64,000 nucleotides of DNA from Gemmatimonadota bacterium (lineage in GTDB: Bacteria; Gemmatimonadota; Gemmatimonadetes; Longimicrobiales; Gaopeijiaceae). Location of the stretch: assembly GCA_009838975.1 (NCBI GenBank), contig VXQO01000150.1, forward strand, positions 1 to 64,000. Reading direction: 5' to 3'. Position numbers and translations under genes: made by a program. The notes beneath the pieces were generated by a model. The model saw only the letters and a list, made by a program, of their open reading frames with translations. It was not told where the DNA came from and searched no databases. Below are positions 1 through 64,000 of the stretch, piece after piece (position 1 is the first letter of the stretch; every line of letters starts with the position of its first letter).

Positions 1-18
1 GCGCGCATATGTCTATAA

Positions 19-786
19 GACCCCCCGCTGGGGCCCTACGGGGGATGGGCGGCGGGGGTGCTCGCGGGAGGGATGGCCGCGTTCGTCTTCGCCGCGTTCG
101 CGGTGTGGCTGAATACCGACCAGATCATTACGGGCACGGCGGTCACCATCGGCAGCCTGGGGTTCACGGGAGCGGTCTTTCAGAGCCGTTTCGGCGCGAC
201 CGGGCTGGCACTCGAGTTGCCGACGGTGCCAGCGTGGGAGGTGCCGCTGCTGGCGCGGATCCCGGCGGTGGGGCCAGCGTTCTTCGATCAGGCGGTGACC
301 GCGTACCTGGCGTATCTGCTGGTCCCGGTGCTGGGCTGGTTCCTCTTCCGCACGCGCCGGGGGCTGGCGCTGCGGGCGGTCGGCGAATCGCCGGAAGCGG
401 CACACGCGGCCGGGGTGCCGGTGGTGCGGACGCGCATGCTGGCGGTCGTCTTCGCGGGGCTGGCCGCGGGGCTGGCGGGCGCGCATCTGAGCCTGGTGCA
501 CACGGGGACCTTCGCCGAGAACATGTCGGCCGGGAAGGGGTTCATTGCGATCGCGGTGGTGGTGCTGGGACGCTGGAACCCGAAGTGGGTGATCGCGGCG
601 GCGCTCTTCTTCGGCGGGGCGGAGGCGCTGCAGTTCGCCCTGCAGGCGGTGGATGCCGACCTGCCGTATCCGCTATTCCTTGCGCTGCCCTACGTACTCA
701 GCCTGGCGGCGCTGGCGGGCTGGTTCGGGAGGTCGCAGGCACCCGAGGGGCTGGGGTCGGCCTGGCCGGGGAGGCACCCGGGGTAG
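19..786 (+). CDS. ABC transporter permease, NupQ/YufQ-type (5' end missing)
   Basis: Integral membrane subunit of an ABC importer of the branched-chain/simple-sugar permease fold, closest in pattern to the nucleoside permeases NupQ/YufQ. Evidence is the family segment with AVGESPEAAHAAG, then GLAAGLAGAHLSL and the FAENMSAGKGFIAIA...GRWNP block, plus alternating hydrophobic helices. About 256 codons are visible where the family usually has about 300, so the first helices are missing. An in-frame TAA lies at 16-18, and the first confident codons follow it; GTG at 58 is the first conventional start. The ATP-binding and substrate-binding partners are not in the window. Its 3' end overlaps the convergent redoxin gene by 89 bp. 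Solute assignment is inference. Confidence 0.8.
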   Translation, partial: DPPLGPYGGWAAGVLAGGMAAFVFAAFAVWLNTDQIITGTAVTIGSLGFTGAVFQSRFGATGLALELPTVPAWEVPLLARIPAVGPAFFDQAVTAYLAYLLVPVLGWFLFRTRRGLALRAVGESPEAAHAAGVPVVRTRMLAVVFAGLAAGLAGAHLSLVHTGTFAENMSAGKGFIAIAVVVLGRWNPKWVIAAALFFGGAEALQFALQAVDADLPYPLFLALPYVLSLAALAGWFGRSQAPEGLGSAWPGRHPG

Positions 787-1348
787 CAGCTTCGGCTCCG
801 GCTTCGTCCGCGGTGGACAGCAACGACCTCATGAAACGCTCGACTTCGTCCGTATCCCACACCGCCTCGCCATGGCGGAGGACCAGTATCTGCCCCTCCC
901 GGTCCACGATCCAGGAAGTCGGCAGTCCCCGGAGCGCAAACGCGGCCGGCATCGGATCGATCTCGAGGTAGATCGGCAGGTCGTGGGAATGGAGCCGCAG
1001 GTGGCGTCGTACCGCCCTTTCGCCCTCGGCGGCCACGATCAGGAAGCTGACATCGGTGTCGGATAGGCGCTCGCCGAGTCGCTCGATCGTCTCCATCTCC
1101 CGAATGCACGGTGTGCACCAGGACGCCCAGAGGTTGATGAAGAGGACGCTTCCGCGGAACGCTGCGAGCTCGACCGGTTCGCCGTCGAGTGGACGAATCG
1201 TCCAGTCGTAGTCCGCGTGCCCGTGGATCGCGAGGCCATTCTCGGCCGGGAGGTTGTCCACAGTCGCGCGTTGGGCCGCGGCGGGTGCGTATCCCGGTGC
1301 GACCAGGATTGCCGCCAGGGCGGTGCGCGAGGCCAGGCGCGCGGTCAC
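698..1348 (-). CDS. Secreted TlpA-like thioredoxin-fold redoxin
   Basis: Periplasmic thiol-disulfide oxidoreductase or redoxin of the TlpA/ResA class, about 216 aa. The N-terminus looks like a signal peptide ending near APAAAQ. The active-site motif WCTPC is at about residues 77-81, preceded by the strand LFINLWAS, and a cis-proline loop (LPTSW) follows, as in thioredoxin folds. The GTG start at 1348 overlaps the TGA of the TonB receptor gene (GTGA), so the two are translationally coupled. The Pro/Ala-rich C-terminal tail is encoded over the end of the convergent permease gene. Coupling to the receptor suggests a role in envelope redox or metal handling linked to the receptor's cargo; that role is inferred. 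Confidence 0.85.
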   Translation of the reverse strand: MTARLASRTALAAILVAPGYAPAAAQRATVDNLPAENGLAIHGHADYDWTIRPLDGEPVELAAFRGSVLFINLWASWCTPCIREMETIERLGERLSDTDVSFLIVAAEGERAVRRHLRLHSHDLPIYLEIDPMPAAFALRGLPTSWIVDREGQILVLRHGEAVWDTDEVERFMRSLLSTADEAGAEAATPGASPARPTPAPRVPATSRTSPPAPPG

Positions 1349-3648
1349 CGGCTTGCTCCGTAGCGAAACCCGAGCATGACGTGCCGGCCCCGCATCGGGC
1401 CATACACGTATGCCGTGTCGAACGCGTCTCCGAATGGGTTGGCCGGATCTATGAGCGGACTGGGCTGCGTGAAGTTGAAGAGGTTCTTCACCGACAGGTA
1501 GAGCGCCGCGCCGTCTTCCAGACGCCACGTCGCTTGCGTGTTGTGAACTGAGTAGACCGGCGAGCGGTCGGGCCGGGCGAAGGGCTCGTCGTAGCTCGGA
1601 AGCCGCATCGGACCGGTCACGCTGCCGGTGTAGTCCACGGTCAGCGGGAGGGACCGCATGTTGTAGCTGGCGCTGAACACTCCGCGCACCCTCGGGGCGA
1701 AGAAGTCCTCTTCGCGGGCGCCCTCCGCGTCCATGAGGTACACGTCCTGCAAGGTGACCCCGGCGGAGTACAGCAGGCGGTCGAAGTTGACGTTCTGGTT
1801 GAAGGCCAGGGAGATGCCCCGGCTCACGGCGTGACCGCTGAGGTTGTCAAAGACGATCAGGTTGGGGTCGACGTCGTAGTCGGGGCGGATCCTGTTCGAG
1901 AAACGGGTGTGAAACAGGTCCAGGTCGATCATCATCGGGCTGGGCCCGAACTCGACGATCCGGTTCAGGTTCAGCGTGACGCTCCACGAGCGCTCCGGCG
2001 CCAGCTCCGACGCGATCACGACGTCGCGCGCGCCGGTGAGCGCGGCGTGGTCCTCGGTGAAGAGGTTGACGACGCGGAAGCCCGTCCCGGCGTTGAGGCG
2101 GATCGCGGTGTGCCCGGTCGCGTCCCACTTGAGGGCGATGCGCGGGGAAGCGATCACTCCGTGTTTGTCGTGATGGTCGGCACGGAGTCCACCGAGGGCC
2201 GTCAGCGCACCATCCGCCAGGCGGACCTCGTTCTGCGCGAGGATACCGGGGATGAATCGTCGGTCGGCGCGGACCGTGGCCGGGGTGTTGTCGTCGTAGG
2301 TCTGGTATCGGGCCGTGGCGCCGATCAACAGATCCTGCCGGCCGACCATCCGGCCCCAGAGAGCGTTCGCGAAGGCTATGTGCTGACTGGCATCGTAGCT
2401 GGAATCGCCGTACCAGGAGTCCTGGTCGTGCCACGCGTAGGAGCCCTCGAAACGGATGTCGGCTGACCAGCTCGGGAGATACGCGCCGAGCACTTCGAGC
2501 CGATTCGTGCGGATCGACTCGCCGTAGACGTTGCTGCTCCCGCGATCGGCAGCGGTCCAGGCCTCGACCCCGCCGAAGCGGTCCTCGTGGAGGTATCGGG
2601 TGGTGAGGGACGTCCGCCTCCGGCCCTCGGGGCTCCAATCCATCTTCGCGAAGACGACCCCGCGCCGGTTGAGCGGGAAGTCGGTGAAGCCGTCGCCGTT
2701 GTCGTCCACGAAGCGGGAATTGTACGCCACGTTGCCCGAAATGAACCCGCTCACGTCGCCCGGTTCGGTCGAGAAGGCGAAGTCGACGTTCCCTTCCGCA
2801 TCGGAGGTCCCCGAGGCGTCGAGCGCGAGGCGCGGGGTAAAACGCGGGTCCTTCGTGATGACGTTGATCACCCCGGCCATGGCTTCAGAGCCGTAGAGCG
2901 TCGACGAAGGGCCCTTGATGATCTCCACCTGCTGGATCAGCGCCGGATTGATCCCGTTCAGACCGTAAACAGACGCGAGAGAGCTCATGATCGGCATGCC
3001 GTCGATGAGCACCGCCGTGTACGGTCCCTCCATTCCGTTGATGCGGAGGTTGTTGGTGTAGCAGACCCCGCAGTCGACCTGCTGGTAGAGACCGTTCACG
3101 TAACTGATGGCCTCGACCAGGTTGTTCGTCGCGTTGCGTTGCAGGACGGACTGGGGCACCACGTTCACCTTCACCGGCGAAGCGGAGACGCTTGCAGCCT
3201 TCATCGTCCCGGTGACCGTGATGGCGTCGAGGGCCACCGGGTCGAGGGCCAGCGTGATCGCCAGTGGCGGGGCTTCCGCGCCCGCCTCGATTTCGACCTC
3301 TACCGCGCCGTACCCGTGGGCGGAGACGATGATGGTCACCACGCCGGCTTCGAGGCCGGCAAGCCGGAAACGGCCGTCGGCGTCGGCCCGGACACTGCGC
3401 GGAGATCCCGCCGGCGCCACGTCGGCGTAAGGGATGGCCCGGCCCGATTCGTCGACGATGCGACCCTGGATGGTCAGCGCAACGTCATCATCCGCCGGAA
3501 TCGGATCGGCTGCACTGGGCGGGGTCTGGGCAGCGGTGGGCACGGCCAAAGCCAGCGCGACGAGTGTTGACGCGACCGCGAAGAGCGCGCACGCCAGGCC
3601 GGATGCGCCTGCACGGCGCTGGCGGACTGGACGGCTGGACATGCTCAT
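1345..3648 (-). CDS. TonB-dependent outer-membrane receptor with N-terminal regulatory-like domain
   Basis: 767-aa ligand-gated outer-membrane channel. Order: signal peptide (about 1-40), a carboxypeptidase-regulatory-like beta-sandwich (about 58-125, with GRIVDESGRAIPYADV), a plug domain containing LIDGMPIMSSL and IIKGPSSTLYGSEAMAGVIN, then a long beta-barrel. A CGVC pair lies in the plug just before the TNNLRINGMEG segment, a pattern I associate with a receptor subgroup common in Bacteroidota. Start ATG 3648 is chosen as the most upstream; a second Met follows two codons later. A redoxin gene overlaps the 3' end, and a tandem TTAGG-N4-CCTAA operator lies just upstream, arguing for iron or manganese control. 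The substrate cannot be read from sequence. Confidence 0.93.
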   Translation of the reverse strand: MSMSSRPVRQRRAGASGLACALFAVASTLVALALAVPTAAQTPPSAADPIPADDDVALTIQGRIVDESGRAIPYADVAPAGSPRSVRADADGRFRLAGLEAGVVTIIVSAHGYGAVEVEIEAGAEAPPLAITLALDPVALDAITVTGTMKAASVSASPVKVNVVPQSVLQRNATNNLVEAISYVNGLYQQVDCGVCYTNNLRINGMEGPYTAVLIDGMPIMSSLASVYGLNGINPALIQQVEIIKGPSSTLYGSEAMAGVINVITKDPRFTPRLALDASGTSDAEGNVDFAFSTEPGDVSGFISGNVAYNSRFVDDNGDGFTDFPLNRRGVVFAKMDWSPEGRRRTSLTTRYLHEDRFGGVEAWTAADRGSSNVYGESIRTNRLEVLGAYLPSWSADIRFEGSYAWHDQDSWYGDSSYDASQHIAFANALWGRMVGRQDLLIGATARYQTYDDNTPATVRADRRFIPGILAQNEVRLADGALTALGGLRADHHDKHGVIASPRIALKWDATGHTAIRLNAGTGFRVVNLFTEDHAALTGARDVVIASELAPERSWSVTLNLNRIVEFGPSPMMIDLDLFHTRFSNRIRPDYDVDPNLIVFDNLSGHAVSRGISLAFNQNVNFDRLLYSAGVTLQDVYLMDAEGAREEDFFAPRVRGVFSASYNMRSLPLTVDYTGSVTGPMRLPSYDEPFARPDRSPVYSVHNTQATWRLEDGAALYLSVKNLFNFTQPSPLIDPANPFGDAFDTAYVYGPMRGRHVMLGFRYGASR

Positions 3649-3678
3649 TGATGGACGACTTGAACCCGGATTCCGAAT

Positions 3679-3715
3679 TTAGGCTTGCCTAATCCTGAGG
3701 TTTAGTTGCGCCTAA
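3679..3715. promoter_or_regulatory. Tandem palindromic operator upstream of the TonB receptor
   Basis: Two 14-bp inverted repeats lie 31-67 bp upstream of the receptor start. Site 1 (3679-3692) reads TTAGGCTTGCCTAA, a perfect TTAGG-N4-CCTAA palindrome. Site 2 (3702-3715) reads TTAGTTGCGCCTAA, with one mismatch in the left arm. They are spaced 23 bp start to start, about two helical turns, so both could be bound on one face. The pattern resembles operators of the DtxR/IdeR/MntR metalloregulator family. No regulator gene is adjacent, so the identity of the protein and metal is inference. Confidence 0.6.
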
Positions 3716-3737
3716 TCTACCTGAAGCCGAGACGCTG

Positions 3738-4310
3738 TCAACGCCCACTGCGGCCGGGAATCTCTTCCGGACTGGCGTCGGCCTGGCCGCGACGGCACCG
3801 GGCCATCGCGGAGCGGGCGTGGCGTATGCGCACCTTCACGGCGGCGGAGTCGGTCTTCACCGCCTGGTCGAACAGGCGCTCGACCTCGGGTCGCAACGAG
3901 GGGTCGCGGGCAGCCAACACCCCGAGGCCGTTGTAGGCCCACGTACGGATGAACGTGCGCTTCGACCCTGTCAGCGTCAGTAATGCGTCGCGCAGGCCGC
4001 CCAGCCCGTCGGCATCGAGGTGCATGTGCGGCAGGGTCTGCAGGATGTGCAACAGGGCGTCGGGGGCGATCGGCCGGCCCAACAGGCCCAGAAGTGCCGC
4101 CGCATTCCGCCCGCGTGGCGCCACACCCTGCTCCGCAAGGTGCTTGAGCACCCACGTGGCGCCCACCTGGAGTTCCATCTCGTCCGAGGCGGCGATGTCC
4201 ACGAGCAGGTCGACCGCGCTTTCCGGCGCATCCCGCACGGCCTCCGCCACCGCGCGGAAGGGTGCGACGCGCTTCCCGTCGTAGCTGCGCAGCGTGGCGG
4301 CGATGTCCAT
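3738..4310 (-). CDS. HEAT-repeat-like helical protein
   Basis: 190-aa, mostly alpha-helical soluble protein with no signal peptide. Helix pairs recur, such as AVDLLVDIAAS, LQVGATWVLKHLAE, and TFIRTWAYNGLGVLAARDPSLRPEVERLF, in the style of HEAT/armadillo repeats, which normally serve as protein-interaction scaffolds. The C-terminus is basic and low complexity. The ATG at 4310 is 22 bp from the divergent PIG-L gene start. I do not recognise a specific family; function unknown. The repeat reading rests on pattern only. Confidence 0.65.
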   Translation of the reverse strand: MDIAATLRSYDGKRVAPFRAVAEAVRDAPESAVDLLVDIAASDEMELQVGATWVLKHLAEQGVAPRGRNAAALLGLLGRPIAPDALLHILQTLPHMHLDADGLGGLRDALLTLTGSKRTFIRTWAYNGLGVLAARDPSLRPEVERLFDQAVKTDSAAVKVRIRHARSAMARCRRGQADASPEEIPGRSGR

Positions 4311-4332
4311 CGTGGATAGTTACCTTCCCGGA

Positions 4333-7029
4333 ATGAAGTACGGCAAGATTGTGACCGCGGCGGCCCTCACCGCCCTGGCCGGGTGGGTCGCTGCACCTGC
4401 GGGCACGCTGCTCACCGCCCAGCAGGACCAGGGAGTCGTGGGGGCCGGTCTGCACCTGCGCCAGCTCGACGGCGTGAAACGCGTACTGATGATCGCCGCC
4501 CACCCCGACGACGAGGACACCAGCCTGCTCGCCGCCCTCGCGCGGGGAATGGGGGCGGAGACGGCCTACCTGTCGCTCACACGCGGCGAAGGAGGGCAGA
4601 ACCTGATCGGCCCCCGGCTGCACGAGGGGCTGGGCGTGATCCGCACCGGCGAACTCCTTGCCGCCCGCGCCCTCGACGGCGGCGAGCAGTACTTCACCCG
4701 CGCCTTCGACTTCGGCTTCTCCAAGACCATCGAGGAGACGCTGGGCCTGTGGCCCTTCGAAGAGGTGTTGCGCGACGTGGTCTTCGTAGTGCGCGAGTTT
4801 CGGCCGCACGTTATCGTCTCGGTCTTTTCGGGGACGCCCCGCGACGGACATGGCCAGCACCAGCTCGCCGGCCGGGCCGCGCACGAGGCCTTCTCGGCCG
4901 CCGGCGACCCGAGCCGCTACCCCGAACTGGCCGCGCAGGGCGTCACTCCGTGGCAGCCGAGCAAGCTTTACACCTCGATGCGCTTCCTTCCTCAGGGCGC
5001 GACGGTGAGCGTGCCGACGGGCGCCTTCGACCCCCTGCTGGGCCGGTCTCACTTCCAACTGGCCATGGAGAGCCGCAGCCAGCACCGCTCCCAGGACATG
5101 GGTTCGGGCGAGTACCCGGGCCCGCGGTCGAGTTCGCTCATGCTGGTGGCGTCGGAGGTGGAGGGGCTGGAGGACGACGGCATCTTCGCGGGCGTCGACA
5201 CCACGCTCATCGGACAGTTCGGCACACCGCTGCCTGCGGGATGGCCCGCCGACACCGAACAGCGGATCGAGCGGTACCGTGGCGCCCTTGCCGATGCGGA
5301 GCGCGGGTTATCGGCGCTTCGGCCCGACGGAGCCGTGGCGGGCCTGGCCGTTGCGGCCGCGATCCTGCACGGCCTCCTGGACGACGCCCCCGGAGGCGAC
5401 GGGAAGCGCCTTCTGGAGCACCGTCTCGGCCAGCTCTCGGAGGCGCTTCTGGCGGCGGCCGGCGTCGTGACCGACGTCCGCGTGGGGCGCGAACTGCTCA
5501 CCCCCGGCGAATCGGTCGTGGTCGATGTGAACGTGTGGAACGGCGGCGGGTTCGACGTGTCGGGCGTGGACCCGCGCTTGCTGCTGCCGCCCGGATGGCA
5601 GGCCTCGCCCACCGAGGAGTCGTCGGTGGCGCCGTCCGGCTCGCCCTTCTTCCGGACGCCTGTGCCCCCGACGTCCGCCGATGGACGCATTCGGGGCGGC
5701 GAGATCGCGCGTTGGAGCTGGCGGGTCGCCGTGCCGGACGATGCGCCATCGTCGGCGCCGTACTACCTGCGCGTGCCCCGCGACGGCGCCATGCACGTGT
5801 GGCCGGACGACGGGGCGCTGTGGGCGCTGCCCTTTGATCCGCCGACCATCGTGGCGCATGTCGGGATGGCGCTTGCCCCGGGCAACGGGTCGGTGGGCGC
5901 GGTCGAGCTGGCGGTGGAGCGCCGGGGCGAGTACGTCGGGGTCGACCAGGCCGCCGGCGAGTACCGGGAGTCGGTCCTGGTCCTGCCGGCGATCAACGTC
6001 GAGGTGGACCCGCCGGCAATGGTGTGGCCGAGCGGGACCGACGGGGTGCGGGAGATCGACGTGGTGCTGACCAACACGTCGACGACGGCACGGTCGGGCG
6101 CGTTGCGGCTCGAAGCGCCGGACGGCTGGGCGGTCGAGCCCGCCAGCGCACCCTTCGCCCTGGAGCCGAACGGCGCAAGCGCTTCGTTCACCTTTGCGGT
6201 GACGCCCCGGGGCGCGGTCGCGGATGGCGCGCACGTCTTCCGAGCAATCGCGCGCGGTGCCGGCGGCGAGTTCGACACGCAGTTCGACATCGTCGACCAC
6301 CCCCACATCCCCAGGACGCTGATGGCGCGGGACGCCACGGTCCGCGTTCCCGTCTTCCCCGTCGCGGCGGACACCGAGCTGCGGGTCGGGTACGTCATGG
6401 GGTCCGGCGACGACGGCCCCGCGGCGCTGAGGCAGATGGGCATGGAGGTGGTCGAGCTGGACGAGGAGCGCGTGCGGAGCGGCGGCTTTGCCGGATTCGA
6501 CGTGATCGTGCTGGGAGTCCGCGCCTACGAGACGCGGCCCGATCTCGCTGCCGCAAACGCGGCGCTCCTCGACTTCGCGCGCGGCGGTGGCACCGTGGTC
6601 GCACAGTACAACAGGTACGAGTTCTCGGCGGGCGGGTTTGCGCCCTACCCGCTGACGATCAACCGGCCCCACGATCGCGTCACCGACGAAAACGCATCGG
6701 TGACGATGCTGGCGCCCGCGTCGCCCGTCTTCACCGCACCGAATCCCGTGGGGCCCGCCGACTTCGAGGGGTGGGTGCAGGAACGGGGGCTCTACTTCGC
6801 GGGAGAGTGGGACGACCGCTTCACGCCCGTGATGGAGATGGCCGACCCGGGCGAGGAGCCGAAGCGCGGGGGCCTTCTCGTGGCCGAGGTGGGCGACGGC
6901 CTCTACATCTACACCGGGCTGGCCTTCTTCCGGCAGTTCCCCGCGGGCGTGCCCGGCGCCTACCGGCTGTTCGCGAACCTGGTGTCGATGCGCGCCGAGG
7001 ACTGGAGGCGGGCCCGGCCGGTCAGCTGA
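4333..7029 (+). CDS. Large secreted PIG-L (LmbE-like) family deacetylase
   Basis: Zinc-dependent N-deacetylase of the PIG-L/LmbE superfamily, 898 aa. A signal peptide (about 1-29, ending LLTAQ) is followed by the catalytic domain. This carries the metal motif AHPDDED at about 56-62, a TRGEGGQNLIG segment, and a later HGQHQLAG zinc/catalytic histidine motif. The C-terminal two-thirds contain beta-rich regions resembling a NEW3-type sandwich (around the TNTSTTARSGALRLEAP stretch) and a ThuA/glutamine-amidotransferase-like segment near FDVIVLGVRAYETRPDL. Start ATG 4333 is preferred over an in-frame ATG at 4294 because it begins the signal peptide and avoids overlapping the divergent gene. The substrate is probably an N-acetylated sugar or glycan; the exact one is unknown. 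Confidence 0.9.
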   Translation: MKYGKIVTAAALTALAGWVAAPAGTLLTAQQDQGVVGAGLHLRQLDGVKRVLMIAAHPDDEDTSLLAALARGMGAETAYLSLTRGEGGQNLIGPRLHEGLGVIRTGELLAARALDGGEQYFTRAFDFGFSKTIEETLGLWPFEEVLRDVVFVVREFRPHVIVSVFSGTPRDGHGQHQLAGRAAHEAFSAAGDPSRYPELAAQGVTPWQPSKLYTSMRFLPQGATVSVPTGAFDPLLGRSHFQLAMESRSQHRSQDMGSGEYPGPRSSSLMLVASEVEGLEDDGIFAGVDTTLIGQFGTPLPAGWPADTEQRIERYRGALADAERGLSALRPDGAVAGLAVAAAILHGLLDDAPGGDGKRLLEHRLGQLSEALLAAAGVVTDVRVGRELLTPGESVVVDVNVWNGGGFDVSGVDPRLLLPPGWQASPTEESSVAPSGSPFFRTPVPPTSADGRIRGGEIARWSWRVAVPDDAPSSAPYYLRVPRDGAMHVWPDDGALWALPFDPPTIVAHVGMALAPGNGSVGAVELAVERRGEYVGVDQAAGEYRESVLVLPAINVEVDPPAMVWPSGTDGVREIDVVLTNTSTTARSGALRLEAPDGWAVEPASAPFALEPNGASASFTFAVTPRGAVADGAHVFRAIARGAGGEFDTQFDIVDHPHIPRTLMARDATVRVPVFPVAADTELRVGYVMGSGDDGPAALRQMGMEVVELDEERVRSGGFAGFDVIVLGVRAYETRPDLAAANAALLDFARGGGTVVAQYNRYEFSAGGFAPYPLTINRPHDRVTDENASVTMLAPASPVFTAPNPVGPADFEGWVQERGLYFAGEWDDRFTPVMEMADPGEEPKRGGLLVAEVGDGLYIYTGLAFFRQFPAGVPGAYRLFANLVSMRAEDWRRARPVS

Positions 7030-7048
7030 GCGCCGCCAACCACGGCTG

Positions 7049-7861
7049 TCAGCGGCCCGCCCGGGTCTCGATGAAGAGCACGCCGTCGCTTCCCCGGTGG
7101 CCGTAGCGGAGCGACGCCGCGGGCCCGTAGAGGAATTGCACCGAGAAGATGTCGTGAGTGCTCATCCGGTAGACCCAGTCGGACGCGCTGGCGCTCATGA
7201 GCACGCCGTCCACCACTACGGCCGCGCAGCTCCGCCCCCGAAGGCTCAGGTTGGAGACCATCAGGCAACCCGGGTCGCCCGGGTCGCGGCCGTGCCTGAA
7301 GCGTGAGCGCGGCATGTACCGGCTGATGAGCACCTGGTCGAGGCTGAAGTAGCGCTCGCGCAGTTCGTCCATCTCGACCGGACCGATCGTGCCGCGCGTC
7401 GAGATTCCCATCGCCCTGTTGGCGATGTCCTCACGGCCGATCACCTCCACCTCGATCCCCTCGATCGAGACCGGACCCGGGGTCAGGTAGAGCGCGAGCA
7501 CCTCCTGCCCGTTGATCGGCACCTCGGCCTCGAGGTTCTCGTAGCCCAGGCGCATCACGCGGATCGGGTAGTATCCCGCCGGGATGTCCTCGAAGCGGAA
7601 GTAGCCGAGCTCGTCGGTGACCGTGCTCCGGTTCAGCGCGGGGATGGCCACGATCGCCACAGCGACGGGCAGGCCGTACACGTTGTCGAGCACTTCGCCT
7701 TCCGCCGTGATGCCGCCGCTATCGTCCTCGTCCTGGGCGGCCAGGGCAACAGGGGACGCGAGGGCCGCCGCGCACAGGAGGAGGGCATGAACCCCCCGAC
7801 GCCCGACACGCGCCGCCGTCCGCGCGATCATCTTGCCGTGCCGCACAACGCCGTCCTTCAT
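7049..7861 (-). CDS. CarboxypepD-regulatory-like plus TonB plug domain protein
   Basis: About 270-aa envelope protein. A signal peptide (hydrophobic HALLLCAAALASPVALA) leads into a carboxypeptidase-regulatory-like domain (GEVLDNVYGLPVAVAIVAI ... LGYFRFEDIPAGYYPIRV). This is followed by a plug-like segment with VVDGVLM and a final YGHRGSDGVLFIETR, the usual ending of a TonB plug. No barrel follows, so it is not a transporter by itself. Such short plug-only proteins are frequent in Gemmatimonadota and Bacteroidota; role unknown. Start is ATG 7861 or ATG 7831 (same frame). It sits 26 bp downstream of the phosphofructokinase gene on the same strand. Confidence 0.8.
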   Translation of the reverse strand: MKDGVVRHGKMIARTAARVGRRGVHALLLCAAALASPVALAAQDEDDSGGITAEGEVLDNVYGLPVAVAIVAIPALNRSTVTDELGYFRFEDIPAGYYPIRVMRLGYENLEAEVPINGQEVLALYLTPGPVSIEGIEVEVIGREDIANRAMGISTRGTIGPVEMDELRERYFSLDQVLISRYMPRSRFRHGRDPGDPGCLMVSNLSLRGRSCAAVVVDGVLMSASASDWVYRMSTHDIFSVQFLYGPAASLRYGHRGSDGVLFIETRAGR

Positions 7862-7887
7862 CTTCAAACCTCTGTTCTGCCTGCTTT

Positions 7888-8967
7888 TCAGTCCCCGAAC
7901 GATATGCCCATGGCCCTGCCGGACCGGATCAGCTCGTGTTCCGGCGGCACCGTCTTCCGCCTGCTGACCGCCTCTGCGAGGGGGACGGGCTTCATGTGCG
8001 GCGGGTCGAGCGCCACCATGCACCCGAAGTGTCCCTCGGCGGCCAGCTTTACGGCCGCGGTGCCGAATCTCAGCGATAACACCCGGTCGAAGGCGATGGG
8101 TTGCCCCCCGCGCTGAAGGTGTCCGAGCACCAGGCTGCGGGTTTCGTGTCCGGTGATCTCCTCGAGTCTGCGTGCGATGCGCTTGGCCGCGCCCCCGAGA
8201 CGCCGTCCGCCGCACAGCGAGGGCCGGTCGAGGTAGGAAGCCCCCCCGCCCTTCGGCACCGCCCCCTCGGCGACCACGACAATCGCGAACTCGGAACCAC
8301 GCGCCCACCTGTCCTCGATCTTCTCGGCCACTCTGCCCAGATCGTACGGAATCTCGAGGATCAGGATTACATCGGCGGTGGATGCGAAGCCGGCGAAGAG
8401 GGCGATCCATCCGGCGTGGCGGCCCATCAGCTCCACCACCATCACCCGCTGGTGCGCTTCGGCGGTCGAATGCAGCTTGCCGATGGCGTCGGTGGCGGTC
8501 TGCACGGCGGTGTGAAAGCCGAAGGTGACCGCCGTGGCGGCCAGGTCGTTGTCGATGGTCTTGGGCACGCCGATCACCTTGAGGCCCTTCCCGGCCAGCT
8601 CGCTGGCGATCCTGAGCGATCCGTCGCCGCCGACCGCGATCATGCAGTCGATCCCCAGGTCTTTCACGCGCTGAACGACCTCCCCCGAGCGGTCGACCAT
8701 CTCCACGCCGCCGTCTGGCCGCGCGACCCGAAATGCGAAGGGGTTGCCGCGGTTGGTGGTCCCCAGGATCGTGCCGCCGATGTGGGTGATCCCCTTCACC
8801 GACCGTTCGTCGAGCGGGACGATGCCGTGGGAGCGGAAAAGCCCCTCGTAGCCGCGGCGTATGCCGACCACGTCCCAGCCCCGCCCGTGCGCCGACAGAA
8901 CGGCCGCGCGGATGACGGCGTTCAGGCCGGGCGCGTCGCCGCCCCCGGTGTTGATGGCGATTCGCAT
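7888..8967 (-). CDS. pfkA: 6-phosphofructokinase, PfkA superfamily group III-like
   Basis: Phosphorylates fructose 6-phosphate at C1, the committing step of glycolysis; cytosolic. 359 aa. Visible motifs: N-terminal GGGDAPGLNAVIRA loop, GGTILGTTNRGNPF, phosphoryl-donor loop VGGDGSL, PKTIDND catalytic segment, and ELMGRHAGWIA. In E. coli numbering the donor-site residues are Gly104 (GGDGS) with Lys124 (PKTIDND). Gly104 goes with ATP use, whereas Lys124 is shared with PPi-type enzymes; this mixed pair is known from ATP-using actinobacterial PFKs. ATP is therefore the likely donor. It is divergent from the MIP18/paa operon and followed by the plug-domain gene. Confidence 0.92.
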   Translation of the reverse strand: MRIAINTGGGDAPGLNAVIRAAVLSAHGRGWDVVGIRRGYEGLFRSHGIVPLDERSVKGITHIGGTILGTTNRGNPFAFRVARPDGGVEMVDRSGEVVQRVKDLGIDCMIAVGGDGSLRIASELAGKGLKVIGVPKTIDNDLAATAVTFGFHTAVQTATDAIGKLHSTAEAHQRVMVVELMGRHAGWIALFAGFASTADVILILEIPYDLGRVAEKIEDRWARGSEFAIVVVAEGAVPKGGGASYLDRPSLCGGRRLGGAAKRIARRLEEITGHETRSLVLGHLQRGGQPIAFDRVLSLRFGTAAVKLAAEGHFGCMVALDPPHMKPVPLAEAVSRRKTVPPEHELIRSGRAMGISFGD

Positions 8968-9101
8968 GTGTCCAGTGTCCCCGGTGCGCGGTGGGCGCGC
9001 AAGTTGGATCGGGGATTTGCTAGATTTGCAGGATCGCCGCCGCGTTCGGCATCTTGGACCCGACCGGCCGCACCGCCCTGTCTCCGGAGGTTCGCAAGCA
9101 A

Positions 9102-9401
9102 GTGCCCGTAACCGAAAAAGCCGTGCGCAACGCGCTCAGGACCGTGAAGGACCCGGAGCTGAACCTGGACCTCGTGGTGCTGGGGCTGGTGTACGACATC
9201 GAGGTCGATGGTTCGACCGCGAAGGCCACGATCTCGCTGACGACGCCGATGTGCCCCGCTGCGGGACAGATCCTCGAGGACGCGAAGGCGGCGGTCGCGA
9301 GTGTCGAGGGCGTCGAGGAGGCGGAGGTCGACCTCACCTTCGAGCCGCCCTGGACGCCGGAGCGGATCAGCCCCCTGATCCGGTCGTCCCTGGGGATCTG
9401 A
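9102..9401 (+). CDS. MIP18/SufT (DUF59) family Fe-S assembly-type protein
   Basis: About 99-aa MIP18-family domain, a fold used in iron-sulfur cluster assembly (SufT) and in PaaD. Motifs: ALRTVKDPELNLDLVVLGLVYD near the N-terminus, TTPMCPAAGQI with the conserved cysteine, and the FEPPWTPERISP C-terminal signature. GTG 9102 is chosen because GGAGG at 9086-9090 precedes it; a TTG at 9054 is an in-frame alternative. It heads the paa gene cluster, 29 bp before paaA, and is the first of two MIP18 proteins there. It probably supports metallocentre assembly of the epoxidase; this is inferred from context. Confidence 0.85.
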   Translation: MPVTEKAVRNALRTVKDPELNLDLVVLGLVYDIEVDGSTAKATISLTTPMCPAAGQILEDAKAAVASVEGVEEAEVDLTFEPPWTPERISPLIRSSLGI

Positions 9402-9430
9402 CGCATGACCGACACTGACGGAACGAAGCG

Positions 9431-10369
9431 ATGTCACAGCGCGCCGAAGACGAACTGAAGCAGAAGATCCGAAAGGGGTACATCCTCGAGTCTCCCGAGG
9501 AGATGACGCCCGGGTACAGGAAGGCGATCATCGTCCAGCTCACCGTGCAGGCGGACACCGAACTGATGAGCGCCCCGGCCTACTGGCTGGCGGCACGGCA
9601 TGCACCGTCCACCAACACGCAGGTCAGCGCGCACGCGATCATCCAGGACGAACTGGCGCACGCCAACATCGCCTACCGGCTGCTCGAGGACATGGGCGTG
9701 TCGAAGGAGCACCTGGTTTACGGCCGCGAGCCGAATGAGTTCAAGCACCCCTACGGCTTCGACCAGCCGCTCGACAACTGGGCCGAACTGGTCGTGGCCA
9801 ACGGTTTCTTCGACCGGGCCGGCATCTGCCTGCTCGGGGACGTTCACCGCAACACCTCCTACGGTCCCCTCAAGCGGGCGCTGATCAAGGTGGACATGGA
9901 GGAGACCTTCCACCTGCGCCACGGAGAGGTGTGGATGCGCCGGCTGGCCCGCGCGGGAGGGGCGGCGACGGAGCTGTTGCAGCGCTGCGTCGACTGGATG
10001 TTCCCGATGACCATCGAGTGGTTCGGGCTGCCGGACGACCTGAAGCGCCACAGCGGACAGCTCGACTACAAGCTCAAGGGACTCACCAACGACGAACTCC
10101 GCCAGCTGTGGATGTCGTCGACCGTTCCGCTGTGCGAGAGCCTGGGGCTGTCGGTGCCGGCGCACTACGACGCGGCCGCCGAGGAATACGTGCTCGACTA
10201 TCCCTTCCCGTGTGAGTATGACCCGGAGGAGAAGCGCTGGCTCTTCGAAGACGGCAAGATCTCGTGGAGTGCCGTCTTCGAGCGCTGGAAGGGGCGCGGG
10301 CCGATGAACGAGCGGTACGTCGAGTCCGTGCGGCGGTCGCGTGGCGCGGTCTCCTCGTGGCTGAACTAG
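9431..10369 (+). CDS. paaA: Phenylacetyl-CoA 1,2-epoxidase, catalytic subunit PaaA
   Basis: Catalytic diiron subunit of the multicomponent ring 1,2-epoxidase that converts phenylacetyl-CoA and O2 to the epoxide in aerobic phenylacetate degradation. 312 aa. The ferritin-like iron-binding motifs are visible as DELAHANIAYRLLEDMG and VDMEETFHLRHGEVW. The conserved WFGLPDD and the acidic C-terminal part with ISWSAVFERWKGRGP fit the family and its usual length. The next gene (MIP18-type PaaD) starts inside its last codons. PaaB and PaaC follow; no paaE reductase or paaK ligase is in the window, so electron supply must come from elsewhere. Confidence 0.95.
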   Translation: MSQRAEDELKQKIRKGYILESPEEMTPGYRKAIIVQLTVQADTELMSAPAYWLAARHAPSTNTQVSAHAIIQDELAHANIAYRLLEDMGVSKEHLVYGREPNEFKHPYGFDQPLDNWAELVVANGFFDRAGICLLGDVHRNTSYGPLKRALIKVDMEETFHLRHGEVWMRRLARAGGAATELLQRCVDWMFPMTIEWFGLPDDLKRHSGQLDYKLKGLTNDELRQLWMSSTVPLCESLGLSVPAHYDAAAEEYVLDYPFPCEYDPEEKRWLFEDGKISWSAVFERWKGRGPMNERYVESVRRSRGAVSSWLN

Positions 10370-10821
10370 GCACCGCCACGCTGGCGCCGCAATCGCCGGG
10401 CATCCGTCGCCGGCGCCCGCTGAAGACGCTGCTGGCCGAGCGGCCGCTGGTGCAGCTCCACGCGTCGGGCGGACGCGACCGGTGGTCGGCCCCGCTCGCG
10501 GAGGTTCCGGTCGACGGGAACGCTGCGCTGCTGGCCGTCCTGGACGAAGTCCTCGACCCCGAACTCCCCATTTCGGTCGTCGAACTGGGCCTGGTCTACG
10601 GGGTCGACTTCCGGGATGGGAGGGCTACGGTCGACCTGACCTTCACGGCCACCGCCTGTCCCTGCATGGATTTCATCAGGCAGGACGTCACCGACCGGAT
10701 CGAGAGGGAGCCCTGGGTGCGCTCGGTCGAGATCAACGAAGTGTGGGATCCTCCCTGGACGACCGCGCGGATCAGCGAAGAGGGCCGCCGGAAGCTGGGG
10801 CGGCTCGGGGTGGGCGCATGA
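10357..10821 (+). CDS. paaD: PaaD-like MIP18-domain protein lacking the zinc ribbon
   Basis: 154-aa protein matching the N-terminal MIP18 half of PaaD, the factor thought to mature the PaaA diiron centre. The domain (about 55-150) has LDEVLDPELPISVVELGLVYG, then TATACPCMDFIRQ with two cysteines, and WDPPWTTARISEEG. It ends right after this domain, whereas classical PaaD continues into a four-cysteine ribbon. That ribbon is encoded separately at 11838-12077. An N-terminal stretch of about 50 residues is basic and unlike classical PaaD. GTG 10357 overlaps the paaA stop and gives the most compact reading. Its stop overlaps the paaB ATG. Confidence 0.85.
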   Translation: MAELGTATLAPQSPGIRRRRPLKTLLAERPLVQLHASGGRDRWSAPLAEVPVDGNAALLAVLDEVLDPELPISVVELGLVYGVDFRDGRATVDLTFTATACPCMDFIRQDVTDRIEREPWVRSVEINEVWDPPWTTARISEEGRRKLGRLGVGA

Positions 10822-11075
10822 GCGGCGCGCGGGGTGGCCTGGCCGAATCCGTGTACGAGGTCTTCGCGCGCAAGACCCGGGGCGAGCCGCTCCGGCACAT
10901 CGGCTACATCGACGCGCCGGGCGACGAGCTGGCGCGGGTCTACGCGTGGAAGACCTACGACGAGGAGAACTGGTTCGAGATGTGCGTGGTCCCCCGAGGC
11001 GCCGTGATGCCGGTGAACCGGACGGACGGCCCCTGGGCCGCGAACCGGCCCGGAAGGAAGGACGGCGCCGGGTGA
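10818..11075 (+). CDS. paaB: Phenylacetyl-CoA epoxidase subunit PaaB
   Basis: Small (85 aa) PaaB/EthD-like bridging subunit of the phenylacetyl-CoA epoxidase complex. Recognised by YEVFARKTRGEPLRHIGYID at the N-terminus and the DELARVYAWKTYDEENWFEM segment, which are characteristic of PaaB. The ATG at 10818 overlaps the upstream TGA (ATGA) and its own TGA overlaps the paaC GTG. The unusual order here is A-D(MIP18)-B-C-D(ribbon) rather than A-B-C-D-E. Confidence 0.93.
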   Translation: MSGARGGLAESVYEVFARKTRGEPLRHIGYIDAPGDELARVYAWKTYDEENWFEMCVVPRGAVMPVNRTDGPWAANRPGRKDGAG

Positions 11076-11830
11076 GCGCGCCGGACCCTCTCGCCCGCCA
11101 CATACTCAGTCTGGCGGACACGAAGCGGCTTCTGGGTATCCGCTACAGCGACTGGATTCTGGGGAGCCCGTCGATCGAAACCGGGATCGCAGCGTCTTCG
11201 ATGGCCCAGGACGAGTGGGGGCATGCGCGCCTGCTGTACTCGATGCTCAAGCGTCTGGGATTCGATCCCTTCGAGGTGGAGCACGAGCGTCCCGCCGACC
11301 GCTACTACTCGGCCCCCGCACTGGACGACCCCTTCGAGGACTGGGCCGACTTCGTCGCGGCCACGGTCGTCGTCGACGGCGCGCTGGCCGTCGCGCTCGA
11401 GAGCTTCGGCGGCGGGAACTTCGCGCTGGCCCGGTCCCGCGTGCCGAAGATGCTGGCCGAAGAGGAGTACCACCGGCAGTTCGGCGCGGCCTGGTTCACC
11501 CGCCTTGCCGGCTCGGGCGGAGAAGGCGCCGCGCGTGTGCGGGCCGCGGCCCTCGCGATGCTGCCGTCCACTCTGGCCTGGCTCCTCCCGGACGACGATC
11601 TCAACGGGACGCTTGTCGAGGAGGGTGCGATATGGGCCGGCGCCCGTGTGCGCGAGGCGTGCGAGGCCCGGATCGGCGCCACGCTGGCGGCGGCCGGAGT
11701 GGCTCTGGCGGACATCGAGCCTGCCCGTGCGGGGTGGGACCCGGAGCGGCGCCGTGGCCCTGGCGCGCCGGCCGAAGAAGCGGTGGAGCGCGCGCGCGGC
11801 GACCGCAACCGCGCGCTGTTCGTGGAGTAG
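11072..11830 (+). CDS. paaC: Phenylacetyl-CoA epoxidase structural subunit PaaC
   Basis: 252-aa ferritin-like structural subunit that pairs with PaaA. Visible family segments: IRYSDWILGSPSIETGIA, AQDEWGHARLLYSML, EDWADFVAATVVVDGALAVA and MLAEEEYHRQFG. The GTG at 11072 overlaps the paaB stop. PaaC resembles PaaA in fold but is regarded as non-catalytic. The C-terminal about 30 residues are rich in Arg/Ala. It is followed after 7 bp by the separate PaaD-type zinc ribbon gene. Confidence 0.93.
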   Translation: MSAPDPLARHILSLADTKRLLGIRYSDWILGSPSIETGIAASSMAQDEWGHARLLYSMLKRLGFDPFEVEHERPADRYYSAPALDDPFEDWADFVAATVVVDGALAVALESFGGGNFALARSRVPKMLAEEEYHRQFGAAWFTRLAGSGGEGAARVRAAALAMLPSTLAWLLPDDDLNGTLVEEGAIWAGARVREACEARIGATLAAAGVALADIEPARAGWDPERRRGPGAPAEEAVERARGDRNRALFVE

Positions 11831-11837
11831 CGGCGCC

Positions 11838-12077
11838 GTGGCATCGAACTCACCCTCGCCATCGCTCCCGGATGCGCCGCCGTGCCCCTTTTGCGCCGGC
11901 ACGCGCACCGAGATCATGTCACTGTTCGGAAGCCACGCATCGCTGACCACCTGCTGGTGCGCGGACTGCCGCAGCCCCTTCGAGTTCCTGCGCTGGCGCG
12001 ACCCCTCGGCAGCGGCGCCGAGGGTCGCGGCGACCGGGGATCCCGGGAACATGGACCCGCGCCCGGGGGTTGAGTAA
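11838..12077 (+). CDS. Stand-alone PaaD-type zinc-ribbon protein
   Basis: 79-aa protein whose middle section is a four-cysteine ribbon. It begins CPFCAGTRTEIMSLFGSHAS and ends CWCADCRSPFEFLRW. From memory, the C-terminal tail of E. coli PaaD has the same layout (CPRC ... EFGSTACKALYRC-x2-C-REPFDYF). The paaD gene two positions upstream stops before this region, so PaaD appears split into two polypeptides within one operon. The GTG at 11838 follows paaC by 7 bp. The C-terminal 25 residues are low complexity. The most likely job is maturation of the epoxidase together with the MIP18 protein; this is inference. Confidence 0.8.
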   Translation: MASNSPSPSLPDAPPCPFCAGTRTEIMSLFGSHASLTTCWCADCRSPFEFLRWRDPSAAAPRVAATGDPGNMDPRPGVE

Positions 12078-12127
12078 AGTTGCCAGGCGTTCAGTCACCA
12101 CGCAGGAAGGAGCAGTCGAGCCTGCCC

Positions 12128-12859
12128 ATGTCCCGTTCGAACAACCGACCACCGTACCGATCGCTTGCGGCACCGGAGAGCGCCGCCCTGCTCATCCTCT
12201 GCTTCCTGTTCGTGCTGCCCGTCCTGGCCTGTGCTTCCGGACAGCTCGAGCTGCCCAATCCCCGGCGCCTGGTCATCTATTCCGGCGCGCGCCTCACTCC
12301 TGAAAAGGAGCGAATGGAAGAGGTGGACGCACGGGTTCGGGAGCAGATGGACAGCATCACCCTCGATCCGTCATTCATGATCATCACCCAGCCGCAGGAG
12401 GGCCCGGTCTATCCCTGGGAACAAATGCGGCTCAATGCCGTGGGGGACACCGCCAACCTGAGCTATCAGCCCGGCGGGGGTCTCCGGCGGGGAGCGTACC
12501 TCATCTACGCGCACCTCCACCTCATGGCGGCGCAGAACCGGCTGGACCGCTGGCTGCCGGAGGCCGTCGGCGCCGACGACTTCGAGCTCGAGAAGGCGAT
12601 CCTGCGACAGGTTGCGGAAGTTTGGCTATACCAGCGGTCGATCTTCGACGCGCGTCCCTACAGCATCCTGGACGAAATCACCTACGCCAGCGAGAACGGC
12701 TTCCTCGACGAGTTCATACTGACCGCTCGCCCCGGATCGTTCGTGGAGGCGCGGAGGGACTGGCTGGCTGAGAACCCCGACGGCAACGCCGCGTACGTGG
12801 AATGGTTCCAGCGGACCTTCGAGCGCGACCCGCCCGGGTGGAGCCGGGGGTCACAGTAG
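12128..12859 (+). CDS. Putative lipoprotein of unknown function
   Basis: 243-aa exported protein. The N-terminus has a long hydrophobic core ending VLPVLACASG, which fits a lipobox with Cys acylation. The mature part is helical and acidic, with a PRRLVIYSGARLTPEKERMEEVDARV region and a GGLRRGAYLIYAHLHLMAAQ helix. Start ATG 12128 is chosen because it gives the signal peptide directly; an in-frame ATG 48 bp upstream would add a polar leader. I do not recognise the family. It lies downstream of the paa operon with about 50 bp between. Confidence 0.7.
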   Translation: MSRSNNRPPYRSLAAPESAALLILCFLFVLPVLACASGQLELPNPRRLVIYSGARLTPEKERMEEVDARVREQMDSITLDPSFMIITQPQEGPVYPWEQMRLNAVGDTANLSYQPGGGLRRGAYLIYAHLHLMAAQNRLDRWLPEAVGADDFELEKAILRQVAEVWLYQRSIFDARPYSILDEITYASENGFLDEFILTARPGSFVEARRDWLAENPDGNAAYVEWFQRTFERDPPGWSRGSQ

Positions 12860-12890
12860 CGCCGACCGGGCCTGAAACCGGGCTTGCCGC

Positions 12891-13208
12891 CTACGAGGGC
12901 AATCTGAGGGACCATCCCGTGGCGACATCGCGGGCGGCCTCGTCCCGGACGTGGACATCGACTCGCCCGGTACGCGCCAGGCGCGCATCGCTCACGCGAC
13001 CGCCGAAGAGCGCGAACCCGTCGACCTGGATGCGCGTTTCCGGCCCGTCGCCGGTCCCTGCAACCAGGGTGCCGGACTTCAGTTCCTTTATCGCGGGCGC
13101 TTCGCCCCTCCTCAGGCGCAGGCGGAGGATGCGGCCGCCGTGCGGGTGATCGTAGGCGTCGATGACGGCAAAAACCGCCTTGGCTTGCGTCGAATCAATC
13201 ACGGTCAT
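12891..13208 (-). CDS. Small hypothetical protein
   Basis: 105-aa soluble protein without signal peptide or membrane segment. It alternates short beta-prone strands (AVFAVIDAYDHPHGGRILRLRLRRG, TRIQVDGFALFGG, GRVDVHVRDE), suggesting a small beta-barrel. It sits alone on the minus strand between two plus-strand genes. I do not recognise a family. The ATG at 13208 and a plausible composition support it, but it could be spurious. Confidence 0.5.
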   Translation of the reverse strand: MTVIDSTQAKAVFAVIDAYDHPHGGRILRLRLRRGEAPAIKELKSGTLVAGTGDGPETRIQVDGFALFGGRVSDARLARTGRVDVHVRDEAARDVATGWSLRLPS

Positions 13209-13301
13209 CTACTCTGTGGGATGGCAAGTGCCGCCGCCGGCTGAAGCGCCGCCAAATCCGGACGCAGTACACTAGAACCCCCCTGGCCCAAGCGTCAACG
13301 G

Positions 13302-14813
13302 ATGACCGACACACCTCCCGAGCGCGACCTCGTCCCCGGTTCCTTTCTGGAAGATCCCGAGGAGATGCGGCGTTCCGGCTACGCCGTCGTGGACGCCATC
13401 CTGGATCGCTGGACGAATCTGAGGGACGGCGCGGCCTGGCGGGGGGCGACCCGGGATGTGACCGAGCCGCTGCTCCACGGCCCGCCTCCTGAAGAGGGCC
13501 GCGATCTCGACCCGTTGCTGCGGGAGATCGCAGGCGACATCATGCCGCTGGCGGGCCGGATCGACCACCCCCGCTTCCTCGCCTTCATCCCCTCGAGTCC
13601 GACATGGGCTTCGGTTCTGGCCAGCTTCCTCGTCAACGGGTACAACGTCTTCCAGGGCACCTGGCTGGAGTCCGGCGGTCCATCGCAGATCGAGGTCACG
13701 GTGACCGACTGGTTCCGCGAGTGGATGGGCTACCCCGAAAGCGGTGGGGGACTGCTCACGAGCGGCGGGTCCGCGGCAAACCTGATCGCGATCGTCGCCG
13801 CCCGTGAAGCGGCCGGCAATCCGGCGCGCGGGACCGTCTACATGTCGGAACAGGCCCACGCTTCGGTGGGGCGGGCGGCCAGGATTGCGGGGATCGATCC
13901 GGCTCTGTTCCGCGCCGTACCCGTCGATGGATCCTTCCGCCTGTCCCCCCGGCACCTTGCGGCCGCCGTGGAGCGGGATCGCGCCGACGGGCTTGAGCCG
14001 TTCTGTCTGGTGGCCAACGCGGGAACGACCAACACGGGCAGCATTGATCCCCTGGCCGAACTGTCGGAAATCGCGCGGTCCGAAGGCCTGTGGTATCACG
14101 TCGACGGAGCCTACGGAGGGTTCGCGGTGCTGGATTCCTCGACACGGCCCCTGCTCGACGGGATCGAACTGTCCGACAGCGTCACCCTCGATCCCCACAA
14201 GTGGCTCTTCCAGCCGTACGAGACCGGGTGCCTCATCGCCCGCGACGTCAGCCGCCTTGCTTCGGCATTCCGGATCATGCCGGACTATCTGCAGGACGCG
14301 GAATGGGGCCCCAGTCACGTCAATTTCTGCGACCGGGGACTCCAGCTCACCAGGACGTTCCGAGCCCTGCGCGTATGGCTCTCGATTCAGAGATACGGAC
14401 TGGCGGCCCACAGGAAGGAGATCGCCCGGGCGATCGCGCTGGCGCGTGTTGCCGAGGCCAGGGTGCACTCCGAGGAGGAACTGGAGCTTCTCTCGCCGCA
14501 GAGTCTCGGGGTGGTCTGCTTCCGCTACCGGGGTGACGGGTCCGTGCCGCTGGGGAGCCTCGACGATCTCAACAGGCGCATCCAGAGGGACATCGTGAAC
14601 TCAGGCTTTGCGATGATGTCCTCGACGCGAATACGGGAGTGTTTTTCCCTGCGCTTCTGCGTCCTCAACTACAGGACGACGCGGGAAGACCTCGAGCGCA
14701 CTCTCGACAGGATCGTCGAAGCGGGCCGGCGTCTGTGCGCCGACTACAGCGAACCCGCTGGCCCGAGCAGTCCCGAGCCGGGCCGCCGGGTTCCCGGGAG
14801 AGCCCGGGCGTGA
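13302..14813 (+). CDS. Group II PLP-dependent amino-acid decarboxylase (aromatic type)
   Basis: 503-aa fold-type I PLP decarboxylase of the aromatic-L-amino-acid / tyrosine / glutamate decarboxylase family. The PLP-binding lysine is K300 in TLDPHKWLFQPYE. The HVDGAYGGFA aspartate that contacts the pyridine nitrogen and the LLTSGGSAANLIAI cofactor loop are also visible. The N-terminal HPRFLAFIPSSP segment is typical of aromatic decarboxylases. The product would be an amine plus CO2; which amino acid is used is not decidable here. It starts a run of four genes with overlapping stops and starts. Confidence 0.92.
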   Translation: MTDTPPERDLVPGSFLEDPEEMRRSGYAVVDAILDRWTNLRDGAAWRGATRDVTEPLLHGPPPEEGRDLDPLLREIAGDIMPLAGRIDHPRFLAFIPSSPTWASVLASFLVNGYNVFQGTWLESGGPSQIEVTVTDWFREWMGYPESGGGLLTSGGSAANLIAIVAAREAAGNPARGTVYMSEQAHASVGRAARIAGIDPALFRAVPVDGSFRLSPRHLAAAVERDRADGLEPFCLVANAGTTNTGSIDPLAELSEIARSEGLWYHVDGAYGGFAVLDSSTRPLLDGIELSDSVTLDPHKWLFQPYETGCLIARDVSRLASAFRIMPDYLQDAEWGPSHVNFCDRGLQLTRTFRALRVWLSIQRYGLAAHRKEIARAIALARVAEARVHSEEELELLSPQSLGVVCFRYRGDGSVPLGSLDDLNRRIQRDIVNSGFAMMSSTRIRECFSLRFCVLNYRTTREDLERTLDRIVEAGRRLCADYSEPAGPSSPEPGRRVPGRARA

Positions 14814-15556
14814 AGCCCTGGGTGTGGGCAGGCATCACGGCGGTCCTGGCGGTCGTCTTCTCGGCCTCCGGACTGGGGGATCCGCTTCGTTCGGTGGTTG
14901 CGGCCGCATGGCTGGCCCTGGTCCCCGCGCTGGTGGCGGGGCAGGAATTGCCGTCCGCGGAAGCCCTGCGCGCCCAGCGCCTGGCCGTGTATCTCAGTTC
15001 GGCCCTGGTGCTTGTCCTGGCGGGAGGAGTGACGCTGCTGCTGTCGTCGGAGTTGCGAGACGGCGCCGGGATCTGGCTGGAATGGGACGCCCCAACGCCG
15101 TTCCTGCTCGGTGCCGCCGGTTTGCTGACGGTTTGCGGACTGGCGGTCGCATATCTTTTCCGGGGACTCTCCGCGTTCTTCGGCTGGCAGGAGACGGAGA
15201 CCGTCCGTGCGATCATGCCGGCCACACCAGTGGAAAAGGGGTTGTTTGCGGTGCTTGCACTCGCCGCCGGTTTCGGCGAAGAGCTCGTCTTCCGCGGGTT
15301 CCTGACCGCGTTTCTGGTCCCATGGTTCGGTTCCAGCCTGCTCGCCGCCCTGCCGGTCAGCGCGGCATTCGGTATGCTTCACGGGTACCAGGGGCCGCAC
15401 GGCATGGCGCGGGCCGGTGTCACCGGCCTGATTCTGGCCCTGGGCGTCGCCTGGACCGGGAGCCTGTGGCCCGCGATCCTGGCGCATACCGCGCTGAATC
15501 TCCTGTTCGGACTGGTTCTGCGCCGATCTCTACTTGGAGGAGTGTTGTGGAAATAG
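14810..15556 (+). CDS. CPBP family intramembrane metalloprotease
   Basis: 248-aa polytopic membrane protein of the CPBP/Abi (CAAX protease-like) family. The diagnostic motifs are GFGEELVFRGFL (EExxxR), SAAFGMLHGYQG (FxxxH) and ILAHTALNLLFG (HxxxN), all within predicted helices. These form a membrane-embedded zinc protease site; bacterial members act in peptide maturation, self-immunity or signalling. The GTG at 14810 overlaps the decarboxylase stop. About six membrane spans are visible. Substrate unknown. Confidence 0.88.
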   Translation: MKPWVWAGITAVLAVVFSASGLGDPLRSVVAAAWLALVPALVAGQELPSAEALRAQRLAVYLSSALVLVLAGGVTLLLSSELRDGAGIWLEWDAPTPFLLGAAGLLTVCGLAVAYLFRGLSAFFGWQETETVRAIMPATPVEKGLFAVLALAAGFGEELVFRGFLTAFLVPWFGSSLLAALPVSAAFGMLHGYQGPHGMARAGVTGLILALGVAWTGSLWPAILAHTALNLLFGLVLRRSLLGGVLWK

Positions 15557-15954
15557 ACCTGGCCCTCACGGCGGACGCGGCCACGATCGACGGATCGGGC
15601 AAGCTCAACCTGCTGGGGATCTTCGACCAGATCAGCGTGCAGCAGTTTCCTGCGCGACACGGTCGCCTGGCCCTGGTGCTGCGCTTCCTGGGGGGTGCCG
15701 GCGACGCCGGTACGCACAACCTGAGCATCACACTCGCCAGCCCGGGCGGGGAGCAGCTCCTCTCGCTCAACGGCGAACTGAACGTCAGGCCGGGACGGGG
15801 CAGCCTGCAGACGGGCATCCGTGTGCCCCACGTGATCAACCTCGACGGAATCGTCTTCAAGGAGCAGGGCATCCATACCTTCGACGTCGTCGTGAACGGG
15901 CGCCACAAGGCCACCCTGCCGCTTACGATCGCAAAGCGGAGCAGGATGGCATGA
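15547..15954 (+). CDS. DUF6941-like small beta-rich protein
   Basis: 135-aa soluble protein starting at GTG 15547, preceded by GGAGGAG about 8 bases upstream. It overlaps the CPBP gene by 10 bp. The opening (EIDLALTADAATIDGSGKLNLLGIFDQI) and beta-strand alternation throughout (FLGGAGDAGTHNLSITL, GIHTFDVVVNGRH) resemble a small family annotated DUF6941, known only as a conserved domain. I place it there tentatively. No catalytic motif is visible. Function unknown. Confidence 0.75.
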   Translation: MEIDLALTADAATIDGSGKLNLLGIFDQISVQQFPARHGRLALVLRFLGGAGDAGTHNLSITLASPGGEQLLSLNGELNVRPGRGSLQTGIRVPHVINLDGIVFKEQGIHTFDVVVNGRHKATLPLTIAKRSRMA

Positions 15955-16772
15955 CGCGCACGGTGGCCCGACTGCGCATCCATCCTGTGAAGGGGGCGCG
16001 CGGCCTGGACGTGCAGTCCGTGGATTTCGACGCGTTCGGACCGCGGTTCGACCGCCGCTGGATGGTGGTCGGACCCGACGGCACCTTCGTGTCGCAGCGC
16101 TCCACGCCCCGGCTGGCAACCGTGCGCCCGAAGGTGGACGAACGCTCCCTGACCCTGGCCGCGCCGGGAATCGAGGCCCTGAAGCTGCCCATCGCTCCGC
16201 AGGGGGATCCTGTCCGGATCACCGTATGGAGTTCCGAGCTGGAGGTCCGCACCGTTTCGCCGGAGGCGGACGGCTGGCTGTCCACCGTCCTCGGAGGTGC
16301 CCACCGTCTCGTCTTCATGAGCGACCAGGATGTTCGCAACACCGACCCGGCCTATGCCGACGGTCACCGGGTCTCCTTCGCCGACGGCTATCCGGCTCTT
16401 CTGGTCACCCGGGGCTCCGTCGCAGAGCTGGCGCGGCGGGCCGGGCGCGATATCCCAGTCGAGCGCTTCCGCCCGAACATCGTCGTCAGCGGCGACCGTC
16501 CCCACGAGGAGGACTTCTGGCGCGGCTTCACGATCGGAGACCTGCGCTTCAGCGGCGTGAAGCTCTGTGCCCGCTGCAAGGTCACGACCATCGACCAGGA
16601 CTCCGGCACCCGGGACTCCGACCGCGAACCGCTGCGAACGCTCGCGCGCTACCGCCGCATCGAGAGCCTCGTCTACTTCGGGCTCAACGTGGTCCACCAC
16701 GGTACCGGGCGGGTTTCGCTGGGGGACTCCGTGGAGGTCCTGGACCACGGCATCGTGCGCGGGGCGCTCTGA
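15951..16772 (+). CDS. MOSC domain protein, YcbX-like
   Basis: 273-aa protein with an N-terminal MOSC beta-barrel (VARLRIHPVKGARGLDVQSV, then FDRRWMVVGPDGTFVSQR) and a C-terminal MOSC domain. The conserved cysteine lies in LCARCKVTTIDQDSGT. MOSC proteins bind the molybdenum cofactor or transfer sulfur, and YcbX-type members detoxify N-hydroxylated compounds using Moco. The ATG at 15951 overlaps the previous stop. No ferredoxin domain is fused, unlike E. coli YcbX. It is the last gene of the overlapping chain that begins with the decarboxylase. Confidence 0.9.
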   Translation: MTRTVARLRIHPVKGARGLDVQSVDFDAFGPRFDRRWMVVGPDGTFVSQRSTPRLATVRPKVDERSLTLAAPGIEALKLPIAPQGDPVRITVWSSELEVRTVSPEADGWLSTVLGGAHRLVFMSDQDVRNTDPAYADGHRVSFADGYPALLVTRGSVAELARRAGRDIPVERFRPNIVVSGDRPHEEDFWRGFTIGDLRFSGVKLCARCKVTTIDQDSGTRDSDREPLRTLARYRRIESLVYFGLNVVHHGTGRVSLGDSVEVLDHGIVRGAL

Positions 16773-16795
16773 ACCGAATTCGTGCCTGTTCGGTT
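16772..16795. repeat. Inverted repeat between the MOSC gene and gyrA
   Basis: Perfect 7-bp arms AACCGAA (16772-16778) and TTCGGTT (16789-16795) around a 10-base loop, right at the MOSC stop codon. It is followed by ACATTT rather than a real T-run. It could be a weak terminator or a leader structure ahead of gyrA; the sequence alone does not decide. Confidence 0.35.
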
Positions 16796-16856
16796 ACATT
16801 TCGGAGCGAGAGGTCCGGCCGCTCCGTTGTGACGCATCCAAGCCAGGTAGGTGCGA

Positions 16857-19355
16857 ATGTCGGTAGCCCAGATGCGTAATCGCGTGCTCCCCCGTTTCAT
16901 CGAGGAGGAGATGCGGCACTCCTTCCTCGACTACTCGATGAGCGTGATCGTGCAGCGGGCGCTCCCCGACGTGCGCGACGGCCTCAAGCCCGTGCACCGG
17001 CGGATCGTCTTCGCGATGCACGGTCTTGGCCTCCAGCCCGACCGCAACCACAAGAAGTGCGCGACCGTCGTCGGCGAAGTTCTCGGCAAATACCATCCCC
17101 ACGGCGACTCCGCCGTCTACGATGCACTCGTGCGGATGGTCCAGGACTTCTCGCTCAGGTACCCCCTCGTCGATGGCCAGGGCAACTTCGGGTCCATCGA
17201 CGGCGACTCTGCCGCGGCGTACCGCTACACCGAGGCTCGCCTCGCCCCGGTCGCCGCCGAGCTCCTCGACGAGATCGAGAAGGACACCGTCGCCTGGGAG
17301 AACAACTTCGACGACCGGCTCAAGGAGCCCACCGTCCTGCCGGCCCGCTTCCCGAACCTGCTGGTCAACGGCAGCTCCGGAATCGCGGTGGGGATGAGCA
17401 CCAACGTGCCCCCGCACAACCTTGGCGAAGTGGCAGCCGCGCTGCGCACGCTGGTGGCAAACCCTGAATGCACCAACGCCGAGCTCATGCAGGACGTCCC
17501 CGGGCCCGATTTCCCGACGGGTGGCTTCATCCTGGGGTCGGACGGCATCCGCAGCATGTACGAGACCGGCCGGGGCCGGATGATCATGCGTGCCCGCGTG
17601 GTGACCGAGACTCTGCGCGGCGGCCGCAGGCAACTTGTCGTCACGGAGCTTCCCTACGCCGTCTCCAAGGCGCGGATCATCGCCCAGATCGCTGCCCTTT
17701 CACGCAAGGGGACGATCCCGGAGGTGGCCGACCTGCGGGACGAGTCCGACCGCGAGGGCATCCGCCTCGTCGTGGAGCTCAAACGGGGCACCGACGCCGA
17801 CCGGATGATCGCGCTTCTCTTCAAGAAGACGGCGCTCCAGTGCACCTTCGGCGCGATCCTGCTCGCGCTCGACGGCGGCAAGCAGCCCGGCGAATTCACC
17901 CTCAAGGATCTCCTCTCCCGCTACCGGGACCACCGGATCGAGGTGATTCGCAGGCGCTCGCGGTTCGAACTGGAAAAGGCGGAGGCCGAGCTGCACGTGA
18001 CCCTGGGTCTCCTCCTGGCTCTGGCTCATATGGACGACGTGATTGCCGAGATCAGGGCTTCCGCAGACCGAGCCGAAGCGTCGAAGAGGCTACAGCACCG
18101 CTTCGGGCTGAGCGAGGTGCAGGCCGACGCGATCCTGAAGATGCGCCTGGCGCGCCTGACCGCACTGGAGGGCGATCAGCTCCGTGCGCGGGAGAATGGT
18201 CTGCGCGCGACCATCCGGGACCTCCGCGCGCTCCTGCACGACGATTCGCTCCAGCTCGCGACGATGCTCGGGGAACTCGACCGTGTCGTTGAGCGCTTCG
18301 GCGACGATCGCCGCACGGTCATCCTGCCGCGCACGAGCAAGACCGACTTCACCTACGTGGAATCGAGCGCGGCCGACGAAGACGTCGTGGTCACCCTGTC
18401 GCGACAGGGATACGTCAAGCGCGTCCCCATGCACCTCCACAAGCGGCGCGTGGCGGCGGGCACCGAGCTCGCGGACATGAAGCGCTACGCCGGCGACTAC
18501 CTCGAGCGCCTCATGGTTGCGCGCAATCGGGGCTGGCTGCTTTGCTTCACCAGTCGGGGCCATGTGCACTTCCTGAAGGTCGAGGACATCCCCGAGAGCA
18601 CGCGGGCCGCCCGGGGCCGGTCCGTCTGGGCCCTTCTCGGAGTGGACCAGCACGATACCATCGTCGCCATCCGGTCCGTGGACGATCTCGAGGAAGACCG
18701 CTATGTGGTGTCCGCGACGCGGCTGGGGTTGATCAAGAGGACCCGGCTGAACGAGTTTTCCAACCCCAAGGCCGGGGGCCTGATCGCGGCTCGCGTCCGT
18801 CCTGGCGACTCGGTCCTGGACGTGGCGCTGACCACGGGCGACAACGAGTTCCTGCTGTTCAGCCGAGCGGGCCGCGCCGTGAGGTTCGCCGAGGAACAGG
18901 TGCCGGTGACGGGGCGCGTGGCCCAGGGGGTCAAGGGAATCGGGCTCAGAGATGGAGACAAGGTGATCGCACTCATGGTCGTGAAGAGAGAGGCTTCGGT
19001 GCTGGCCGTCACCGCTGGCGGGACCGCCAAGCGGACGCCGGTCGCCGAGTTTCCCCTGCACGGCCGGGGCGGACTCGGTGTGACGGTCATGCCCGCGTCC
19101 GACGCCGGCGGCCACCTCGTCGCCGCCCTCGAGGCGCTCGATGACGACAACGTCATGCTCGTCTCCGCCGGCGGGGCGATGACCGGGCTGGCGGTCGCCG
19201 ACGTCGATCTGCAGCGCCGCAATGTCGCCGGCAAGCCTGTGGTGGATCCGGGCAGGGGTGACAGCGTCACGGAGGTCACGCGGGTGCACGGGGATCCCGG
19301 CACGGCTGACGACACGCTTCAACTCGACCTGCTGGGCTCCGGTCCGCGCCGGTGA
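16857..19355 (+). CDS. gyrA: Type IIA topoisomerase A subunit (GyrA family, no canonical GyrA box)
   Basis: 832-aa DNA breakage-reunion subunit. The catalytic tyrosine is about Y124 in [10 protein letters not shown]. The quinolone-resistance region [16 protein letters not shown] keeps Ser and Asp at the positions of E. coli S83 and D87, i.e. the susceptible type. The C-terminal half has beta-pinwheel blades ([45 protein letters not shown]). The GyrA box QRRGGRG expected in the first blade is replaced by [10 protein letters not shown], so gyrase-type supercoiling is not assured; ParC-like function is possible. ATG 16857 has AGGTAGG about 7 bases upstream. No gyrB is nearby. The next gene overlaps its stop. 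Confidence 0.93.
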
Positions 19356-20554
19356 GATTCCTCGTTCTGGGCGGCGGCGCCCAGGGCACGGCCGCCGCGT
19401 TCGATCTACTGCATTCCGGCACGGCCGACGAAGTGGTGGTCGCGGATCTTGCGACTGACAACCTGCATCCCTGCCTGCGCCCCTACCTTGACGACGGCCT
19501 GACGCTGCTCGAGGTCGACGCCGCCTCGCGGGACGACGTCGCCGCAGCCATGAAGGGCATGGATGGCGTGCTCTGCGCGCTCCCGTACCACTTCAACCTC
19601 CCGATGGCGCGGCTGGCGGTTGCGGCGGGGGTCCATTTCACGGACCTGGGTGGCAACACGGCGATCGTGGGGCGGCAGCGGGAGCTGGACCGCCAGGCGC
19701 GGGAGCGCGGGATTTCCGTCGTGCCGGACACGGGGTTGGCACCCGGGATGGTCAACATTCTCGCAGAGGCCGGGATCAACGCTCTCGACCGGGTGGACGC
19801 CGTCCGTCTGTGGGTGGGCGGCCTGCCCCGGAACCCGAAGCCTCCTCTGAACTACCAGATCGTGTACTCCCTCGAGGGCATGCTCGACTACTACGTCACC
19901 CCTGCGACGATCCTCCGGAACGGAAGGCTGACCCGGGTCGAAGCCCTGTCCGGACTCGAGCACCTGGAGTTTCCGGATCCGGTGGGCCGCCTTGAGGCCT
20001 TCTTCACCGGCGGAGGTACTTCGGCGTTGCCGTTTCGCTACGAGGGACGGGTCGACACCATCGAATACAAGACGCTCAGGTATCCGGGCCACGCCGGGAT
20101 CATGCACGCCATACGCGAGCTCGGCCTGCTCAGCGACCGCGAGGTGGTACACAACGGCAGCCGGGTGAATCCGCGCAAGTTCTTCATCGAGCAGGTGAAA
20201 CCCTTGCTTTCGGGGGATGGCGGCGGGGACATCGTGGTCGTGCGGGTCGACGTTGCCGGCCACAGGAACGGTCATGCGGAGCGGATCCGCTACCACCTCC
20301 TTGACCGTCACGACCCGGCCACCGGGCTGAGCGCCATGGCGAGGACCACCGGCTTCTCGCTCGCGATCACCGCGCTCATGCAGACCCGCGGCCACATACG
20401 CCCCGGCGTTGGCACCCCCGACCAAGTCGTTCCGCCCGGCCCGTACATCGATCAACTTCGACGCCGCAGCATCGACGTCGAACAGACCACCAGCACTCGC
20501 AAGTCCGAACCCCAACCCGCCGGCCAGCCGCCGGCGCTCCGAGGATCACCATGA
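19352..20554 (+). CDS. Saccharopine dehydrogenase / lysine dehydrogenase-like oxidoreductase
   Basis: 400-aa NAD(P)-dependent oxidoreductase. The Rossmann loop [18 protein letters not shown] is at the N-terminus, followed by the family pattern [28 protein letters not shown], and [16 protein letters not shown]. This matches the saccharopine dehydrogenase / lysine 6-dehydrogenase-like group; the precise substrate is unknown. The last about 50 residues are polar and low complexity. The GTG at 19352 overlaps the topoisomerase stop, and its own stop overlaps the PD40 gene ATG, so it is coupled on both sides. Confidence 0.85.
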
Positions 20555-21669
20555 CCATGTCTCAACACACCGACGAACGAGGCCCCGAAACGCCTGCGCT
20601 CTCCCATCCGCACGGGTGGGCTGGAACCATTGCCGCGCTGCCGATCCTGCTCCTCTTCCTCTTCCTCGCCCCCTCCCTGCCCGCGCAGTCGCTTACGAAT
20701 CCCAGGGAAGGACGGTTCGGCGAGATCAGGCAGTTGACCTTCCAGGGAGAGAACGCGGAGGCCTACTGGGCCTTCGACGGATCCCGGCTGATCTTCCAGT
20801 CCACCCCCACACCCGGCGAAGGGTGCGACCAGATCTACATCCTCGATCCCGAGACCGGCGATACCGAACTGGTCAGCACCGGCGACGGCCGCACGACGTG
20901 CTCGTACTTCTACCCCGGCGGCGACCGCATCCTCTATTCATCCACCCACCACTTCAACCGCGCCTGTCCGGCCGCGCCCGACTTCTCCCGAGGCTACGTC
21001 TGGGCGGTCTACCCGAGCTTCGACATCTTCGCGGCCGACGCCGACGGATCGAACCTCCGCCAGCTCACCACCTCTTTCGGCTACGACGCCGAAGCGACCG
21101 TCTCGCCCACCGGCCACCGCATCGTCTTCACCTCCACGCGCGACGGGGATCTCGACCTCTACTCGATGCTCCCGGACGGCTCCGACGTGCGGCGCCTCAC
21201 CGACCGGCTCGGCTACGACGGCGGCGCCTTCTACAGCCCCGACGGCACGAAGATCGTATGGCGCGCGCACTACCCCGAGACCGAGCAGGAACGCGAGGAC
21301 TATCTGTCGCTGCTCGCCGAAGGCCTCATACGCCCATCCGCCCTCGAGATCTACGTGGCCGACGCCGACGGATCGAACCCGCGCCGGATCACCGACAACG
21401 GGGCGGCGAACTTCGCTCCCTACTGGCACCCGTCCGGCGAGCAGATCATCTTCTCGTCGAACATGGACGACCCGCAGGGGCGTGACTTCGAGCTCTACCT
21501 GATCAACGTCGACGGGACCGGGCTGGAGCGTGTCACGTGGTCGGAAGGCTTCGACGGCTTCCCCGTCTTCCACCCCGACGGCTCGCAGCTGGTCTTCGGC
21601 TCCAACCGCAACATGGCGCACGAAGGCAACACCAACCTGTTTCTGGTAGATTGGCGCGACTCGACGTAA
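20551..21669 (+). CDS. Secreted PD40 (TolB-like) beta-propeller protein
   Basis: 372-aa exported protein. A hydrophobic segment (about 25-47, ending PSLPAQS) acts as signal peptide or anchor. Repeated PD40/WD40-like blades follow: AYWAFDGSRLIFQS, YDAEATVSPTGHRIVFTSTR, YSPDGTKIVW, YWHPSGEQIIFSSN and FHPDGSQLVFGSN, interspersed with DADGSN turns. Such propellers bind partner proteins in the periplasm; no catalytic domain is fused. ATG 20551 overlaps the upstream stop; a second ATG two codons later is an alternative. It ends a three-gene overlapping unit. Confidence 0.87.
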   Translation: MTMSQHTDERGPETPALSHPHGWAGTIAALPILLLFLFLAPSLPAQSLTNPREGRFGEIRQLTFQGENAEAYWAFDGSRLIFQSTPTPGEGCDQIYILDPETGDTELVSTGDGRTTCSYFYPGGDRILYSSTHHFNRACPAAPDFSRGYVWAVYPSFDIFAADADGSNLRQLTTSFGYDAEATVSPTGHRIVFTSTRDGDLDLYSMLPDGSDVRRLTDRLGYDGGAFYSPDGTKIVWRAHYPETEQEREDYLSLLAEGLIRPSALEIYVADADGSNPRRITDNGAANFAPYWHPSGEQIIFSSNMDDPQGRDFELYLINVDGTGLERVTWSEGFDGFPVFHPDGSQLVFGSNRNMAHEGNTNLFLVDWRDST

Positions 21670-21677
21670 TCGCAACA

Positions 21678-21703
21678 TTACATTCTGTAAAGTGCGCTTT
21701 ACA
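21678..21703. promoter_or_regulatory. Overlapping TTACA/TGTAA palindromes between convergent genes
   Basis: The stretch holds TTACATTCTGTAA (21678-21690, 5-bp arms around TTC) overlapping TGTAAAG-TGCG-CTTTACA (21686-21703, 7-bp arms). The right arm includes the stop codon of the Nudix gene. The arms look like a repressor operator (TACA/TGTA type), yet the site lies between two convergent 3' ends. A bidirectional terminator hairpin is the alternative. The stem is AT-rich and stands out from the GC-rich surroundings. Confidence 0.4.
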
Positions 21704-22322
21704 TCGCTTCCAGAAAGCGGGTGAGCACCCGGTAGGTCAGCCCCCAGATCACCTGGCCCTCGACGCGCACACACGGGAAATGCCGCACCAGGCCGTGGTA
21801 CTTCCACGGGTAGCTGCCCTGGTTGGCCGGATCCTCCAGCGCTTCCACGGGGAACCAGTGCACGGAGGCGACCTCGCGGCTGGCGACCCGCGCCACGCGC
21901 CCGGCCTCGACCCGAAACGCAAAGGGCCAGATGGTGAGCGGCGGAATCCTCACGGCCATGGGGCGAAGCGCTTCGAGTCGCCCCAGCACTGTCCCCACCC
22001 CGTTCAGGTCGACTCCCGTCTCCTCGCAGGTCTCCCGAATCGCCGCGCCGAGCAGCCCCGGGTCGGCCTCGTCGAGGCGGCCGCCGGGCAGGGCCATCTG
22101 CCCCGACCAGGGATCCCCGTCCGAGTCCGCGCGCCTGATCGCCAGGAAGTCGCACCGCCGCACCGCGGGATCGTGGCTGCCCGCGGGCGGACGCAGGATC
22201 AGCGCCACGGCGGCGTTCTTCCGGCGCGGATCCGGCACCGCCGACTCGACCGGCCCGAACTTCGCGGCGAGCGTTCGCGGCAGGGTGGAGAGCCGAAGGC
22301 ACGCGCCGGTGGGACTGGCCAT
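21699..22322 (-). CDS. Nudix hydrolase, CoA-pyrophosphatase type
   Basis: 207-aa Nudix protein. The box region reads ALPGGRLDEADPGLLGAAIR followed by ETCEETGVDL. This fits the CoA-pyrophosphatase (NUDT7/8, E. coli NudL/YeaB) variant, which cleaves CoA or acyl-CoA to 4'-phosphopantetheine and 3',5'-ADP. The upstream ALILRPP and FLAIRR strands also fit. It is the last gene of a minus-strand operon, 20 bp after queE. Specific substrate is inferred from the box variant only. Confidence 0.87.
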   Translation of the reverse strand: MASPTGACLRLSTLPRTLAAKFGPVESAVPDPRRKNAAVALILRPPAGSHDPAVRRCDFLAIRRADSDGDPWSGQMALPGGRLDEADPGLLGAAIRETCEETGVDLNGVGTVLGRLEALRPMAVRIPPLTIWPFAFRVEAGRVARVASREVASVHWFPVEALEDPANQGSYPWKYHGLVRHFPCVRVEGQVIWGLTYRVLTRFLEAM

Positions 22323-22342
22323 GAGTGATTACTCCCGCGCGG

Positions 22343-23026
22343 CTACACGCCAGCGCGGTCCGGGCCCCAGATGTGCTTGTGCAGCTGTGTCTGGAACCGC
22401 ACCGGCAGCCCGCTCGCCAGGATCTGCGCGGCAAGCTCCTCCAGCCCGGGCGACCCCCACACCGGGGAGACGAGCAGCGCGCCGAGAGACCCGTCCCGCA
22501 CCCGCTCATCGAGGCCATGGCGCCGTATCGCACCTGCCGCCCACTCGAAGTCGTCAGGGCCGTCCACGACGAACTTGACCTCGTCACGGCCCGTCAGGTG
22601 GTCGAGGTTGGACCACAGGTTGCGGTGCTCTTCCCCCGAGCCCGGGCACTTGAGGTCCATGATCCGGTGCGCGCGCGGATCGAGAACGCCGATGTCCAGT
22701 GCGCCCGACGTCTCCACCAGAACCGTGCACCCCTCGTCCAGCAGCGCCGCGGCGAGGGTGGCGGCGCCCGGCTGCACCAGGGGCTCGCCGCCGGTGATCT
22801 CGACCAGCCGACACCCGTGGGCCCGCACGGCGTCGAGGACCTCGCCGATCTCCATGCGGGTGCCGCCGTGGAAGGCGTAGGCCGTGTCGCACCATACGCA
22901 CCGCAGCGGACACCCGGTGAGGCGCACGAAGGTGCAGGGAAGGCCCGCCCAGGTCGATTCTCCCTGGATGGAGTGGAAGATCTCGGTCACGCGAACCGAG
23001 CGCGTGCGATCCCGGTCGACCCTCAT
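22343..23026 (-). CDS. queE: 7-carboxy-7-deazaguanine synthase QueE
   Basis: Radical-SAM enzyme that converts 6-carboxytetrahydropterin to 7-carboxy-7-deazaguanine in queuosine/preQ1 synthesis. 227 aa. Evidence: EIFHSIQGESTWAGLPCTFV at the N-terminus and the cluster motif CPLRCVWCDT (CxxxCxxC). The SAM-site motif VEITGGEPLVQ, the DLKCPGSGE segment and the LHKHIW C-terminal signature also fit. No queC, queD or queF is in the window. The ATG at 23026 overlaps the stop of the upstream hypothetical gene. Confidence 0.94.
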   Translation of the reverse strand: MRVDRDRTRSVRVTEIFHSIQGESTWAGLPCTFVRLTGCPLRCVWCDTAYAFHGGTRMEIGEVLDAVRAHGCRLVEITGGEPLVQPGAATLAAALLDEGCTVLVETSGALDIGVLDPRAHRIMDLKCPGSGEEHRNLWSNLDHLTGRDEVKFVVDGPDDFEWAAGAIRRHGLDERVRDGSLGALLVSPVWGSPGLEELAAQILASGLPVRFQTQLHKHIWGPDRAGV

Positions 23027-23406
23027 GCAGGCTCACCGTTGTGGCCGCCCGACGCCTTGCGCACGACGGCCTCGTTCAGCAGGCGCTGAACCTCGTGCAA
23101 CCCCAGGGCCCCTGCCTGGTCCATGACCGCCTCTCGCGTAGGCCCCTGCCAGAGAAGCGGCGTCTCGACGTGGCCCACGATCCCCAGCCCGGTCTCGGCC
23201 CAGCGCGGAAACACCAGGTACGCGGCGACCGGCGCGCGCAGATCGCCCGAACGCTCCGTCTCGATCGACACCGTGTAGGGGCATCCGTCGCAGGCCTCGA
23301 AGGCCGGGGGCCTGTTGTGGACCGAGAAGTAGCCGCCGAGGGTATGATCGTCCTCGCTCTCGCCCGGCTTCACGGCGTCGGCCGGTTGCTGTTCCGCTCC
23401 TGCCAT
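23023..23406 (-). CDS. Conserved-looking hypothetical protein with CDGCP motif
   Basis: 127-aa soluble protein with an FEACDGCPYTVSIETE segment (paired cysteines next to a proline) and a beta-rich centre (PVAAYLVFPRWAETGLGIVG). The C-terminal helix HEVQRLLNEAVVRK could be a dimer interface. It starts the minus-strand unit and overlaps queE by 4 bp (ATGA), so it is co-translated with QueE. I do not recognise a family. The CxxC could bind metal or be redox active; that is a guess. Confidence 0.72.
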   Translation of the reverse strand: MAGAEQQPADAVKPGESEDDHTLGGYFSVHNRPPAFEACDGCPYTVSIETERSGDLRAPVAAYLVFPRWAETGLGIVGHVETPLLWQGPTREAVMDQAGALGLHEVQRLLNEAVVRKASGGHNGEPA

Positions 23407-23540
23407 GTCGAATCGCCTGTGGTGTCCTGTTGTGTGCGTGCCCGCCGTGCCGCCTCGACACCCTCGCCGCCCGGCCCCGAAAGCTACATCTTCCCGGGGC
23501 CCTCCACACTTCCAACCCCTGACACGAAAGCGAACCGATC

Positions 23541-24575
23541 TTGAAAGCTGCGGTCTTTCACGAGAACGGCGGTCCCGAGGTTCTGGCTGTCGAAGACATG
23601 CCGACGCCGGTACCGGCGCCGGGAGAGGTCCGGATCAGAGTCCAGGCCTCCTCGCTGAACCACCTGGACCTGTGGATGCGGCGCGGGCTGCCGATCGAGA
23701 TTCCCATGCCCCACATCGGGGGGTCGGATATCGCGGGGACCGTGGACGAGCTGGGCCCCGGAGTGCACGACTCCTGGCTCGGCAAGCGCGTGGTCGTGGA
23801 TCCGTCTCTGAACTACGACTGGTACGAACTCGCGCGGGCGCCGCACGGCCACTGCCCGCCGCTCGAGATCATCGGCGAACACACGCAGGGTGGGTTTGCC
23901 GAGTACGCGGTGGCCCCCGCGGCGAACCTCGTGGAGATACCCGAAGGCGTTTCCTCGGAAGTGGCGGCCGCGGCGGCGCTGGTGGGCGTCACCGCGTGGC
24001 ACGGACTCTTCTCGCGCGGACGGCTGCGGCCCGGCGAACGCGTGCTGGTCACGGGAGCGAGCGGAGGCGTCTCGACGATGGCGGTGCAGTACGCCAGGGC
24101 CGCCGGAGCCGAGGTTTTCGCGGTCACCTCGAGCGGGGAGCGGGCGGAGCGCGTTGCGGCACTCGGCGCCCACCACGTCTTCGACCGCACGGCGACGCAC
24201 TGGCCCAGGGAGGTCTTCAGGGCCACCGGCAAGCGCGGAGTGGACGTGTGTCTGGATTCGGTCGGGGAGGCCGTCTGGCGGGATCTCGTCCGCGCGCTGG
24301 CGGTCGGCGGACGGCTGGTTTCCTTCGGCGCCACCACCGGTGCCACCGGGGCCGTCGACATCCGCCTGGTCTTCTGGCGGCAGCTCACGATCATGGGGTC
24401 GACGATGGGCACGCCGGCCGAGTTCCGCGAGGCGATGCACCTGGTCTTCAACGGCACCGTCGCCCCGCCGATCCACGACATCCTGCCACTCGACCGGGTC
24501 CGCCGGGCCCACGAACTCCTCGAGGCCGGCGACGTCTTCGGCAAGATCGTGCTCAGGCCGGGACTGGAGGCGTAG
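23541..24575 (+). CDS. Medium-chain dehydrogenase/reductase, quinone-oxidoreductase-like
   Basis: 344-aa MDR-superfamily NAD(P)H oxidoreductase. It has the GroES-like N-domain (AAVFHENGGPEVLAVEDMP, SLNHLDLWMRRGLP) and a Rossmann domain with VLVTGASGGVSTMAVQYARA and ALGAHHVFDR. The position of the catalytic zinc cysteine is Asn (SLNHLD), and the structural-zinc lobe has one Cys only. A zinc-independent reductase is therefore more likely than an alcohol dehydrogenase. TTG 23541 is the only start giving the family N-terminus. The divergent spacer to the hypothetical gene is 134 bp and shows nothing decisive. Confidence 0.88.
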   Translation: MKAAVFHENGGPEVLAVEDMPTPVPAPGEVRIRVQASSLNHLDLWMRRGLPIEIPMPHIGGSDIAGTVDELGPGVHDSWLGKRVVVDPSLNYDWYELARAPHGHCPPLEIIGEHTQGGFAEYAVAPAANLVEIPEGVSSEVAAAAALVGVTAWHGLFSRGRLRPGERVLVTGASGGVSTMAVQYARAAGAEVFAVTSSGERAERVAALGAHHVFDRTATHWPREVFRATGKRGVDVCLDSVGEAVWRDLVRALAVGGRLVSFGATTGATGAVDIRLVFWRQLTIMGSTMGTPAEFREAMHLVFNGTVAPPIHDILPLDRVRRAHELLEAGDVFGKIVLRPGLEA

Positions 24576-24616
24576 CCGCCCGTGGACAACCCCCGTTCCG
24601 CACCGGGCGCGTTCAG

Positions 24617-24994
24617 GTGAGGATCCGCGACGCGCAGGAGCGGGTCGACCGCTGGATCGCCCGCTTCGAGGAGGGCTATTGGCCCCCGCTGGCGATTCTG
24701 GCGCGCCTCATGGAGGAAGTCGGCGAGCTTTCCCGCGAGGTCAACCACCGATTCGGCTCGAAGCCCAAGCGCGACGACGAAACGCCGGCCGAGCTGGAGC
24801 TGGAGATTGCGGACGTGCTCTTTGTGATCATTTCGCTGGCCAACCAGCAGGGAGTCGACCTGGAGCGCGCCTTCGACCGGGTCATGGACAAGTACGAAGC
24901 CCGCGACGCCGGGCGCTGGACGCCGAAGGCGGCGCCGGGATCCGGCAGGGCAGCGCCGGCATCCGGCAGTCCTCCGACGCGTCCGACGACATAA
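24617..24994 (+). CDS. MazG-like nucleotide pyrophosphohydrolase
   Basis: 125-aa all-alpha NTP pyrophosphohydrolase of the MazG/YpjD type, acting on nucleoside triphosphates as a house-cleaning enzyme. The metal-binding motif is seen as LMEEVGELSREVNH and ELEIADVLFVIISLA (EExxE...ExxD). The C-terminal 25 residues are low complexity. GTG 24617 is used as it precedes the helical domain. It lies 31 bp before the ECF sigma gene. Confidence 0.87.
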   Translation: MRIRDAQERVDRWIARFEEGYWPPLAILARLMEEVGELSREVNHRFGSKPKRDDETPAELELEIADVLFVIISLANQQGVDLERAFDRVMDKYEARDAGRWTPKAAPGSGRAAPASGSPPTRPTT

Positions 24995-25025
24995 CACAAC
25001 TGCCTGCTCCCCTGTCTGGACTGTT

Positions 25026-25586
25026 ATGGACAACGGCGACACGGATGCGATCCTGGTGGCGCGCGTTCGGCGAGGTGACAGCCGAGCCTTCGACCTGCTC
25101 GTCCGCCGGCACCTGCGGACCGCCCACGCGGTCGCCCGGGCCCGGCTGGACAACCCCGCCGACGCCGACGACGTGTGCCAGGAAGCGTTCATCAAGGCAC
25201 TGGAGCGGATCGACGACTGCCGCAATCCGGCGGGGTTCCGCGGGTGGCTGCTCGCCATCGTCCGCAACACGGCCCACAACCAGCGACAATACGAACGGCT
25301 GAGGGCGGCGACGCCGATCGAGACCGTCGTGTCCGCCGCATCACGCGACGACCCATTCGCGGACACGCGGAACTCCGAACTGCGAAGCCGCCTGAGCGAA
25401 GCAATGCAGCACCTGACGGAGTTGCAGAGGAGGGTGCTTGTTCTCTACGACCTGGAGGGATGGAAACACGGCGAAATCGCCCGTGAGCTAGGCATATCGG
25501 CCGGCTCTTCACGGGTTCATCTCCATGTTGCCCGGAAGGCCATGCGCAAGCGCCTGTCGCGCGACCTGGCTTACGGGAGTCTTTGA
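25026..25586 (+). CDS. ECF-type RNA polymerase sigma factor
   Basis: 186-aa sigma-70 family ECF factor. Region 2 (about 18-85) contains RAFDLLVRRHLRTAHAVA and the DADDVCQEAFIKALERI core-binding helix. Region 4 (about 120-175) contains LTELQRRVLVLYDLEGWKHG and the HTH EIARELGISAGSSRVHLHVA. It redirects RNA polymerase to its regulon promoters. A single-span membrane protein and an LTxxQ periplasmic protein follow immediately, the layout of CnrH-CnrY-CnrX-like envelope signalling. Confidence 0.93.
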   Translation: MDNGDTDAILVARVRRGDSRAFDLLVRRHLRTAHAVARARLDNPADADDVCQEAFIKALERIDDCRNPAGFRGWLLAIVRNTAHNQRQYERLRAATPIETVVSAASRDDPFADTRNSELRSRLSEAMQHLTELQRRVLVLYDLEGWKHGEIARELGISAGSSRVHLHVARKAMRKRLSRDLAYGSL

Positions 25587-25600
25587 GAAGGACGAAGAAA

Positions 25601-25999
25601 ATGACAAACTCGCCTGACAGTCACGACCGAAGATCCGCCCGGGCCGGGCCCGAATCCCGGAGCAGCGTGTTCGAACTCTCGCCGGAGAGGAATCCCTCCC
25701 GCTGGGAGACGCTGGTCGAACGGATCAACGAGCGGGCACGGCCGCTTCTCGAGGCGCGCCGCCGGGAGACGGTCTCGGGGACCCTGATGGGTTGGAGGAG
25801 GCCGGTGTTGACCGCCTCGGCCACCCTTGCCGCCGCCGCGGTCGCCGTGTTGTTCCTGCTCCCGGTGGATGACGGCGATCCCGTCGAGACCACCTTCGCC
25901 GAAGCCATGGTACCCTGGTCCGTCGCGGCCTGGATGGACGGGAGCTATGCCCCCACCGTGGAAGAGCTCGTACAGGCCGTCGAGGAGTACGCACCATGA
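25601..25999 (+). CDS. Single-pass membrane protein, candidate anti-sigma factor
   Basis: 132-aa protein. The N-terminal about 68 residues are charged and helical (PSRWETLVERINERARPLLE). One membrane segment follows at about 70-88 (VLTASATLAAAAVAVLFLL), then a short acidic extracytoplasmic tail. No zinc-binding ZAS motif is present. Position directly after the ECF gene and coupling to the LTxxQ gene suggest the anti-sigma role played by CnrY; this is inference. ATG 25601 is preferred over an overlapping TTG at 25583 because an AAGGA motif precedes it. Confidence 0.7.
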   Translation: MTNSPDSHDRRSARAGPESRSSVFELSPERNPSRWETLVERINERARPLLEARRRETVSGTLMGWRRPVLTASATLAAAAVAVLFLLPVDDGDPVETTFAEAMVPWSVAAWMDGSYAPTVEELVQAVEEYAP

Positions 26000-26490
26000 G
26001 CCGCAGATCATCCGCAATCGCCGTGCTCGCCGCCGTCTTCTTCGCCGGCGCGGCCACCACCCTGGCGCTCCTGCGCGTCGCCGAACGGCGGGGAGAGCCC
26101 GGGTTCGGACCCCCTCCCGCCGCGTTCTGGCGCGGGGAACAGCCTCGGGGCCGGGCCATCGGATCGCGCGACTTCCCGGGCGGATCGTCGTTCACGGAAC
26201 TGGCGCGGACGCGAGTCACCGAGCACATGACCGAAACGCTGGGCCTGACCGATGACCAGCGCAGCCGAATCGAGGACGCCTTCGATCGCAGACGCGCCGC
26301 GGCCGAGGAGGCCATGAACCGGGTCCTTCCGACGCTCCAGACCCAGATGGACTCGCTCAACGCCGAAATCGAGGGAATCCTCACGGAGGAACAGCGCGAA
26401 TCGTTCCGCGACTACCTGAGGCATGATCGTGAGCGCTTCAGACGCCGGGGGGGCGGGCCGACGCGCGGACGCGGCGGGCGAACGCGCTGA
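25996..26490 (+). CDS. Membrane-anchored LTxxQ (Spy/CnrX-like) periplasmic protein
   Basis: 164-aa protein with an N-terminal anchor (AIAVLAAVFFAGAATTLALL) and a periplasmic helical domain. That domain carries LGLTDDQRSRIEDAFDRRRA and, about 50 residues later, ILTEEQRESFRDYLRHDRER. These paired LTxxQ-type motifs mark the Spy/CpxP and metal-resistance sensor family. The tail is Gly/Arg-rich. Its ATG overlaps the stop of the putative anti-sigma gene. By analogy with CnrX it may sense metals or envelope stress; few Cys/His ligands are visible, so the signal is uncertain. Confidence 0.8.
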   Translation: MSRRSSAIAVLAAVFFAGAATTLALLRVAERRGEPGFGPPPAAFWRGEQPRGRAIGSRDFPGGSSFTELARTRVTEHMTETLGLTDDQRSRIEDAFDRRRAAAEEAMNRVLPTLQTQMDSLNAEIEGILTEEQRESFRDYLRHDRERFRRRGGGPTRGRGGRTR

Positions 26491-26613
26491 GCAAGGTTCG
26501 CGGGCGACACCGCGGCTGACGGCCGCCTCCAGCGTTTCCGGGCGGCTTGCAGCCGGTCCCATGCACTTGCCTCAGGATCTTTTGACGGCATCTTGTCTCC
26601 TGCCTCGGTGCTG

Positions 26614-26644
26614 AACCGGCTGGGGATTCACGCCGGAGCCGGTT
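26614..26644. repeat. Inverted repeat in the leader of the tdh gene
   Basis: 8-bp arms AACCGGCT (26614-26621) and AGCCGGTT (26637-26644) with a 15-base loop, 33 bp upstream of the tdh start. It lies in a 186-bp spacer that otherwise shows nothing. It may be a leader hairpin or operator. I looked for glycine-riboswitch core sequences and did not see them. Confidence 0.35.
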
Positions 26645-26676
26645 GACCCTCCAGGGAGGTCGACGAGACCCGCTAC

Positions 26677-27648
26677 ATGAAGCGCATTGTGATTACCGGC
26701 GCCGCCGGGCAGATCGGTACCGAACTGGCAGCGAACCTCGCAGACCGATACGGAAGCGCCGCCGTCCTGGCCACGGATGTCCGTGATCCGGCCGAGTGGC
26801 AGAACGGCGGGCAGGCCGAGCAGCTCGATTGCATGGACCTCGAGGCCGTGCGACACACCGTCGTCCGCTTCGGCGCGGATGCGGTCTTCCATCTGGCGGC
26901 GGTCCTGTCCGCGGCGGCCGAAGCCGATCCCCTGAGGGCCTACCGGATCAACATGAACGGCCTCGTGAACGTGCTGCACGTGGCGGCCGAGACCGGTTGC
27001 CGCGTCTTCACGCCCAGTTCGATCGCCGCTTTCGGGCCCGAAACTCCACGGGACCCCGCGCCGCAGTCCACCGTGCAGCGTCCCACCACCATGTACGGGG
27101 TCACCAAGGTGGCAGGTGAGCTGCTCTGCGACTACTACCACAGCCGCTTTGGCGTCGATGCCCGGGGACTGCGCTTTCCGGGGCTGATCTCGTACACCGC
27201 TCCTCCCGGAGGAGGGACGACCGACTACGCGGTCGATATCTTTCACGCCGCGCTGCGCGAGGCGCGCTACACCTGCTTCCTGAAGGCCGACACGCGGATG
27301 GACATGATGTACATGCCCGACGCCATCCGCGCGGTGATCGAGTTAATGGAGGCGCCGCCCGATGCACTCACGCACCGAAACGCCTACAACGTCACGGCCA
27401 TGCAGTTCACGCCGGCCGAACTCGCCGCCGAGATTCAGCGGCATATGCCGGCTTTTCTGATCGACTACAGCCCCGATCCCGTGCGCCAGTCCATCGCCGA
27501 CTCCTGGCCCGCGCGGCTGGACGATTCCGAGGCGCGGGAACAATGGGGCTGGAGGCACCGCTACGAACTTCCGGACATGGTGGCGGACATGTTCAGGGGG
27601 TTGGATTCACAGACGGCCCGCATCGAAGCGGGTGCCGCCGGGAGGTAG
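26677..27648 (+). CDS. tdh: L-threonine 3-dehydrogenase, SDR/epimerase type
   Basis: 323-aa NAD-dependent extended SDR that oxidises L-threonine to 2-amino-3-ketobutyrate. The nucleotide loop is ITGAAGQIGTELA. Catalytic Ser is in FTPSSIAAFG and YxxxK in TMYGVTKVAGEL. The PGLISYTAPPGGGTTDYAVD segment is a recognisable mark of the SDR threonine dehydrogenases. The next gene encodes the ketobutyrate CoA-ligase, completing the pathway to glycine and acetyl-CoA. Confidence 0.9.
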   Translation: MKRIVITGAAGQIGTELAANLADRYGSAAVLATDVRDPAEWQNGGQAEQLDCMDLEAVRHTVVRFGADAVFHLAAVLSAAAEADPLRAYRINMNGLVNVLHVAAETGCRVFTPSSIAAFGPETPRDPAPQSTVQRPTTMYGVTKVAGELLCDYYHSRFGVDARGLRFPGLISYTAPPGGGTTDYAVDIFHAALREARYTCFLKADTRMDMMYMPDAIRAVIELMEAPPDALTHRNAYNVTAMQFTPAELAAEIQRHMPAFLIDYSPDPVRQSIADSWPARLDDSEAREQWGWRHRYELPDMVADMFRGLDSQTARIEAGAAGR

Positions 27649-27656
27649 CGCGGACT

Positions 27657-28889
27657 ATGCCGATGGATCGCCTGATCCCCGTGGTCGAGGGGCTTGTGGC
27701 CGGAATGGAGCAGCAGGGCACCGCGAAGGGCGCCGAGAACGTAGTCCGCGAGGTGGTGCCGCCGCAGGGCGGCCAGGGCCCGCGCTTCCTGCTGGAAGCC
27801 CAGGGCGACAAGCCGTTCATCCGCATGAACGCGAACTCCTACCTCGGGCTCAGCCTCCACCCCGAGGTCATCGAGGCCGAGGAGGTCACGGCGCGCTCGA
27901 TGGGCGCGGGGCCCGGGGCAGTACGCTTCATTGCCGGCACCCACTCGCAGCACGTGGCGCTGGAGCGTGCGCTGGCCGCGTTTCACGGGCGCGAGGAGGG
28001 GATGATCTTCTCGTCGGCGTATGCGGCGGTGGTGAGCGCTCTGGTCTCCCTCACCGACAAGACCACGTTCGTGCTCTCCGACGAACTCAATCACAACTGC
28101 ATCATCATGGCGATCCGGATGTCGCGTCCGGCGGGCAAGGCGATCTATCCTCACCTCGACATGGGTGCGCTCGACCGCCAGCTCGAAGCCGTCAAGGGGA
28201 AGGCGCGCCGCGCGATCGTGGTCACCGACGGCATCTTCTCGATGCGCGGGGACCATGCGCCGGTGGACGAGATCATGGAGATCGTGGCGCGCCACGACGA
28301 CGCCTTCCCCGAGAACGTGGTGGTCCTGGTGGACGACTCCCACGGCGTGGGCGCGTTCGGCGCCACCGGCCGCGGCACGGAGGAGTACACGGGCAGCCCG
28401 CCCTGCGACCTGCTGGTCGGGACGCTCGGCAAGGCGTTCGGGGTCAACGGGGGCTACGTGGTGTCGGATTCCCCGGTGATCCGGTTCCTGCGCGAATCGT
28501 CGCCGCTGTACATCTATTCCAACCCGATCACCGCGGGCGAGGCGGCGGCGGCAATGAAGTCCCTGGAGATCCTCACCGGCCCGGAGGGAGAGGGCCGGCT
28601 CCGCCACCTGCGGGCCCTTACGAAGCGCTTCGAGTCCGGACTCCTCGAGCGCGGCTTCGAAATCATCCCCGGCGATCACCCCATCGTGCCGATCATGGTG
28701 CGGAACACCGACGAGACGCGCCGCCTGGTTGCGGCCCTCTTCGACGCCGGGGTGCTGGCGACGGGCCTCGCCTACCCCGTGGTGCCGCGCGGCGACGAGT
28801 CGATCCGCTTCCAGATCAACGCCGACCACACCGAAGCCGGGATCGATTACGTGCTTGCGGCGTTGTCGGAGGCCCGCGCCGCCGGTTGA
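27657..28889 (+). CDS. kbl: Glycine C-acetyltransferase (2-amino-3-ketobutyrate CoA ligase)
   Basis: 410-aa alpha-oxoamine synthase. It splits 2-amino-3-ketobutyrate with CoA into glycine and acetyl-CoA. PLP lysine is about K259 in LVGTLGKAFGVNGG. VVLVDDSHGVGAFG and ANSYLGLSLHPEVIEA are family marks. 8-Amino-7-oxononanoate synthase has the same fold, but adjacency to tdh favours Kbl. ATG 27657 has GGAGGT about 8 bases upstream; the tdh stop is 9 bp before. Confidence 0.9.
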   Translation: MPMDRLIPVVEGLVAGMEQQGTAKGAENVVREVVPPQGGQGPRFLLEAQGDKPFIRMNANSYLGLSLHPEVIEAEEVTARSMGAGPGAVRFIAGTHSQHVALERALAAFHGREEGMIFSSAYAAVVSALVSLTDKTTFVLSDELNHNCIIMAIRMSRPAGKAIYPHLDMGALDRQLEAVKGKARRAIVVTDGIFSMRGDHAPVDEIMEIVARHDDAFPENVVVLVDDSHGVGAFGATGRGTEEYTGSPPCDLLVGTLGKAFGVNGGYVVSDSPVIRFLRESSPLYIYSNPITAGEAAAAMKSLEILTGPEGEGRLRHLRALTKRFESGLLERGFEIIPGDHPIVPIMVRNTDETRRLVAALFDAGVLATGLAYPVVPRGDESIRFQINADHTEAGIDYVLAALSEARAAG

Positions 28890-28903
28890 GCCGCGGGCGT
28901 GTG

Positions 28904-29659
28904 ATGCGGCTCGCCTTCATCTCCGACATCCACGGCAACCTGCCCGCGCTGGACGCCGTCCTGGCCGACATCTCGCTGCGGGAAGTCGACGCCACCTACC
29001 ACCTGGGCGACCTCGTGGGATACGGCCCCTGGCCCAACGAGGTCATCGACCGGATACGCGCCCGGGGGATCGCCGGGATAGCGGGCAACTACGACACGAC
29101 CGTCGCGCTCGGACACGATACCTGCGGCTGCCAGCACGACGACCCGGTCCGGAAAGCCCTCTCCGTCGAGAGCTACCGGTGGACCGCGGCGAAGGTGTCG
29201 CCCGGGAACAAGCGCTTCCTCGCCAGCCTGCCCTTCCGCCTCGACCTGCGCCCATTCGGGGGCCACGAGGCGGGACCCGCCGTGATCATCGTGCACGGCG
29301 CCGCCACCCTGAACACCGTCTACTGGCGCGAGGATCGCACGGAGAGCTTCTGCAGGAAGATGATCGCGCGTCTTGGCGCAAAGGCGGGGGACGTGGTTCT
29401 CTTCGGACACACCCACAAGCCGTGGTCCCGCGTCGTCGACGGACGGACTCTGGTCAACACCGGTTCGGTGGGGCGGCCCAAGGACGGCGATCCCCGAGGG
29501 TCATATGCCGTGGTCGACCTGGGCGCCGACGGGACGGACATCCGGTTCCCCAGGGTTGCCTATGATCTGGACCGGGCGAGTGCGGCGATCGTCGCGGCAG
29601 GTCTTCCACCGGCGCTCGGGGTCCTCCTGAGGACGGGCGGGGTCAGAACCTCGGACTGA
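28904..29659 (+). CDS. YfcE/MJ0936-type metallophosphoesterase
   Basis: 251-aa calcineurin-like phosphoesterase with the two-metal site motifs FISDIHGNLPALDAVLAD, YHLGDLVGYGPWPNEVID, GNYDT and LFGHTHKPW, in the standard order. It could hydrolyse phosphodiesters or phosphomonoesters; substrate unknown. GTG 28901 and ATG 28904 are adjacent; the ATG is used. Its 3' end overlaps the convergent outer-membrane gene by 17 bp. Confidence 0.88.
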   Translation: MRLAFISDIHGNLPALDAVLADISLREVDATYHLGDLVGYGPWPNEVIDRIRARGIAGIAGNYDTTVALGHDTCGCQHDDPVRKALSVESYRWTAAKVSPGNKRFLASLPFRLDLRPFGGHEAGPAVIIVHGAATLNTVYWREDRTESFCRKMIARLGAKAGDVVLFGHTHKPWSRVVDGRTLVNTGSVGRPKDGDPRGSYAVVDLGADGTDIRFPRVAYDLDRASAAIVAAGLPPALGVLLRTGGVRTSD

Positions 29660-30788
29660 CCGTCAGACTGAACGACATCGAGAAGCGCTGGTAGTAGGCA
29701 CCGCTGAAGTTGGTCTCGGCCCTCCTCCAGCCGCCTCCGATCCCTGCGCGCACTCCGTCGCGGAGAAAACGCGTCACCTGGGCGAAGACGATGGTCGCAT
29801 TGTCCGCTTCCTCGCCCGGGATCAGGAAATCCTGCTGGTTGATATACCTCTTCACGGCCCACAGCCCCTGCAGGTCGAGTTGCGTGTCTTCGCCCAGTTC
29901 CACGCTGCCCTCGACCTCGATCCTGCCGGCGTTGTAGTCGACCCGTCTGGAATTCGACCGGCTCCGCGTACCGTGGGCCCGGAGTGCCAGCTGGAACCCT
30001 TGTGTGTCGCGCCGGTCCAGGGTGAATTCGCCGCCGATTCGTGCTGCATTGTCCCTGCGGAGCAGTCCTTCGCCCTGCTTCGGGTAGCTGTGATGGAGAT
30101 ACGTCCCGAAGAATCGCAGGGTCGACTGGTCGCGGATCTCCGGGTCACGGGTTTCCGGACGGCCCCGGAAGAACATCTGAACACCCGCTTCAAGACCTGC
30201 CGAGCGGCGGTCGAGATCGTCCAGGGCCGGCAGGTCGGCCGTGTAGTCCTTGGTCTCGCCGGTCAGCTGGCCATAGAAGGCCATGTCCGTGGCCAAGGCT
30301 CTGGAGTAGTTCGCAACGACGGCCCCCGCACTGTACCCGGGCGCCAGATAGAGGGGCAGCGGCGGCCGGTCCGCAATATGCCTTGAGTCCAGAGAGGGGA
30401 CGATGAGCAGCGTGCCCCCGCCGAGCCGCTGCCGGTAGTCGGCCTGCACCCTTCCGGAGAGTTCGCGCGGCGCATAGTTGCGCGCCTGAAAACCGTCGGT
30501 CCAGAACTGGCGCATTCCGAAATCGAAATCCGTGCTCAGCGATCGCCCGTTGCCCGCCATGAAGATCAGCCTGCCGTTTGCTCCCATCTCGCCGGACGCA
30601 CCGAGCGCGCTGTCGGTGGAATCGACCTGGGGCACGGCTATGGACAGGAAATTCCCGTCGCTCCCGTACACCTCGCCGCCCACGCCCATGGTGATGGACA
30701 CATTCTCCAGCCGGACCTGACCGGACGCGGTCCCGCCTCCCAGGGCCAGGGCCAGAACGCCGAGCATCACCATGCCGTTGCGGTTCAC
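29643..30788 (-). CDS. Putative outer-membrane beta-barrel protein
   Basis: 381-aa exported protein. A signal peptide (about 1-24, ending GGGTASGQ) is followed by repeated amphipathic strands and a C-terminal FSMSFSLTVSPRF. The terminal Phe is typical of outer-membrane barrels recognised by BAM. The strand-turn pattern continues to the end, and no other domain is visible. The ATG overlaps the stop of the coiled-coil gene upstream, so it is the last gene of the signalling cassette. A porin-like or sensor-linked barrel is possible; function unknown. Confidence 0.75.
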   Translation of the reverse strand: MNRNGMVMLGVLALALGGGTASGQVRLENVSITMGVGGEVYGSDGNFLSIAVPQVDSTDSALGASGEMGANGRLIFMAGNGRSLSTDFDFGMRQFWTDGFQARNYAPRELSGRVQADYRQRLGGGTLLIVPSLDSRHIADRPPLPLYLAPGYSAGAVVANYSRALATDMAFYGQLTGETKDYTADLPALDDLDRRSAGLEAGVQMFFRGRPETRDPEIRDQSTLRFFGTYLHHSYPKQGEGLLRRDNAARIGGEFTLDRRDTQGFQLALRAHGTRSRSNSRRVDYNAGRIEVEGSVELGEDTQLDLQGLWAVKRYINQQDFLIPGEEADNATIVFAQVTRFLRDGVRAGIGGGWRRAETNFSGAYYQRFSMSFSLTVSPRF

Positions 30789-31687
30789 ATTCGCCTCCTC
30801 GCCGCTTCTGCGCGCAGCTCCCGCGCCCTCTCCAGCAACAGTTCAACACGCGCGATCATCTCGTCCCTGTACGCCTCCATGAGTTCGATCCGCTGTTCGG
30901 GGGTCTGCGTGCGATCCGCTGCCGTGGTATCGCCAACGATCTCCGGGCCGCCCTCGGTTGTGGGCACGACGGGGATGGTCATGTCGCCGAAGCGCCTGAT
31001 CCTCGCACTGAGGTCGGCAGTGCTCCGGTCACGTTCCAGCCGCCGTCTGTCGGTCGCGATCTTCTCCTCGATCTCCACGACCCCCGCGCTGTCACGAAGC
31101 GCACGGTTTTCCAGCAGCGTGGCCTTCCGCTCGAGATCCTCGGCCGTGTCGTCGTCGCGGGCGACCACTTCGGGCATGGGTTCCAGCACCAGAAGCAGAT
31201 TGGGGGCAAGCTGGCGCTCCACCTCCTCCAGACGCTCGTGCCAGAAGTTGTACAGCGAAATCGACTCATCGAGCGAGTCCCCCAGCGGCGTACCCCGGAT
31301 GGTGTTGTTGAGTATCTCCAGGTAGTTGTCCAGCGCGCCGATGAACGAATCACCCACCTGCTCCCATTCTTCCGTTTCCACTCGGACCTGGCCCTGGGCT
31401 ATGGTTCTCTCGGTCGAGAGCGACAGGATCTCGCCGAGGATCCGCTCGGCTCGCGCCGGATTGCTTTCAACCTGCTGCAGGCGCTCGTCGATCAGCCTGT
31501 TCCAATTCTCTTCCAGAACGCGGAATTCCGCCGCTGCGGCCTCGTATCTGCGGTAGGCGGCGTCGTAGACGCCATTCCAGTACTCGACGAGCTCGAGGGG
31601 ACTCCGGCCAACCTCCTGCGCACCCGCACGGGAGGGCGCGAGCGTTGCCGCCACAGCGGCGGCAGTCAGCAGGAGAAAGGCCCTCAT
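30785..31687 (-). CDS. Periplasmic coiled-coil protein
   Basis: 300-aa secreted protein. The signal peptide ends near PSRAGAQEV. The rest is almost entirely helical with long heptad-like runs (EAAAAEFRVLEENWNRLIDE, DDTAEDLERKATLLENRALR, MIARVELLLERARELRAEAA). This suggests a periplasm-spanning rod or scaffold. It lies 2 bp after the response-regulator gene and overlaps the barrel gene by 4 bp, so the coiled-coil and barrel proteins are likely partners. I do not recognise a named family. Confidence 0.75.
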   Translation of the reverse strand: MRAFLLLTAAAVAATLAPSRAGAQEVGRSPLELVEYWNGVYDAAYRRYEAAAAEFRVLEENWNRLIDERLQQVESNPARAERILGEILSLSTERTIAQGQVRVETEEWEQVGDSFIGALDNYLEILNNTIRGTPLGDSLDESISLYNFWHERLEEVERQLAPNLLLVLEPMPEVVARDDDTAEDLERKATLLENRALRDSAGVVEIEEKIATDRRRLERDRSTADLSARIRRFGDMTIPVVPTTEGGPEIVGDTTAADRTQTPEQRIELMEAYRDEMIARVELLLERARELRAEAARRRM

Positions 31688-31689
31688 CG

Positions 31690-33102
31690 CTAGATCCCGT
31701 ACTTCTTCGTCTTGTACTCGAGCGTGCTCTTGTTGATCCCCAGGAGCCGGGCGGCCTCGGCCTTTACGCCTCCCGTGCGGGCAAGCGCCTGCCGAACCAG
31801 CCGCTCCTCGATCCCTTCCATGGTACGGCGCAGATCCTTGCCGTCTCCCAGGGCACCCCCGGCCAATTGCAGGTCAAGGGTACCGCCGAGGTTGGCCAGG
31901 AACGGAAGGTCGTCCTCAGTCAGCGTGTCACCCTCGGCCAGTACGAGAGCACGTTCGATCACGTTCTCCAGTTCGCGCACGTTGCCGGGCCAGTCGTATT
32001 CCTCCAGCCGCTGCAGGGCCACCGGGTCCAGCGCCGTCACGTCGGAGCGGGTGCGTGCCTGCAGCTTCCCTATGAAGTGCTCGGCCAGCAGCCCGATGTC
32101 GTCCTTGCGCTGCCGAAGCGGAGGAACCTCCATCGCGACAACGTGCAGCCGGTAGTACAGGTCTTCGCGGAAGTCGTCGCCGGTGAGCAGCTCCTGGGCG
32201 GGGGTGTTGCTGGCCGCGACGATCCGCACATCGACGGCGATGGTCTCCTCGCCCCCCAGGCGTTCGAGCTCCCGCTCCTGCAGGACGCGCAGAAGACGCA
32301 CCTGCGTGGCCGGGGCCATGGTCGAGATCTCGTCCAGAAACAGCGTGCCTCCGTCTGCGAGCTCGAAGCGTCCACGGCGCTTCCTTTCGGCACCGGTGAA
32401 GGCGCCCCGTTCGTGTCCGAACAGTTCGGAGTCGAGCAGGCCCTCGGGAAGGGCGCCGCAGTTCACGCGGACAAAGGGGCCCTTGTGGCGCGCGGACCGC
32501 GCGTGGATGGCCCGTGCCACCAGCTCCTTGCCCGTTCCCGACTCCCCGTAGACCATCACCGTCGAGTCCGACCGGGCCACCCGCGCCAACAGACGCTTGA
32601 CCTTCCTGATCGCCTCGGACTCGCCGACCATCTCGCCGTACGGCACGTCGGGCTCGTCGTCGCCCTCGCTCCGCAGGTAGGTGTTCTCGACCCGCAGCGC
32701 CAGATTCTCGCGCTGCAGACGCAACCGCTCGTCACGCTCCCTGAGGATGCGATCCACCTTGATCGCGAACTCTTCCGACGAGAAGTCCTTCGAGATGAAG
32801 TCGCAGGCGCCCATCTTCATGGCCTCGACCGCCTTCTCGATGGTGCCGTAGCCGGTGATGAGCAGGACGTCCGTATCGGGAGCGGTCTTCTTGACCTCTT
32901 CGAGCACCTTCATTCCATCGACCCTGGCCATCTTGAGATCGGTGATGACCAGGTCGGCGCCCTCGTCATGCAACAGCCGGAGGCCCTCCCGCCCGCCGCG
33001 TGCGGAGAGGGTCTTGTGGCCGCGACGGCGCATCAGCAATTCCAGCCCTTCCCTCATCGAGTCGTGATCGTCGATGATGAGCACGCGCCTGGAAGCGTCC
33101 AT
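31690..33102 (-). CDS. NtrC-family sigma-54-dependent response regulator
   Basis: 470-aa activator. The receiver domain (about 5-120) has IIDDHDS and the phospho-acceptor region DLVITDLKMARVDG. The AAA+ domain (about 155-385) has Walker A GESGTGKELVARAIH, sigma-54 contact loop GAFTGA, and GTLFLDEIS (Walker B). The C-terminal Fis-type HTH includes AEAARLLGINKSTLEYKTKK. Phosphorylated by the adjacent kinase, it would activate sigma-54 promoters. No obvious sigma-54 promoter is seen within the cassette, so its targets may be elsewhere. Confidence 0.95.
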   Translation of the reverse strand: MDASRRVLIIDDHDSMREGLELLMRRRGHKTLSARGGREGLRLLHDEGADLVITDLKMARVDGMKVLEEVKKTAPDTDVLLITGYGTIEKAVEAMKMGACDFISKDFSSEEFAIKVDRILRERDERLRLQRENLALRVENTYLRSEGDDEPDVPYGEMVGESEAIRKVKRLLARVARSDSTVMVYGESGTGKELVARAIHARSARHKGPFVRVNCGALPEGLLDSELFGHERGAFTGAERKRRGRFELADGGTLFLDEISTMAPATQVRLLRVLQERELERLGGEETIAVDVRIVAASNTPAQELLTGDDFREDLYYRLHVVAMEVPPLRQRKDDIGLLAEHFIGKLQARTRSDVTALDPVALQRLEEYDWPGNVRELENVIERALVLAEGDTLTEDDLPFLANLGGTLDLQLAGGALGDGKDLRRTMEGIEERLVRQALARTGGVKAEAARLLGINKSTLEYKTKKYGI

Positions 33103-34581
33103 CTATTTCCTCCCTCCCCGGGGGCCCTGCCGCTGGACATCGGCGGCGGGCAGATCCTCGGAGCCTCTCAAGTATACGTGGAACTCCGCACCCTTCCCAA
33201 TCGACTCCGGTCCGGTGGGTTGCGGCATCAGCTCCACCCGACCGTAGTTGGCCTCGACGAGCTTCCTGACGATGGCCAGCCCCAACCCCGCGCCCTGCTC
33301 CTTGTCGCCGACGAAGGGTTCGAAGATTCGCTCTCGCAGCTCTTCCGGGACTCCCGGCCCGTCGTCGCGAACCGAGACTCGCACTTCTCCGCGCCGCCTG
33401 GCGACATCCACCCACACCGTGGTGCCGGCCTGGGCGGCGTTGCGCAGCAGATTGAGCACGAGGCGCTTCACCTGCTGCGGGTCGGCCGATGCGACGACCG
33501 GCGTGGCCGGCAGGCCGAGATGGAGCTCGCCGCCCTTTCTGTCCAGCTCGAGCTCGGCCAGGGCAACGGCCTCGCGCACCGGCTCGCGCACGTCGTGCAG
33601 CACCACCTTGCTCTCGCCGGGACGAGCGTAGCCCAGAAACTCGTTGATGACGCCATTCAGGCCAACGACCTCTTTTCGCACCCTTTCGAGAATCCGTCGC
33701 CGCTCCTCGCGGTCCTCGGTTTCGATCGCCGCGGCGGAGAACAGCTCCAGTCCCCCGAGCGGGTTGCGGATCTCGTGGGCGACCTGGGACAGCATCAGGC
33801 GCATCTGCTCGTCTCTTCGCTGAATCCCCGAGCGCATCCGCTCCATGGCGCGAGCGAGGCGTGAGAGCTCGTCCTCACCGTCCAGGGTCACCGGGCGGTC
33901 CATCCAGCCCCGCTGGATCCGCAGGGCCGCTCTGCTCAAGGTCTCCAGGCGCCCGACGATCCCGCCGGCCAGGCGCCACCCGAATAGCGCGGCGAGCGCT
34001 GCAGCACCCAGTGAGAGGCCAACGATAGTCCACCTGAGGGTATCGAGCGTCTCCAGGTAGTCAGCGCGCATGCGTACTCCCAGGAACGCGCCATCCGCAA
34101 TCCTCCGGATTCCGTACTTGTAGACCTGCCCGTCGGCAGCGGGGGCCAAGGTGGTAGTGGCGAATCCGTTCCGATAGGCCTCCGGCACCTCGACAAAGAC
34201 GTAGGGCTGCACCCAGCTGAGTTCCTGGCCAATTCCGACCGAGTCTGCCGGTGCCGGCGTCGCTACCACTCTCGCCACGCGATCGCCGGGCATCCAGCGG
34301 AACACGTCGGCGCCGTCAACGAAGCCGGTCACGAGTCTCTGAAGCGCGCTCTGAATGTCCCTCCACTCGTCGGTGTCCTCGGCACCGGGCTCCAGCAGGA
34401 GGAGGGCCTCGTCCACCCCCAATACCAGTTCGTGCGCCACCCCGGCCACGTCCAGCAACCGGTGCTCCAGCGATTCCTCCAGTTGTCTGCTGGCCGCGTT
34501 CCACGCCAGCACCCCCTCGAGCGCCGTCGCGAGAATCGCGAACGCGACGAACAGCACGGTGAAGCGGTTCCGCAGACTCAC
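33103..34581 (-). CDS. Membrane sensor histidine kinase
   Basis: 492-aa HisKA-type kinase. TM1 is at about 6-25 (FTVLFVAFAILATALEGVLA). A periplasmic domain of about 150 residues follows, then TM2 near IVGLSLGAAALAALFGW. A HAMP-like linker leads to the H-box SQVAHEIRNPLGGLEL, and HATPase boxes NLLRNAAQAG, DDGPGVP and GAGLGLAIVRKLVEA follow. GTG 34581 is chosen because the cytoplasmic leader and TM1 begin there; an upstream extension would be Arg/Ser-rich and overlap the lipoprotein gene. Its stop directly abuts the regulator gene. The periplasmic domain is likely the signal input. Confidence 0.9.
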   Translation of the reverse strand: MSLRNRFTVLFVAFAILATALEGVLAWNAASRQLEESLEHRLLDVAGVAHELVLGVDEALLLLEPGAEDTDEWRDIQSALQRLVTGFVDGADVFRWMPGDRVARVVATPAPADSVGIGQELSWVQPYVFVEVPEAYRNGFATTTLAPAADGQVYKYGIRRIADGAFLGVRMRADYLETLDTLRWTIVGLSLGAAALAALFGWRLAGGIVGRLETLSRAALRIQRGWMDRPVTLDGEDELSRLARAMERMRSGIQRRDEQMRLMLSQVAHEIRNPLGGLELFSAAAIETEDREERRRILERVRKEVVGLNGVINEFLGYARPGESKVVLHDVREPVREAVALAELELDRKGGELHLGLPATPVVASADPQQVKRLVLNLLRNAAQAGTTVWVDVARRRGEVRVSVRDDGPGVPEELRERIFEPFVGDKEQGAGLGLAIVRKLVEANYGRVELMPQPTGPESIGKGAEFHVYLRGSEDLPAADVQRQGPRGGRK

Positions 34582-34627
34582 CGACCGGCCCTCGGCAGCC
34601 CGTGGGTGAATCCGCGCGAGCGGGCTG

Positions 34628-35662
34628 CTACGTTCCGCATGTGACCGGGTCCAGTCTGACCTCCGAGAACTCGACCGGCGCGGGCGCCCTCGGTGCGAAC
34701 ACGATGTGGAACGGACGGACAATGCGGTGCGCGGGAACACAGAAGTCGCCCGGTATGCGCTCCACCCACTCCACCTTCGTACCGGCGGCGATCGTGATCA
34801 CACTGCGTATCTCGGCCGAGTCCCCAACCTCTTCGCGCACGCCCAGGAAACCTGCGAGGACCATGTCGGTTTCCCAGTCCACGCCGGGGGGAAGGGTGCG
34901 CGCGCCATGGTTGTGCTCTCTCCAGAATTCGTCCCACGCCGCCTGCGTCTCCTTCGTGTCTCCCTCGTCGGGCGTGCGGAAGACGAAGGTCGTGTGCGTG
35001 TCCCAGCCGGTGTCGGTCCCCTTCGCTACGGTTCCAAAGGGCAGGCTGCCGACATACGCTGACCGGAAGGCCGTTCCCACCGTTTGCGTCCGCACCATCT
35101 GAACGAACTGGACCACCTTCGCCGCGTCCACGTCGGGACCGGATCCGGCCGTGACGAGGGTGGCCAGCGTTCCTGACGCGCAACGGACCCACACCCTGTT
35201 TTGCGCGCTGGGGGCATCGATGATTCGCAGAGTTATCCTGCTGTTGTCGCCCTCGCATTCCGTGAGTTCGAGCGGCGGGACCTCGGCGAGCTGGAAGTTC
35301 GGATCCTTGTCGAGCGCCTGGATGACCCGGGAATAGTTGTCTGCATACTGCAGCGGCAATCCGGGGTTTCGCCTTCCCTCCTGTTCCCCCACGACGTCCC
35401 TGTAGCCGATTTCCTCATACATCGTCCAGCCGCCACCCGATGCCCATTCGATCTCCTGCCTGAGCCAGCCGAGCCCCAGGTGCAGCGGCGTCTCCACGGT
35501 GACGTGGATCTCTCCGGACCGTCCAAACGGCACTCCATTGCCTGGATTGGTGACACCGCAACCTGGAACAAGCAGGTAACTGATGGTCAGACTTACGGTT
35601 ACATGGAATGGCGCGTGACGCCGCCCCCTTTTCCCGTCTCTCCGCGCGGTGTATCTTTCCAT
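34628..35662 (-). CDS. Putative lipoprotein heading the signalling cassette
   Basis: 344-aa exported protein with an Arg-rich n-region, a hydrophobic core and a lipobox-like SYLLVPGCG. The mature part contains RITLRIIDAPSAQNRVWVRC near the middle and RIPGDFCVPAHRIVRPFHIV near the end, with several scattered cysteines. Family not recognised. ATG 35662 is chosen because GGAGG lies 8 bases before it. The start region lies immediately beside the divergent pyrE start, leaving almost no spacer. It precedes the kinase by 46 bp and may be the envelope input of that system; this is inference. Confidence 0.68.
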   Translation of the reverse strand: MERYTARRDGKRGRRHAPFHVTVSLTISYLLVPGCGVTNPGNGVPFGRSGEIHVTVETPLHLGLGWLRQEIEWASGGGWTMYEEIGYRDVVGEQEGRRNPGLPLQYADNYSRVIQALDKDPNFQLAEVPPLELTECEGDNSRITLRIIDAPSAQNRVWVRCASGTLATLVTAGSGPDVDAAKVVQFVQMVRTQTVGTAFRSAYVGSLPFGTVAKGTDTGWDTHTTFVFRTPDEGDTKETQAAWDEFWREHNHGARTLPPGVDWETDMVLAGFLGVREEVGDSAEIRSVITIAAGTKVEWVERIPGDFCVPAHRIVRPFHIVFAPRAPAPVEFSEVRLDPVTCGT

Positions 35663-35666
35663 CAGC

Positions 35667-36209
35667 ATGTCCTCCATCTCCCGCCTCGGAAAACTGCTCG
35701 CCGAGCGAAGCGTGAAGTCGGGCGACTTCACGCTCGCCAGCGGGCGACGTTCAAATTACTACGTCGATGCTCGCCTTACGACGATGTGCGGCGAAGGCCA
35801 GGTGCTCGTCGGCGAGGTTTGCTGGAATGCACTGGTGGAGGCCGGCTGGGACCCCGAGTTCGTGGGTGGGATGACCCTGGGAGCCGATCCCGTTGCGTAC
35901 GCGATCGCGAATCACGCTACCCGCTCGGGCCGGAGGCTCGATGCCTTCACGGTGCGCAAGCGCCCGAAAGGCCACGGGACCGGGAGGCAGATCGAAGGAG
36001 GCCTTCCGGCCGGGGCCAGAGTCGTGGTCGTGGACGACACGGTCACATCGGGTGGCAGTCTGCTCGAGGCCGTGCGCGTCGTGCTCGGCCATGGGGCCAT
36101 CGTGGTGGGTGTCGTCGCGCTCGTCGACCGGGACGAAGGAGCACGGCAGCTTCTGGCCGACGCAGGCTACGACCTGCATTCCGTGTTCCGCGCCAAAGAC
36201 CTCTGCTGA
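35667..36209 (+). CDS. pyrE: Orotate phosphoribosyltransferase
   Basis: Transfers the phosphoribosyl group of PRPP to orotate, giving OMP in pyrimidine synthesis. 180 aa. The PRPP loop is VVVVDDTVTSGGSLLEAV. LASGRRSNYYVDARL and VGGMTLGADPVAYAIA are PyrE signatures, and FTVRKRPKGHGTGRQIEG is the flexible catalytic loop. ATG 35667 gives the usual N-terminus (ISRLGKLLAERSVKSGDFTL); GTG 35649 is an alternative. It is convergent with dnaN, in the place where recF or gyrB is often found. Confidence 0.94.
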   Translation: MSSISRLGKLLAERSVKSGDFTLASGRRSNYYVDARLTTMCGEGQVLVGEVCWNALVEAGWDPEFVGGMTLGADPVAYAIANHATRSGRRLDAFTVRKRPKGHGTGRQIEGGLPAGARVVVVDDTVTSGGSLLEAVRVVLGHGAIVVGVVALVDRDEGARQLLADAGYDLHSVFRAKDLC

Positions 36210-36259
36210 CCGGAGTAACGATCCGGTCCGCGCCGGGACCATGGCGAGGCCGCGGTCGA

Positions 36260-37363
36260 TCAGTCGACGAGACGCAACGGCATGATGAGACACAGGTAAT
36301 CCAGCTCCGCGTCGGTCGGCTGAATGGTTGTAGCCCGTTCGGCCGTCTTGAAACTCATCCGGACCTCGCCCGCCGGCATGTTGCGGAGGACTTCGAGCAG
36401 ATAGTTGGCGTTGAAGGCGATCTGCAGTTCGCCGCCTTCGTACTGGAGCTGCAGTTCGTCGCGCGCTTCGCCGAGGTCCGGAGTTATCGCTTCGAGGTGT
36501 AGCGTGTCGGGCTCGAAGGCAAGCTTGATCTTGTGGGTCTGGGTGCTGGCGACCACAGCCGTGCGGCGCACTGCTGCCTCCATGGCACTCTTGTCCACCG
36601 TGGCCAGCTTGTCGTTGTCCTTCGGGATGACCTGTTCGTAGTTCGGGTACTTCCCGTCGATGAGGCGTGTGTACACTTCCCTGGTATCCGAACGGAATCC
36701 CAGATGGTTCGCTGCCCGCGCCACGGTCAGCTCGCCTTCTCCGTCGAAGAGGCGTTCCACCTGGTTCAGAGCCGAAGGAGGCACGATGAACTCGGCGGTT
36801 CCCGTGCCACCCGACCCCGATTTCACTCCCATCTTCGCGAGACGATGGCCGTTGGTCGCCACCATGCTCATCCGCGACTCCTCGATCTCCCACAGGACAC
36901 CATTCAGGATGGGTCTGCTTTCCTCGTTCGAGACCGCGAACGCCGTGGCCTGGATCAGCATGCGCAGCGACGCTTCGGATACCGTCCATCCCTCCTCGAA
37001 ATCGATGGCCGGGAAGTTGGGGAACTCCTCGCTCGCGAGCCCGTTGAGCTTGAAACGGCTGTTCCCGCAGCCGATCTCCAACTGGTGCCCCCGTACACGC
37101 ATCTCCACCGGTTCGTCGGGGAGTTCGCGCGTGATTTCCTGGAGTTTGCGGCCAGGCACGGTGATCCCACCCCCCTGGGCTACCTCGGCTGGTACCTTCA
37201 CCCGCAGCGATACGTCGAGATCGGTGCCGCTGATCCAGACCGATTTGCCGTCGGCCTCGATGAGCACGTTGGACAGAACGGGAAGCGTGGTCTTGGTCGG
37301 GATGCTCGCCGAGACGGCAGCCAGGCCGGAGTGGAGGTTCTTGCGTGTGATTTTCAGTATCAT
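36260..37363 (-). CDS. dnaN: DNA polymerase III beta subunit (sliding clamp)
   Basis: 367-aa ring-forming clamp that tethers DNA polymerase to DNA. N-terminal MILKITRKNLHSGLAAVSAS and TKTTLPVLSNVLIEA, the GTDLDVSLRVKVPAEV strand, and the C-terminal DYLCLIMPLRLVD are characteristic. ATG 37363 begins the family N-terminus; an in-frame start 36 bp upstream is less likely. Downstream of oriC and co-directional with dnaA, it is followed by convergent pyrE rather than recF-gyrB. Confidence 0.97.
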   Translation of the reverse strand: MILKITRKNLHSGLAAVSASIPTKTTLPVLSNVLIEADGKSVWISGTDLDVSLRVKVPAEVAQGGGITVPGRKLQEITRELPDEPVEMRVRGHQLEIGCGNSRFKLNGLASEEFPNFPAIDFEEGWTVSEASLRMLIQATAFAVSNEESRPILNGVLWEIEESRMSMVATNGHRLAKMGVKSGSGGTGTAEFIVPPSALNQVERLFDGEGELTVARAANHLGFRSDTREVYTRLIDGKYPNYEQVIPKDNDKLATVDKSAMEAAVRRTAVVASTQTHKIKLAFEPDTLHLEAITPDLGEARDELQLQYEGGELQIAFNANYLLEVLRNMPAGEVRMSFKTAERATTIQPTDAELDYLCLIMPLRLVD

Positions 37364-37735
37364 GGCGCAGGCGTGTTGGGTAAACCGACGGAAATCCACG
37401 GACCCCTGTGGTCCTCTGTTGAATTAGTAATAGAGAAACAGAAAGTCGTCATCATAGTGCATGTGGAAAAGTGGGAGAACAGCGGTCCCGCGACCTCTGA
37501 AGCCTACTGCTGAAAGGCGAAACGGATAGTCCGAACGATTGTGGAAATATCTGGAAACACGGGCGGTTATACCAGCGAAAACGGGTGCACTGTGGAATAG
37601 TGCCGGACTTCAAGAGGTTGTCCACATGGTTTTCCACATGCCGGCGCACCGTGTTGGCAAGGACTTGGGACAAGGTTCTCGATTGGCCAGCCGGAATCCG
37701 GTCGTGGAAAACGCCAGCTGCGGGGGACAACGCGA
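37364..37735. other. oriC: Probable chromosomal replication origin (oriC)
   Basis: 372-bp non-coding stretch between dnaA and dnaN. DnaA-box-like nonamers on the plus strand: TTGTCCACA (37618-37626) and TTTTCCACA (37630-37638). On the minus strand: TTTTCCACA (37462-37470), ATTTCCACA (37540-37548), TATTCCACA (37591-37599) and TTTTCCACG (37703-37711). The most frequent form is TTTTCCACA. An AT-rich stretch at about 37415-37460, next to dnaN, could be the unwinding element and carries a TCTGTT/AACAGA inverted repeat. Gene context (dnaA, dnaN, rpmH, parAB) and the change in transcription direction agree. Confidence 0.85.
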
Positions 37736-39121
37736 TCACGCGGGGATGGCGCTCAACCGCTTCCGAAGTGAATCGACACGATCCTGGAGATCCTCGTCCT
37801 TCCCGAGTTGCTGCTCCACCTTCCGGATCGAGTGGATTACGGTGGAGTGGTCGCGATCTCCGAAGTACTTCCCGATTTGCGTGAGCGACAGGTCGAGCAA
37901 CTCTCGCATGAGGAACATGGCGACCTGGCGCGGGACCACGATATTGCGGGAACGGCGAGCGGAAACGAGTGCCCCGGTCGTGGCGCCCCAGGCTGCTGCT
38001 ACCTCTTCGCGGATGAGTTCCGGCCCCAGTGGCGGGTGTTCCCGCAGGGATGCGACGCCCGCAAGAGCCGCTCGAGCCAGACCTGGGGTGACTTCCCTTT
38101 CGGTCACTGAAGAGAGCGCGAGCAGCTTTATGATGGCTCCCTCGAGCTCGCGAACCGAAGATGTGCAGAAGCGGGCCACTAGGTCGAGGACCTCGAGGGA
38201 CAGGTTCACGTTCTCTTCATCGGCCTTCTTGCGGAGAATCGCGACCCGCGTCTCGTAGTCCGGCTGGCTGATTTCGGCCACGAGGCCCCATTCGAAGCGC
38301 GAGACGAGACGTTCTTCGAGTCCCTCGAGATCCTTGGGATGCCTGTCGCTGGTCAGGACGATCTGCCGGTCACTGTTGTAAAGCACGTTGAACGTGTGGA
38401 AGAACTCCTCCTGGGTGTGCTCCTTGCCCCTCAGGAACTGTACGTCGTCCACCAGAAGGAGGTCGTAGGAACGGTAGCGAGCGCGGAACGCATCGGTCCG
38501 GTTCTGGTAGATCGCGGTCACCATCTCGTTGACGAATTGCTCCGCCGGCAGGTAGCAGACGCTCGCGTGTGTCCGCAGTTCCAGCATCCAGTTGGCGATC
38601 GCATGCATGAGATGCGTCTTCCCCAGTCCGGTCGCACCGTAGAGAAACAGCGGGTTGTAGCTGCGCGCAGGGCGTTCCGCGACCGACCGGCTTGCCGCCT
38701 GCGCCAGGCGACTGTGTTCGCCGACGATGAAACGGGCGAAGGTGTACCGATGGTTGAGCCCCGATACGCGATCCTGCCCGCTCGCGGACGCGGGCAGCGG
38801 ATTCGCGGGCGCCGTCGGCGACTCCACGACCGGGGCCACGGAGAGTTCCGGTGTGCTGCGGTTCGGAGCCGAGCCGGCGGCGGTGACGCTGATCGTGACC
38901 GCATGTCCGACGATGCTCCCGGCGATTTCGCCGAGCATCCCTCCGTACTTGTCTTCGAGCCACTCGGCGTGAAAGCGGCTTGGGGCGACAATGTGAAGAA
39001 CCCCCTCCTCCCAGGAGTCCACGTCAGCGGCGGCCAGCCACGTATTGAAGCTCTGCTCGGGTAGAGTGATTCTGGCCTGCTCGAGGATCTGTTCCCAGAG
39101 TTCCGCCACAGCTGGTTCCAT
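37736..39121 (-). CDS. dnaA: Chromosomal replication initiator protein DnaA
   Basis: 461-aa initiator ATPase that binds DnaA boxes and melts oriC. Domain I (LWEQILEQARITLPEQSFNT) is followed by a variable linker. The AAA+ domain has GATGLGKTHLMHAIA (Walker A) and LLLVDDVQFLRGKE (Walker B). Domain IV contains the signature FGDRDHSTVIHSIRKVEQ. ATG 39121 starts the canonical domain I; an in-frame upstream ATG adds a non-conserved leader. Divergent from rpmH across a 213-bp spacer. Confidence 0.97.
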   Translation of the reverse strand: MEPAVAELWEQILEQARITLPEQSFNTWLAAADVDSWEEGVLHIVAPSRFHAEWLEDKYGGMLGEIAGSIVGHAVTISVTAAGSAPNRSTPELSVAPVVESPTAPANPLPASASGQDRVSGLNHRYTFARFIVGEHSRLAQAASRSVAERPARSYNPLFLYGATGLGKTHLMHAIANWMLELRTHASVCYLPAEQFVNEMVTAIYQNRTDAFRARYRSYDLLLVDDVQFLRGKEHTQEEFFHTFNVLYNSDRQIVLTSDRHPKDLEGLEERLVSRFEWGLVAEISQPDYETRVAILRKKADEENVNLSLEVLDLVARFCTSSVRELEGAIIKLLALSSVTEREVTPGLARAALAGVASLREHPPLGPELIREEVAAAWGATTGALVSARRSRNIVVPRQVAMFLMRELLDLSLTQIGKYFGDRDHSTVIHSIRKVEQQLGKDEDLQDRVDSLRKRLSAIPA

Positions 39122-39195
39122 TCGCGCCTCGTTCGAAGGGAAAAGGTGGGCGAAGCTAGAAGCTGGCCATGCGGAAGTCAAACGCGGGGGACGGG

Positions 39196-39246
39196 GCCGG
39201 TCGGTGGGTCGGTCGAAGGACCGATCGGTGGCGGTTGACCGGTCAA
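39196..39246. promoter_or_regulatory. GGTC/GACC-rich palindrome cluster between dnaA and rpmH
   Basis: The divergent dnaA-rpmH spacer contains repeated CGGTCGG/GGTCGG units. It also holds a hairpin TCGGTC-GAAG-GACCGA (39209-39224) and a perfect 12-bp palindrome TTGACCGGTCAA (39235-39246). TTGACC at 39235-39240 could serve as a -35 element for rpmH, with a weak -10 (TAGCTT) 18 bases on. The rest of the spacer shows nothing definite. A shared operator is possible, not shown. Confidence 0.35.
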
Positions 39247-39334
39247 ATGCCGAGCAGATAGCTTACAGGGCTGTCAGCGATCTGGCCGGGTGCAGGTGCG
39301 CGCGGCCCGCCTTCAGGACGGGGACCGGAAAGAG

Positions 39335-39493
39335 ATGAAACCGACATACAGGCCGCGGAACCGCAAACGGGTCAACAAGCATGGTTTCCGTGCGCGGATG
39401 AGCACGAAGGCCGGACGTGCGACACTCAACCGGCGTCGCCGTCGCGGACGGTGGGCGCTTGTGGTGCGGACCGGATCCAAGAACGGTCGCTAG
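39335..39493 (+). CDS. rpmH: 50S ribosomal protein L34
   Basis: 52-aa, very basic large-subunit protein. The N-terminal [20 protein letters not shown] and the following [19 protein letters not shown] are the L34 signature. It is slightly longer than the usual 44-46 residues because of a C-terminal extension ([10 protein letters not shown]). ATG 39335 follows GGAAAGAG. It starts the rpmH-rnpA-yidD-yidC block typical of bacterial origins. Confidence 0.97.
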
Positions 39494-39503
39494 CGGTCCG
39501 GAG

Positions 39504-39893
39504 GTGCCAGGCCAGGACGGGCGCCGGCAGCCCGGGCCGCATCGGTTGCCGAGAGCGGCACGGATCAGCCGGGGAGCGGAAATCCGGTCAATGCTCAGGG
39601 AGGGAGCCCGGCAAAGGACGCGCCTGGTCGATCTCTACTGGCGCAGATCGGTGGAACCGCTTCCGCGAATGGGACTGGTAGTTCCGAAGCTGGGCTACCG
39701 GATCGTTGACCGAAACCGGATCAAGCGGCGGGTGAGGGAAATCGGGCGGAGCAAGCTGCTCCCGAGGCTCCGGCAACACGGGCCGGAGTTCGACATTCTG
39801 ATCAGGATCCGAAGGCCCGCGTATCGGGCCGCGTATTCGGAACTCGAGTTGGCGATTCTGGAGGGTGTGGAGGCCGCGTGCTCAGATACGTGA
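39504..39893 (+). CDS. rnpA: Ribonuclease P protein component
   Basis: Protein subunit of RNase P, which matures tRNA 5' ends; about 129 aa from GTG 39504, or 115 aa from TTG 39546. The RNR signature is clear: [31 protein letters not shown] and [10 protein letters not shown] fit the alpha-beta fold. The first 14 codons after GTG 39504 are not family-like, so TTG 39546 ([10 protein letters not shown]) may be the real start. The 3' end overlaps yidD by 16 bp. Confidence 0.88.
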
Positions 39894-40105
39894 CGACCGC
39901 GACAATCCGGTTCTATCAGATGTACATCTCGGTGCACCTGCCACCGTCCTGCCGGTTCCTGCCCACCTGCTCCGAATACACCCGTCTCGCGATCGAGACG
40001 CACGGCGTTGCGCGGGGCGTCTGGCTGGGCATGAAGCGCATTGGACGCTGTCATCCATGGGGCGGACGCGGTTTTGACCCGGTGCCCGGGAGGGGCGAAG
40101 GATGA
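39878..40105 (+). CDS. yidD: Membrane protein insertion efficiency factor YidD
   Basis: 75-aa YidD (haemolytic-like family), a small amphipathic membrane-associated protein that aids YidC-mediated insertion. [20 protein letters not shown] and [10 protein letters not shown], with conserved cysteines, then [15 protein letters not shown] are diagnostic. GTG 39878 has GGAGG about 5 bases upstream. It overlaps both rnpA and yidC, the conserved gene order. Confidence 0.95.
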
Positions 40106-41787
40106 GGCCCGAGTTCCGGTTCTTCCTGGCGTTGACGCTGATGATCGGCGTCTTCGTGCTTACCGAAATGCTCTTCCCTCCCATCCGGCCGGAAGCGCCT
40201 CCGCTCGAAGAGGGAGCGGTCGAATCGGTCGAGCCGCCCGCCGCCGAAGTCGTCACTCCGCCCGAGCCGCCCGGGCAGACGCCGGTCGTCGAGGAACCTG
40301 AACAGGACCAGGAAGCCGCGGAACGGCTGGTCACCGTGGAAACACCCCTCTACCGGATGACCTTTTCCAGCTACGGCGGCGTCGCACGGTCCATCCAGCT
40401 GCTGGGGTATGAGTCCTTCACCCGTGAGGGGCCCGTGGAACTGGTCCCCGAGGGACAGCAAATACTGGGTGGAATCTGGGTCGCCGGGGTCGGGGGAGAT
40501 GCGTTCGACCTGTCACGCTACGCCCACACGGTCACCCCGGCGGAGGGCGTCCGGATCACGGAAGGCGATGGGCCGCAGACACTTACCTTCCGATACGACT
40601 ACCCCGGCGGACAGTTCTTCAGCGAGATCCGGTACACCTTCTCGCCGGATTCGTACATCGTGGTCGTCGAAGGGGATCTGCCGGCCATCGAGAGGGCCTC
40701 GCTATTCGTGGATCTGGGGCCGGGTCTGGAGATCAACGAGCTGCGCGAGGCGGACGACCGCAGGATGATGGCCTTCGCCGGGAACCACATCGACGACGGG
40801 ATCACGTCCAGACCGCTGGCACGCGTGGACGAGCCCGAATCGCTGGATGGCCCGCTGCGCTGGGCGGCGGTCAAGAGCAAGTACTTCGTCGAAGTCATTC
40901 TGCCGGGGAGACAATCGGGCGGGACGGACTTCCTGGCGGGGATCCGGGCCGAGGAGGGCCCGGTTGTCGGCGGCCCGCTGCGGATCAGGGTCGGCACCCC
41001 CGTGAGCGAAGCCGGCGGCTATGCCTACAGAGCCTACCTCGGGCCCATCGAGCGGGAGCGCCTCATCGCCATCGGGGACGACCTCGAGGAGGTCAACCCT
41101 TACGGCTGGCGGGTATTCCGGCCGATTGTGCGTCCCTTCGTCGGCATCGTCCTGTGGCTGGTGAGGTTCCTGCACGAGAGCCTTTTCCTTTCCTACGGCT
41201 GGGTTCTGATCGTCATCGGGATCGGGATCCGTGTCGTGATGTGGCCGCTCAACCGCAAGATGATGCTCTCCCAGGTCAAGACGATGGCGGTACAGCCGCT
41301 GGCTGAGGAGATCAAGCGCAAGTACGGGAACGACCCGCAGCGGATGCAGCAGGAAACGCTGAAGCTCTACAAGGAACACGGAGTCAACCCGCTGGCAGGG
41401 TGTCTCCCGATGATGATCCCGATGCCGGTGCTGATCGCCCTGTTCTTCGTCTTCCAGAACACGATCGAAATGCGGGGCGTTCCGTTCATGTGGCTTCCGG
41501 ACCTCTCGGCCCCGGACCCCTTCTACATCCTGCCGGTCTTCATGGGTGCGAGCCTCTACCTGACCCAGCTGCTCACCATGAGGATCTCCGGGAGCGCCGG
41601 GAATCCGCAGATGAAGATGATGTTGTACATGATGCCCATCCTCCTGACGGTCCTGTTCTGGCGCTTCCCGTCCGGGTTGAATCTGTACTACGCCACGATG
41701 AATCTGGCGTCCATCCCGCAGCAGATCCTGATCGGCAGGGAGCGGAAGAGGATGCAGGCGGCCGGGCCGCTCAAACGCCCCGTGTGA
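40102..41787 (+). CDS. yidC: Membrane protein insertase YidC
   Basis: 561-aa YidC/Oxa1 insertase of the diderm type. TM1 (about 7-24) is followed by a Pro/Glu-rich linker, a large periplasmic domain (about 75-345), and a conserved C-terminal membrane core. The core has [40 protein letters not shown] and [20 protein letters not shown]. The hydrophilic-groove arginine lies in the first core helix. ATG 40102 overlaps the yidD stop. The large periplasmic domain supports a diderm host. Confidence 0.96.
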
Positions 41788-41800
41788 CTTCGGTGGCGGC

Positions 41801-43174
41801 ATGGCCGAGCCCGGTTTGCTTCTGGATACCATCGTCGCACTGGCGACTCCTCCCGGTGTCGGCGCGGTCGCGCTGATCCGGCTTTCCGGCCCGAGGGCGC
41901 AGGAGATCGCAAGCGCTCTGGCCAGCGATGACGAGGAGCCGGCGATGGCGTGGCCCGAACGTCGGTGCCGGCTGCGGTCGCTGTATCGTCCCGGATCCGA
42001 CGATGTTCTGGATCGTGCGCTCTTCACGCTGTTCCGGGCTCCGCGGAGCTACACCGGTGAGGACCTCGTCGAGATATCGACTCACGGGGGCGTTTCCATT
42101 CCGGCAGGCGTGGTGGACGCGTGCGTCGCGCTCGGGGCGCGCGAGGCCCGACCGGGCGAATTCACACAACGCGCCTTCCTGAACGGCAAGCTCGATCTTA
42201 CCCAGGCGGAAGCCGTCGGTGACCTCGTTGCCGCAACTTCGCCGAAGCGGCGAGCAGTCGCGCTGCATCAGCTGGAGAGAGGGTTGGGCGAACGGATCGC
42301 CCACCTTCGCAGCGAGGTGATCGGGCTGTCGGCGCTGCTGGTGCAACACATCGATTTCCCGGAAGAGGACGACGCGCCGACTTCCATCGAGACGATCGTA
42401 TCGCAGGCGGAGCAACTGAAATGCGAGATGGATCGGCTGCTCGCGACAGCTCCGGCCGGCGAACTTCTGCGACACGGGGCGGTGACGGTTCTCGCGGGCC
42501 GTCCGAATTCCGGTAAGTCCAGTCTTTTCAACGCCTTAGTGGGGACGGAGCGGGCAATCGTAACCGAGGAGGAGGGCACCACCAGGGACGCCATAGAAGC
42601 GGTTGTGTCGATTGCCGGTTTCCCGTTCAGGCTGGTCGATACTGCCGGGTTGCGGGACGGTGCCGGCAGAGTGGAACAGATCGGGATCGAGATTGCCCAG
42701 CGCTACCTGGCGAGCGCGGACGTGGTTCTCTATTGCCTGGAAACGGGCGAGGCCCCCAGCGCCGACGAAACCGCTTTCCTCCGGTCGTTGTTCTGCCCGA
42801 TTGTGAAAGTATTCACAAAGTGGGATCTGGTACCCGGGAGCGCGGCGCCAGGGAACGGTGAATTGCCTGTGTCGGTGGTATCCGGCGAGGGATTGAGCGA
42901 CCTGAAGGAGAAGCTTCGCGATCTGGTCTTCCAGGGGGTCGTCGAGGGCCGTGACGAGGTTCCGGTCGTCACGAATGGTCGTCAGGCAGATCTGTTGAAG
43001 CAGGCCAGGGCGGAGGTCGGCGGGTTCGGCGAAGCGCTGGCGCGGAGGATCCCGCCGGAGGTGGCGGCGGCGCATCTCAAGACGGCCGAGAGTGCGCTGG
43101 AAGAGATTCTCGGCGTCGTTGCCGCCGACGACGTGCTGGACCGGGTATTCAGGGACTTCTGTATCGGGAAGTGA
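41801..43174 (+). CDS. mnmE: tRNA modification GTPase MnmE
   Basis: 457-aa GTPase that with MnmG installs the cmnm5 group on wobble U34 of tRNAs. The N-terminal folate-binding domain has IVALATPPGVGAVALIRLSG. The embedded G-domain has GRPNSGKSSLFNALVG (G1), EGTTRD (G2), DTAGLRDG (G3) and TKWD (G4). The C-terminal FCIGK carries the conserved Cys. Its stop overlaps the mnmG GTG (GTGA). Confidence 0.97.
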   Translation: MAEPGLLLDTIVALATPPGVGAVALIRLSGPRAQEIASALASDDEEPAMAWPERRCRLRSLYRPGSDDVLDRALFTLFRAPRSYTGEDLVEISTHGGVSIPAGVVDACVALGAREARPGEFTQRAFLNGKLDLTQAEAVGDLVAATSPKRRAVALHQLERGLGERIAHLRSEVIGLSALLVQHIDFPEEDDAPTSIETIVSQAEQLKCEMDRLLATAPAGELLRHGAVTVLAGRPNSGKSSLFNALVGTERAIVTEEEGTTRDAIEAVVSIAGFPFRLVDTAGLRDGAGRVEQIGIEIAQRYLASADVVLYCLETGEAPSADETAFLRSLFCPIVKVFTKWDLVPGSAAPGNGELPVSVVSGEGLSDLKEKLRDLVFQGVVEGRDEVPVVTNGRQADLLKQARAEVGGFGEALARRIPPEVAAAHLKTAESALEEILGVVAADDVLDRVFRDFCIGK

Positions 43175-45081
43175 GCGGTATGAGGCTTCGTTACGATGTC
43201 GTCGTGGTCGGCGGGGGTCACGCGGGCGCTGAAGCGGCGGCGGCGTCCGCTCGCATCGGAGCCAGGACGGTGCTGGTCACGCCGGACCTCACCAGGATCG
43301 GACAGATGAGCTGCAACCCGGCGATCGGGGGTGTGGCCAAGGGAACGGTGGCCCGCGAAGTGGATGCGCTGGGCGGGGTCATGGCTCGTGCCACCGACGC
43401 GGCGAGCATCCAGTTCCGAATGCTCAACCGTTCGAAGGGACCTGCGGTATGGGGCCCCCGCTCCCAGTGTGACCGGGCGCGCTACCCGATCGCGGTTCGC
43501 CGGATACTGGACGAGTTGGACAACCTCGACCTGTTTCAGGAAATGGTGACCGGGTTGCACTTCGACGGCCGGGCGAAGGGAGTTGAAACGCGCGGTGGCA
43601 TCGTGATCGAGGCCGACGCGGTCGTGGTGACAGCGGGGACTTTTCTCCGTGGGAAGATCCATGTCGGCGGAACGGCGGCGCTCGGTGCGGGCCGCGCGGG
43701 CGAAGGCCCGTCGGTTGCCCTCGCCGAGGCTCTGGAGGCGCAGGGACTGAGAATCGCTCGCTTCAAGACGGGTACGCCGCCGCGGATCGACGGCAGATCG
43801 GTCGACTATGGGCAGTGTGAACGCCAGGAAGGAGACAGCGAACCGTTCCGCTTCTCCTACTACTCGAAGGAGCCGTTCCTGGAGCAGCGGCCATGCTGGA
43901 TCACGTGGGCGGGAGAGGCGTTGAAGACCATCGTTTCCTCGAATCTGACCCGCAGCGCCCTCTACGGTGGCGAGATTTCGGGGCAGGGTCCGCGCTACTG
44001 TCCGTCGATCGAGGACAAGGTGAAGAGATTCCCCGATGCGCCCCGGCACCAGGTCTTTCTTGAGCCCGAGGGGCTGGAAACCACCGAGCTGTACGTAAAC
44101 GGGCTGTCGACGTCACTGCCTCCCGATGTGCAGATCGATTTTGTCAGGTCGATCCCGGGGCTCGAAGACGCGAGGATGACCAAGCCTGGGTATGCAATCG
44201 AGTACGACTATTTTCCTCCCGATCAGCTTCGACACACTCTGGAGCTGCGTGAGGTCCCCGGTCTCTACTTCGCTGGCCAGATCAACGGCACGACCGGATA
44301 TGAGGAGGCGGCGGGGCAGGGTCTGGTCGCGGGCGCGAATGCGGCGCTGGCCGTACGGGGCAGAGACCCGTTCGTCCTGGAGAGAGACCAGGGGTACATG
44401 GGCGTGCTCATCGACGATCTCGTCACAAAGGGCGTGGACGAGCCCTATCGCCTGTTCACATCCCGCGCGGAATTCCGCCTGCTGCTGAGACAGGACAACG
44501 GACCGGCAAGACTGGGCAAGCTGGCACGTTCTGTGGGGCTGCTGACGTCGGAGCAACGGGTGGCCCTCGGAGAGCGTCTCGCTCAGGAGGCGCGCACGAT
44601 GGTCTGGTTTCGGGAACACACGCTTGCGCCGGCGGACGCCAACAAGGTGCTGGAGGAAGTGAACAGCGCCCCCGTTCAGAGACCGGTGCGGGCCGGCAAC
44701 CTCCTCAAACGGCCGGGAGTCACTGCCGGTGCGCTACTGCGCGTGGCCGGGGACGAGGCCCCGGAGGTGGATCTCGACATCCTGGCGACCGTTGAGATCG
44801 ACGTGAAGTATGAAGGGTATGTCCGGCGGGAGCTTGATCGTGCGGCAAGGCTCAGGGCACAGGCGGGCTTCGTGATTCCGGAAGACACGCCCTTCGGCGA
44901 GCTGACCACGCTCTCGTTCGAGGCCCGTCAGAAGCTCGCCAGGATACGGCCGGCCAACGTGGCCCAGGCGAGCAGAATCCCGGGCGTATCTCCTGCAGAT
45001 CTGCAAAACCTTGTGATGGAACTCCGGAGGCGGACGGGCGAGACTGTTTCACGTGAAACACGGGCTGCATCACCGTGTTAG
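43171..45081 (+). CDS. mnmG: tRNA uridine-5-carboxymethylaminomethyl modification enzyme MnmG
   Basis: 636-aa FAD enzyme, partner of MnmE. The FAD loop VVVVGGGHAGAEAAAASARI, MSCNPAIGGVAKGTVAREVD and the GPRSQCDRARYP segment are family signatures. INGTTGYEEAAGQGLVAGAN and LLRQDNGPARLG follow as expected. GTG 43171 overlaps mnmE; ATG 43180 is an alternative. Near the 3' end, codons of TVSRET read through a perfect parS site. rsmG, which commonly follows, is absent; parA comes next. Confidence 0.97.
   Translation: MSGMRLRYDVVVVGGGHAGAEAAAASARIGARTVLVTPDLTRIGQMSCNPAIGGVAKGTVAREVDALGGVMARATDAASIQFRMLNRSKGPAVWGPRSQCDRARYPIAVRRILDELDNLDLFQEMVTGLHFDGRAKGVETRGGIVIEADAVVVTAGTFLRGKIHVGGTAALGAGRAGEGPSVALAEALEAQGLRIARFKTGTPPRIDGRSVDYGQCERQEGDSEPFRFSYYSKEPFLEQRPCWITWAGEALKTIVSSNLTRSALYGGEISGQGPRYCPSIEDKVKRFPDAPRHQVFLEPEGLETTELYVNGLSTSLPPDVQIDFVRSIPGLEDARMTKPGYAIEYDYFPPDQLRHTLELREVPGLYFAGQINGTTGYEEAAGQGLVAGANAALAVRGRDPFVLERDQGYMGVLIDDLVTKGVDEPYRLFTSRAEFRLLLRQDNGPARLGKLARSVGLLTSEQRVALGERLAQEARTMVWFREHTLAPADANKVLEEVNSAPVQRPVRAGNLLKRPGVTAGALLRVAGDEAPEVDLDILATVEIDVKYEGYVRRELDRAARLRAQAGFVIPEDTPFGELTTLSFEARQKLARIRPANVAQASRIPGVSPADLQNLVMELRRRTGETVSRETRAASPC
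45045..45060. other. parS: parS centromere site
   Basis: TGTTTCACGTGAAACA, a perfect match to the 16-bp consensus bound by ParB, lying inside the last codons of mnmG. It is 114 bp upstream of parA and about 7.3 kb from oriC. It is the only full match I find in the window. ParB would load here and spread, with SMC and ParA acting on the complex. Confidence 0.95.
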
Positions 45082-45173
45082 GTTTCTGAAACGCGGGGAA
45101 TCATCCGAGAACTTCCGAAAAACCCGCAACTTGCCCCAACACGCTGGCCGGCGTAGAAACGGATTCGCTTCGC

Positions 45174-45974
45174 TTGACCCGGGTCATCGCAGTCGCAAAC
45201 CAGAAAGGCGGAGTTGGCAAGACCACAACCGCGGTCAATCTGGGTTCGGCCCTCGCCAAGCGGGGTGCGAGGGTACTGCTCGTCGACATGGATCCGCAGG
45301 GAAACGCGTCCAGCGGGCTGGGTCTGGTCGACAGGGACAACATCAACACGATCTACGATGTGCTCGTCCGCGGTCTCCCGGCATACAGGGCCATCCAGAA
45401 GACCGCGTGCCACCCGACACTGTCGCTCCTGCCCGCAAACCGGGACCTCGTCGGGGCCGAAGTCGAACTGGTGGGTGTGCGCGACCGGGAGACCATTCTC
45501 AGGGAAGCGCTCGCTCCGATCGCAGGGGACAGTGATTTCGTACTGATCGACTGTCCGCCTTCTCTCGGTCTTCTGACCCTGAACACCCTGGCAGCCGCAG
45601 GATCGGTGCTCATCCCCATCCAGTGCGAGTACTATGCACTCGAGGGTCTGTCCCAGCTGCTCAACACGGTCCGGCTTGTACAGCGGGCGTTGAACCGCAC
45701 TCTGTCCATCGAGGGAGTGCTGTTGACGATGTACGATCAGCGCTTGAGCCTCTCGCGGCAGGTCGCGACCGACGCCAAGCGTTTCTTCGGATCGAGGGTC
45801 TTCGAAACGGTCATACCGAGGAATGTGAGCATTGCCGAGGCGCCGAGCTTCGGCCTGCCGGTCGGCGACTACAGTCCGGCTTCCGCCGGCGCCCGCCGTT
45901 ATGCTGCTCTGGCACGGGAGATCGCGAGCAACGGCGGGAGACCCCCGGCGCACAATGGAGTTGGCAAACCATGA
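45174..45974 (+). CDS. parA: Chromosome-partitioning ATPase ParA (Soj)
   Basis: 266-aa deviant-Walker ATPase that moves ParB-parS complexes. Walker A is ANQKGGVGKTTTAVNLGSAL, with the signature lysine; LLVDMDPQGNASSGLG and FVLIDCPPSLGLLTLN follow. TTG 45174 is the start that gives the family N-terminus (TRVIAVANQKGG). No second frame competes in the 92-bp spacer after mnmG. Its stop overlaps the parB ATG. Confidence 0.96.
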   Translation: MTRVIAVANQKGGVGKTTTAVNLGSALAKRGARVLLVDMDPQGNASSGLGLVDRDNINTIYDVLVRGLPAYRAIQKTACHPTLSLLPANRDLVGAEVELVGVRDRETILREALAPIAGDSDFVLIDCPPSLGLLTLNTLAAAGSVLIPIQCEYYALEGLSQLLNTVRLVQRALNRTLSIEGVLLTMYDQRLSLSRQVATDAKRFFGSRVFETVIPRNVSIAEAPSFGLPVGDYSPASAGARRYAALAREIASNGGRPPAHNGVGKP

Positions 45975-46882
45975 GCAAGAACGACCGATTGGGCAGAGGC
46001 CTCGGAGCGCTCCTCGGAGACTACATGGAGACCGGCCATTCGACGCGGGACGACACCGCATCGCCCGGCGGACTCCCGGTTCGCGCCATAGCCCCGAACC
46101 CCTTTCAGCCCAGGCGCTCGTTCGATCCCGACGACCTGGCCGAACTGGCATCCTCGATCGAGGTCAACGGGCTGTTACAGCCCATTCTGGTCCGACGCTC
46201 GGCCTCCGGACGAACCTACGACCTGGTCGCGGGGGAACGCCGCCTGAGGGCGGTCAAACAGCTCGGCTGGGCCGAAATCCCCGCCCTGGTGCGCGAGGTG
46301 GACGATCGCACGCTCCTCGTACTGGCCCTGGTAGAGAATCTCCAGCGGGAGGAGCTGGGGCCGCTGGAGGAGGCCGATGGGTATCAAACACTTCGGGAAA
46401 CGTTCGGTTACACGCAGAGGGAGATTGCTGGCGCCGTCGGCAAGAGCCGCTCGGCGGTCGCGAACATGCTGCGCCTTAGAAAACTGCCGCCGTCCGTCCG
46501 GCGCATGCTCGTGGAGGGCGATCTCACCATGGGGCACGGAAGGGCACTGCTGGCCGTCGAAGACCCCTTGAAAGCCGCGGACCTGGCGCGTGACGCAGTA
46601 GCGGGCGGGTGGTCCGTGCGGGAAACCGAACGCAAGGTACGGGAATTGTCGAAGGGATCGGAGGAATCGCCGGAGCCGTCCACCAGCGCGGTCGCGAAAG
46701 AACCGGATCCCGCCATATGCGCGCTCGAGGAAGCCCTTGCCGGCCACTTCGACACGCGGGTTGCGATTCAGTGGAAGGGCCAGGGTCGCGGCACGATCCG
46801 CGTCACGTTTCAATCCGCACGCGATCTCGAGCGCGTCTTCGCGGCGATGACCGGCCGGGAAGCCGCGGCGATCCTCGCGTGA
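45971..46882 (+). CDS. parB: Chromosome-partitioning protein ParB (Spo0J)
   Basis: 303-aa CTP-dependent clamp that binds parS. N-terminal RLGRGLGALLGDY (ParA-interacting) is followed by the ParB/Srx CTPase fold with PNPFQPRRSFD and the GERRLRAVKQLGW motif. Then come ENLQREELGPLEEADGY and an HTH (TQREIAGAVGKSRSAVANML) for parS, and a C-terminal dimer domain. ATG 45971 overlaps the parA stop. Confidence 0.97.
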   Translation: MSKNDRLGRGLGALLGDYMETGHSTRDDTASPGGLPVRAIAPNPFQPRRSFDPDDLAELASSIEVNGLLQPILVRRSASGRTYDLVAGERRLRAVKQLGWAEIPALVREVDDRTLLVLALVENLQREELGPLEEADGYQTLRETFGYTQREIAGAVGKSRSAVANMLRLRKLPPSVRRMLVEGDLTMGHGRALLAVEDPLKAADLARDAVAGGWSVRETERKVRELSKGSEESPEPSTSAVAKEPDPAICALEEALAGHFDTRVAIQWKGQGRGTIRVTFQSARDLERVFAAMTGREAAAILA

Positions 46883-46901
46883 AGGGATAGGCGTCGGAAC
46901 C

Positions 46902-47672
46902 TTGGAAAAGGACGACCGGAAACTGTCGATCATCGTGCTCCCGGACTGGGGGCCGGCGCCAAGGACCATCGAGATTACCTGGCGGCGGGCAAGGATCCTG
47001 GGGGCGCTGGGGGCGTTCGTCGCGGCGGGATTGCTGGTAGTGGCCGCGACCTGGATCTCCATGGCCCGGCGAGCCGCGACCGCCGACGAACTCAGGATCG
47101 AGAGAGACGCACTCCTGGCGCGAAGGGACAGCATGGCCATTCTGGCCGAGCGCCTCGCCGGGCTGGAGACAAGAGAGACGCAACTGCGGGTGTTGTCTGG
47201 CCTGGAAGGGAGTCGTGATTCGGCGCTTTGGCTGTCCGGCGCTCCCCGTGCGGTAGCCTCGGCTTCGAATCCTGCGGCCGACGATGCCGCCACGGCTCCA
47301 ACGATGTGGCCGCTGACCGAGCGAGGCTTCTTGACCCAGTCTCTGCTTGCCGGAGAGGATGGGGATCATCCCGGGATCGACATCGCGGTCCCGCGCGGCT
47401 CGTACATCAGAGCGGCAGGCGGCGGCGAGGTGATCGAGGCAGCCGAAGATCCGGTCTATGGGCGCTTCGTGCTGATTGATCACGGGAACGGTGTTTGGAC
47501 CCGGTACGGGCACGCGATATATTTGACGGTTGAGCGAGGCCAGAGTGTAAAACGCGGCGAAGTCATCGCGTTGTCGGGCTCAACCGGAAGGTCCACGGCC
47601 CCCCATCTTCATTTCGAAATCATAAGGAACGGGCGCGCGGTAGATCCCCTGTCGATGGTGACGCCTCCCTGA
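46902..47672 (+). CDS. Membrane-anchored M23 family metallopeptidase
   Basis: 256-aa protein. One membrane span is at about 32-52 (LGALGAFVAAGLLVVAATWI), a coiled-coil at about 58-105, then a LytM/M23 domain with HPGIDIAV and TAPHLHFEI zinc motifs. These motifs are intact, so it may cleave peptidoglycan cross-bridges or act in cell-wall remodelling. TTG 46902 is used. A downstream bactofilin gene suggests cooperation in cell shape, as seen for other bactofilin-M23 neighbours. Confidence 0.9.
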   Translation: MEKDDRKLSIIVLPDWGPAPRTIEITWRRARILGALGAFVAAGLLVVAATWISMARRAATADELRIERDALLARRDSMAILAERLAGLETRETQLRVLSGLEGSRDSALWLSGAPRAVASASNPAADDAATAPTMWPLTERGFLTQSLLAGEDGDHPGIDIAVPRGSYIRAAGGGEVIEAAEDPVYGRFVLIDHGNGVWTRYGHAIYLTVERGQSVKRGEVIALSGSTGRSTAPHLHFEIIRNGRAVDPLSMVTPP

Positions 47673-47715
47673 CCTCGCCGGCCCTGAAGTCCGACAGATT
47701 CCAGATGACCTGACA

Positions 47716-48186
47716 ATGAGGACGAGAAAAATGGCGAAGGGTCGTGTGGTGCCGGTTCCGCCCGAGACGGTCATGTCGATCATCGGCCCGGGCATGCGCG
47801 TGAAGGGCGACTGCGAGACGAGCGATACCATCCGCATCGAGGGTGTCGTCGAGGGATCCGTCACCGCGAAGAAGGCGGTGGTGATCGGCCAGGAAGGCCG
47901 CGTGACGGGTGACATCACCACGGCCGACGCGAAAATCGCGGGCTCGGTGAAGGGAACCTTGAATGTCCGGTCCCGGCTCGAGCTGAGCGAAACGTGCGTG
48001 ATCGACGGTGAGATACGAGCGGCACGCGTTCAGCTCGACGACGGCGGGAAGGTCAGCGGCGCGTTGCACGTCGGTCCGCAAGGCGCGGCGCCGAAGGATG
48101 GCGCGGACCCGACCGGACAGGGGACGAGGACGAACGCCCCGCCACCGCAGCCGGCCGCCGCCGGCAGGCGACTCGGCCGCAAATAG
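47716..48186 (+). CDS. Bactofilin family cytoskeletal protein
   Basis: 156-aa bactofilin. The beta-helix core is made of short repeating turns (SIIGPGMRVKGDCETSDTIR, IEGVVEGSVTAKKAVVIGQE, GRVTGDITTADAKIAGSVKG) with a Pro/Ala-rich C-terminal tail. Bactofilins polymerise without nucleotide on the membrane and help position cell-wall enzymes; some also organise ParABS. Both the M23 gene and parAB are directly upstream. ATG 47716 or ATG 47731 may start it. Confidence 0.93.
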   Translation: MRTRKMAKGRVVPVPPETVMSIIGPGMRVKGDCETSDTIRIEGVVEGSVTAKKAVVIGQEGRVTGDITTADAKIAGSVKGTLNVRSRLELSETCVIDGEIRAARVQLDDGGKVSGALHVGPQGAAPKDGADPTGQGTRTNAPPPQPAAAGRRLGRK

Positions 48187-48203
48187 GGCAAAGCAGCCCG
48201 CCA

Positions 48204-48971
48204 ATGCGCGGCGTACCGCTCCGAGAGATCGTCGCCTTCCTGGACAGCTACCTCGAAGTCGCGTCGGTCGTCGACTATCCGAACGCACTCAATGGCCTGC
48301 AGGTCGAAGCGGATGGTCCCGTGGAGCGGTTCGCGGTCTCGGTGGACTCGAGCGAGGCGGTCATCCATGCCGCGCGGGACTGGGCGGACCTGCTGATCGT
48401 CCACCACGGCCTCTTCTGGCCGGGCCTTCAACCCCTGACGGGGCCATACTTCCGGCGCGTGAGGGCACTGATCGAGAGCGGTACCGCCCTCTACAGCGCT
48501 CATCTTCCCCTGGATTCCCACCCGGAGGTCGGAAACTCGGCGGTCCTGGCACGCGCGGTGGGTGTGACCTCCCTCGAGCCCTTCGGAGAGTACGGGGGGG
48601 CACCGGTCGGCTGGCACGGAGTGCTGGCCGGGTCGGGCGCCAGCCTCAGCGACTTTGCGGCCACCCTGTCGGCAGTCCTCGGCAACGAGGTCAGGACCTT
48701 GCCCGGGGGATCCGATTCGGTATCCAGGGTGGGTATCGTGACCGGTGCCGGAGCATCGGCCCTCGGCGAAGCAGCCGCGCTTGGACTCGACGTCCTGGTC
48801 ACCGGGGAAGCCCAGCATCATCACGCCATCGAAGCTGCCGAAACGGGGGTTGCGATATTGCTCGGAGGCCACTACGCCACGGAAACCTGGGGCGTGAAAC
48901 AGGTGTGCGAACTGCTGACTCGGCATTTCGGAATCGAGGGCCGTTTCGTAGACTCGCCCACAGGGCTCTGA
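48204..48971 (+). CDS. Nif3-like dinuclear metal centre protein
   Basis: 255-aa Nif3/YqfO/YbgI family protein, sometimes labelled GTP cyclohydrolase I type 2 homologue. Metal ligand motifs: LLIVHHGLFW near residue 70, LYSAHLPLDSHPEVGNS, and the C-terminal LLGGHYATETWGVKQV. NALNGLQVE near the N-terminus is typical. It forms toroidal hexamers with a bound metal pair; the cellular role is unresolved in the family. It is 17 bp after the bactofilin gene. Confidence 0.92.
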   Translation: MRGVPLREIVAFLDSYLEVASVVDYPNALNGLQVEADGPVERFAVSVDSSEAVIHAARDWADLLIVHHGLFWPGLQPLTGPYFRRVRALIESGTALYSAHLPLDSHPEVGNSAVLARAVGVTSLEPFGEYGGAPVGWHGVLAGSGASLSDFAATLSAVLGNEVRTLPGGSDSVSRVGIVTGAGASALGEAAALGLDVLVTGEAQHHHAIEAAETGVAILLGGHYATETWGVKQVCELLTRHFGIEGRFVDSPTGL

Positions 48972-49005
48972 GCAGGCCTCCGCCTACCATCCACTGGAGA
49001 AACCG

Positions 49006-51348
49006 ATGAGCAGTCCCCGGGGAACACGACGTTTGTTTTCGGCTATCGCGGCGGCCGCCGCCAGCGCGGCGCTCCAGGCCGGCCTCACCACCGAGGGCGT
49101 GCGCGGGCAGGTCCCGACGCCCACCGACCAATTCGGCTTCCCGATGGGCGCCGAACGGCGGCTCGCCAACTGGGACGACCTCACCGCCTACTACGAGGTC
49201 CTCGCGCACACCAGCGACCGCGTGGCCGTGGATACCCTCGGGCCCACGACCCGGGGCCGCCCGTTCGTGATGCTCACCATCACCAGCCCGGCCAATCATG
49301 CGCGCCTGACCGAGCTGCACGGCATCCAGCGCCGGCTTTCCGACCCGCGCACCATCGCCGGCGACGACGACCTCGAACGCCTGCTGGCCGAGGGCCGCAC
49401 GATCGTCATGATCACCCACGCCATCCACTCGACCGAGGTCGGCAGCGCCCAGTCGGCCGCCAGGCTCGCGCACCACCTCGCTTCCTCGCAGGACGAGCGG
49501 GTCCGCGATATTCTCGACAACGTGATCCTGCTGCAGATCCCGTCACTCAACCCCGACGGCACGCAGTGGGTCAACGACTTCTACAACGAACACGTCGACA
49601 CCGATTTCGAGGGCCGCGCACCGCCGTGGCTGTACCATTTCTACACCGGTCACGACAACAACCGCGACTGGTACACCTTCTACCAGAACGAGACGCAGCA
49701 CACCGTCCGCGCCCAGAACGAATGGCACCCCCAGATCGTGCACGACATCCACCAGATGGGCGGCTCGGGCGCGCGCATCTTCTTTCCCCCCTATATCGAT
49801 CCGATCGAGCCCAACGTGGATCCCGGGCTCGTGACGGCCGTCAACCAGCTCGGGGCGTACATGGCCGCTGAACTGACTTCTCAGGGGAAGAAGGGCGTCG
49901 TCATCAACGCCATCTACGACGGCTTTCATCCAGGGCGCGCCTACATGCACTACCACGGGGGAGCCCGAATCCTCAGCGAGACCGCGTCCGCACAACTGGC
50001 CAGCAGCGTGAACGTGCCGCGCGAAGTGGTGCAGGGCGGCCGCGAGTACGACGCGGGCCAGGCGGCGTGGAACTTCCCCTGGCCCTGGCGAGGCGGCGAG
50101 TGGGGCCTGCCCGACATCGTCGAATACCAGTTCTCGGGGGCGATGGCGCTCCTGACGAACGCGGCAAGGAACCGGCGCTTCTGGCTCGAGAACTTCTACC
50201 GGGTGAACGAGCGCGCGGTGGCGGGGTGGGACAGCTGGCCCGCGGCGTGGGTGATTCCCGCCGGGCAGGAGAACGAAGTCGGCGTCCGCAGCGTCCTGCG
50301 CATCCTCACCATGGGCGACGTGGAGGTCCACCGCGCGGAAACCGCCTTCACCGCGGACGGCGCGACCTGGCCGGCCGGCTCCTGGGTCGTCCCCATGCGG
50401 CAGCCGAACGCCGCCTTTGCCCAGACGCTGCTTGTCGAGCAGGAATACCCCGATCTGCGCGAATTCCCGGGTGGCCCGCCGAAGCGCCCCTACGACGTCA
50501 CCGCGCACACCCTTCCGCTCCTGATGGGGATTGAGGCGCACGCTGTCGAGGCTGCACCCGAAGTGGCACTGGGTGACCCGATCCCCGTCCAGTCGGTCGA
50601 CTATGTGCTGCCCGAGGCCCTGAGCGGGAGCGCCGCCCCCCGCGTCGGCATGTACAAGGGCCACCAGGAGCCGATGATCGCCGGATGGACGCGCTGGATG
50701 CTCGACCGGCACGGAATGCGGTACGACTCGCTCCACGACGCGCGTATCCGGGCCGGATCGCTGGCCGACGACTACGATGTGCTGATCTTCCAGAGCCAGT
50801 CGGACCGATCGATCAGCGAGGGCCATCCCGCCGGCTTCCTCCCCGAAGAGTATACCGGGGGCCTCGGCGAGGACGGCCGCGCCGCGGTGCGCGATTTCGT
50901 CGAGTCGGGGGGCCGCCTGATCGTCATGGAGGAAGCGGCGGACTTCGCCGCCAGCGTGTTCGGCCTCGGGATCGGGAATGCGGTGGAGGGGCTGTCCAAC
51001 ACCGATTTCTACGTGCCGGGCTCGATCCTGCGCGTGGACCTGACGCCCGATCCCCTGTCGAGCGGCTACGATGGTTCCACCGCGGCGTGGTACTGGCGCA
51101 GCAGCCGCGCGTTCACGGTCGACGACGACCGCGTGGAGGTCCTGGGGACGTACGGGCAGGAAGACCCGGCCATTGCGGGCTGGATCCTGGGGCCGGAAAG
51201 GCTGGCCGGACAGCCTGCGCTGCTCCGCGCGCGCGTCGGAGACGGCGAGGTGATTCTCTTCGGGTTCCAGCCCAACTATCGTGGGCAGAGCATTGTGACC
51301 TGGCCGCTCATATTCAACGCGATAGCGGGCGGGAGGCTCATTGGATGA
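49006..51348 (+). CDS. Secreted M14 family zinc carboxypeptidase-like protein
   Basis: 780-aa exported peptidase. A signal peptide (about 1-35) precedes the M14 domain. The zinc motif is seen in THAIHSTEVGSAQSAARLAH (HxxE), with LLQIPSLNPDGTQW, the GHDNNRDWYTF arginine segment and IVHDIHQMGGSGARIFFPPY (zinc His). The C-terminal half (about 520-780) has a glutamine-amidotransferase-like appearance around DVLIFQSQSDRS and GGRLIVMEEAADF. Substrate unknown; such large M14 paralogues are frequent in this kind of genome. Its stop overlaps the zinc-ribbon gene. Confidence 0.9.
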   Translation: MSSPRGTRRLFSAIAAAAASAALQAGLTTEGVRGQVPTPTDQFGFPMGAERRLANWDDLTAYYEVLAHTSDRVAVDTLGPTTRGRPFVMLTITSPANHARLTELHGIQRRLSDPRTIAGDDDLERLLAEGRTIVMITHAIHSTEVGSAQSAARLAHHLASSQDERVRDILDNVILLQIPSLNPDGTQWVNDFYNEHVDTDFEGRAPPWLYHFYTGHDNNRDWYTFYQNETQHTVRAQNEWHPQIVHDIHQMGGSGARIFFPPYIDPIEPNVDPGLVTAVNQLGAYMAAELTSQGKKGVVINAIYDGFHPGRAYMHYHGGARILSETASAQLASSVNVPREVVQGGREYDAGQAAWNFPWPWRGGEWGLPDIVEYQFSGAMALLTNAARNRRFWLENFYRVNERAVAGWDSWPAAWVIPAGQENEVGVRSVLRILTMGDVEVHRAETAFTADGATWPAGSWVVPMRQPNAAFAQTLLVEQEYPDLREFPGGPPKRPYDVTAHTLPLLMGIEAHAVEAAPEVALGDPIPVQSVDYVLPEALSGSAAPRVGMYKGHQEPMIAGWTRWMLDRHGMRYDSLHDARIRAGSLADDYDVLIFQSQSDRSISEGHPAGFLPEEYTGGLGEDGRAAVRDFVESGGRLIVMEEAADFAASVFGLGIGNAVEGLSNTDFYVPGSILRVDLTPDPLSSGYDGSTAAWYWRSSRAFTVDDDRVEVLGTYGQEDPAIAGWILGPERLAGQPALLRARVGDGEVILFGFQPNYRGQSIVTWPLIFNAIAGGRLIG

Positions 51349-52166
51349 CCCAGGCCGTCCGTGTCCCATGTCCCCGGTGCCAGCATCGGGCGAACTCCGC
51401 CGCAGCCAACTTCTGCTCCCGCTGCGGCGGCGCCCTGCGCGGGCCGCCCTGTCCGTCGTGCGGTGCGCGGTCGGAAGCGGGAGACAGCTATTGCACCCAG
51501 TGCGGTGCCGCCCTGCAACCTGAGCGGGCGCGCTTCGGCGGGCCGGCCGCACGCGTTCCCTGGGCGGTCGCGGGAATGCTGGCGCTGGGCCTGGTGCTCG
51601 TGCTGGTGCTTCGAGGCGGCGGAGGGCGCGAGATCACGCTGTCGCCCCCGCCCGCCGGTGCGGGAAGCGGCCAGGGCTCGACCACCACGACGCTGGGACC
51701 GACGTCGGCGGTGGACCTTGCTTCGATGACACCGCGGGACGCGGCCACAAGGCTGTTCGACAGGGTCATGAGGGCCCTGGAGGCGGGCAATCAGGCGGAG
51801 GCGAATCAGTTCCTGCCCATGGCGATCGCGTCGTACGACCTGATCGCGGCTCTGTCACTGGACGACCGCTTTCACCTGTCGCTGCTATATGCGGCCGCCG
51901 GGAACGGCGAAGCGGCCCTGCTGACGGCCGAAGCCGGGCTGGCCGTCAGGCCTACGCACATTCTCCTGCTCGGGGCAGCCGCCCAGGCGGCGCTGGTGAT
52001 GGGCGACGCGGCGACGGCCCGCGCGCACTACCAGACGCTGGTGGACGTGTACGAAGAAGAAAGCCGTGCGGGTCTCGACGAGTATGCCGCCCAGCCGGAA
52101 GGCCATGCCAACCTCCTTCCGGCCCTCCAGGCCGAAGCCGCCACCTACCTCGCCGGCACCGGATAG
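51345..52166 (+). CDS. Zinc-ribbon membrane protein with TPR-like domain
   Basis: 273-aa protein. Two N-terminal zinc ribbons have CPRCQH/CSRCGG and CPSCGA/CTQCGA knuckles (about 9-55). A single membrane span lies at about 72-90 (WAVAGMLALGLVLVLVLRGG). After a Ser/Thr/Gly linker, helical pairs resembling TPR fill residues 135-265. The ribbons face the cytosol and the TPR part the periplasm if the anchor is type II-like. Function unknown. ATG 51345 overlaps the M14 stop. Confidence 0.82.
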   Translation: MTQAVRVPCPRCQHRANSAAANFCSRCGGALRGPPCPSCGARSEAGDSYCTQCGAALQPERARFGGPAARVPWAVAGMLALGLVLVLVLRGGGGREITLSPPPAGAGSGQGSTTTTLGPTSAVDLASMTPRDAATRLFDRVMRALEAGNQAEANQFLPMAIASYDLIAALSLDDRFHLSLLYAAAGNGEAALLTAEAGLAVRPTHILLLGAAAQAALVMGDAATARAHYQTLVDVYEEESRAGLDEYAAQPEGHANLLPALQAEAATYLAGTG

Positions 52167-52178
52167 GGCAAAGCCACC

Positions 52179-53330
52179 ATGATCGAATCCCCCCTGGCCC
52201 TCGCGACCCTCATCGCGGCCGTCACCGCGCTCGCCTTCTGGCTGGATTACCGCTTTCCAGCGCTGGGCAAGGTGGGCGCGTCCATGATGGCCATCATCTT
52301 CGGGGCGATCCTGTCCAACACCGGCCTCGTGCCCGTCGCGTCGCCGGTCTATGACGCCGTACTCGGTCCCGTCACCTCGGTGTCGATCGCCTGGCTGCTG
52401 CTGTCGGTGAATCTGCGCGACCTGGTGAAGGCGGGGCCGCGCATGACCGGCGCGTTCATGGTCGCGGTCGTGGGCACGGTGATCGGGGCGTTCGTGGCGG
52501 CGCTCCTGTACAGCGACCGATTCCCGGAGGACACCTGGCGAATCGCGGGGGCGCTGACCGGCACCTATTCCGGCGGCTCCGTCAACTTCGTGTCGGTGGG
52601 CCGCGAACTGGGCCTTTCGGGGACACTCTTCGCGGGACTCAACGCCGCGGACGCCGTGGTGACCGGTCTCTGGCTGGGGGCGACGCTCATACTTCCCCTG
52701 TGGCTCGCGCGGTTCTATGCGCCGGTGCCCAAGCCGGCGCGGGCCGACGATGCGTCCGCCGGCCAGGCCGCCACGAACTCCGACGAGCGCTCGCGTCACC
52801 ATCCCTACTTCGTCCGGGAGGGTCTGTCCGCCGTCGGCATCGCGAACCTGTTCGCCGCCGGGCTGATCCTGGTCTTCGTGTCCGAATGGCTCAACCAGCT
52901 ATATCCCGCCATACCCGCAATACTCATCCTCACCACCCTCGCCCTGGTGCTGGGCCACTCACCCCTCTACCGCGAAGCGCCCGGCGCGATGCAGCTCGGG
53001 TCGGTGGGCCTTCATTTCTTCTTCGTGCTGATCGGCATCCTGTCGCGAGTCTCGGAGATCGCTGCGGTGGGCTTCGAGGTCTTCTTCTTCACCCTCACGG
53101 TCGTCGGCGTTCACGGGGTCTGGGTGCTGGGAGTCGGCAAGCTGCTGCGCCTCGACATCGGAACCCTCTTCGTGGCGTCCCAGGCCGCCGTCGGAGGCCC
53201 GTCGAGCGCGCTCGCGGTGGCTATCGCGCGCGAATGGCGCCACCTCGTGCTGCCGGGCGTCGTGATGGGGCTCTTCGGCTACGCGGTGGGCACCTACCTC
53301 GGCCTCGGTGTAGCCTACCTGCTGCGGTAG
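52179..53330 (+). CDS. DUF819 family membrane protein
   Basis: 383-aa polytopic protein with about ten hydrophobic segments. GKVGASMMAIIFGAILSNTG and GTYSGGSVNFVSVGRELGLS, the VFFFTLTVVGVHGVWVLGVG region, and FVASQAAVGGPSSALAVAI fit the DUF819 family (Bacillus YjcL-like), a transporter-like group of unknown substrate. It is 12 bp after the zinc-ribbon gene. A hydrophilic loop of about 30 residues lies mid-protein. Confidence 0.88.
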   Translation: MIESPLALATLIAAVTALAFWLDYRFPALGKVGASMMAIIFGAILSNTGLVPVASPVYDAVLGPVTSVSIAWLLLSVNLRDLVKAGPRMTGAFMVAVVGTVIGAFVAALLYSDRFPEDTWRIAGALTGTYSGGSVNFVSVGRELGLSGTLFAGLNAADAVVTGLWLGATLILPLWLARFYAPVPKPARADDASAGQAATNSDERSRHHPYFVREGLSAVGIANLFAAGLILVFVSEWLNQLYPAIPAILILTTLALVLGHSPLYREAPGAMQLGSVGLHFFFVLIGILSRVSEIAAVGFEVFFFTLTVVGVHGVWVLGVGKLLRLDIGTLFVASQAAVGGPSSALAVAIAREWRHLVLPGVVMGLFGYAVGTYLGLGVAYLLR

Positions 53331-53396
53331 CCGGTCGGACCCGGTTCGTCCTCGACCGGGCGCGCCGCGAGCTGCGCCCCCCGCTTCCATGGTGCG

Positions 53397-53418
53397 GAAA
53401 GTCCGACTTTCTTATGAT
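53397..53418 (+). promoter_or_regulatory. Candidate lipA-pdh promoter with operator palindrome
   Basis: A perfect inverted repeat GAAAGT-CCG-ACTTTC (53397-53411) is followed directly by TATGAT (53413-53418), a good -10 hexamer. The layout places a repressor site over the spacer, as for GntR/PdhR-type control of pyruvate dehydrogenase genes. No clear -35 is visible. Transcription starting near 53425 would favour GTG 53454 as the lipA start. Confidence 0.5.
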
Positions 53419-53453
53419 TGACGCCCATTCGACGCAATCGGAGACTACCGGAA

Positions 53454-54617
53454 GTGATTCCGCGGGATACGAATAGACCGGGCGGCTACGCGCCCGCAGG
53501 CAAGGATACGGGCCGGGTGAAGCCCAAAGGCACGTCCCGGATCCCGGCTCATTGCGGCGTGGACACCATCCCGATCACCTCGCGCAAGCCGTCGTGGCTC
53601 AAGGTGCGCTCTCCCGGAGGGCCGAACTACCTGCGCCTCAAGCAGCTCATGCGCAGCCAGTCGCTGCACACGGTCTGCGAGGAGGCCGGCTGCCCCAACA
53701 TCGGTGAGTGCTGGGAGGCCGGCACCGCCACCTTCATGATCCTGGGCGATGTATGCACCCGCGCCTGCAAGTACTGCGCGGTCGCGCATGGGATGCCCAC
53801 CGAACTCGATCTCGACGAGCCCGGGAGGGTGGCCGAAACGATCGAGGCGATGGGGCTCGACCACGTCGTCATCACTTCCGTCAACAGGGACGAGCTCGCC
53901 GACGGCGGCGCAAGCATCTACGCGGCGACGATCCGCGAGGTGCACGCGCGGCTGCCGCACTGCTCGGTCGAGGTGCTCATCCCCGACTTCAAGGGCGACG
54001 AGGACGCGCTGCGCACGGTGATGGACGCGCGGCCCGCAATCCTGGGCCACAACCTCGAGACGGTCGAGCGGCTCCACCCCGAGGTGCGGCCGGGCGGCCG
54101 CTACTGGCGCTCGATCTCGTACCTGGGGAGCGCCAAGCGCATCGACGCGTCGATGCTCACGAAGACGGGCATCATCCTGGGGATGGGCGAGGAGGCCGGC
54201 GAGATCCGCCAGGCCATGGCCGACCTGCGCGAAGCCGCGGTCGACATCCTCACGCTGGGACAGTACCTGCGCCCGTCCCGCCAGCACATTCCCGTGGCCC
54301 GCTGGGTGACGCCCGGAGAGTTCCGCGACTGGAAGCGGATCGGCGAGGAGGAGTACGGGTTCCGTCACGTGGAGTCCGGGCCGCTCGTGCGCTCCAGCTA
54401 CCACGCGAAGGAACAGGCCCGCGAGGTCGAGGCTGGGGGCCCGGGCTCGATACGCGATGTGATGGAGGCGGACATACCGGCGCCTGCCGAGCTGATCGAC
54501 CCGGGCAGTCCTGCAGCGGGCACGGACGGGACCGGGCAGCCCGCGGCGCGCCGGGAGCTCATCCAGCTCCGCACGTCGATGAGGCCGCCCAAACGCGCCA
54601 CCGGCACGGGCGGCTGA
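53454..54617 (+). CDS. lipA: Lipoyl synthase
   Basis: Radical-SAM enzyme inserting two sulfurs into octanoyl-protein to make lipoyl cofactor. The auxiliary cluster CEEAGCPNIGECWEAG and the SAM cluster CTRACKYCAVAHG, the TSVNRDELADGGA strand, and TLGQYLRPSRQHIPVARWVT are diagnostic. Length 387 aa from GTG 53454; a TTG at 53418 is possible. The usual ending (VRSSYHAKEQ) is followed by about 66 extra residues rich in Gly/Pro/Ala. It begins the pyruvate dehydrogenase locus, whose E2 it serves. Confidence 0.94.
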   Translation: MIPRDTNRPGGYAPAGKDTGRVKPKGTSRIPAHCGVDTIPITSRKPSWLKVRSPGGPNYLRLKQLMRSQSLHTVCEEAGCPNIGECWEAGTATFMILGDVCTRACKYCAVAHGMPTELDLDEPGRVAETIEAMGLDHVVITSVNRDELADGGASIYAATIREVHARLPHCSVEVLIPDFKGDEDALRTVMDARPAILGHNLETVERLHPEVRPGGRYWRSISYLGSAKRIDASMLTKTGIILGMGEEAGEIRQAMADLREAAVDILTLGQYLRPSRQHIPVARWVTPGEFRDWKRIGEEEYGFRHVESGPLVRSSYHAKEQAREVEAGGPGSIRDVMEADIPAPAELIDPGSPAAGTDGTGQPAARRELIQLRTSMRPPKRATGTGG

Positions 54618-54653
54618 CGCAACGTGGCGCACGGCACACAGGAGAAGGAAGCA

Positions 54654-55733
54654 GTGGCGACGATTACCGGAATCGGGACCGCCGACGACGAGACCGAAGC
54701 GGCTGCCGCAAGCCTGGAGGGGTTCTCCGGCGACGAACTGCAGGCCCTGCTCGCCGAGATGCTCCTCTATCGCCGCTTCGAGGAGAAGGCGGAGGAGGCC
54801 TATGCGATCGGCAAGATCGGCGGATTCTGTCACCTGCACATCGGGCAGGAAGGACTTGCGGCCGGTGCGATCAAGCCTCTCCGCGAGGACGACCAGGTCG
54901 TCACCGCGTACCGCGAACACACGCAGGCCATCGCCAAGGGCATAACGCCCCGGGCGGTGATGGCCGAACTCTATGGACGGACGGACGGGTGCTCGGGCGG
55001 ACGCGGCGGATCGATGCACCTCTTCGACACCGCCGTGGGTTTCCTGGGTGGGCACGGAATCGTGGGTGGCCAGATTCCGCTCGGTGCGGGCGTCGCGTGG
55101 GCCATCAAGTACCGCGGCGGTGATCAGATCTGCGTGTGTTTCATGGGCGACGCGGCGGTCAACCAGGGCGCCTTTCTCGAGGCGCTCAACATGTCCGCGA
55201 TCTGGCGGTTGCCCGTGATCTACGTCGTGGAAAACAACGGCTACGGGATGGGCACCGCGTTTTCACGGGTCTCCGCCACCGAGATGCAGGCGCGTTCGGG
55301 GGCCTACGGAATCCCGGCGCACACCGTCAACGGGCAGGACGTGCTGGAGACCTACCGGTTTTTCGAGGATCTCGCCGAGCATGTGCGATCGGGGGCGGGA
55401 CCCCAGTTCGTGAACGCCGTGACCTACCGCTTCCGGGGACACTCGATGTCGGACCCGGTGTCCGGGACCTACCGGTCGAAGGAAGAAGTCGAATCGCACG
55501 TCGAGGAGCAGGACCCGATCACGATCCTGCGCGACCGCATGATGAACGCGGGCCTGCTGACCCAGGCTGAACTCGAGGCCATGGACGCCGACGCCCGAGC
55601 GGCGAGCGAAGATGCCGCGGACTTTGCGGACGCATCCCCGCTTCCCGACCCCTCGACGCTCTACGATCACGTGTACGCGGAGATAAACCCGCACGGTCGG
55701 CTTTTCCTGGACGGGAGGAGCCCTCATGGCTGA
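54654..55733 (+). CDS. pdhA: Pyruvate dehydrogenase E1 component, alpha subunit
   Basis: About 359-aa ThDP-dependent E1-alpha. The segments LLYRRFEEKAEEAYAIGKIG, FLGGHGIVGGQIPLGAGVAW and the ThDP motif CFMGDAAVNQGAFLEALNMS ending VENNGYGMGT are characteristic. The phosphorylation-loop-like YRFRGHSMSDP segment is kept. GTG 54654 is favoured by AGGAGAAGGA just upstream; GTG 54624 is an alternative. It overlaps pdhB by 8 bp. Confidence 0.95.
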   Translation: MATITGIGTADDETEAAAASLEGFSGDELQALLAEMLLYRRFEEKAEEAYAIGKIGGFCHLHIGQEGLAAGAIKPLREDDQVVTAYREHTQAIAKGITPRAVMAELYGRTDGCSGGRGGSMHLFDTAVGFLGGHGIVGGQIPLGAGVAWAIKYRGGDQICVCFMGDAAVNQGAFLEALNMSAIWRLPVIYVVENNGYGMGTAFSRVSATEMQARSGAYGIPAHTVNGQDVLETYRFFEDLAEHVRSGAGPQFVNAVTYRFRGHSMSDPVSGTYRSKEEVESHVEEQDPITILRDRMMNAGLLTQAELEAMDADARAASEDAADFADASPLPDPSTLYDHVYAEINPHGRLFLDGRSPHG

Positions 55734-56709
55734 GATGACCTACCGCGAGGCCCTCAACGCGGCCATGTGCCAGGAGATGGACCGGGACGACTCGGTCTTC
55801 CTCATGGGCGAGGAAGTCGCCGAATACGACGGCGCCTACAAGGTTTCGCGCGGGATGCTGGCCCGCTACGGGGACCGCCGCGTGGTCGACTCGCCGATCA
55901 GCGAACTGGGCTTCACAGGCCTCTGCGTCGGCGCGGCGATGACGGGACTGCGCCCGATCTGCGAGTTCATGACCTTCAACTTCTCCATCCTCGCCCTCGA
56001 CCAGGTCATCAACAGCGCGGCCAAGATGCTGTACATGACCAACGGGCAGATCCCGGTCCCGATCGTCTTCCGCGGCCCCACCGGCGCGGCGCTGCAGCTC
56101 TCCGCGCAGCACTCCCAGGCCTGCGAGACCTGGTACGTGCACGCGCCCGGCGTGAAGCTGGTCACGCCCGCAACCCCCGCCGACGCCAAGGGATTGCTGG
56201 CCGCGGCGATCCGCGACGACGACCCCGTTGCCGTCATGGAGGGCGAGCTGCTCTACAACGTCCGCGGCGAGGTCCCCGACGGCGAATACGTGATCCCGCT
56301 GGGCGTGGCCGATGTCAAGCGCTCGGGCGACGACGTCAGCATCATCACGCACGGCAAGATGGTGCATGTGGCGCTGCAGGCGGCGCGCACGCTTGCCCGC
56401 GACGGGATCGAGGCCGATGTGGTCGACCTGCGCTCGATCCGCCCCCTCGATGTCGACGCCATCCTGGAGTCGGTGGAGCGCACCAACCGCGTGGTCTATC
56501 TGGAGGAAGGGTGGCCGTTCGCGGGCGTCGGCGCGCAGATCGTCTCGCTGATTCAGGAGCAAGCCTTCGACGATCTCGACGCGCCGGTCGTGCGGGTGAC
56601 CCAGGCCGACGTGCCGATGCCGTACGCGAAGAACCTCGAGCAGATCGCCAAGCCCGGCGTGAAGGGCGTATTGGAAGCCTGCAGGAAGGTGATGTACCTG
56701 CCGGCGTAA
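55726..56709 (+). CDS. pdhB: Pyruvate dehydrogenase E1 component, beta subunit
   Basis: 327-aa E1-beta, forming the heterotetramer with PdhA that decarboxylates pyruvate and acetylates lipoyl-E2. TYREALNAAMCQEMDRDDSV, FLMGEEVAEYDGAYKV, SPISELGFTGLCVGAAMTGL and EEGWPFAGVGAQI are diagnostic. ATG 55726 has GGGAGGAG upstream. It is 18 bp before pdhC. Confidence 0.96.
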   Translation: MAEMTYREALNAAMCQEMDRDDSVFLMGEEVAEYDGAYKVSRGMLARYGDRRVVDSPISELGFTGLCVGAAMTGLRPICEFMTFNFSILALDQVINSAAKMLYMTNGQIPVPIVFRGPTGAALQLSAQHSQACETWYVHAPGVKLVTPATPADAKGLLAAAIRDDDPVAVMEGELLYNVRGEVPDGEYVIPLGVADVKRSGDDVSIITHGKMVHVALQAARTLARDGIEADVVDLRSIRPLDVDAILESVERTNRVVYLEEGWPFAGVGAQIVSLIQEQAFDDLDAPVVRVTQADVPMPYAKNLEQIAKPGVKGVLEACRKVMYLPA

Positions 56710-56727
56710 CCCCGGACAAGCGAAGAA

Positions 56728-58059
56728 ATGGCAACCAAGGTCCACATGGAAGCGCTCTCGCCCACGATGGAAGAGGGCCAGGTCGTGAAGTGGTTGAAGG
56801 ATGAGGGCGACGCGGTCACGCAGGGAGACATCCTCGCGGAGATAGAGACCGACAAGGCCACGATGGAGCTGGTAGCGCGCGGCGACGGCGTGCTCAGGAA
56901 GATCCTGGTGGCCGAGGGCGTCGCGGCTCCGGTGGGCGACGTCATCGCGATCATCGCCGCCGGCGACGAGGACATCGCCGGGCTGTTGGCGGGGCTCGGC
57001 AGCGGGAGCGCGGCGACGAATGGCGGGGCGGCCGTGCCTGCGGGGGAAGCGGGCGCAGGGCAGAGCTCGGAGACCGCTGGCGCCGCCGCCGGTTCGGCGC
57101 GGGTCTCGGCGGCTGCCACGGCTCCCGAGGCCGCCGCGTCCACCATTCCCGCGACTGCTCCCGTGGCCGCCGGACGGGTCAAGGCGTCTCCGCTGGCAAA
57201 GCGGCTGGCGAGCGAGCTCGGCCTGGACATCCGCACCGTTCAGGGGTCCGGCCCGGCCGGCCGCGTCATCCGGCGCGACATCGAAGCGGCTGCCGCGGCT
57301 GCCGCTTCGGCGCCACCCGTCGCACCAGCTGTGCCACCCGCGGTCACCGTCCCCGCGCCCGCCCCCGGCGAAGATTTCGTGGACATTCCCCTGTCCCAGA
57401 TGCGCAAGACCGTGGCTCGCCGCCTGGCCGAATCGCTCGGGCCGGTGCCGCACTTCTTCCTGACGGTCGACGTGGACATGACGCGCGCGCTGGCGGCGCG
57501 TGTGCGTGTCAACGAACTGCTGGCCGCGCAGGGCGCCAGGGCGTCGCTCAACGACATGGTCATCAAGGCCGCCGCGGTCGCGCTCACCCACCACCCGGAT
57601 TGCAATGCGTGGTGGCAGGGCGACTCGATCCGTCGCTTCAGCCGCGTGCACATCGGTGTGGCTGTGGCGGTGCCCGACGGCCTGATCACGCCCGTCGTCA
57701 CCGACGCCCACGCCAAGGGGCTGGGACAGATCAGCACCGAGGTTCGCGAACTCGCCGGGCGCGCCCGCGAGAAGAAACTTCAGCCGCACGAGTACACCGG
57801 CTCGACCTTTTCGATCTCGAACCTCGGCATGTTCGGGATCGAGGAGTTCACGGCGGTGATCAACCCGCCGGAAGCCGGAATCATCGCCGTGGGCGCGGTG
57901 GAGGAGCGGCCGGTCGTGGTTGGCGGCGAGGTCGTCGTGCAGCCGCGCATGCGGATCACGATGAGCTGCGACCATCGCGTCATCGACGGCGCCCAGGGCG
58001 CACGCTTCCTGGCCACGCTGAAGTCGTTCCTGGAGGAGCCGGCGGCGATCCTGATCTAG
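56728..58059 (+). CDS. pdhC: Pyruvate dehydrogenase E2, dihydrolipoamide acetyltransferase
   Basis: 443-aa E2 core. One lipoyl domain (about 1-78) has the lipoylated lysine in AEIETDKATMELVARG. An Ala-rich linker and a peripheral-subunit-binding domain (about 150-190, SPLAKRLASELGLDIRTVQG) follow. The catalytic domain (about 210-443) has the HRxxDG motif in MSCDHRVIDGAQGARF. It moves the acetyl group to CoA. LipA, encoded four genes upstream, would modify it. An amidohydrolase gene separates it from lpdA. Confidence 0.96.
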   Translation: MATKVHMEALSPTMEEGQVVKWLKDEGDAVTQGDILAEIETDKATMELVARGDGVLRKILVAEGVAAPVGDVIAIIAAGDEDIAGLLAGLGSGSAATNGGAAVPAGEAGAGQSSETAGAAAGSARVSAAATAPEAAASTIPATAPVAAGRVKASPLAKRLASELGLDIRTVQGSGPAGRVIRRDIEAAAAAAASAPPVAPAVPPAVTVPAPAPGEDFVDIPLSQMRKTVARRLAESLGPVPHFFLTVDVDMTRALAARVRVNELLAAQGARASLNDMVIKAAAVALTHHPDCNAWWQGDSIRRFSRVHIGVAVAVPDGLITPVVTDAHAKGLGQISTEVRELAGRAREKKLQPHEYTGSTFSISNLGMFGIEEFTAVINPPEAGIIAVGAVEERPVVVGGEVVVQPRMRITMSCDHRVIDGAQGARFLATLKSFLEEPAAILI

Positions 58060-58103
58060 CAGGCTGTGTCCACGCGGAGCCGGGCCGGCGATGGAAAGAG
58101 TAA

Positions 58104-58137
58104 TGTCAACATGACAAAATGTAATGTCAACATGACA
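58104..58137. promoter_or_regulatory. Two-copy palindromic operator over the amidohydrolase start
   Basis: The 13-bp palindrome TGTCAACATGACA (TGTCA-ACA-TGACA) occurs twice, at 58104-58116 and 58125-58137. The copies are 21 bp apart start to start, within a longer direct repeat (TAATGTCAACATGACA). The second copy contains the ATG at 58132 and the first an in-frame ATG at 58111. Repressor binding would block initiation of transcription or translation. The family of the regulator cannot be named from this. Confidence 0.65.
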
Positions 58138-59448
58138 CACACCGGGGCGCGCAACGGGCTATTGACGCTGATCGCGGCGACGATCCCCATCCTTTCGCCC
58201 GCGCTCCACGCCCAGGACGCCACCACCCTGATCCGCGCCGGCCGCCTCATTGACGGCAACGGCGCCCTCGTGTCCCCCGGCGCCGTCCTCGTCGCGGGCG
58301 AGCGCATCGAAGCGGTCGGCGCGGCCGCGCTTTCCCACCCTGCCGACCGCACCATCGACCTCGGCGACGCCACCCTCCTTCCCGGCCTGATCGACCTTCA
58401 CACGCACCTCACCGACAAGGTCGGCGTGCACTGGGAGGAGGTGCTCACCACCACCACACCCGCGCAGGCGGCGCTCTACGGCGCGGCGAATGCGCTCACC
58501 ACCCTGCGAGCCGGCTTCACCACGGTCCGCGACATGGGCCCCACCTGGCCCTACACCGATGTTGAACTGCGCGACATCATCGACGCCGGCGTGATCCCGG
58601 GACCCCGCATGCAGGTCGCCGGCAACTACGTCTCGTCGACGGGTGGCGCGGGCGACGCCCGCCAGTTCTCCATCTACGTCGACGTGCCCGCCGTCCGGAA
58701 CCTCGCCGACGGCGTCGACGCGGTGCGGGCCGCGGTGCGCACCAACCACAAGCACGGCGCCGACTTCACCAAGATCCTGGCCACCGGCGCGGTCCTCTCC
58801 CAGGGCCTGTCTCCGGGCGCGCAGCAGTACTCCGACGAGGAAATCGCGGTCGCCGTCGAGGAGACGAACCGCTGGGGACGCTTCACCGCCGCGCACGCGC
58901 ACGGCACCGAAGGCATCAAGGCCGCGATCCGGGCGGGCGTGCGCACGATCGACCACGGCTCCATGCTCGACGACGAAGCCATCGCCATGCTCCGGCAGAG
59001 CGACCACACCTACTTCGTCCCCACCCTGTACGTCGGCGTGATCGTCCCGCGGGACGGCGCGGCGCTGGGCATCCCCGAGCCGCTGATCCAGCGCTCCACC
59101 GAGATGATGCGCCACCGCAACTCGACCTTTCGCCGCGCCCTCGAGGCCGGGCTGACGATCGGGTTCGGCACCGACGCAGGCGTCTTCGAACACGGCCACA
59201 ACGCCCGCGAGTTCCAGGTCCGGGTCGAGATCGGCGAGAGCGAAATGGACGCGATCACCTCGGCCACCAGCATCTCGGCCATGATCATGGGCTGGGAGTC
59301 CGACGTCGGGTCGCTCGAGCCGGGCAAGTACGCCGACGTCATCGCGGTGCCCGGCAACCCGCTCGACGACATCACCGCCCTCGAACGCGTCATCTGGGTC
59401 ATGAAGGGCGGCGAGATCCACCGGGACGACCTGGCGCCGCGACGTTAG
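58132..59448 (+). CDS. Secreted metal-dependent amidohydrolase
   Basis: 438-aa imidazolonepropionase-like amidohydrolase. A signal peptide (about 1-26, ending SPALHAQ) precedes the TIM-barrel. Metal motifs: LLPGLIDLHTHL (HxH), THKHGADFTKILAT (lysine region), AAHAHGTEGIKAAIRAGVRT (His), and IGFGTDAGVFEHG (Asp). The C-terminal KYADVIAVPGNPLDDI is typical. ATG 58132 gives the best signal peptide, though ATG 58111 and GTG 58066 are in frame. It breaks the pdhC-lpdA order and carries its own tandem operator. Confidence 0.9.
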   Translation: MTHTGARNGLLTLIAATIPILSPALHAQDATTLIRAGRLIDGNGALVSPGAVLVAGERIEAVGAAALSHPADRTIDLGDATLLPGLIDLHTHLTDKVGVHWEEVLTTTTPAQAALYGAANALTTLRAGFTTVRDMGPTWPYTDVELRDIIDAGVIPGPRMQVAGNYVSSTGGAGDARQFSIYVDVPAVRNLADGVDAVRAAVRTNHKHGADFTKILATGAVLSQGLSPGAQQYSDEEIAVAVEETNRWGRFTAAHAHGTEGIKAAIRAGVRTIDHGSMLDDEAIAMLRQSDHTYFVPTLYVGVIVPRDGAALGIPEPLIQRSTEMMRHRNSTFRRALEAGLTIGFGTDAGVFEHGHNAREFQVRVEIGESEMDAITSATSISAMIMGWESDVGSLEPGKYADVIAVPGNPLDDITALERVIWVMKGGEIHRDDLAPRR

Positions 59449-59503
59449 CTTTTCACGGCCCGTCCAGAGGCCACACCCGTTTCACCCCAGCGAGAGGCTT
59501 CCC

Positions 59504-60922
59504 TTGGCAGGAGATCGACAGAGCAAAACGGATTTCGATGTCGTCGTGGTCGGCGGCGGACCGGGGGGCTACGTCGCCGCGATCCGTGCCGGCCAGCTCG
59601 GCCTCAGGACCGCGTGCATCGAGGCGGACAAGCTGGGCGGCGTGTGCCTCAACATCGGGTGCATCCCGACCAAGGCCCTCCTCAGCAGCGCGCTCATGGT
59701 CAACGAGCTCAAGCACGCCGGCGGGCACGGCATCACCTTCGACGGATTCACGGCCGACCTCGGCCCCGCGCAGAAGCGCAGCCGGTCGGTGGCCGCAAAG
59801 CTCTCGAACGGCGTCAGCTTCCTCCTCAGGAAGAACAAGGTCGCCCACATCGAGGGCTACGGACGTCTTCTGGGGGGTGGAAGGGTCGAAGTCGACAACA
59901 ACGGCGAGAAGCAGGTCATCAGCGCCCGCGACATCATCATCGCCACGGGTTCACGACCGCGCAGCCTGCCCTTCCTGCAGATCGACGAAGAACGTATCTG
60001 GTCTTCCACGGGAGCACTCTTCCAGGACGAGGCGCCCGAAACGCTCGTGGTCGTCGGCGCCGGCGCGGTCGGTATGGAGTTCGCGGACATCTACAACGCC
60101 TACGGCACCAAAGTCACGGTTATCGAGGCGCTCGACCGGGTCCTGCCGCTCGAGGACAAGGACTGCTCGCGCACCGTGGCCACGGCCTTCAAGAAGCGGA
60201 AGATGGACATCTTCACGAGCGCCCGCGTGGAGAGCACGGAAGTCGTGGACGACGGCGTCGTCATCTCTTTCACCGACAAGCGCGGCAAGGCCCACCGGCT
60301 CGAAGTCGACTACGTGCTGTCGGCCGTGGGGCGGATTCCCAACACCGAGGACATCGGGCTTGAAGCGGCGGGCGTGAAGGTCACCGAACGGGGCAACTTC
60401 GTCGCGGTGGACGAAGCCATGCGCACGAACGTCCCGGGCATCTGGGCGGTGGGCGACTGCGCGGGCCAGCAGCTCCTGGCACACAAGGGCATGCACGAGG
60501 GCGTCGTGGCCGCCGAGCACATCGCCGGGGTAGGCCACCACACCGTGGACTACGCCAACGTGCCGAACTGCACCTACTGCCACCCCGAGGTCGCATCGGT
60601 GGGGCTGACCGAGGACCAGGCCCGCGAAAAGGGCCTCGACATCGAGGTCGGCAAGTTCCCGTGGGCGGGCAACGGCCGCGCCCTGGCCGCCGGCGACTCC
60701 ACCGGATTCGTGAAGGTCATCCGCGACAAGCGCTACTCCGAGGTCGTCGGCGCGCACATCGTCGGTCCCCACGCCACCGAACTCATCGCCGAATTCGTAA
60801 TGGCTCGCCACCTCGAATCGACCGTCGAAGAGATCGACCTGGCCATGCACCCGCACCCCACGCTTTCCGAGGCGGTGGCGGAAGGCGCGCTCGGTGCGCT
60901 CGGGAGGCCGCTGCACATCTAA
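59504..60922 (+). CDS. lpdA: Dihydrolipoyl dehydrogenase (E3)
   Basis: 472-aa FAD disulfide oxidoreductase that reoxidises dihydrolipoamide on E2 with NAD+. FAD loop VVVVGGGPGGYVAAIRAGQL; redox disulfide C48/C53 in GGVCLNIGCIPTKA; NAD loop VVGAGAVGMEFADIY; FAD-binding WAVGDCAGQ; catalytic His in MHPHPTLSEAV. TTG 59504 is the start giving the family N-terminus. Its stop codon overlaps the convergent ankyrin gene stop. Confidence 0.96.
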   Translation: MAGDRQSKTDFDVVVVGGGPGGYVAAIRAGQLGLRTACIEADKLGGVCLNIGCIPTKALLSSALMVNELKHAGGHGITFDGFTADLGPAQKRSRSVAAKLSNGVSFLLRKNKVAHIEGYGRLLGGGRVEVDNNGEKQVISARDIIIATGSRPRSLPFLQIDEERIWSSTGALFQDEAPETLVVVGAGAVGMEFADIYNAYGTKVTVIEALDRVLPLEDKDCSRTVATAFKKRKMDIFTSARVESTEVVDDGVVISFTDKRGKAHRLEVDYVLSAVGRIPNTEDIGLEAAGVKVTERGNFVAVDEAMRTNVPGIWAVGDCAGQQLLAHKGMHEGVVAAEHIAGVGHHTVDYANVPNCTYCHPEVASVGLTEDQAREKGLDIEVGKFPWAGNGRALAAGDSTGFVKVIRDKRYSEVVGAHIVGPHATELIAEFVMARHLESTVEEIDLAMHPHPTLSEAVAEGALGALGRPLHI

Positions 60923-61989
60923 CCCCCCTGGACGCTCGCTCGACGGAGCAGGGTGGCCGCCCTTGAACTCCCGGCATCCTCTGCTGCTTCCAGAGGCGTG
61001 CGACCGTCGTAGTCACGCACCGACACGTCAGCGCCGGCCTTGAGCAGGACGTTCAGGATGTCCGCGTTCTCCGCATTCGCCGCCAAATGCAAGGGTGTCG
61101 CACCCGTCGCGTTCCTGGCGTTCACGTCGGCCCCGGCCTGTATGAGCGCCGTGGCGACCTCGGGGCCATGGTTGAAGGACGCCGCGCTGTGCAGGGGTGT
61201 TCCGGACGTTGCCAACTCCCGGGCGTTCACCTCCGCCCCGGCTTCGATAAGGGCAAGCGCCACTTCCGGGTTCCAGTTGGCATACAACGCCCTCAGGAGA
61301 GGGGTATCTCCATGCCCGTTTTCGACGTTCACGTCGGATCCCCCGTTAATGAGAGCCAACGCTACCTCGGGGTTCTCGTTGTTCGCCGCCGCCAGGTGGA
61401 GTGGTGCCTCGTCGAGGCGGCCCGCACGAGCGTCGAGGTCAGCTCCGGCCCGCATGAGAGCCACAACCATCTCCGGGTTCTCGTTCGACCGTGCCGCGAG
61501 CGAAAGGGCTGTTGATCCTTCCGGGTTCGCGGCGTCCACGTCCACTCCGGCGCGGACGAACGTCAAGGCTACCTCCGGATTCTCGTTGAATATTGCGGCG
61601 CCGAGCAGGTGCCGGACTTCGGCGCGTGCGCCGGCCCCGAGAAGAAGAAGAGCCACCTGGGGGTTCCCGTTGTACCGCGCTGCCATGTCCAGGGGTGCCC
61701 GATTCATGCCGCTTGTGCCGAAGTAGCTGTCCATGGCGCCGATGTCGGCCCCGGCTTCGACAACCGCTTCCACCACGCCTGGGTGCTCGCTCCAGGCCGC
61801 AGCGAGATGAAGGGGAGTCAGGCCGGCCGAATCCCGGACCATCACATCCGTCCCCGCTTGCACGCAGGCCCTGGTATCGCCGGGAGTTGCCGACTTGAAG
61901 AAAGCTTCGGTATTCCAGGTCGCGCAATCGGGGGACGCGCACGTTGCCAGCAGGAACGTCGTCAGTAACGGACTCGTGGCTCGCCACAT
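60919..61989 (-). CDS. Ankyrin-repeat lipoprotein
   Basis: 356-aa exported repeat protein. The N-terminus (TTFLLATCASPDC) fits a lipobox. About nine ankyrin repeats of 34-35 residues follow. Many carry the consensus NENPEVALALI-x-AGADVNAR, with TPLHLAA helices. Ankyrin repeats serve as protein-binding surfaces. ATG 61989 is used because it begins the signal peptide; an in-frame ATG at 62025 overlaps the M20 gene. The repeats give a 102-105 bp period in the DNA. Confidence 0.85.
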   Translation of the reverse strand: MWRATSPLLTTFLLATCASPDCATWNTEAFFKSATPGDTRACVQAGTDVMVRDSAGLTPLHLAAAWSEHPGVVEAVVEAGADIGAMDSYFGTSGMNRAPLDMAARYNGNPQVALLLLGAGARAEVRHLLGAAIFNENPEVALTFVRAGVDVDAANPEGSTALSLAARSNENPEMVVALMRAGADLDARAGRLDEAPLHLAAANNENPEVALALINGGSDVNVENGHGDTPLLRALYANWNPEVALALIEAGAEVNARELATSGTPLHSAASFNHGPEVATALIQAGADVNARNATGATPLHLAANAENADILNVLLKAGADVSVRDYDGRTPLEAAEDAGSSRAATLLRRASVQGG

Positions 61990-62017
61990 CAACGGATGGC
62001 CGGCACGCGCACCCCGG

Positions 62018-63301
62018 TCATCCATTCTGCAAGCGGGATCCGCCGACCGGCGCCTGACCCGGGCCTGCAAGCTCCAGCGCCGCGAGCGCCAGCACCTGCG
62101 TGCACGACACCAGGTCGTCCACGGAGCAGGATTCGTCCGGTTGGTGAGCCTCCTCGAGAGGGCCGGGGCCGTACGCCACACAGTGCTCGACACCGGCGAT
62201 CCGGGCAAAGTGTTTCTGGTCGTAGGTGCCGGGGCTTGCCACGAGTTCCGCATCGCGGCCGCGGACCTCGCGCACCGCGCTGGAAAGGGCCCGTACGAGC
62301 GGCGATTCCGGAGGCGCCGCGACCGGGTGCACCACCATCCGGTCCTCGATCGTGAAGCGGCGCCCCGGATCTTCGCGCTCGACCGCGCCGACGAGCGCCG
62401 CGATCTCGGCCCGGACCTCCTCGAACGGCTCTTCGGGAATGAAGCGGCGGTCGAAGGTGGCCACGCAACGGTCGGCCACGCAGGGAGACTGGGTGTCCGC
62501 ACCCGCCTGGCCGCCCGTGATGGCGTTGACGTTGAGCGACGGCAGCCGCGAGGGCGCCGGGACCACGGGAAGCTCTGAGCGCCGCGTCGCCAGGGCCGGC
62601 CCCAGCCGCCTCCGAAACGTCTCGAGGAGCGCGCCCATGTCAGCGATCGCGCTGCGACCGAGGTGGCTCATGCTGCCGTGAGCCACGTGGCCGTGCGCCA
62701 CGATATCGAACCAGTAGACGCCCCTGTGCCCCACGCAAACACGGTCCGGTCCGAACGGCTCCGGGATGATCGCGTAGTCGACATCGCGGGCCGAGATGAT
62801 GCCCTCGTGGCACAGGTGCGCCACCCCGGCGAACCCGCCGCTCTCCTCGTCGACGGTGGCGCTGATATCGACGGCGCCTTCCAGTTCGATCCCGGCCCGG
62901 CGGATCGCTTCGACAGCGAAGACTGCCGCGGCGATCCCCGACTTCATGTCCGAGGCGCCTCGCCCGAGAATGCGGCCGTCCCGCACAAGTCCCTCGAACG
63001 GGTCCACCGTCCACCCTTCGCCCGGGGGAACCACGTCGAAGTGTCCGTTGAGGTGGAGCCTCGGACCCCTTCCGCCCAGGTTCCCGCGCCCCACCACATT
63101 CACGCGCGGGTGGCCGGCCGTGTGCTCCGGACGGCCCTCCGCCTCGACGTACTCCACGGCCAATCCGGCCTCCGCCAGGCGCCGCCCGATCAGATCCGCG
63201 CATTCACGGTAGAAGTCTCCCGGCGGGTTGACCGTCGGGATCCGGATCAACTCGACCGTGAAGGCCACGATCTCGTCGCGGGCCGCCTCCACCTGGGCCA
63301 T
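62018..63301 (-). CDS. M20 family peptidase / ArgE-DapE-type deacylase
   Basis: 427-aa di-zinc hydrolase. Metal motifs: LHLNGHFDVVPPG (His), GRGASDMKSGIA (bridging Asp), ATVDEESGG (catalytic and ligand Glu), IIPEPFG (ligand), and the C-terminal YGPGPLEEAHQPDE with the last His. The family includes acetylornithine deacetylase, succinyl-diaminopimelate desuccinylase and carboxypeptidases; the substrate is not decidable here. ATG 63301 is preferred to TTG 63349. It is 28 bp upstream of the ankyrin gene on the same strand. Confidence 0.9.
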   Translation of the reverse strand: MAQVEAARDEIVAFTVELIRIPTVNPPGDFYRECADLIGRRLAEAGLAVEYVEAEGRPEHTAGHPRVNVVGRGNLGGRGPRLHLNGHFDVVPPGEGWTVDPFEGLVRDGRILGRGASDMKSGIAAAVFAVEAIRRAGIELEGAVDISATVDEESGGFAGVAHLCHEGIISARDVDYAIIPEPFGPDRVCVGHRGVYWFDIVAHGHVAHGSMSHLGRSAIADMGALLETFRRRLGPALATRRSELPVVPAPSRLPSLNVNAITGGQAGADTQSPCVADRCVATFDRRFIPEEPFEEVRAEIAALVGAVEREDPGRRFTIEDRMVVHPVAAPPESPLVRALSSAVREVRGRDAELVASPGTYDQKHFARIAGVEHCVAYGPGPLEEAHQPDESCSVDDLVSCTQVLALAALELAGPGQAPVGGSRLQNG

Positions 63302-63457
63302 CACGTGGTCGGCGCGGGCCGTCCGGCTGTCAGTGCGGGTGCGCCTCAACGGCTTGGCCTCGCGGGGTCGCTTGGGGGGACGCCTGGGAGCAACTTTCCC
63401 TTACATTCTGCCGCACGAACGCCCCAAAGCAAACCCAGCCGGGAGAGACGACCTCCG

Positions 63458-64000
63458 ATGACCTCCATGTTCAGCCTTCAGGGCCGCACCGCCGCGATCG
63501 TGGGCGGCGGCTCCGGCATCGGCGAAGCCGTCGCGATCGGGTGTGCGGAGGCGGGCGCCGGCGTCCACTGCCTCGACATCGACGCGGAGGCCGCGGCCCG
63601 CACTGCCGCGACCATCCGCGCGGCGGGTGGAGAGGCCGCCTCGGCCCGGCTCGACATCGTCGACGGAGCCGCCGTCACGGCCGCCTTCAGCGGCATCGCG
63701 ACCGCGCACGGCTCCCTCGACGTCGTGGTCTGCACGCCCGGCGTGAACGTGCGCAAGCCGCTGCTCGACTACACCGACGACGAGATCGACCGCGTCCTCG
63801 GGCTCAACCTCAAGGGCGGCGCGCACGTCATCCAGTCCGCGGGCCGGATCATGCGCACCCAGGGGTCCGGCTCGATCATCCTCTTCAGCTCGATCCGTTC
63901 GGTGGTGGTCGAGCCCGGCCAGAGCATGTACGCGGCGACCAAGGCGGGGATCGTCCAGATGGTGCGAGCCGCGGCGGCGGAACTCGGGCCGCACGGGGTG
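63458..64000 (+). CDS. SDR family oxidoreductase (cut at the window end)
   Basis: First 181 codons of a short-chain dehydrogenase/reductase. The cofactor loop AAIVGGGSGIGEAVAIG, a following CLDID strand suggesting NAD preference, VVVCTPGVN, catalytic Ser in ILFSSIRSVV, and YAATK (YxxxK) are visible. ATG 63458 has GGGAGAG upstream; ATG 63467 is an alternative. About 70 further residues would be expected. Substrate unknown. Confidence 0.88.
   Translation, partial: MTSMFSLQGRTAAIVGGGSGIGEAVAIGCAEAGAGVHCLDIDAEAAARTAATIRAAGGEAASARLDIVDGAAVTAAFSGIATAHGSLDVVVCTPGVNVRKPLLDYTDDEIDRVLGLNLKGGAHVIQSAGRIMRTQGSGSIILFSSIRSVVVEPGQSMYAATKAGIVQMVRAAAAELGPHGV

Follow-up and report, generated by a model that had tools for sequence, protein, structure and literature searches.

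To our knowledge, little is known about active Mn2+ passage across outer membranes. The closest described system is found in Stenotrophomonas maltophilia. According to the parts of the paper available to us, MntR controls there a locus of a TonB-dependent receptor (TBDR) with a CQNC plug and a thioredoxin-fold protein (pTFP) (PMC13217887, May 2026). The same parts describe the S. maltophilia MntR box as a 25-bp palindrome and a Stenotrophomonas sister locus as silenced by 80 nM Mn, and the legend of Fig. 6 places CQNC TBDRs in the Lysobacterales, Sphingomonadales and Opitutales (PMC13217887). Among open-access full texts, no other paper on a receptor-thioredoxin pair of this type was recognised. 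A second relevant system is PgMntR of Porphyromonas gingivalis, a member of the DtxR family that has twin FeoA domains and shares its operon with FeoB2 (FB2). In the sections of the article at hand, FeoB2 is a Mn transporter, Mn enhances DNA binding by PgMntR, and no TonB receptor is named among the PgMntR targets (PMC4805248).

The locus described here lies in a 64,000-nucleotide stretch of Gemmatimonadota DNA (the window; contig VXQO01000150.1). Judged from gene content and DNA sites, it is likely a metal-repressed outer-membrane uptake operon under an MntR-type repressor, with Mn as the most likely metal and a redoxin as partner; the gene pair probably moves a scarce metal, most likely manganese, across the outer membrane. 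A sequence-only reading of this DNA had proposed metal-repressed uptake by a TonB receptor and a secreted WCTPC redoxin overlapping by 4 bp. Both genes were recovered on the reverse strand. The receptor ORF (1345..3648, 767 aa) comprises a CarboxypepD_reg N-domain, a plug and a barrel and belongs to a CxxC-plug subfamily. The ORF of the secreted TlpA/ResA-like redoxin (698..1348, 216 aa, AhpC-TSA/Redoxin) starts with GTG and shares GTGA with the receptor stop, which is the overlap of 4 bp. The operon limits given earlier, 1345-3715, hold for the receptor and the operators, but the redoxin gene runs on to 698.

Upstream of the receptor, one promoter-like site was predicted on the reverse strand (-35 box TTGACA, 3736..3741; -10 box TAGATT, 3714..3719), with 10/12 matches and a mean of 0.1 in shuffles. 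The -10 box has 2 bp in common with putative operator 1, TTAGTTGCGCCTAA (3702..3715, no strand assigned). Putative operator 2, TTAGGCTTGCCTAA (3679..3692, no strand assigned), lies 23 bp from it, and the start codon follows 30 bp on. The two 14-bp palindromes reported before are therefore found at the spacing and location described, but only operator 2 is a perfect TTAGG-N4-CCTAA; operator 1 has one mismatch, with TTAG...CTAA intact. Within the window, sites with up to two mismatches occur at chance level (4 versus 4.2 expected). The 4.5-Mb genome holds two perfect sites and, with at most one mismatch, 5 sites versus 54 for the backward-read pattern; two of these five lie within 37 bp, both in the receptor promoter. 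The genome-wide scan, a check suggested along with the original claim, placed the second perfect site upstream of a DtxR-like gene with twin FeoA domains and of feoB. Pure chance was rejected as the origin of the palindromes, given their genome-wide rarity and their conservation before orthologues. A conserved inverted repeat over the promoter, as expected of a DtxR/MntR regulon, is present in the putative operators. The style of the DNA site, the domain order and the Pfam domains PF01325/PF02742 are like those of the DtxR/IdeR and MntR/ScaR repressors.

The sequence-only reading was to fall if the palindrome proved unconserved upstream of orthologous receptors. Instead, TTAG-N6-CTAA precedes the receptor in 9/14 Gemmatimonadota and 34/44 Bacteroidota loci and in 0/51 other TonB receptors, these controls being weaker tblastn matches (L062-L113 without L079) from the best 80 of 523 relatives and not a random sample. 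A thioredoxin-fold gene was found within 1.5 kb in 14/14, 26/44 and 0/51 loci, respectively, and a DtxR-family gene in 2/14, 16/44 and 1/51; as the loci supplied the search seeds for both, these genes are detected more readily in the test set. Fisher tests (58 versus 51) gave 1e-17 for the palindrome, 4e-16 for the thioredoxin-fold gene and 3e-5 for the DtxR-family neighbour. The flanks of L156-L185 were 1.5 kb long, those of the other loci at most 5 kb. One set has 30 loci, all of them used, out of 58 genomes with a match; the remaining 28 genomes yielded no locus in it, and one of these, G298, is represented by L037. One Rhodothermales MAG (L035) is counted with the Bacteroidota, and L057 belongs to none of the groups. 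TTAG-N6-CTAA was absent from the scanned interval of 5/14 Gemmatimonadota receptors (L027, L028, L031, L032, L033); the L032 receptor sits behind feoAB with the palindrome at the operon head, and L028 has a one-mismatch site. Two sets of 369 gammaproteobacterial genomes were also drawn, and each yielded a single match; that of the first set, L192, showed no plug CxxC by motif expression. Two plasmid searches returned Bacteroidota relatives among their matches. The conservation of the palindrome, its presence at the feoAB operon and the DtxR-family neighbours in 16/44 Bacteroidota bear out a DtxR/MntR-style site, and by the same comparisons metal-repressed uptake appears well supported.

The palindrome also marks other genes. 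In the own genome and 12 further receptor-bearing genomes, 22 perfect sites were found: 10 at receptor promoters, 9 at DtxR-FeoA/feoB (one of them on a short contig that shows no feoB), 2 at a DHOR operon and 1 at a receptor copy that is truncated. DtxR-FeoA/feoB accounts for 8/20 perfect sites in the 12 receptor-bearing relatives alone and for 18/21 sites in 20 receptor-less relatives. One apparent operon (G037) joins the palindrome, DtxR-FeoA, FeoB, DtxR, redoxin and receptor. A multicopper oxidase-ZIP pair has a site in G034, and tandem sites precede a di-haem oxidoreductase operon in G082. The sites at DtxR-FeoA/feoB, including the own genome's other perfect site, the G037 operon and the di-haem operon are what an iron-specific version of the operon would draw on, in which a DtxR/IdeR-like repressor controls receptor, redoxin and FeoAB, the receptor imports a ferric chelate, the redoxin reduces or releases Fe3+ and FeoB takes up Fe2+. 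Indeed, FeoB is usually an Fe2+ importer, and its Pfam name is that of a ferrous iron transporter. The regulators, however, make this version unlikely. In 7/7 aligned regulators, the position of DtxR Met10 is taken by Asp (five regulators) or Asn (two) and that of Cys102 by Glu (all seven), a pair as in MntR, unlike the Met/Cys of Fe-type DtxR/IdeR. Their best solved relative is 5zr4, annotated as a metal-dependent transcriptional regulator, which we take to be M. tuberculosis MntR. Fur-family genes, which could serve iron, are present in 13/13 receptor genomes. The inner-membrane importers beside receptors are NRAMP, ZIP or FeoB, with NRAMP or ZIP in 6/44 Bacteroidota loci; because of these neighbours and the MntR-type ligands, Mn (or Mn/Fe) is a better fit than iron alone. 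The P. gingivalis twin-FeoA protein likewise serves Mn in the parts of the paper seen (PMC4805248). The regulator ligands and this P. gingivalis protein shift the balance from iron-only regulation to Mn or Mn/Fe. The original reading named no metal.

A look-up of DtxR/MntR homologues, also proposed at the outset, found in the own genome one PF01325 gene, on another contig than the receptor, besides the twin-FeoA DtxR-like gene. By eye, the N-terminus of the Gemmatimonadota DtxR-FeoA protein has a hydrophobic stretch; at E <= 0.001, PF01325 does not match this protein. Three NRAMP-family matches exist in the own genome (best 2e-35, over cut-off). None of them has a perfect palindrome, and the Mn importer of this genome is therefore not necessarily FeoB. 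An NRAMP match occurs in 11/13 receptor genomes and in neither G197 nor G006. This result does not point to one metal and counts against FeoB as sole Mn importer.

As for the receptor itself, PF07715 and PF00593 score over cut-off, giving the plug and beta-barrel of a TonB-dependent receptor. It stays below the NCBIfam cut-offs for SusC/RagA, siderophore, haem and B12 receptor subfamilies in the 25 models listed of 30 matches. The predicted structure (pLDDT 84.4) has CirA and BtuB as best folds, and Foldseek returned many TonB receptors with similar scores and no pointer to the ligand, the Zn receptor ZnuD among them. The CGVC pair claimed for the plug is present at residues 193-196 (codons 3061..3072, reverse strand), in a loop between strands 187-191 and 199-203. 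The only other Cys, C20, lies near the N-terminus, in the signal-peptide region by eye. C193 and C196 are invariant across 35 aligned sequences, and comparison of the receptor subgroup, as called for earlier, found the pair in 58/58 orthologues (14 Gemmatimonadota and 44 Bacteroidota) beside the redoxin-type neighbours counted above. The Gemmatimonadota motif reads CGVC in 13/14 and CAVC in 1/14; one Bacteroidota plug reads CNIC. Searches of solved structures showed no plug CxxC in the best alignments. Cysteine is an unusual ligand for Mn, and Cu and Zn are common occupants of CxxC sites. Import of another thiol-binding metal or ligand (Cu, Zn or a thiol-bearing chelator) under a DtxR-type repressor might accommodate this property, the ZnuD match, the ZIP neighbours and the site in G034, but it is highly improbable beside the recurring feoB, NRAMP and DtxR-family regulators with MntR-type ligands.

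The redoxin carries its WCTPC active site at 1106..1120 (reverse strand); Cys78 and Cys81 are its only cysteines. It resembles the TlpA/ResA thiol-disulfide oxidoreductases in matching both NCBIfam models, in its WCxPC motif and in its signal-peptide-like N-terminus, but scores far under the curated cut-offs of ResA and TlpA (66.6 bits against 170 and 65.5 against 230). At the thresholds used, it was found in all 13 receptor genomes and in 1/285 others. A chance neighbour is made unlikely by this almost 1:1 match in 298 genomes.

We infer that the redoxin may reduce thiols of the receptor or its ligand, as originally suggested. This role is supported because in one orthologue the redoxin is fused to DsbD_N, because differing thioredoxin-type families take the slot beside the receptor (in Bacteroidota and at the CQNC gamma locus) and because CGVC is the only Cys pair beyond C20. 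It is weakened because no thioredoxin gene was detected within 1.5 kb in 18/44 Bacteroidota loci and because the CxNC sister loci read in this phylum have such a gene nearby in 0/13 cases, though the Cys pair is kept there (palindrome 1/13); in 5 of the 26 Bacteroidota loci with such a gene, it is on the opposite strand (L159, L162, L165-L167). TlpA/ResA relatives act in cytochrome and oxidase maturation. These loci and this family background fit a redoxin that is a general periplasmic thiol reductase for haem or Cu protein maturation, merely co-induced when metal is scarce and with no direct role at the receptor, with CGVC binding metal without redox chemistry. Such an explanation is conceivable though somewhat unlikely, in view of the near 1:1 tracking of the receptor and the exchange of thioredoxin-type proteins in the same slot. 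A more specific proposal is that the plug CxxC acts as a redox gate: a Mn(III)/Fe(III) chelate would be reduced or released at CGVC, the redoxin would recharge the pair via DsbD-type electron flow, and Mn2+/Fe2+ would pass to FeoB, NRAMP or ZIP. This proposal is quite doubtful. If true, at least three phyla would share a class of TonB receptors served by a dedicated thiol reductase, and import by a receptor that has a redox-active Cys pair and its own reductase would be mechanistically unusual.

For the favoured reading, a metal-repressed uptake operon, the following course may be proposed. With sufficient metal (most likely Mn2+, possibly Mn2+/Fe2+), an MntR-type DtxR-family repressor would block transcription by binding both palindromes, which lie in tandem over the -10/start region; of this step, the sequence itself shows the putative operators, a promoter-like site and genes for regulators. 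Under scarcity, the CxxC-plug receptor would be made and bring the metal, free or as a chelate, into the periplasm, while the co-translated redoxin would keep the plug CGVC, or metal bound there, reduced. The same repressor type would control the importer of the inner membrane. In this genome that would be FeoB, together with the DtxR-like protein with twin FeoA domains, and in some relatives NRAMP or ZIP. Operators and neighbourhoods are shared, and this importer would complete the route of the metal.

These findings extend a module described in 2026 in few orders to Gemmatimonadota and Bacteroidota and tie FeoB to it as likely inner-membrane partner. Named cultured Bacteroidota carry relatives, e.g., Chryseobacterium vrystaatense (L038), where palindrome, receptor and thioredoxin gene occur together. 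In a midpoint-rooted tree, 72/72 CxxC receptors form one clade (support 1.0), separate from 26 control receptors, and the CxNC receptors with the gamma CQNC receptor form their own clade (support 0.999). That gamma locus (L223) unites a receptor falling inside the CxxC clade and a CAPC thioredoxin-fold protein with genes of the DtxR family and for Nramp, and it has no TTAG-N6-CTAA. On sequence grounds, the present receptors are a new branch of the recently described kind, with the CQNC type in a sister branch.

Compared with the S. maltophilia locus, as far as the available parts of the paper describe it (PMC13217887), the present one is likewise a two-gene unit of a CxxC-plug TonB receptor and an adjacent periplasmic thioredoxin-fold protein behind a putative DtxR-family site. 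It differs in its plug motif (CGVC, not CQNC), in its partner (a TlpA/ResA-like redoxin with WCTPC), in its operator (tandem TTAGG-N4-CCTAA versus the 25-bp box), in sharing this operator with DtxR-FeoA/feoB rather than lying beside mntH, and in its occurrence in Gemmatimonadota and Bacteroidota. Compared with PgMntR-FeoB2, within the portions of that article at hand (PMC4805248), the Gemmatimonadota protein lacks the PF01325 match and has the hydrophobic N-terminal stretch, but its twin-FeoA DtxR-like gene is likewise encoded with feoB.

The window, which contains the receptor operon, opens contig 81 in a genome of 4.5 Mb and 162 contigs. The TonB-dependent receptor (1345-3648, minus strand) has 767 residues, the domain order CarboxypepD_reg, plug, barrel, and a CGVC pair in the plug (residues 193-196). 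The TlpA/ResA-like redoxin (698-1348, minus strand) has 216 residues, a WCTPC motif and a signal-peptide-like N-terminus. The arrangement described in the sequence-only reading, an overlapping receptor and redoxin behind two palindromes, was confirmed: GTGA is common to the receptor stop and redoxin start codons, and operator 2 (3679-3692, perfect TTAGG-N4-CCTAA) lies 23 bp downstream of operator 1 (3702-3715, one mismatch). A sigma-70-like promoter, TTGACA-16-TAGATT, is predicted at 3741-3714 (minus strand). Since its end overlaps operator 1 by 2 bp and operator 2 lies just 3', a repressor bound at either site would be expected to sit over the region of the start. The nearest named locus among the best 80 of 523 relatives is L034, from a Longimicrobiales MAG (71% identity). 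A PIG-L deacetylase with an NPCBM-associated domain (4294-7029) is directed away from the operon. The best explanation, which we consider fairly probable, is an outer-membrane uptake operon for, preferably, manganese, repressed by an MntR-type regulator, in which the redoxin would keep the plug CGVC or the bound metal reduced.

Genome-wide, the perfect palindrome occurs only twice, in the receptor promoter and at C24:15014, directly 5' of a gene for a PF02742 protein with two FeoA stretches (DtxR-FeoA), followed by FeoB. With at most one mismatch, five palindromes were found versus 54 for the reversed pattern. The search for the proposed DtxR/MntR homologue yielded one PF01325 gene, a DtxR on contig C111. 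A DtxR-like protein with two FeoA stretches and a hydrophobic N-terminal segment (L007:4905-6011, minus strand) had no PF01325 match at E <= 0.001; it is perhaps a membrane-bound regulator or a FeoA-type partner.

Receptor orthologues (E <= 1e-60) were found in 13 of 298 genomes of the phylum and in 2 of the 18 from the same genus, so the distribution of the operon is patchy. The 12 further receptor genomes hold 20 perfect palindromes, which are absent from four of them (G096, G006, G134, G281). Nine lie at receptor promoters and eight upstream of DtxR-FeoA/feoB (in G197, the contig ends before any feoB). One precedes a truncated receptor duplicate (L143:3782-4046, G197:C61), where only a second palindrome and the first part of the gene are present; the complete receptor gene lies some 3.5 kb away. 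The last two, 23 bp apart (L150:3026-3062, G082:C13), head a DHOR di-haem oxidoreductase-Rieske operon (3075-4774), which is a putative further regulon member. Operator pairs spaced 21-26 bp were seen in the window and in L022, L023, L024, L025, L026, L029 and L034; in L022 and L023 the second copy deviates at two positions, and in L034 each copy deviates at one. L030 has two one-mismatch sites spaced 35 bp.

Among 20 genomes without the receptor, taken from the same genus and family, 19 had the palindrome, with 21 sites in all: 18 upstream of DtxR-FeoA/feoB (in L207, on the basis of FeoB and a match to FeoA alone), one ahead of a multicopper oxidase and a ZIP-like transporter just below the Pfam cut-off (L224:2246-4539, G034:C22; 34.3 against 35.1 bits), one at a gene resembling, by eye, an outer-membrane protein, and one with nothing recognisable beside it. 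The sites at DtxR-FeoA/feoB in these relatives suggest that the receptor operon was probably a later addition to an existing metal regulon. In G037 (reverse complement of L154), a lone palindrome at 2941 heads a same-strand run of DtxR-FeoA (3003-4031), FeoB (4028-6268), DtxR (6279-6980), redoxin (6961-7488) and receptor (ending at 9679, without a fixed start), whose genes overlap or almost touch.

Four groups were compared: 14 Gemmatimonadota loci, 44 Bacteroidota CxVC-type loci (one CNIC), 13 CxNC-type loci (one CQTC) and 51 control TonB receptors, the controls being weaker tblastn matches. The plug CxxC was present in 14/14, 44/44, 13/13 and 0/51, respectively, the last two groups having been split by that very feature. 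The TTAG-N6-CTAA core, scanned from -200 to +120 of the open frame, is kept upstream of orthologous receptors, in 9/14 Gemmatimonadota and 34/44 Bacteroidota loci, versus 1/13 CxNC loci and 0/51 controls. A thioredoxin-fold gene lay within 1.5 kb in 14/14, 26/44 (5 of the 26 on the opposite strand), 0/13 and 0/51, and a DtxR-family gene in 2/14, 16/44, 1/13 and 1/51, with search seeds taken from the loci themselves. The conservation of the Cys pair and, less completely in Bacteroidota, of the redoxin-type neighbour was thus borne out. Three Bacteroidota loci (L036, L046, L177) had no palindrome, thioredoxin, DtxR or importer; L046 ends at a contig edge. Of the CxNC-type loci (L049-L056, L058-L061, L079), L054, L059 and L079 have small His-rich, secreted-looking proteins upstream of the receptor (by eye). 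Metal-repressed uptake, as first proposed, is well supported by the palindrome at orthologues, its sharing with the feoB operon and the DtxR-family neighbours.

Among the 72 CxxC receptors, no pair reached 90% identity over 500 residues. In a midpoint-rooted FastTree tree of 98 sequences, which included a random draw of 26 of the controls (50 of 51 had passed the length filter), the 72 formed one clade (support 1.0). Within it, the Gemmatimonadota receptors (0.97), these plus the Bacteroidota CxVC receptors (0.87), and the CxNC receptors plus a gammaproteobacterial CQNC receptor (0.999) each formed a clade. C193 and C196 are invariant in the 35 aligned receptors, and in 13/14 Gemmatimonadota and 28/44 Bacteroidota rows the stretch that starts 150 residues ahead of the motif and runs to the end has no other Cys. 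CGVC forms a plug loop between two strands in the predicted model (pLDDT 84.4) and aligns by profile with a segment of the colicin I receptor plug, an apical loop.

The redoxin (E <= 1e-20) was found in 14 of the 298 genomes, all 13 with the receptor plus G051, where the 11 kb read with the redoxin copy gave no match to the receptor. In L028 (2511-4001, minus strand), the operon's redoxin is fused to DsbD_N, the electron-passing domain of DsbD, which favours a role in reduction. The Bacteroidota slot holds Thioredoxin_2/Thioredoxin_7-type proteins (Pfam scan of L038, L044, L157 and L158), with motifs including WCSVC, WCKFC, WCTYC and WCGWC. A Pyr_redox_2 pyridine nucleotide-disulphide oxidoreductase lies 5' of the receptor in L176 (453-1358, plus strand) and L178 (3916-4842, minus strand), and a similar one, by eye, in L179 and L185, on the same strand and 112-267 bp away in all four; this would fit a thiol redox role. 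Maintenance of the receptor thiols by the redoxin is plausible, but the CxNC loci, with a Cys pair and no thioredoxin neighbour, are the chief fact against it.

As for the metal, iron is suggested by the usual role of FeoB and by the DHOR site in G082. Fur-family proteins, however, are present in 13/13 receptor genomes, and the importers near receptors include NRAMP (L040, L168) and ZIP (L039, L045, L048, L172, L058) besides further FeoB matches (L183, L058). In an alignment with IdeR, Asp12 and Glu104 of this genome's DtxR stand at Met10 and Cys102, respectively; seven aligned regulators have Asp (five) or Asn (two) at the first position and Glu (all seven) at the second. According to PMC4805248, Met10/Cys102 are the iron-type and Asp8/Glu99 the manganese-type ligands, and PgMntR of P. 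gingivalis is a twin-FeoA DtxR protein, co-operonic with FB2, the known manganese transporter of this species. Together, ligands, PgMntR-FB2, importers and Fur favour manganese, or manganese together with iron, over iron alone. The genome also has NRAMP-family matches over the cut-off, none with a perfect palindrome, which slightly lowers our confidence in the manganese-uptake explanation.

Searches of open-access full text gave no earlier description of the CGVC branch, its operator, the feoAB link or the two-phylum spread. An MntR-controlled two-gene locus of S. maltophilia, for a CQNC-plug TonB receptor and a thioredoxin-fold partner, was described in May 2026 (PMC13217887), in whose main text the word stem 'bacteroid' is absent. 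Its reporter was on only when both manganese and iron were limiting, and 80 nM Mn2+ silenced it; the authors suggest that the CQNC motif may be reduced by the partner, but state that the function has yet to be established. The gammaproteobacterial L223, with a CQNC receptor, a CAPC protein, a DtxR-family gene and an Nramp gene together, is a locus of this kind, and the CGVC loci are a sister branch of that type. As PMC13217887 describes a CQNC locus, the idea is already in print for the sister branch.
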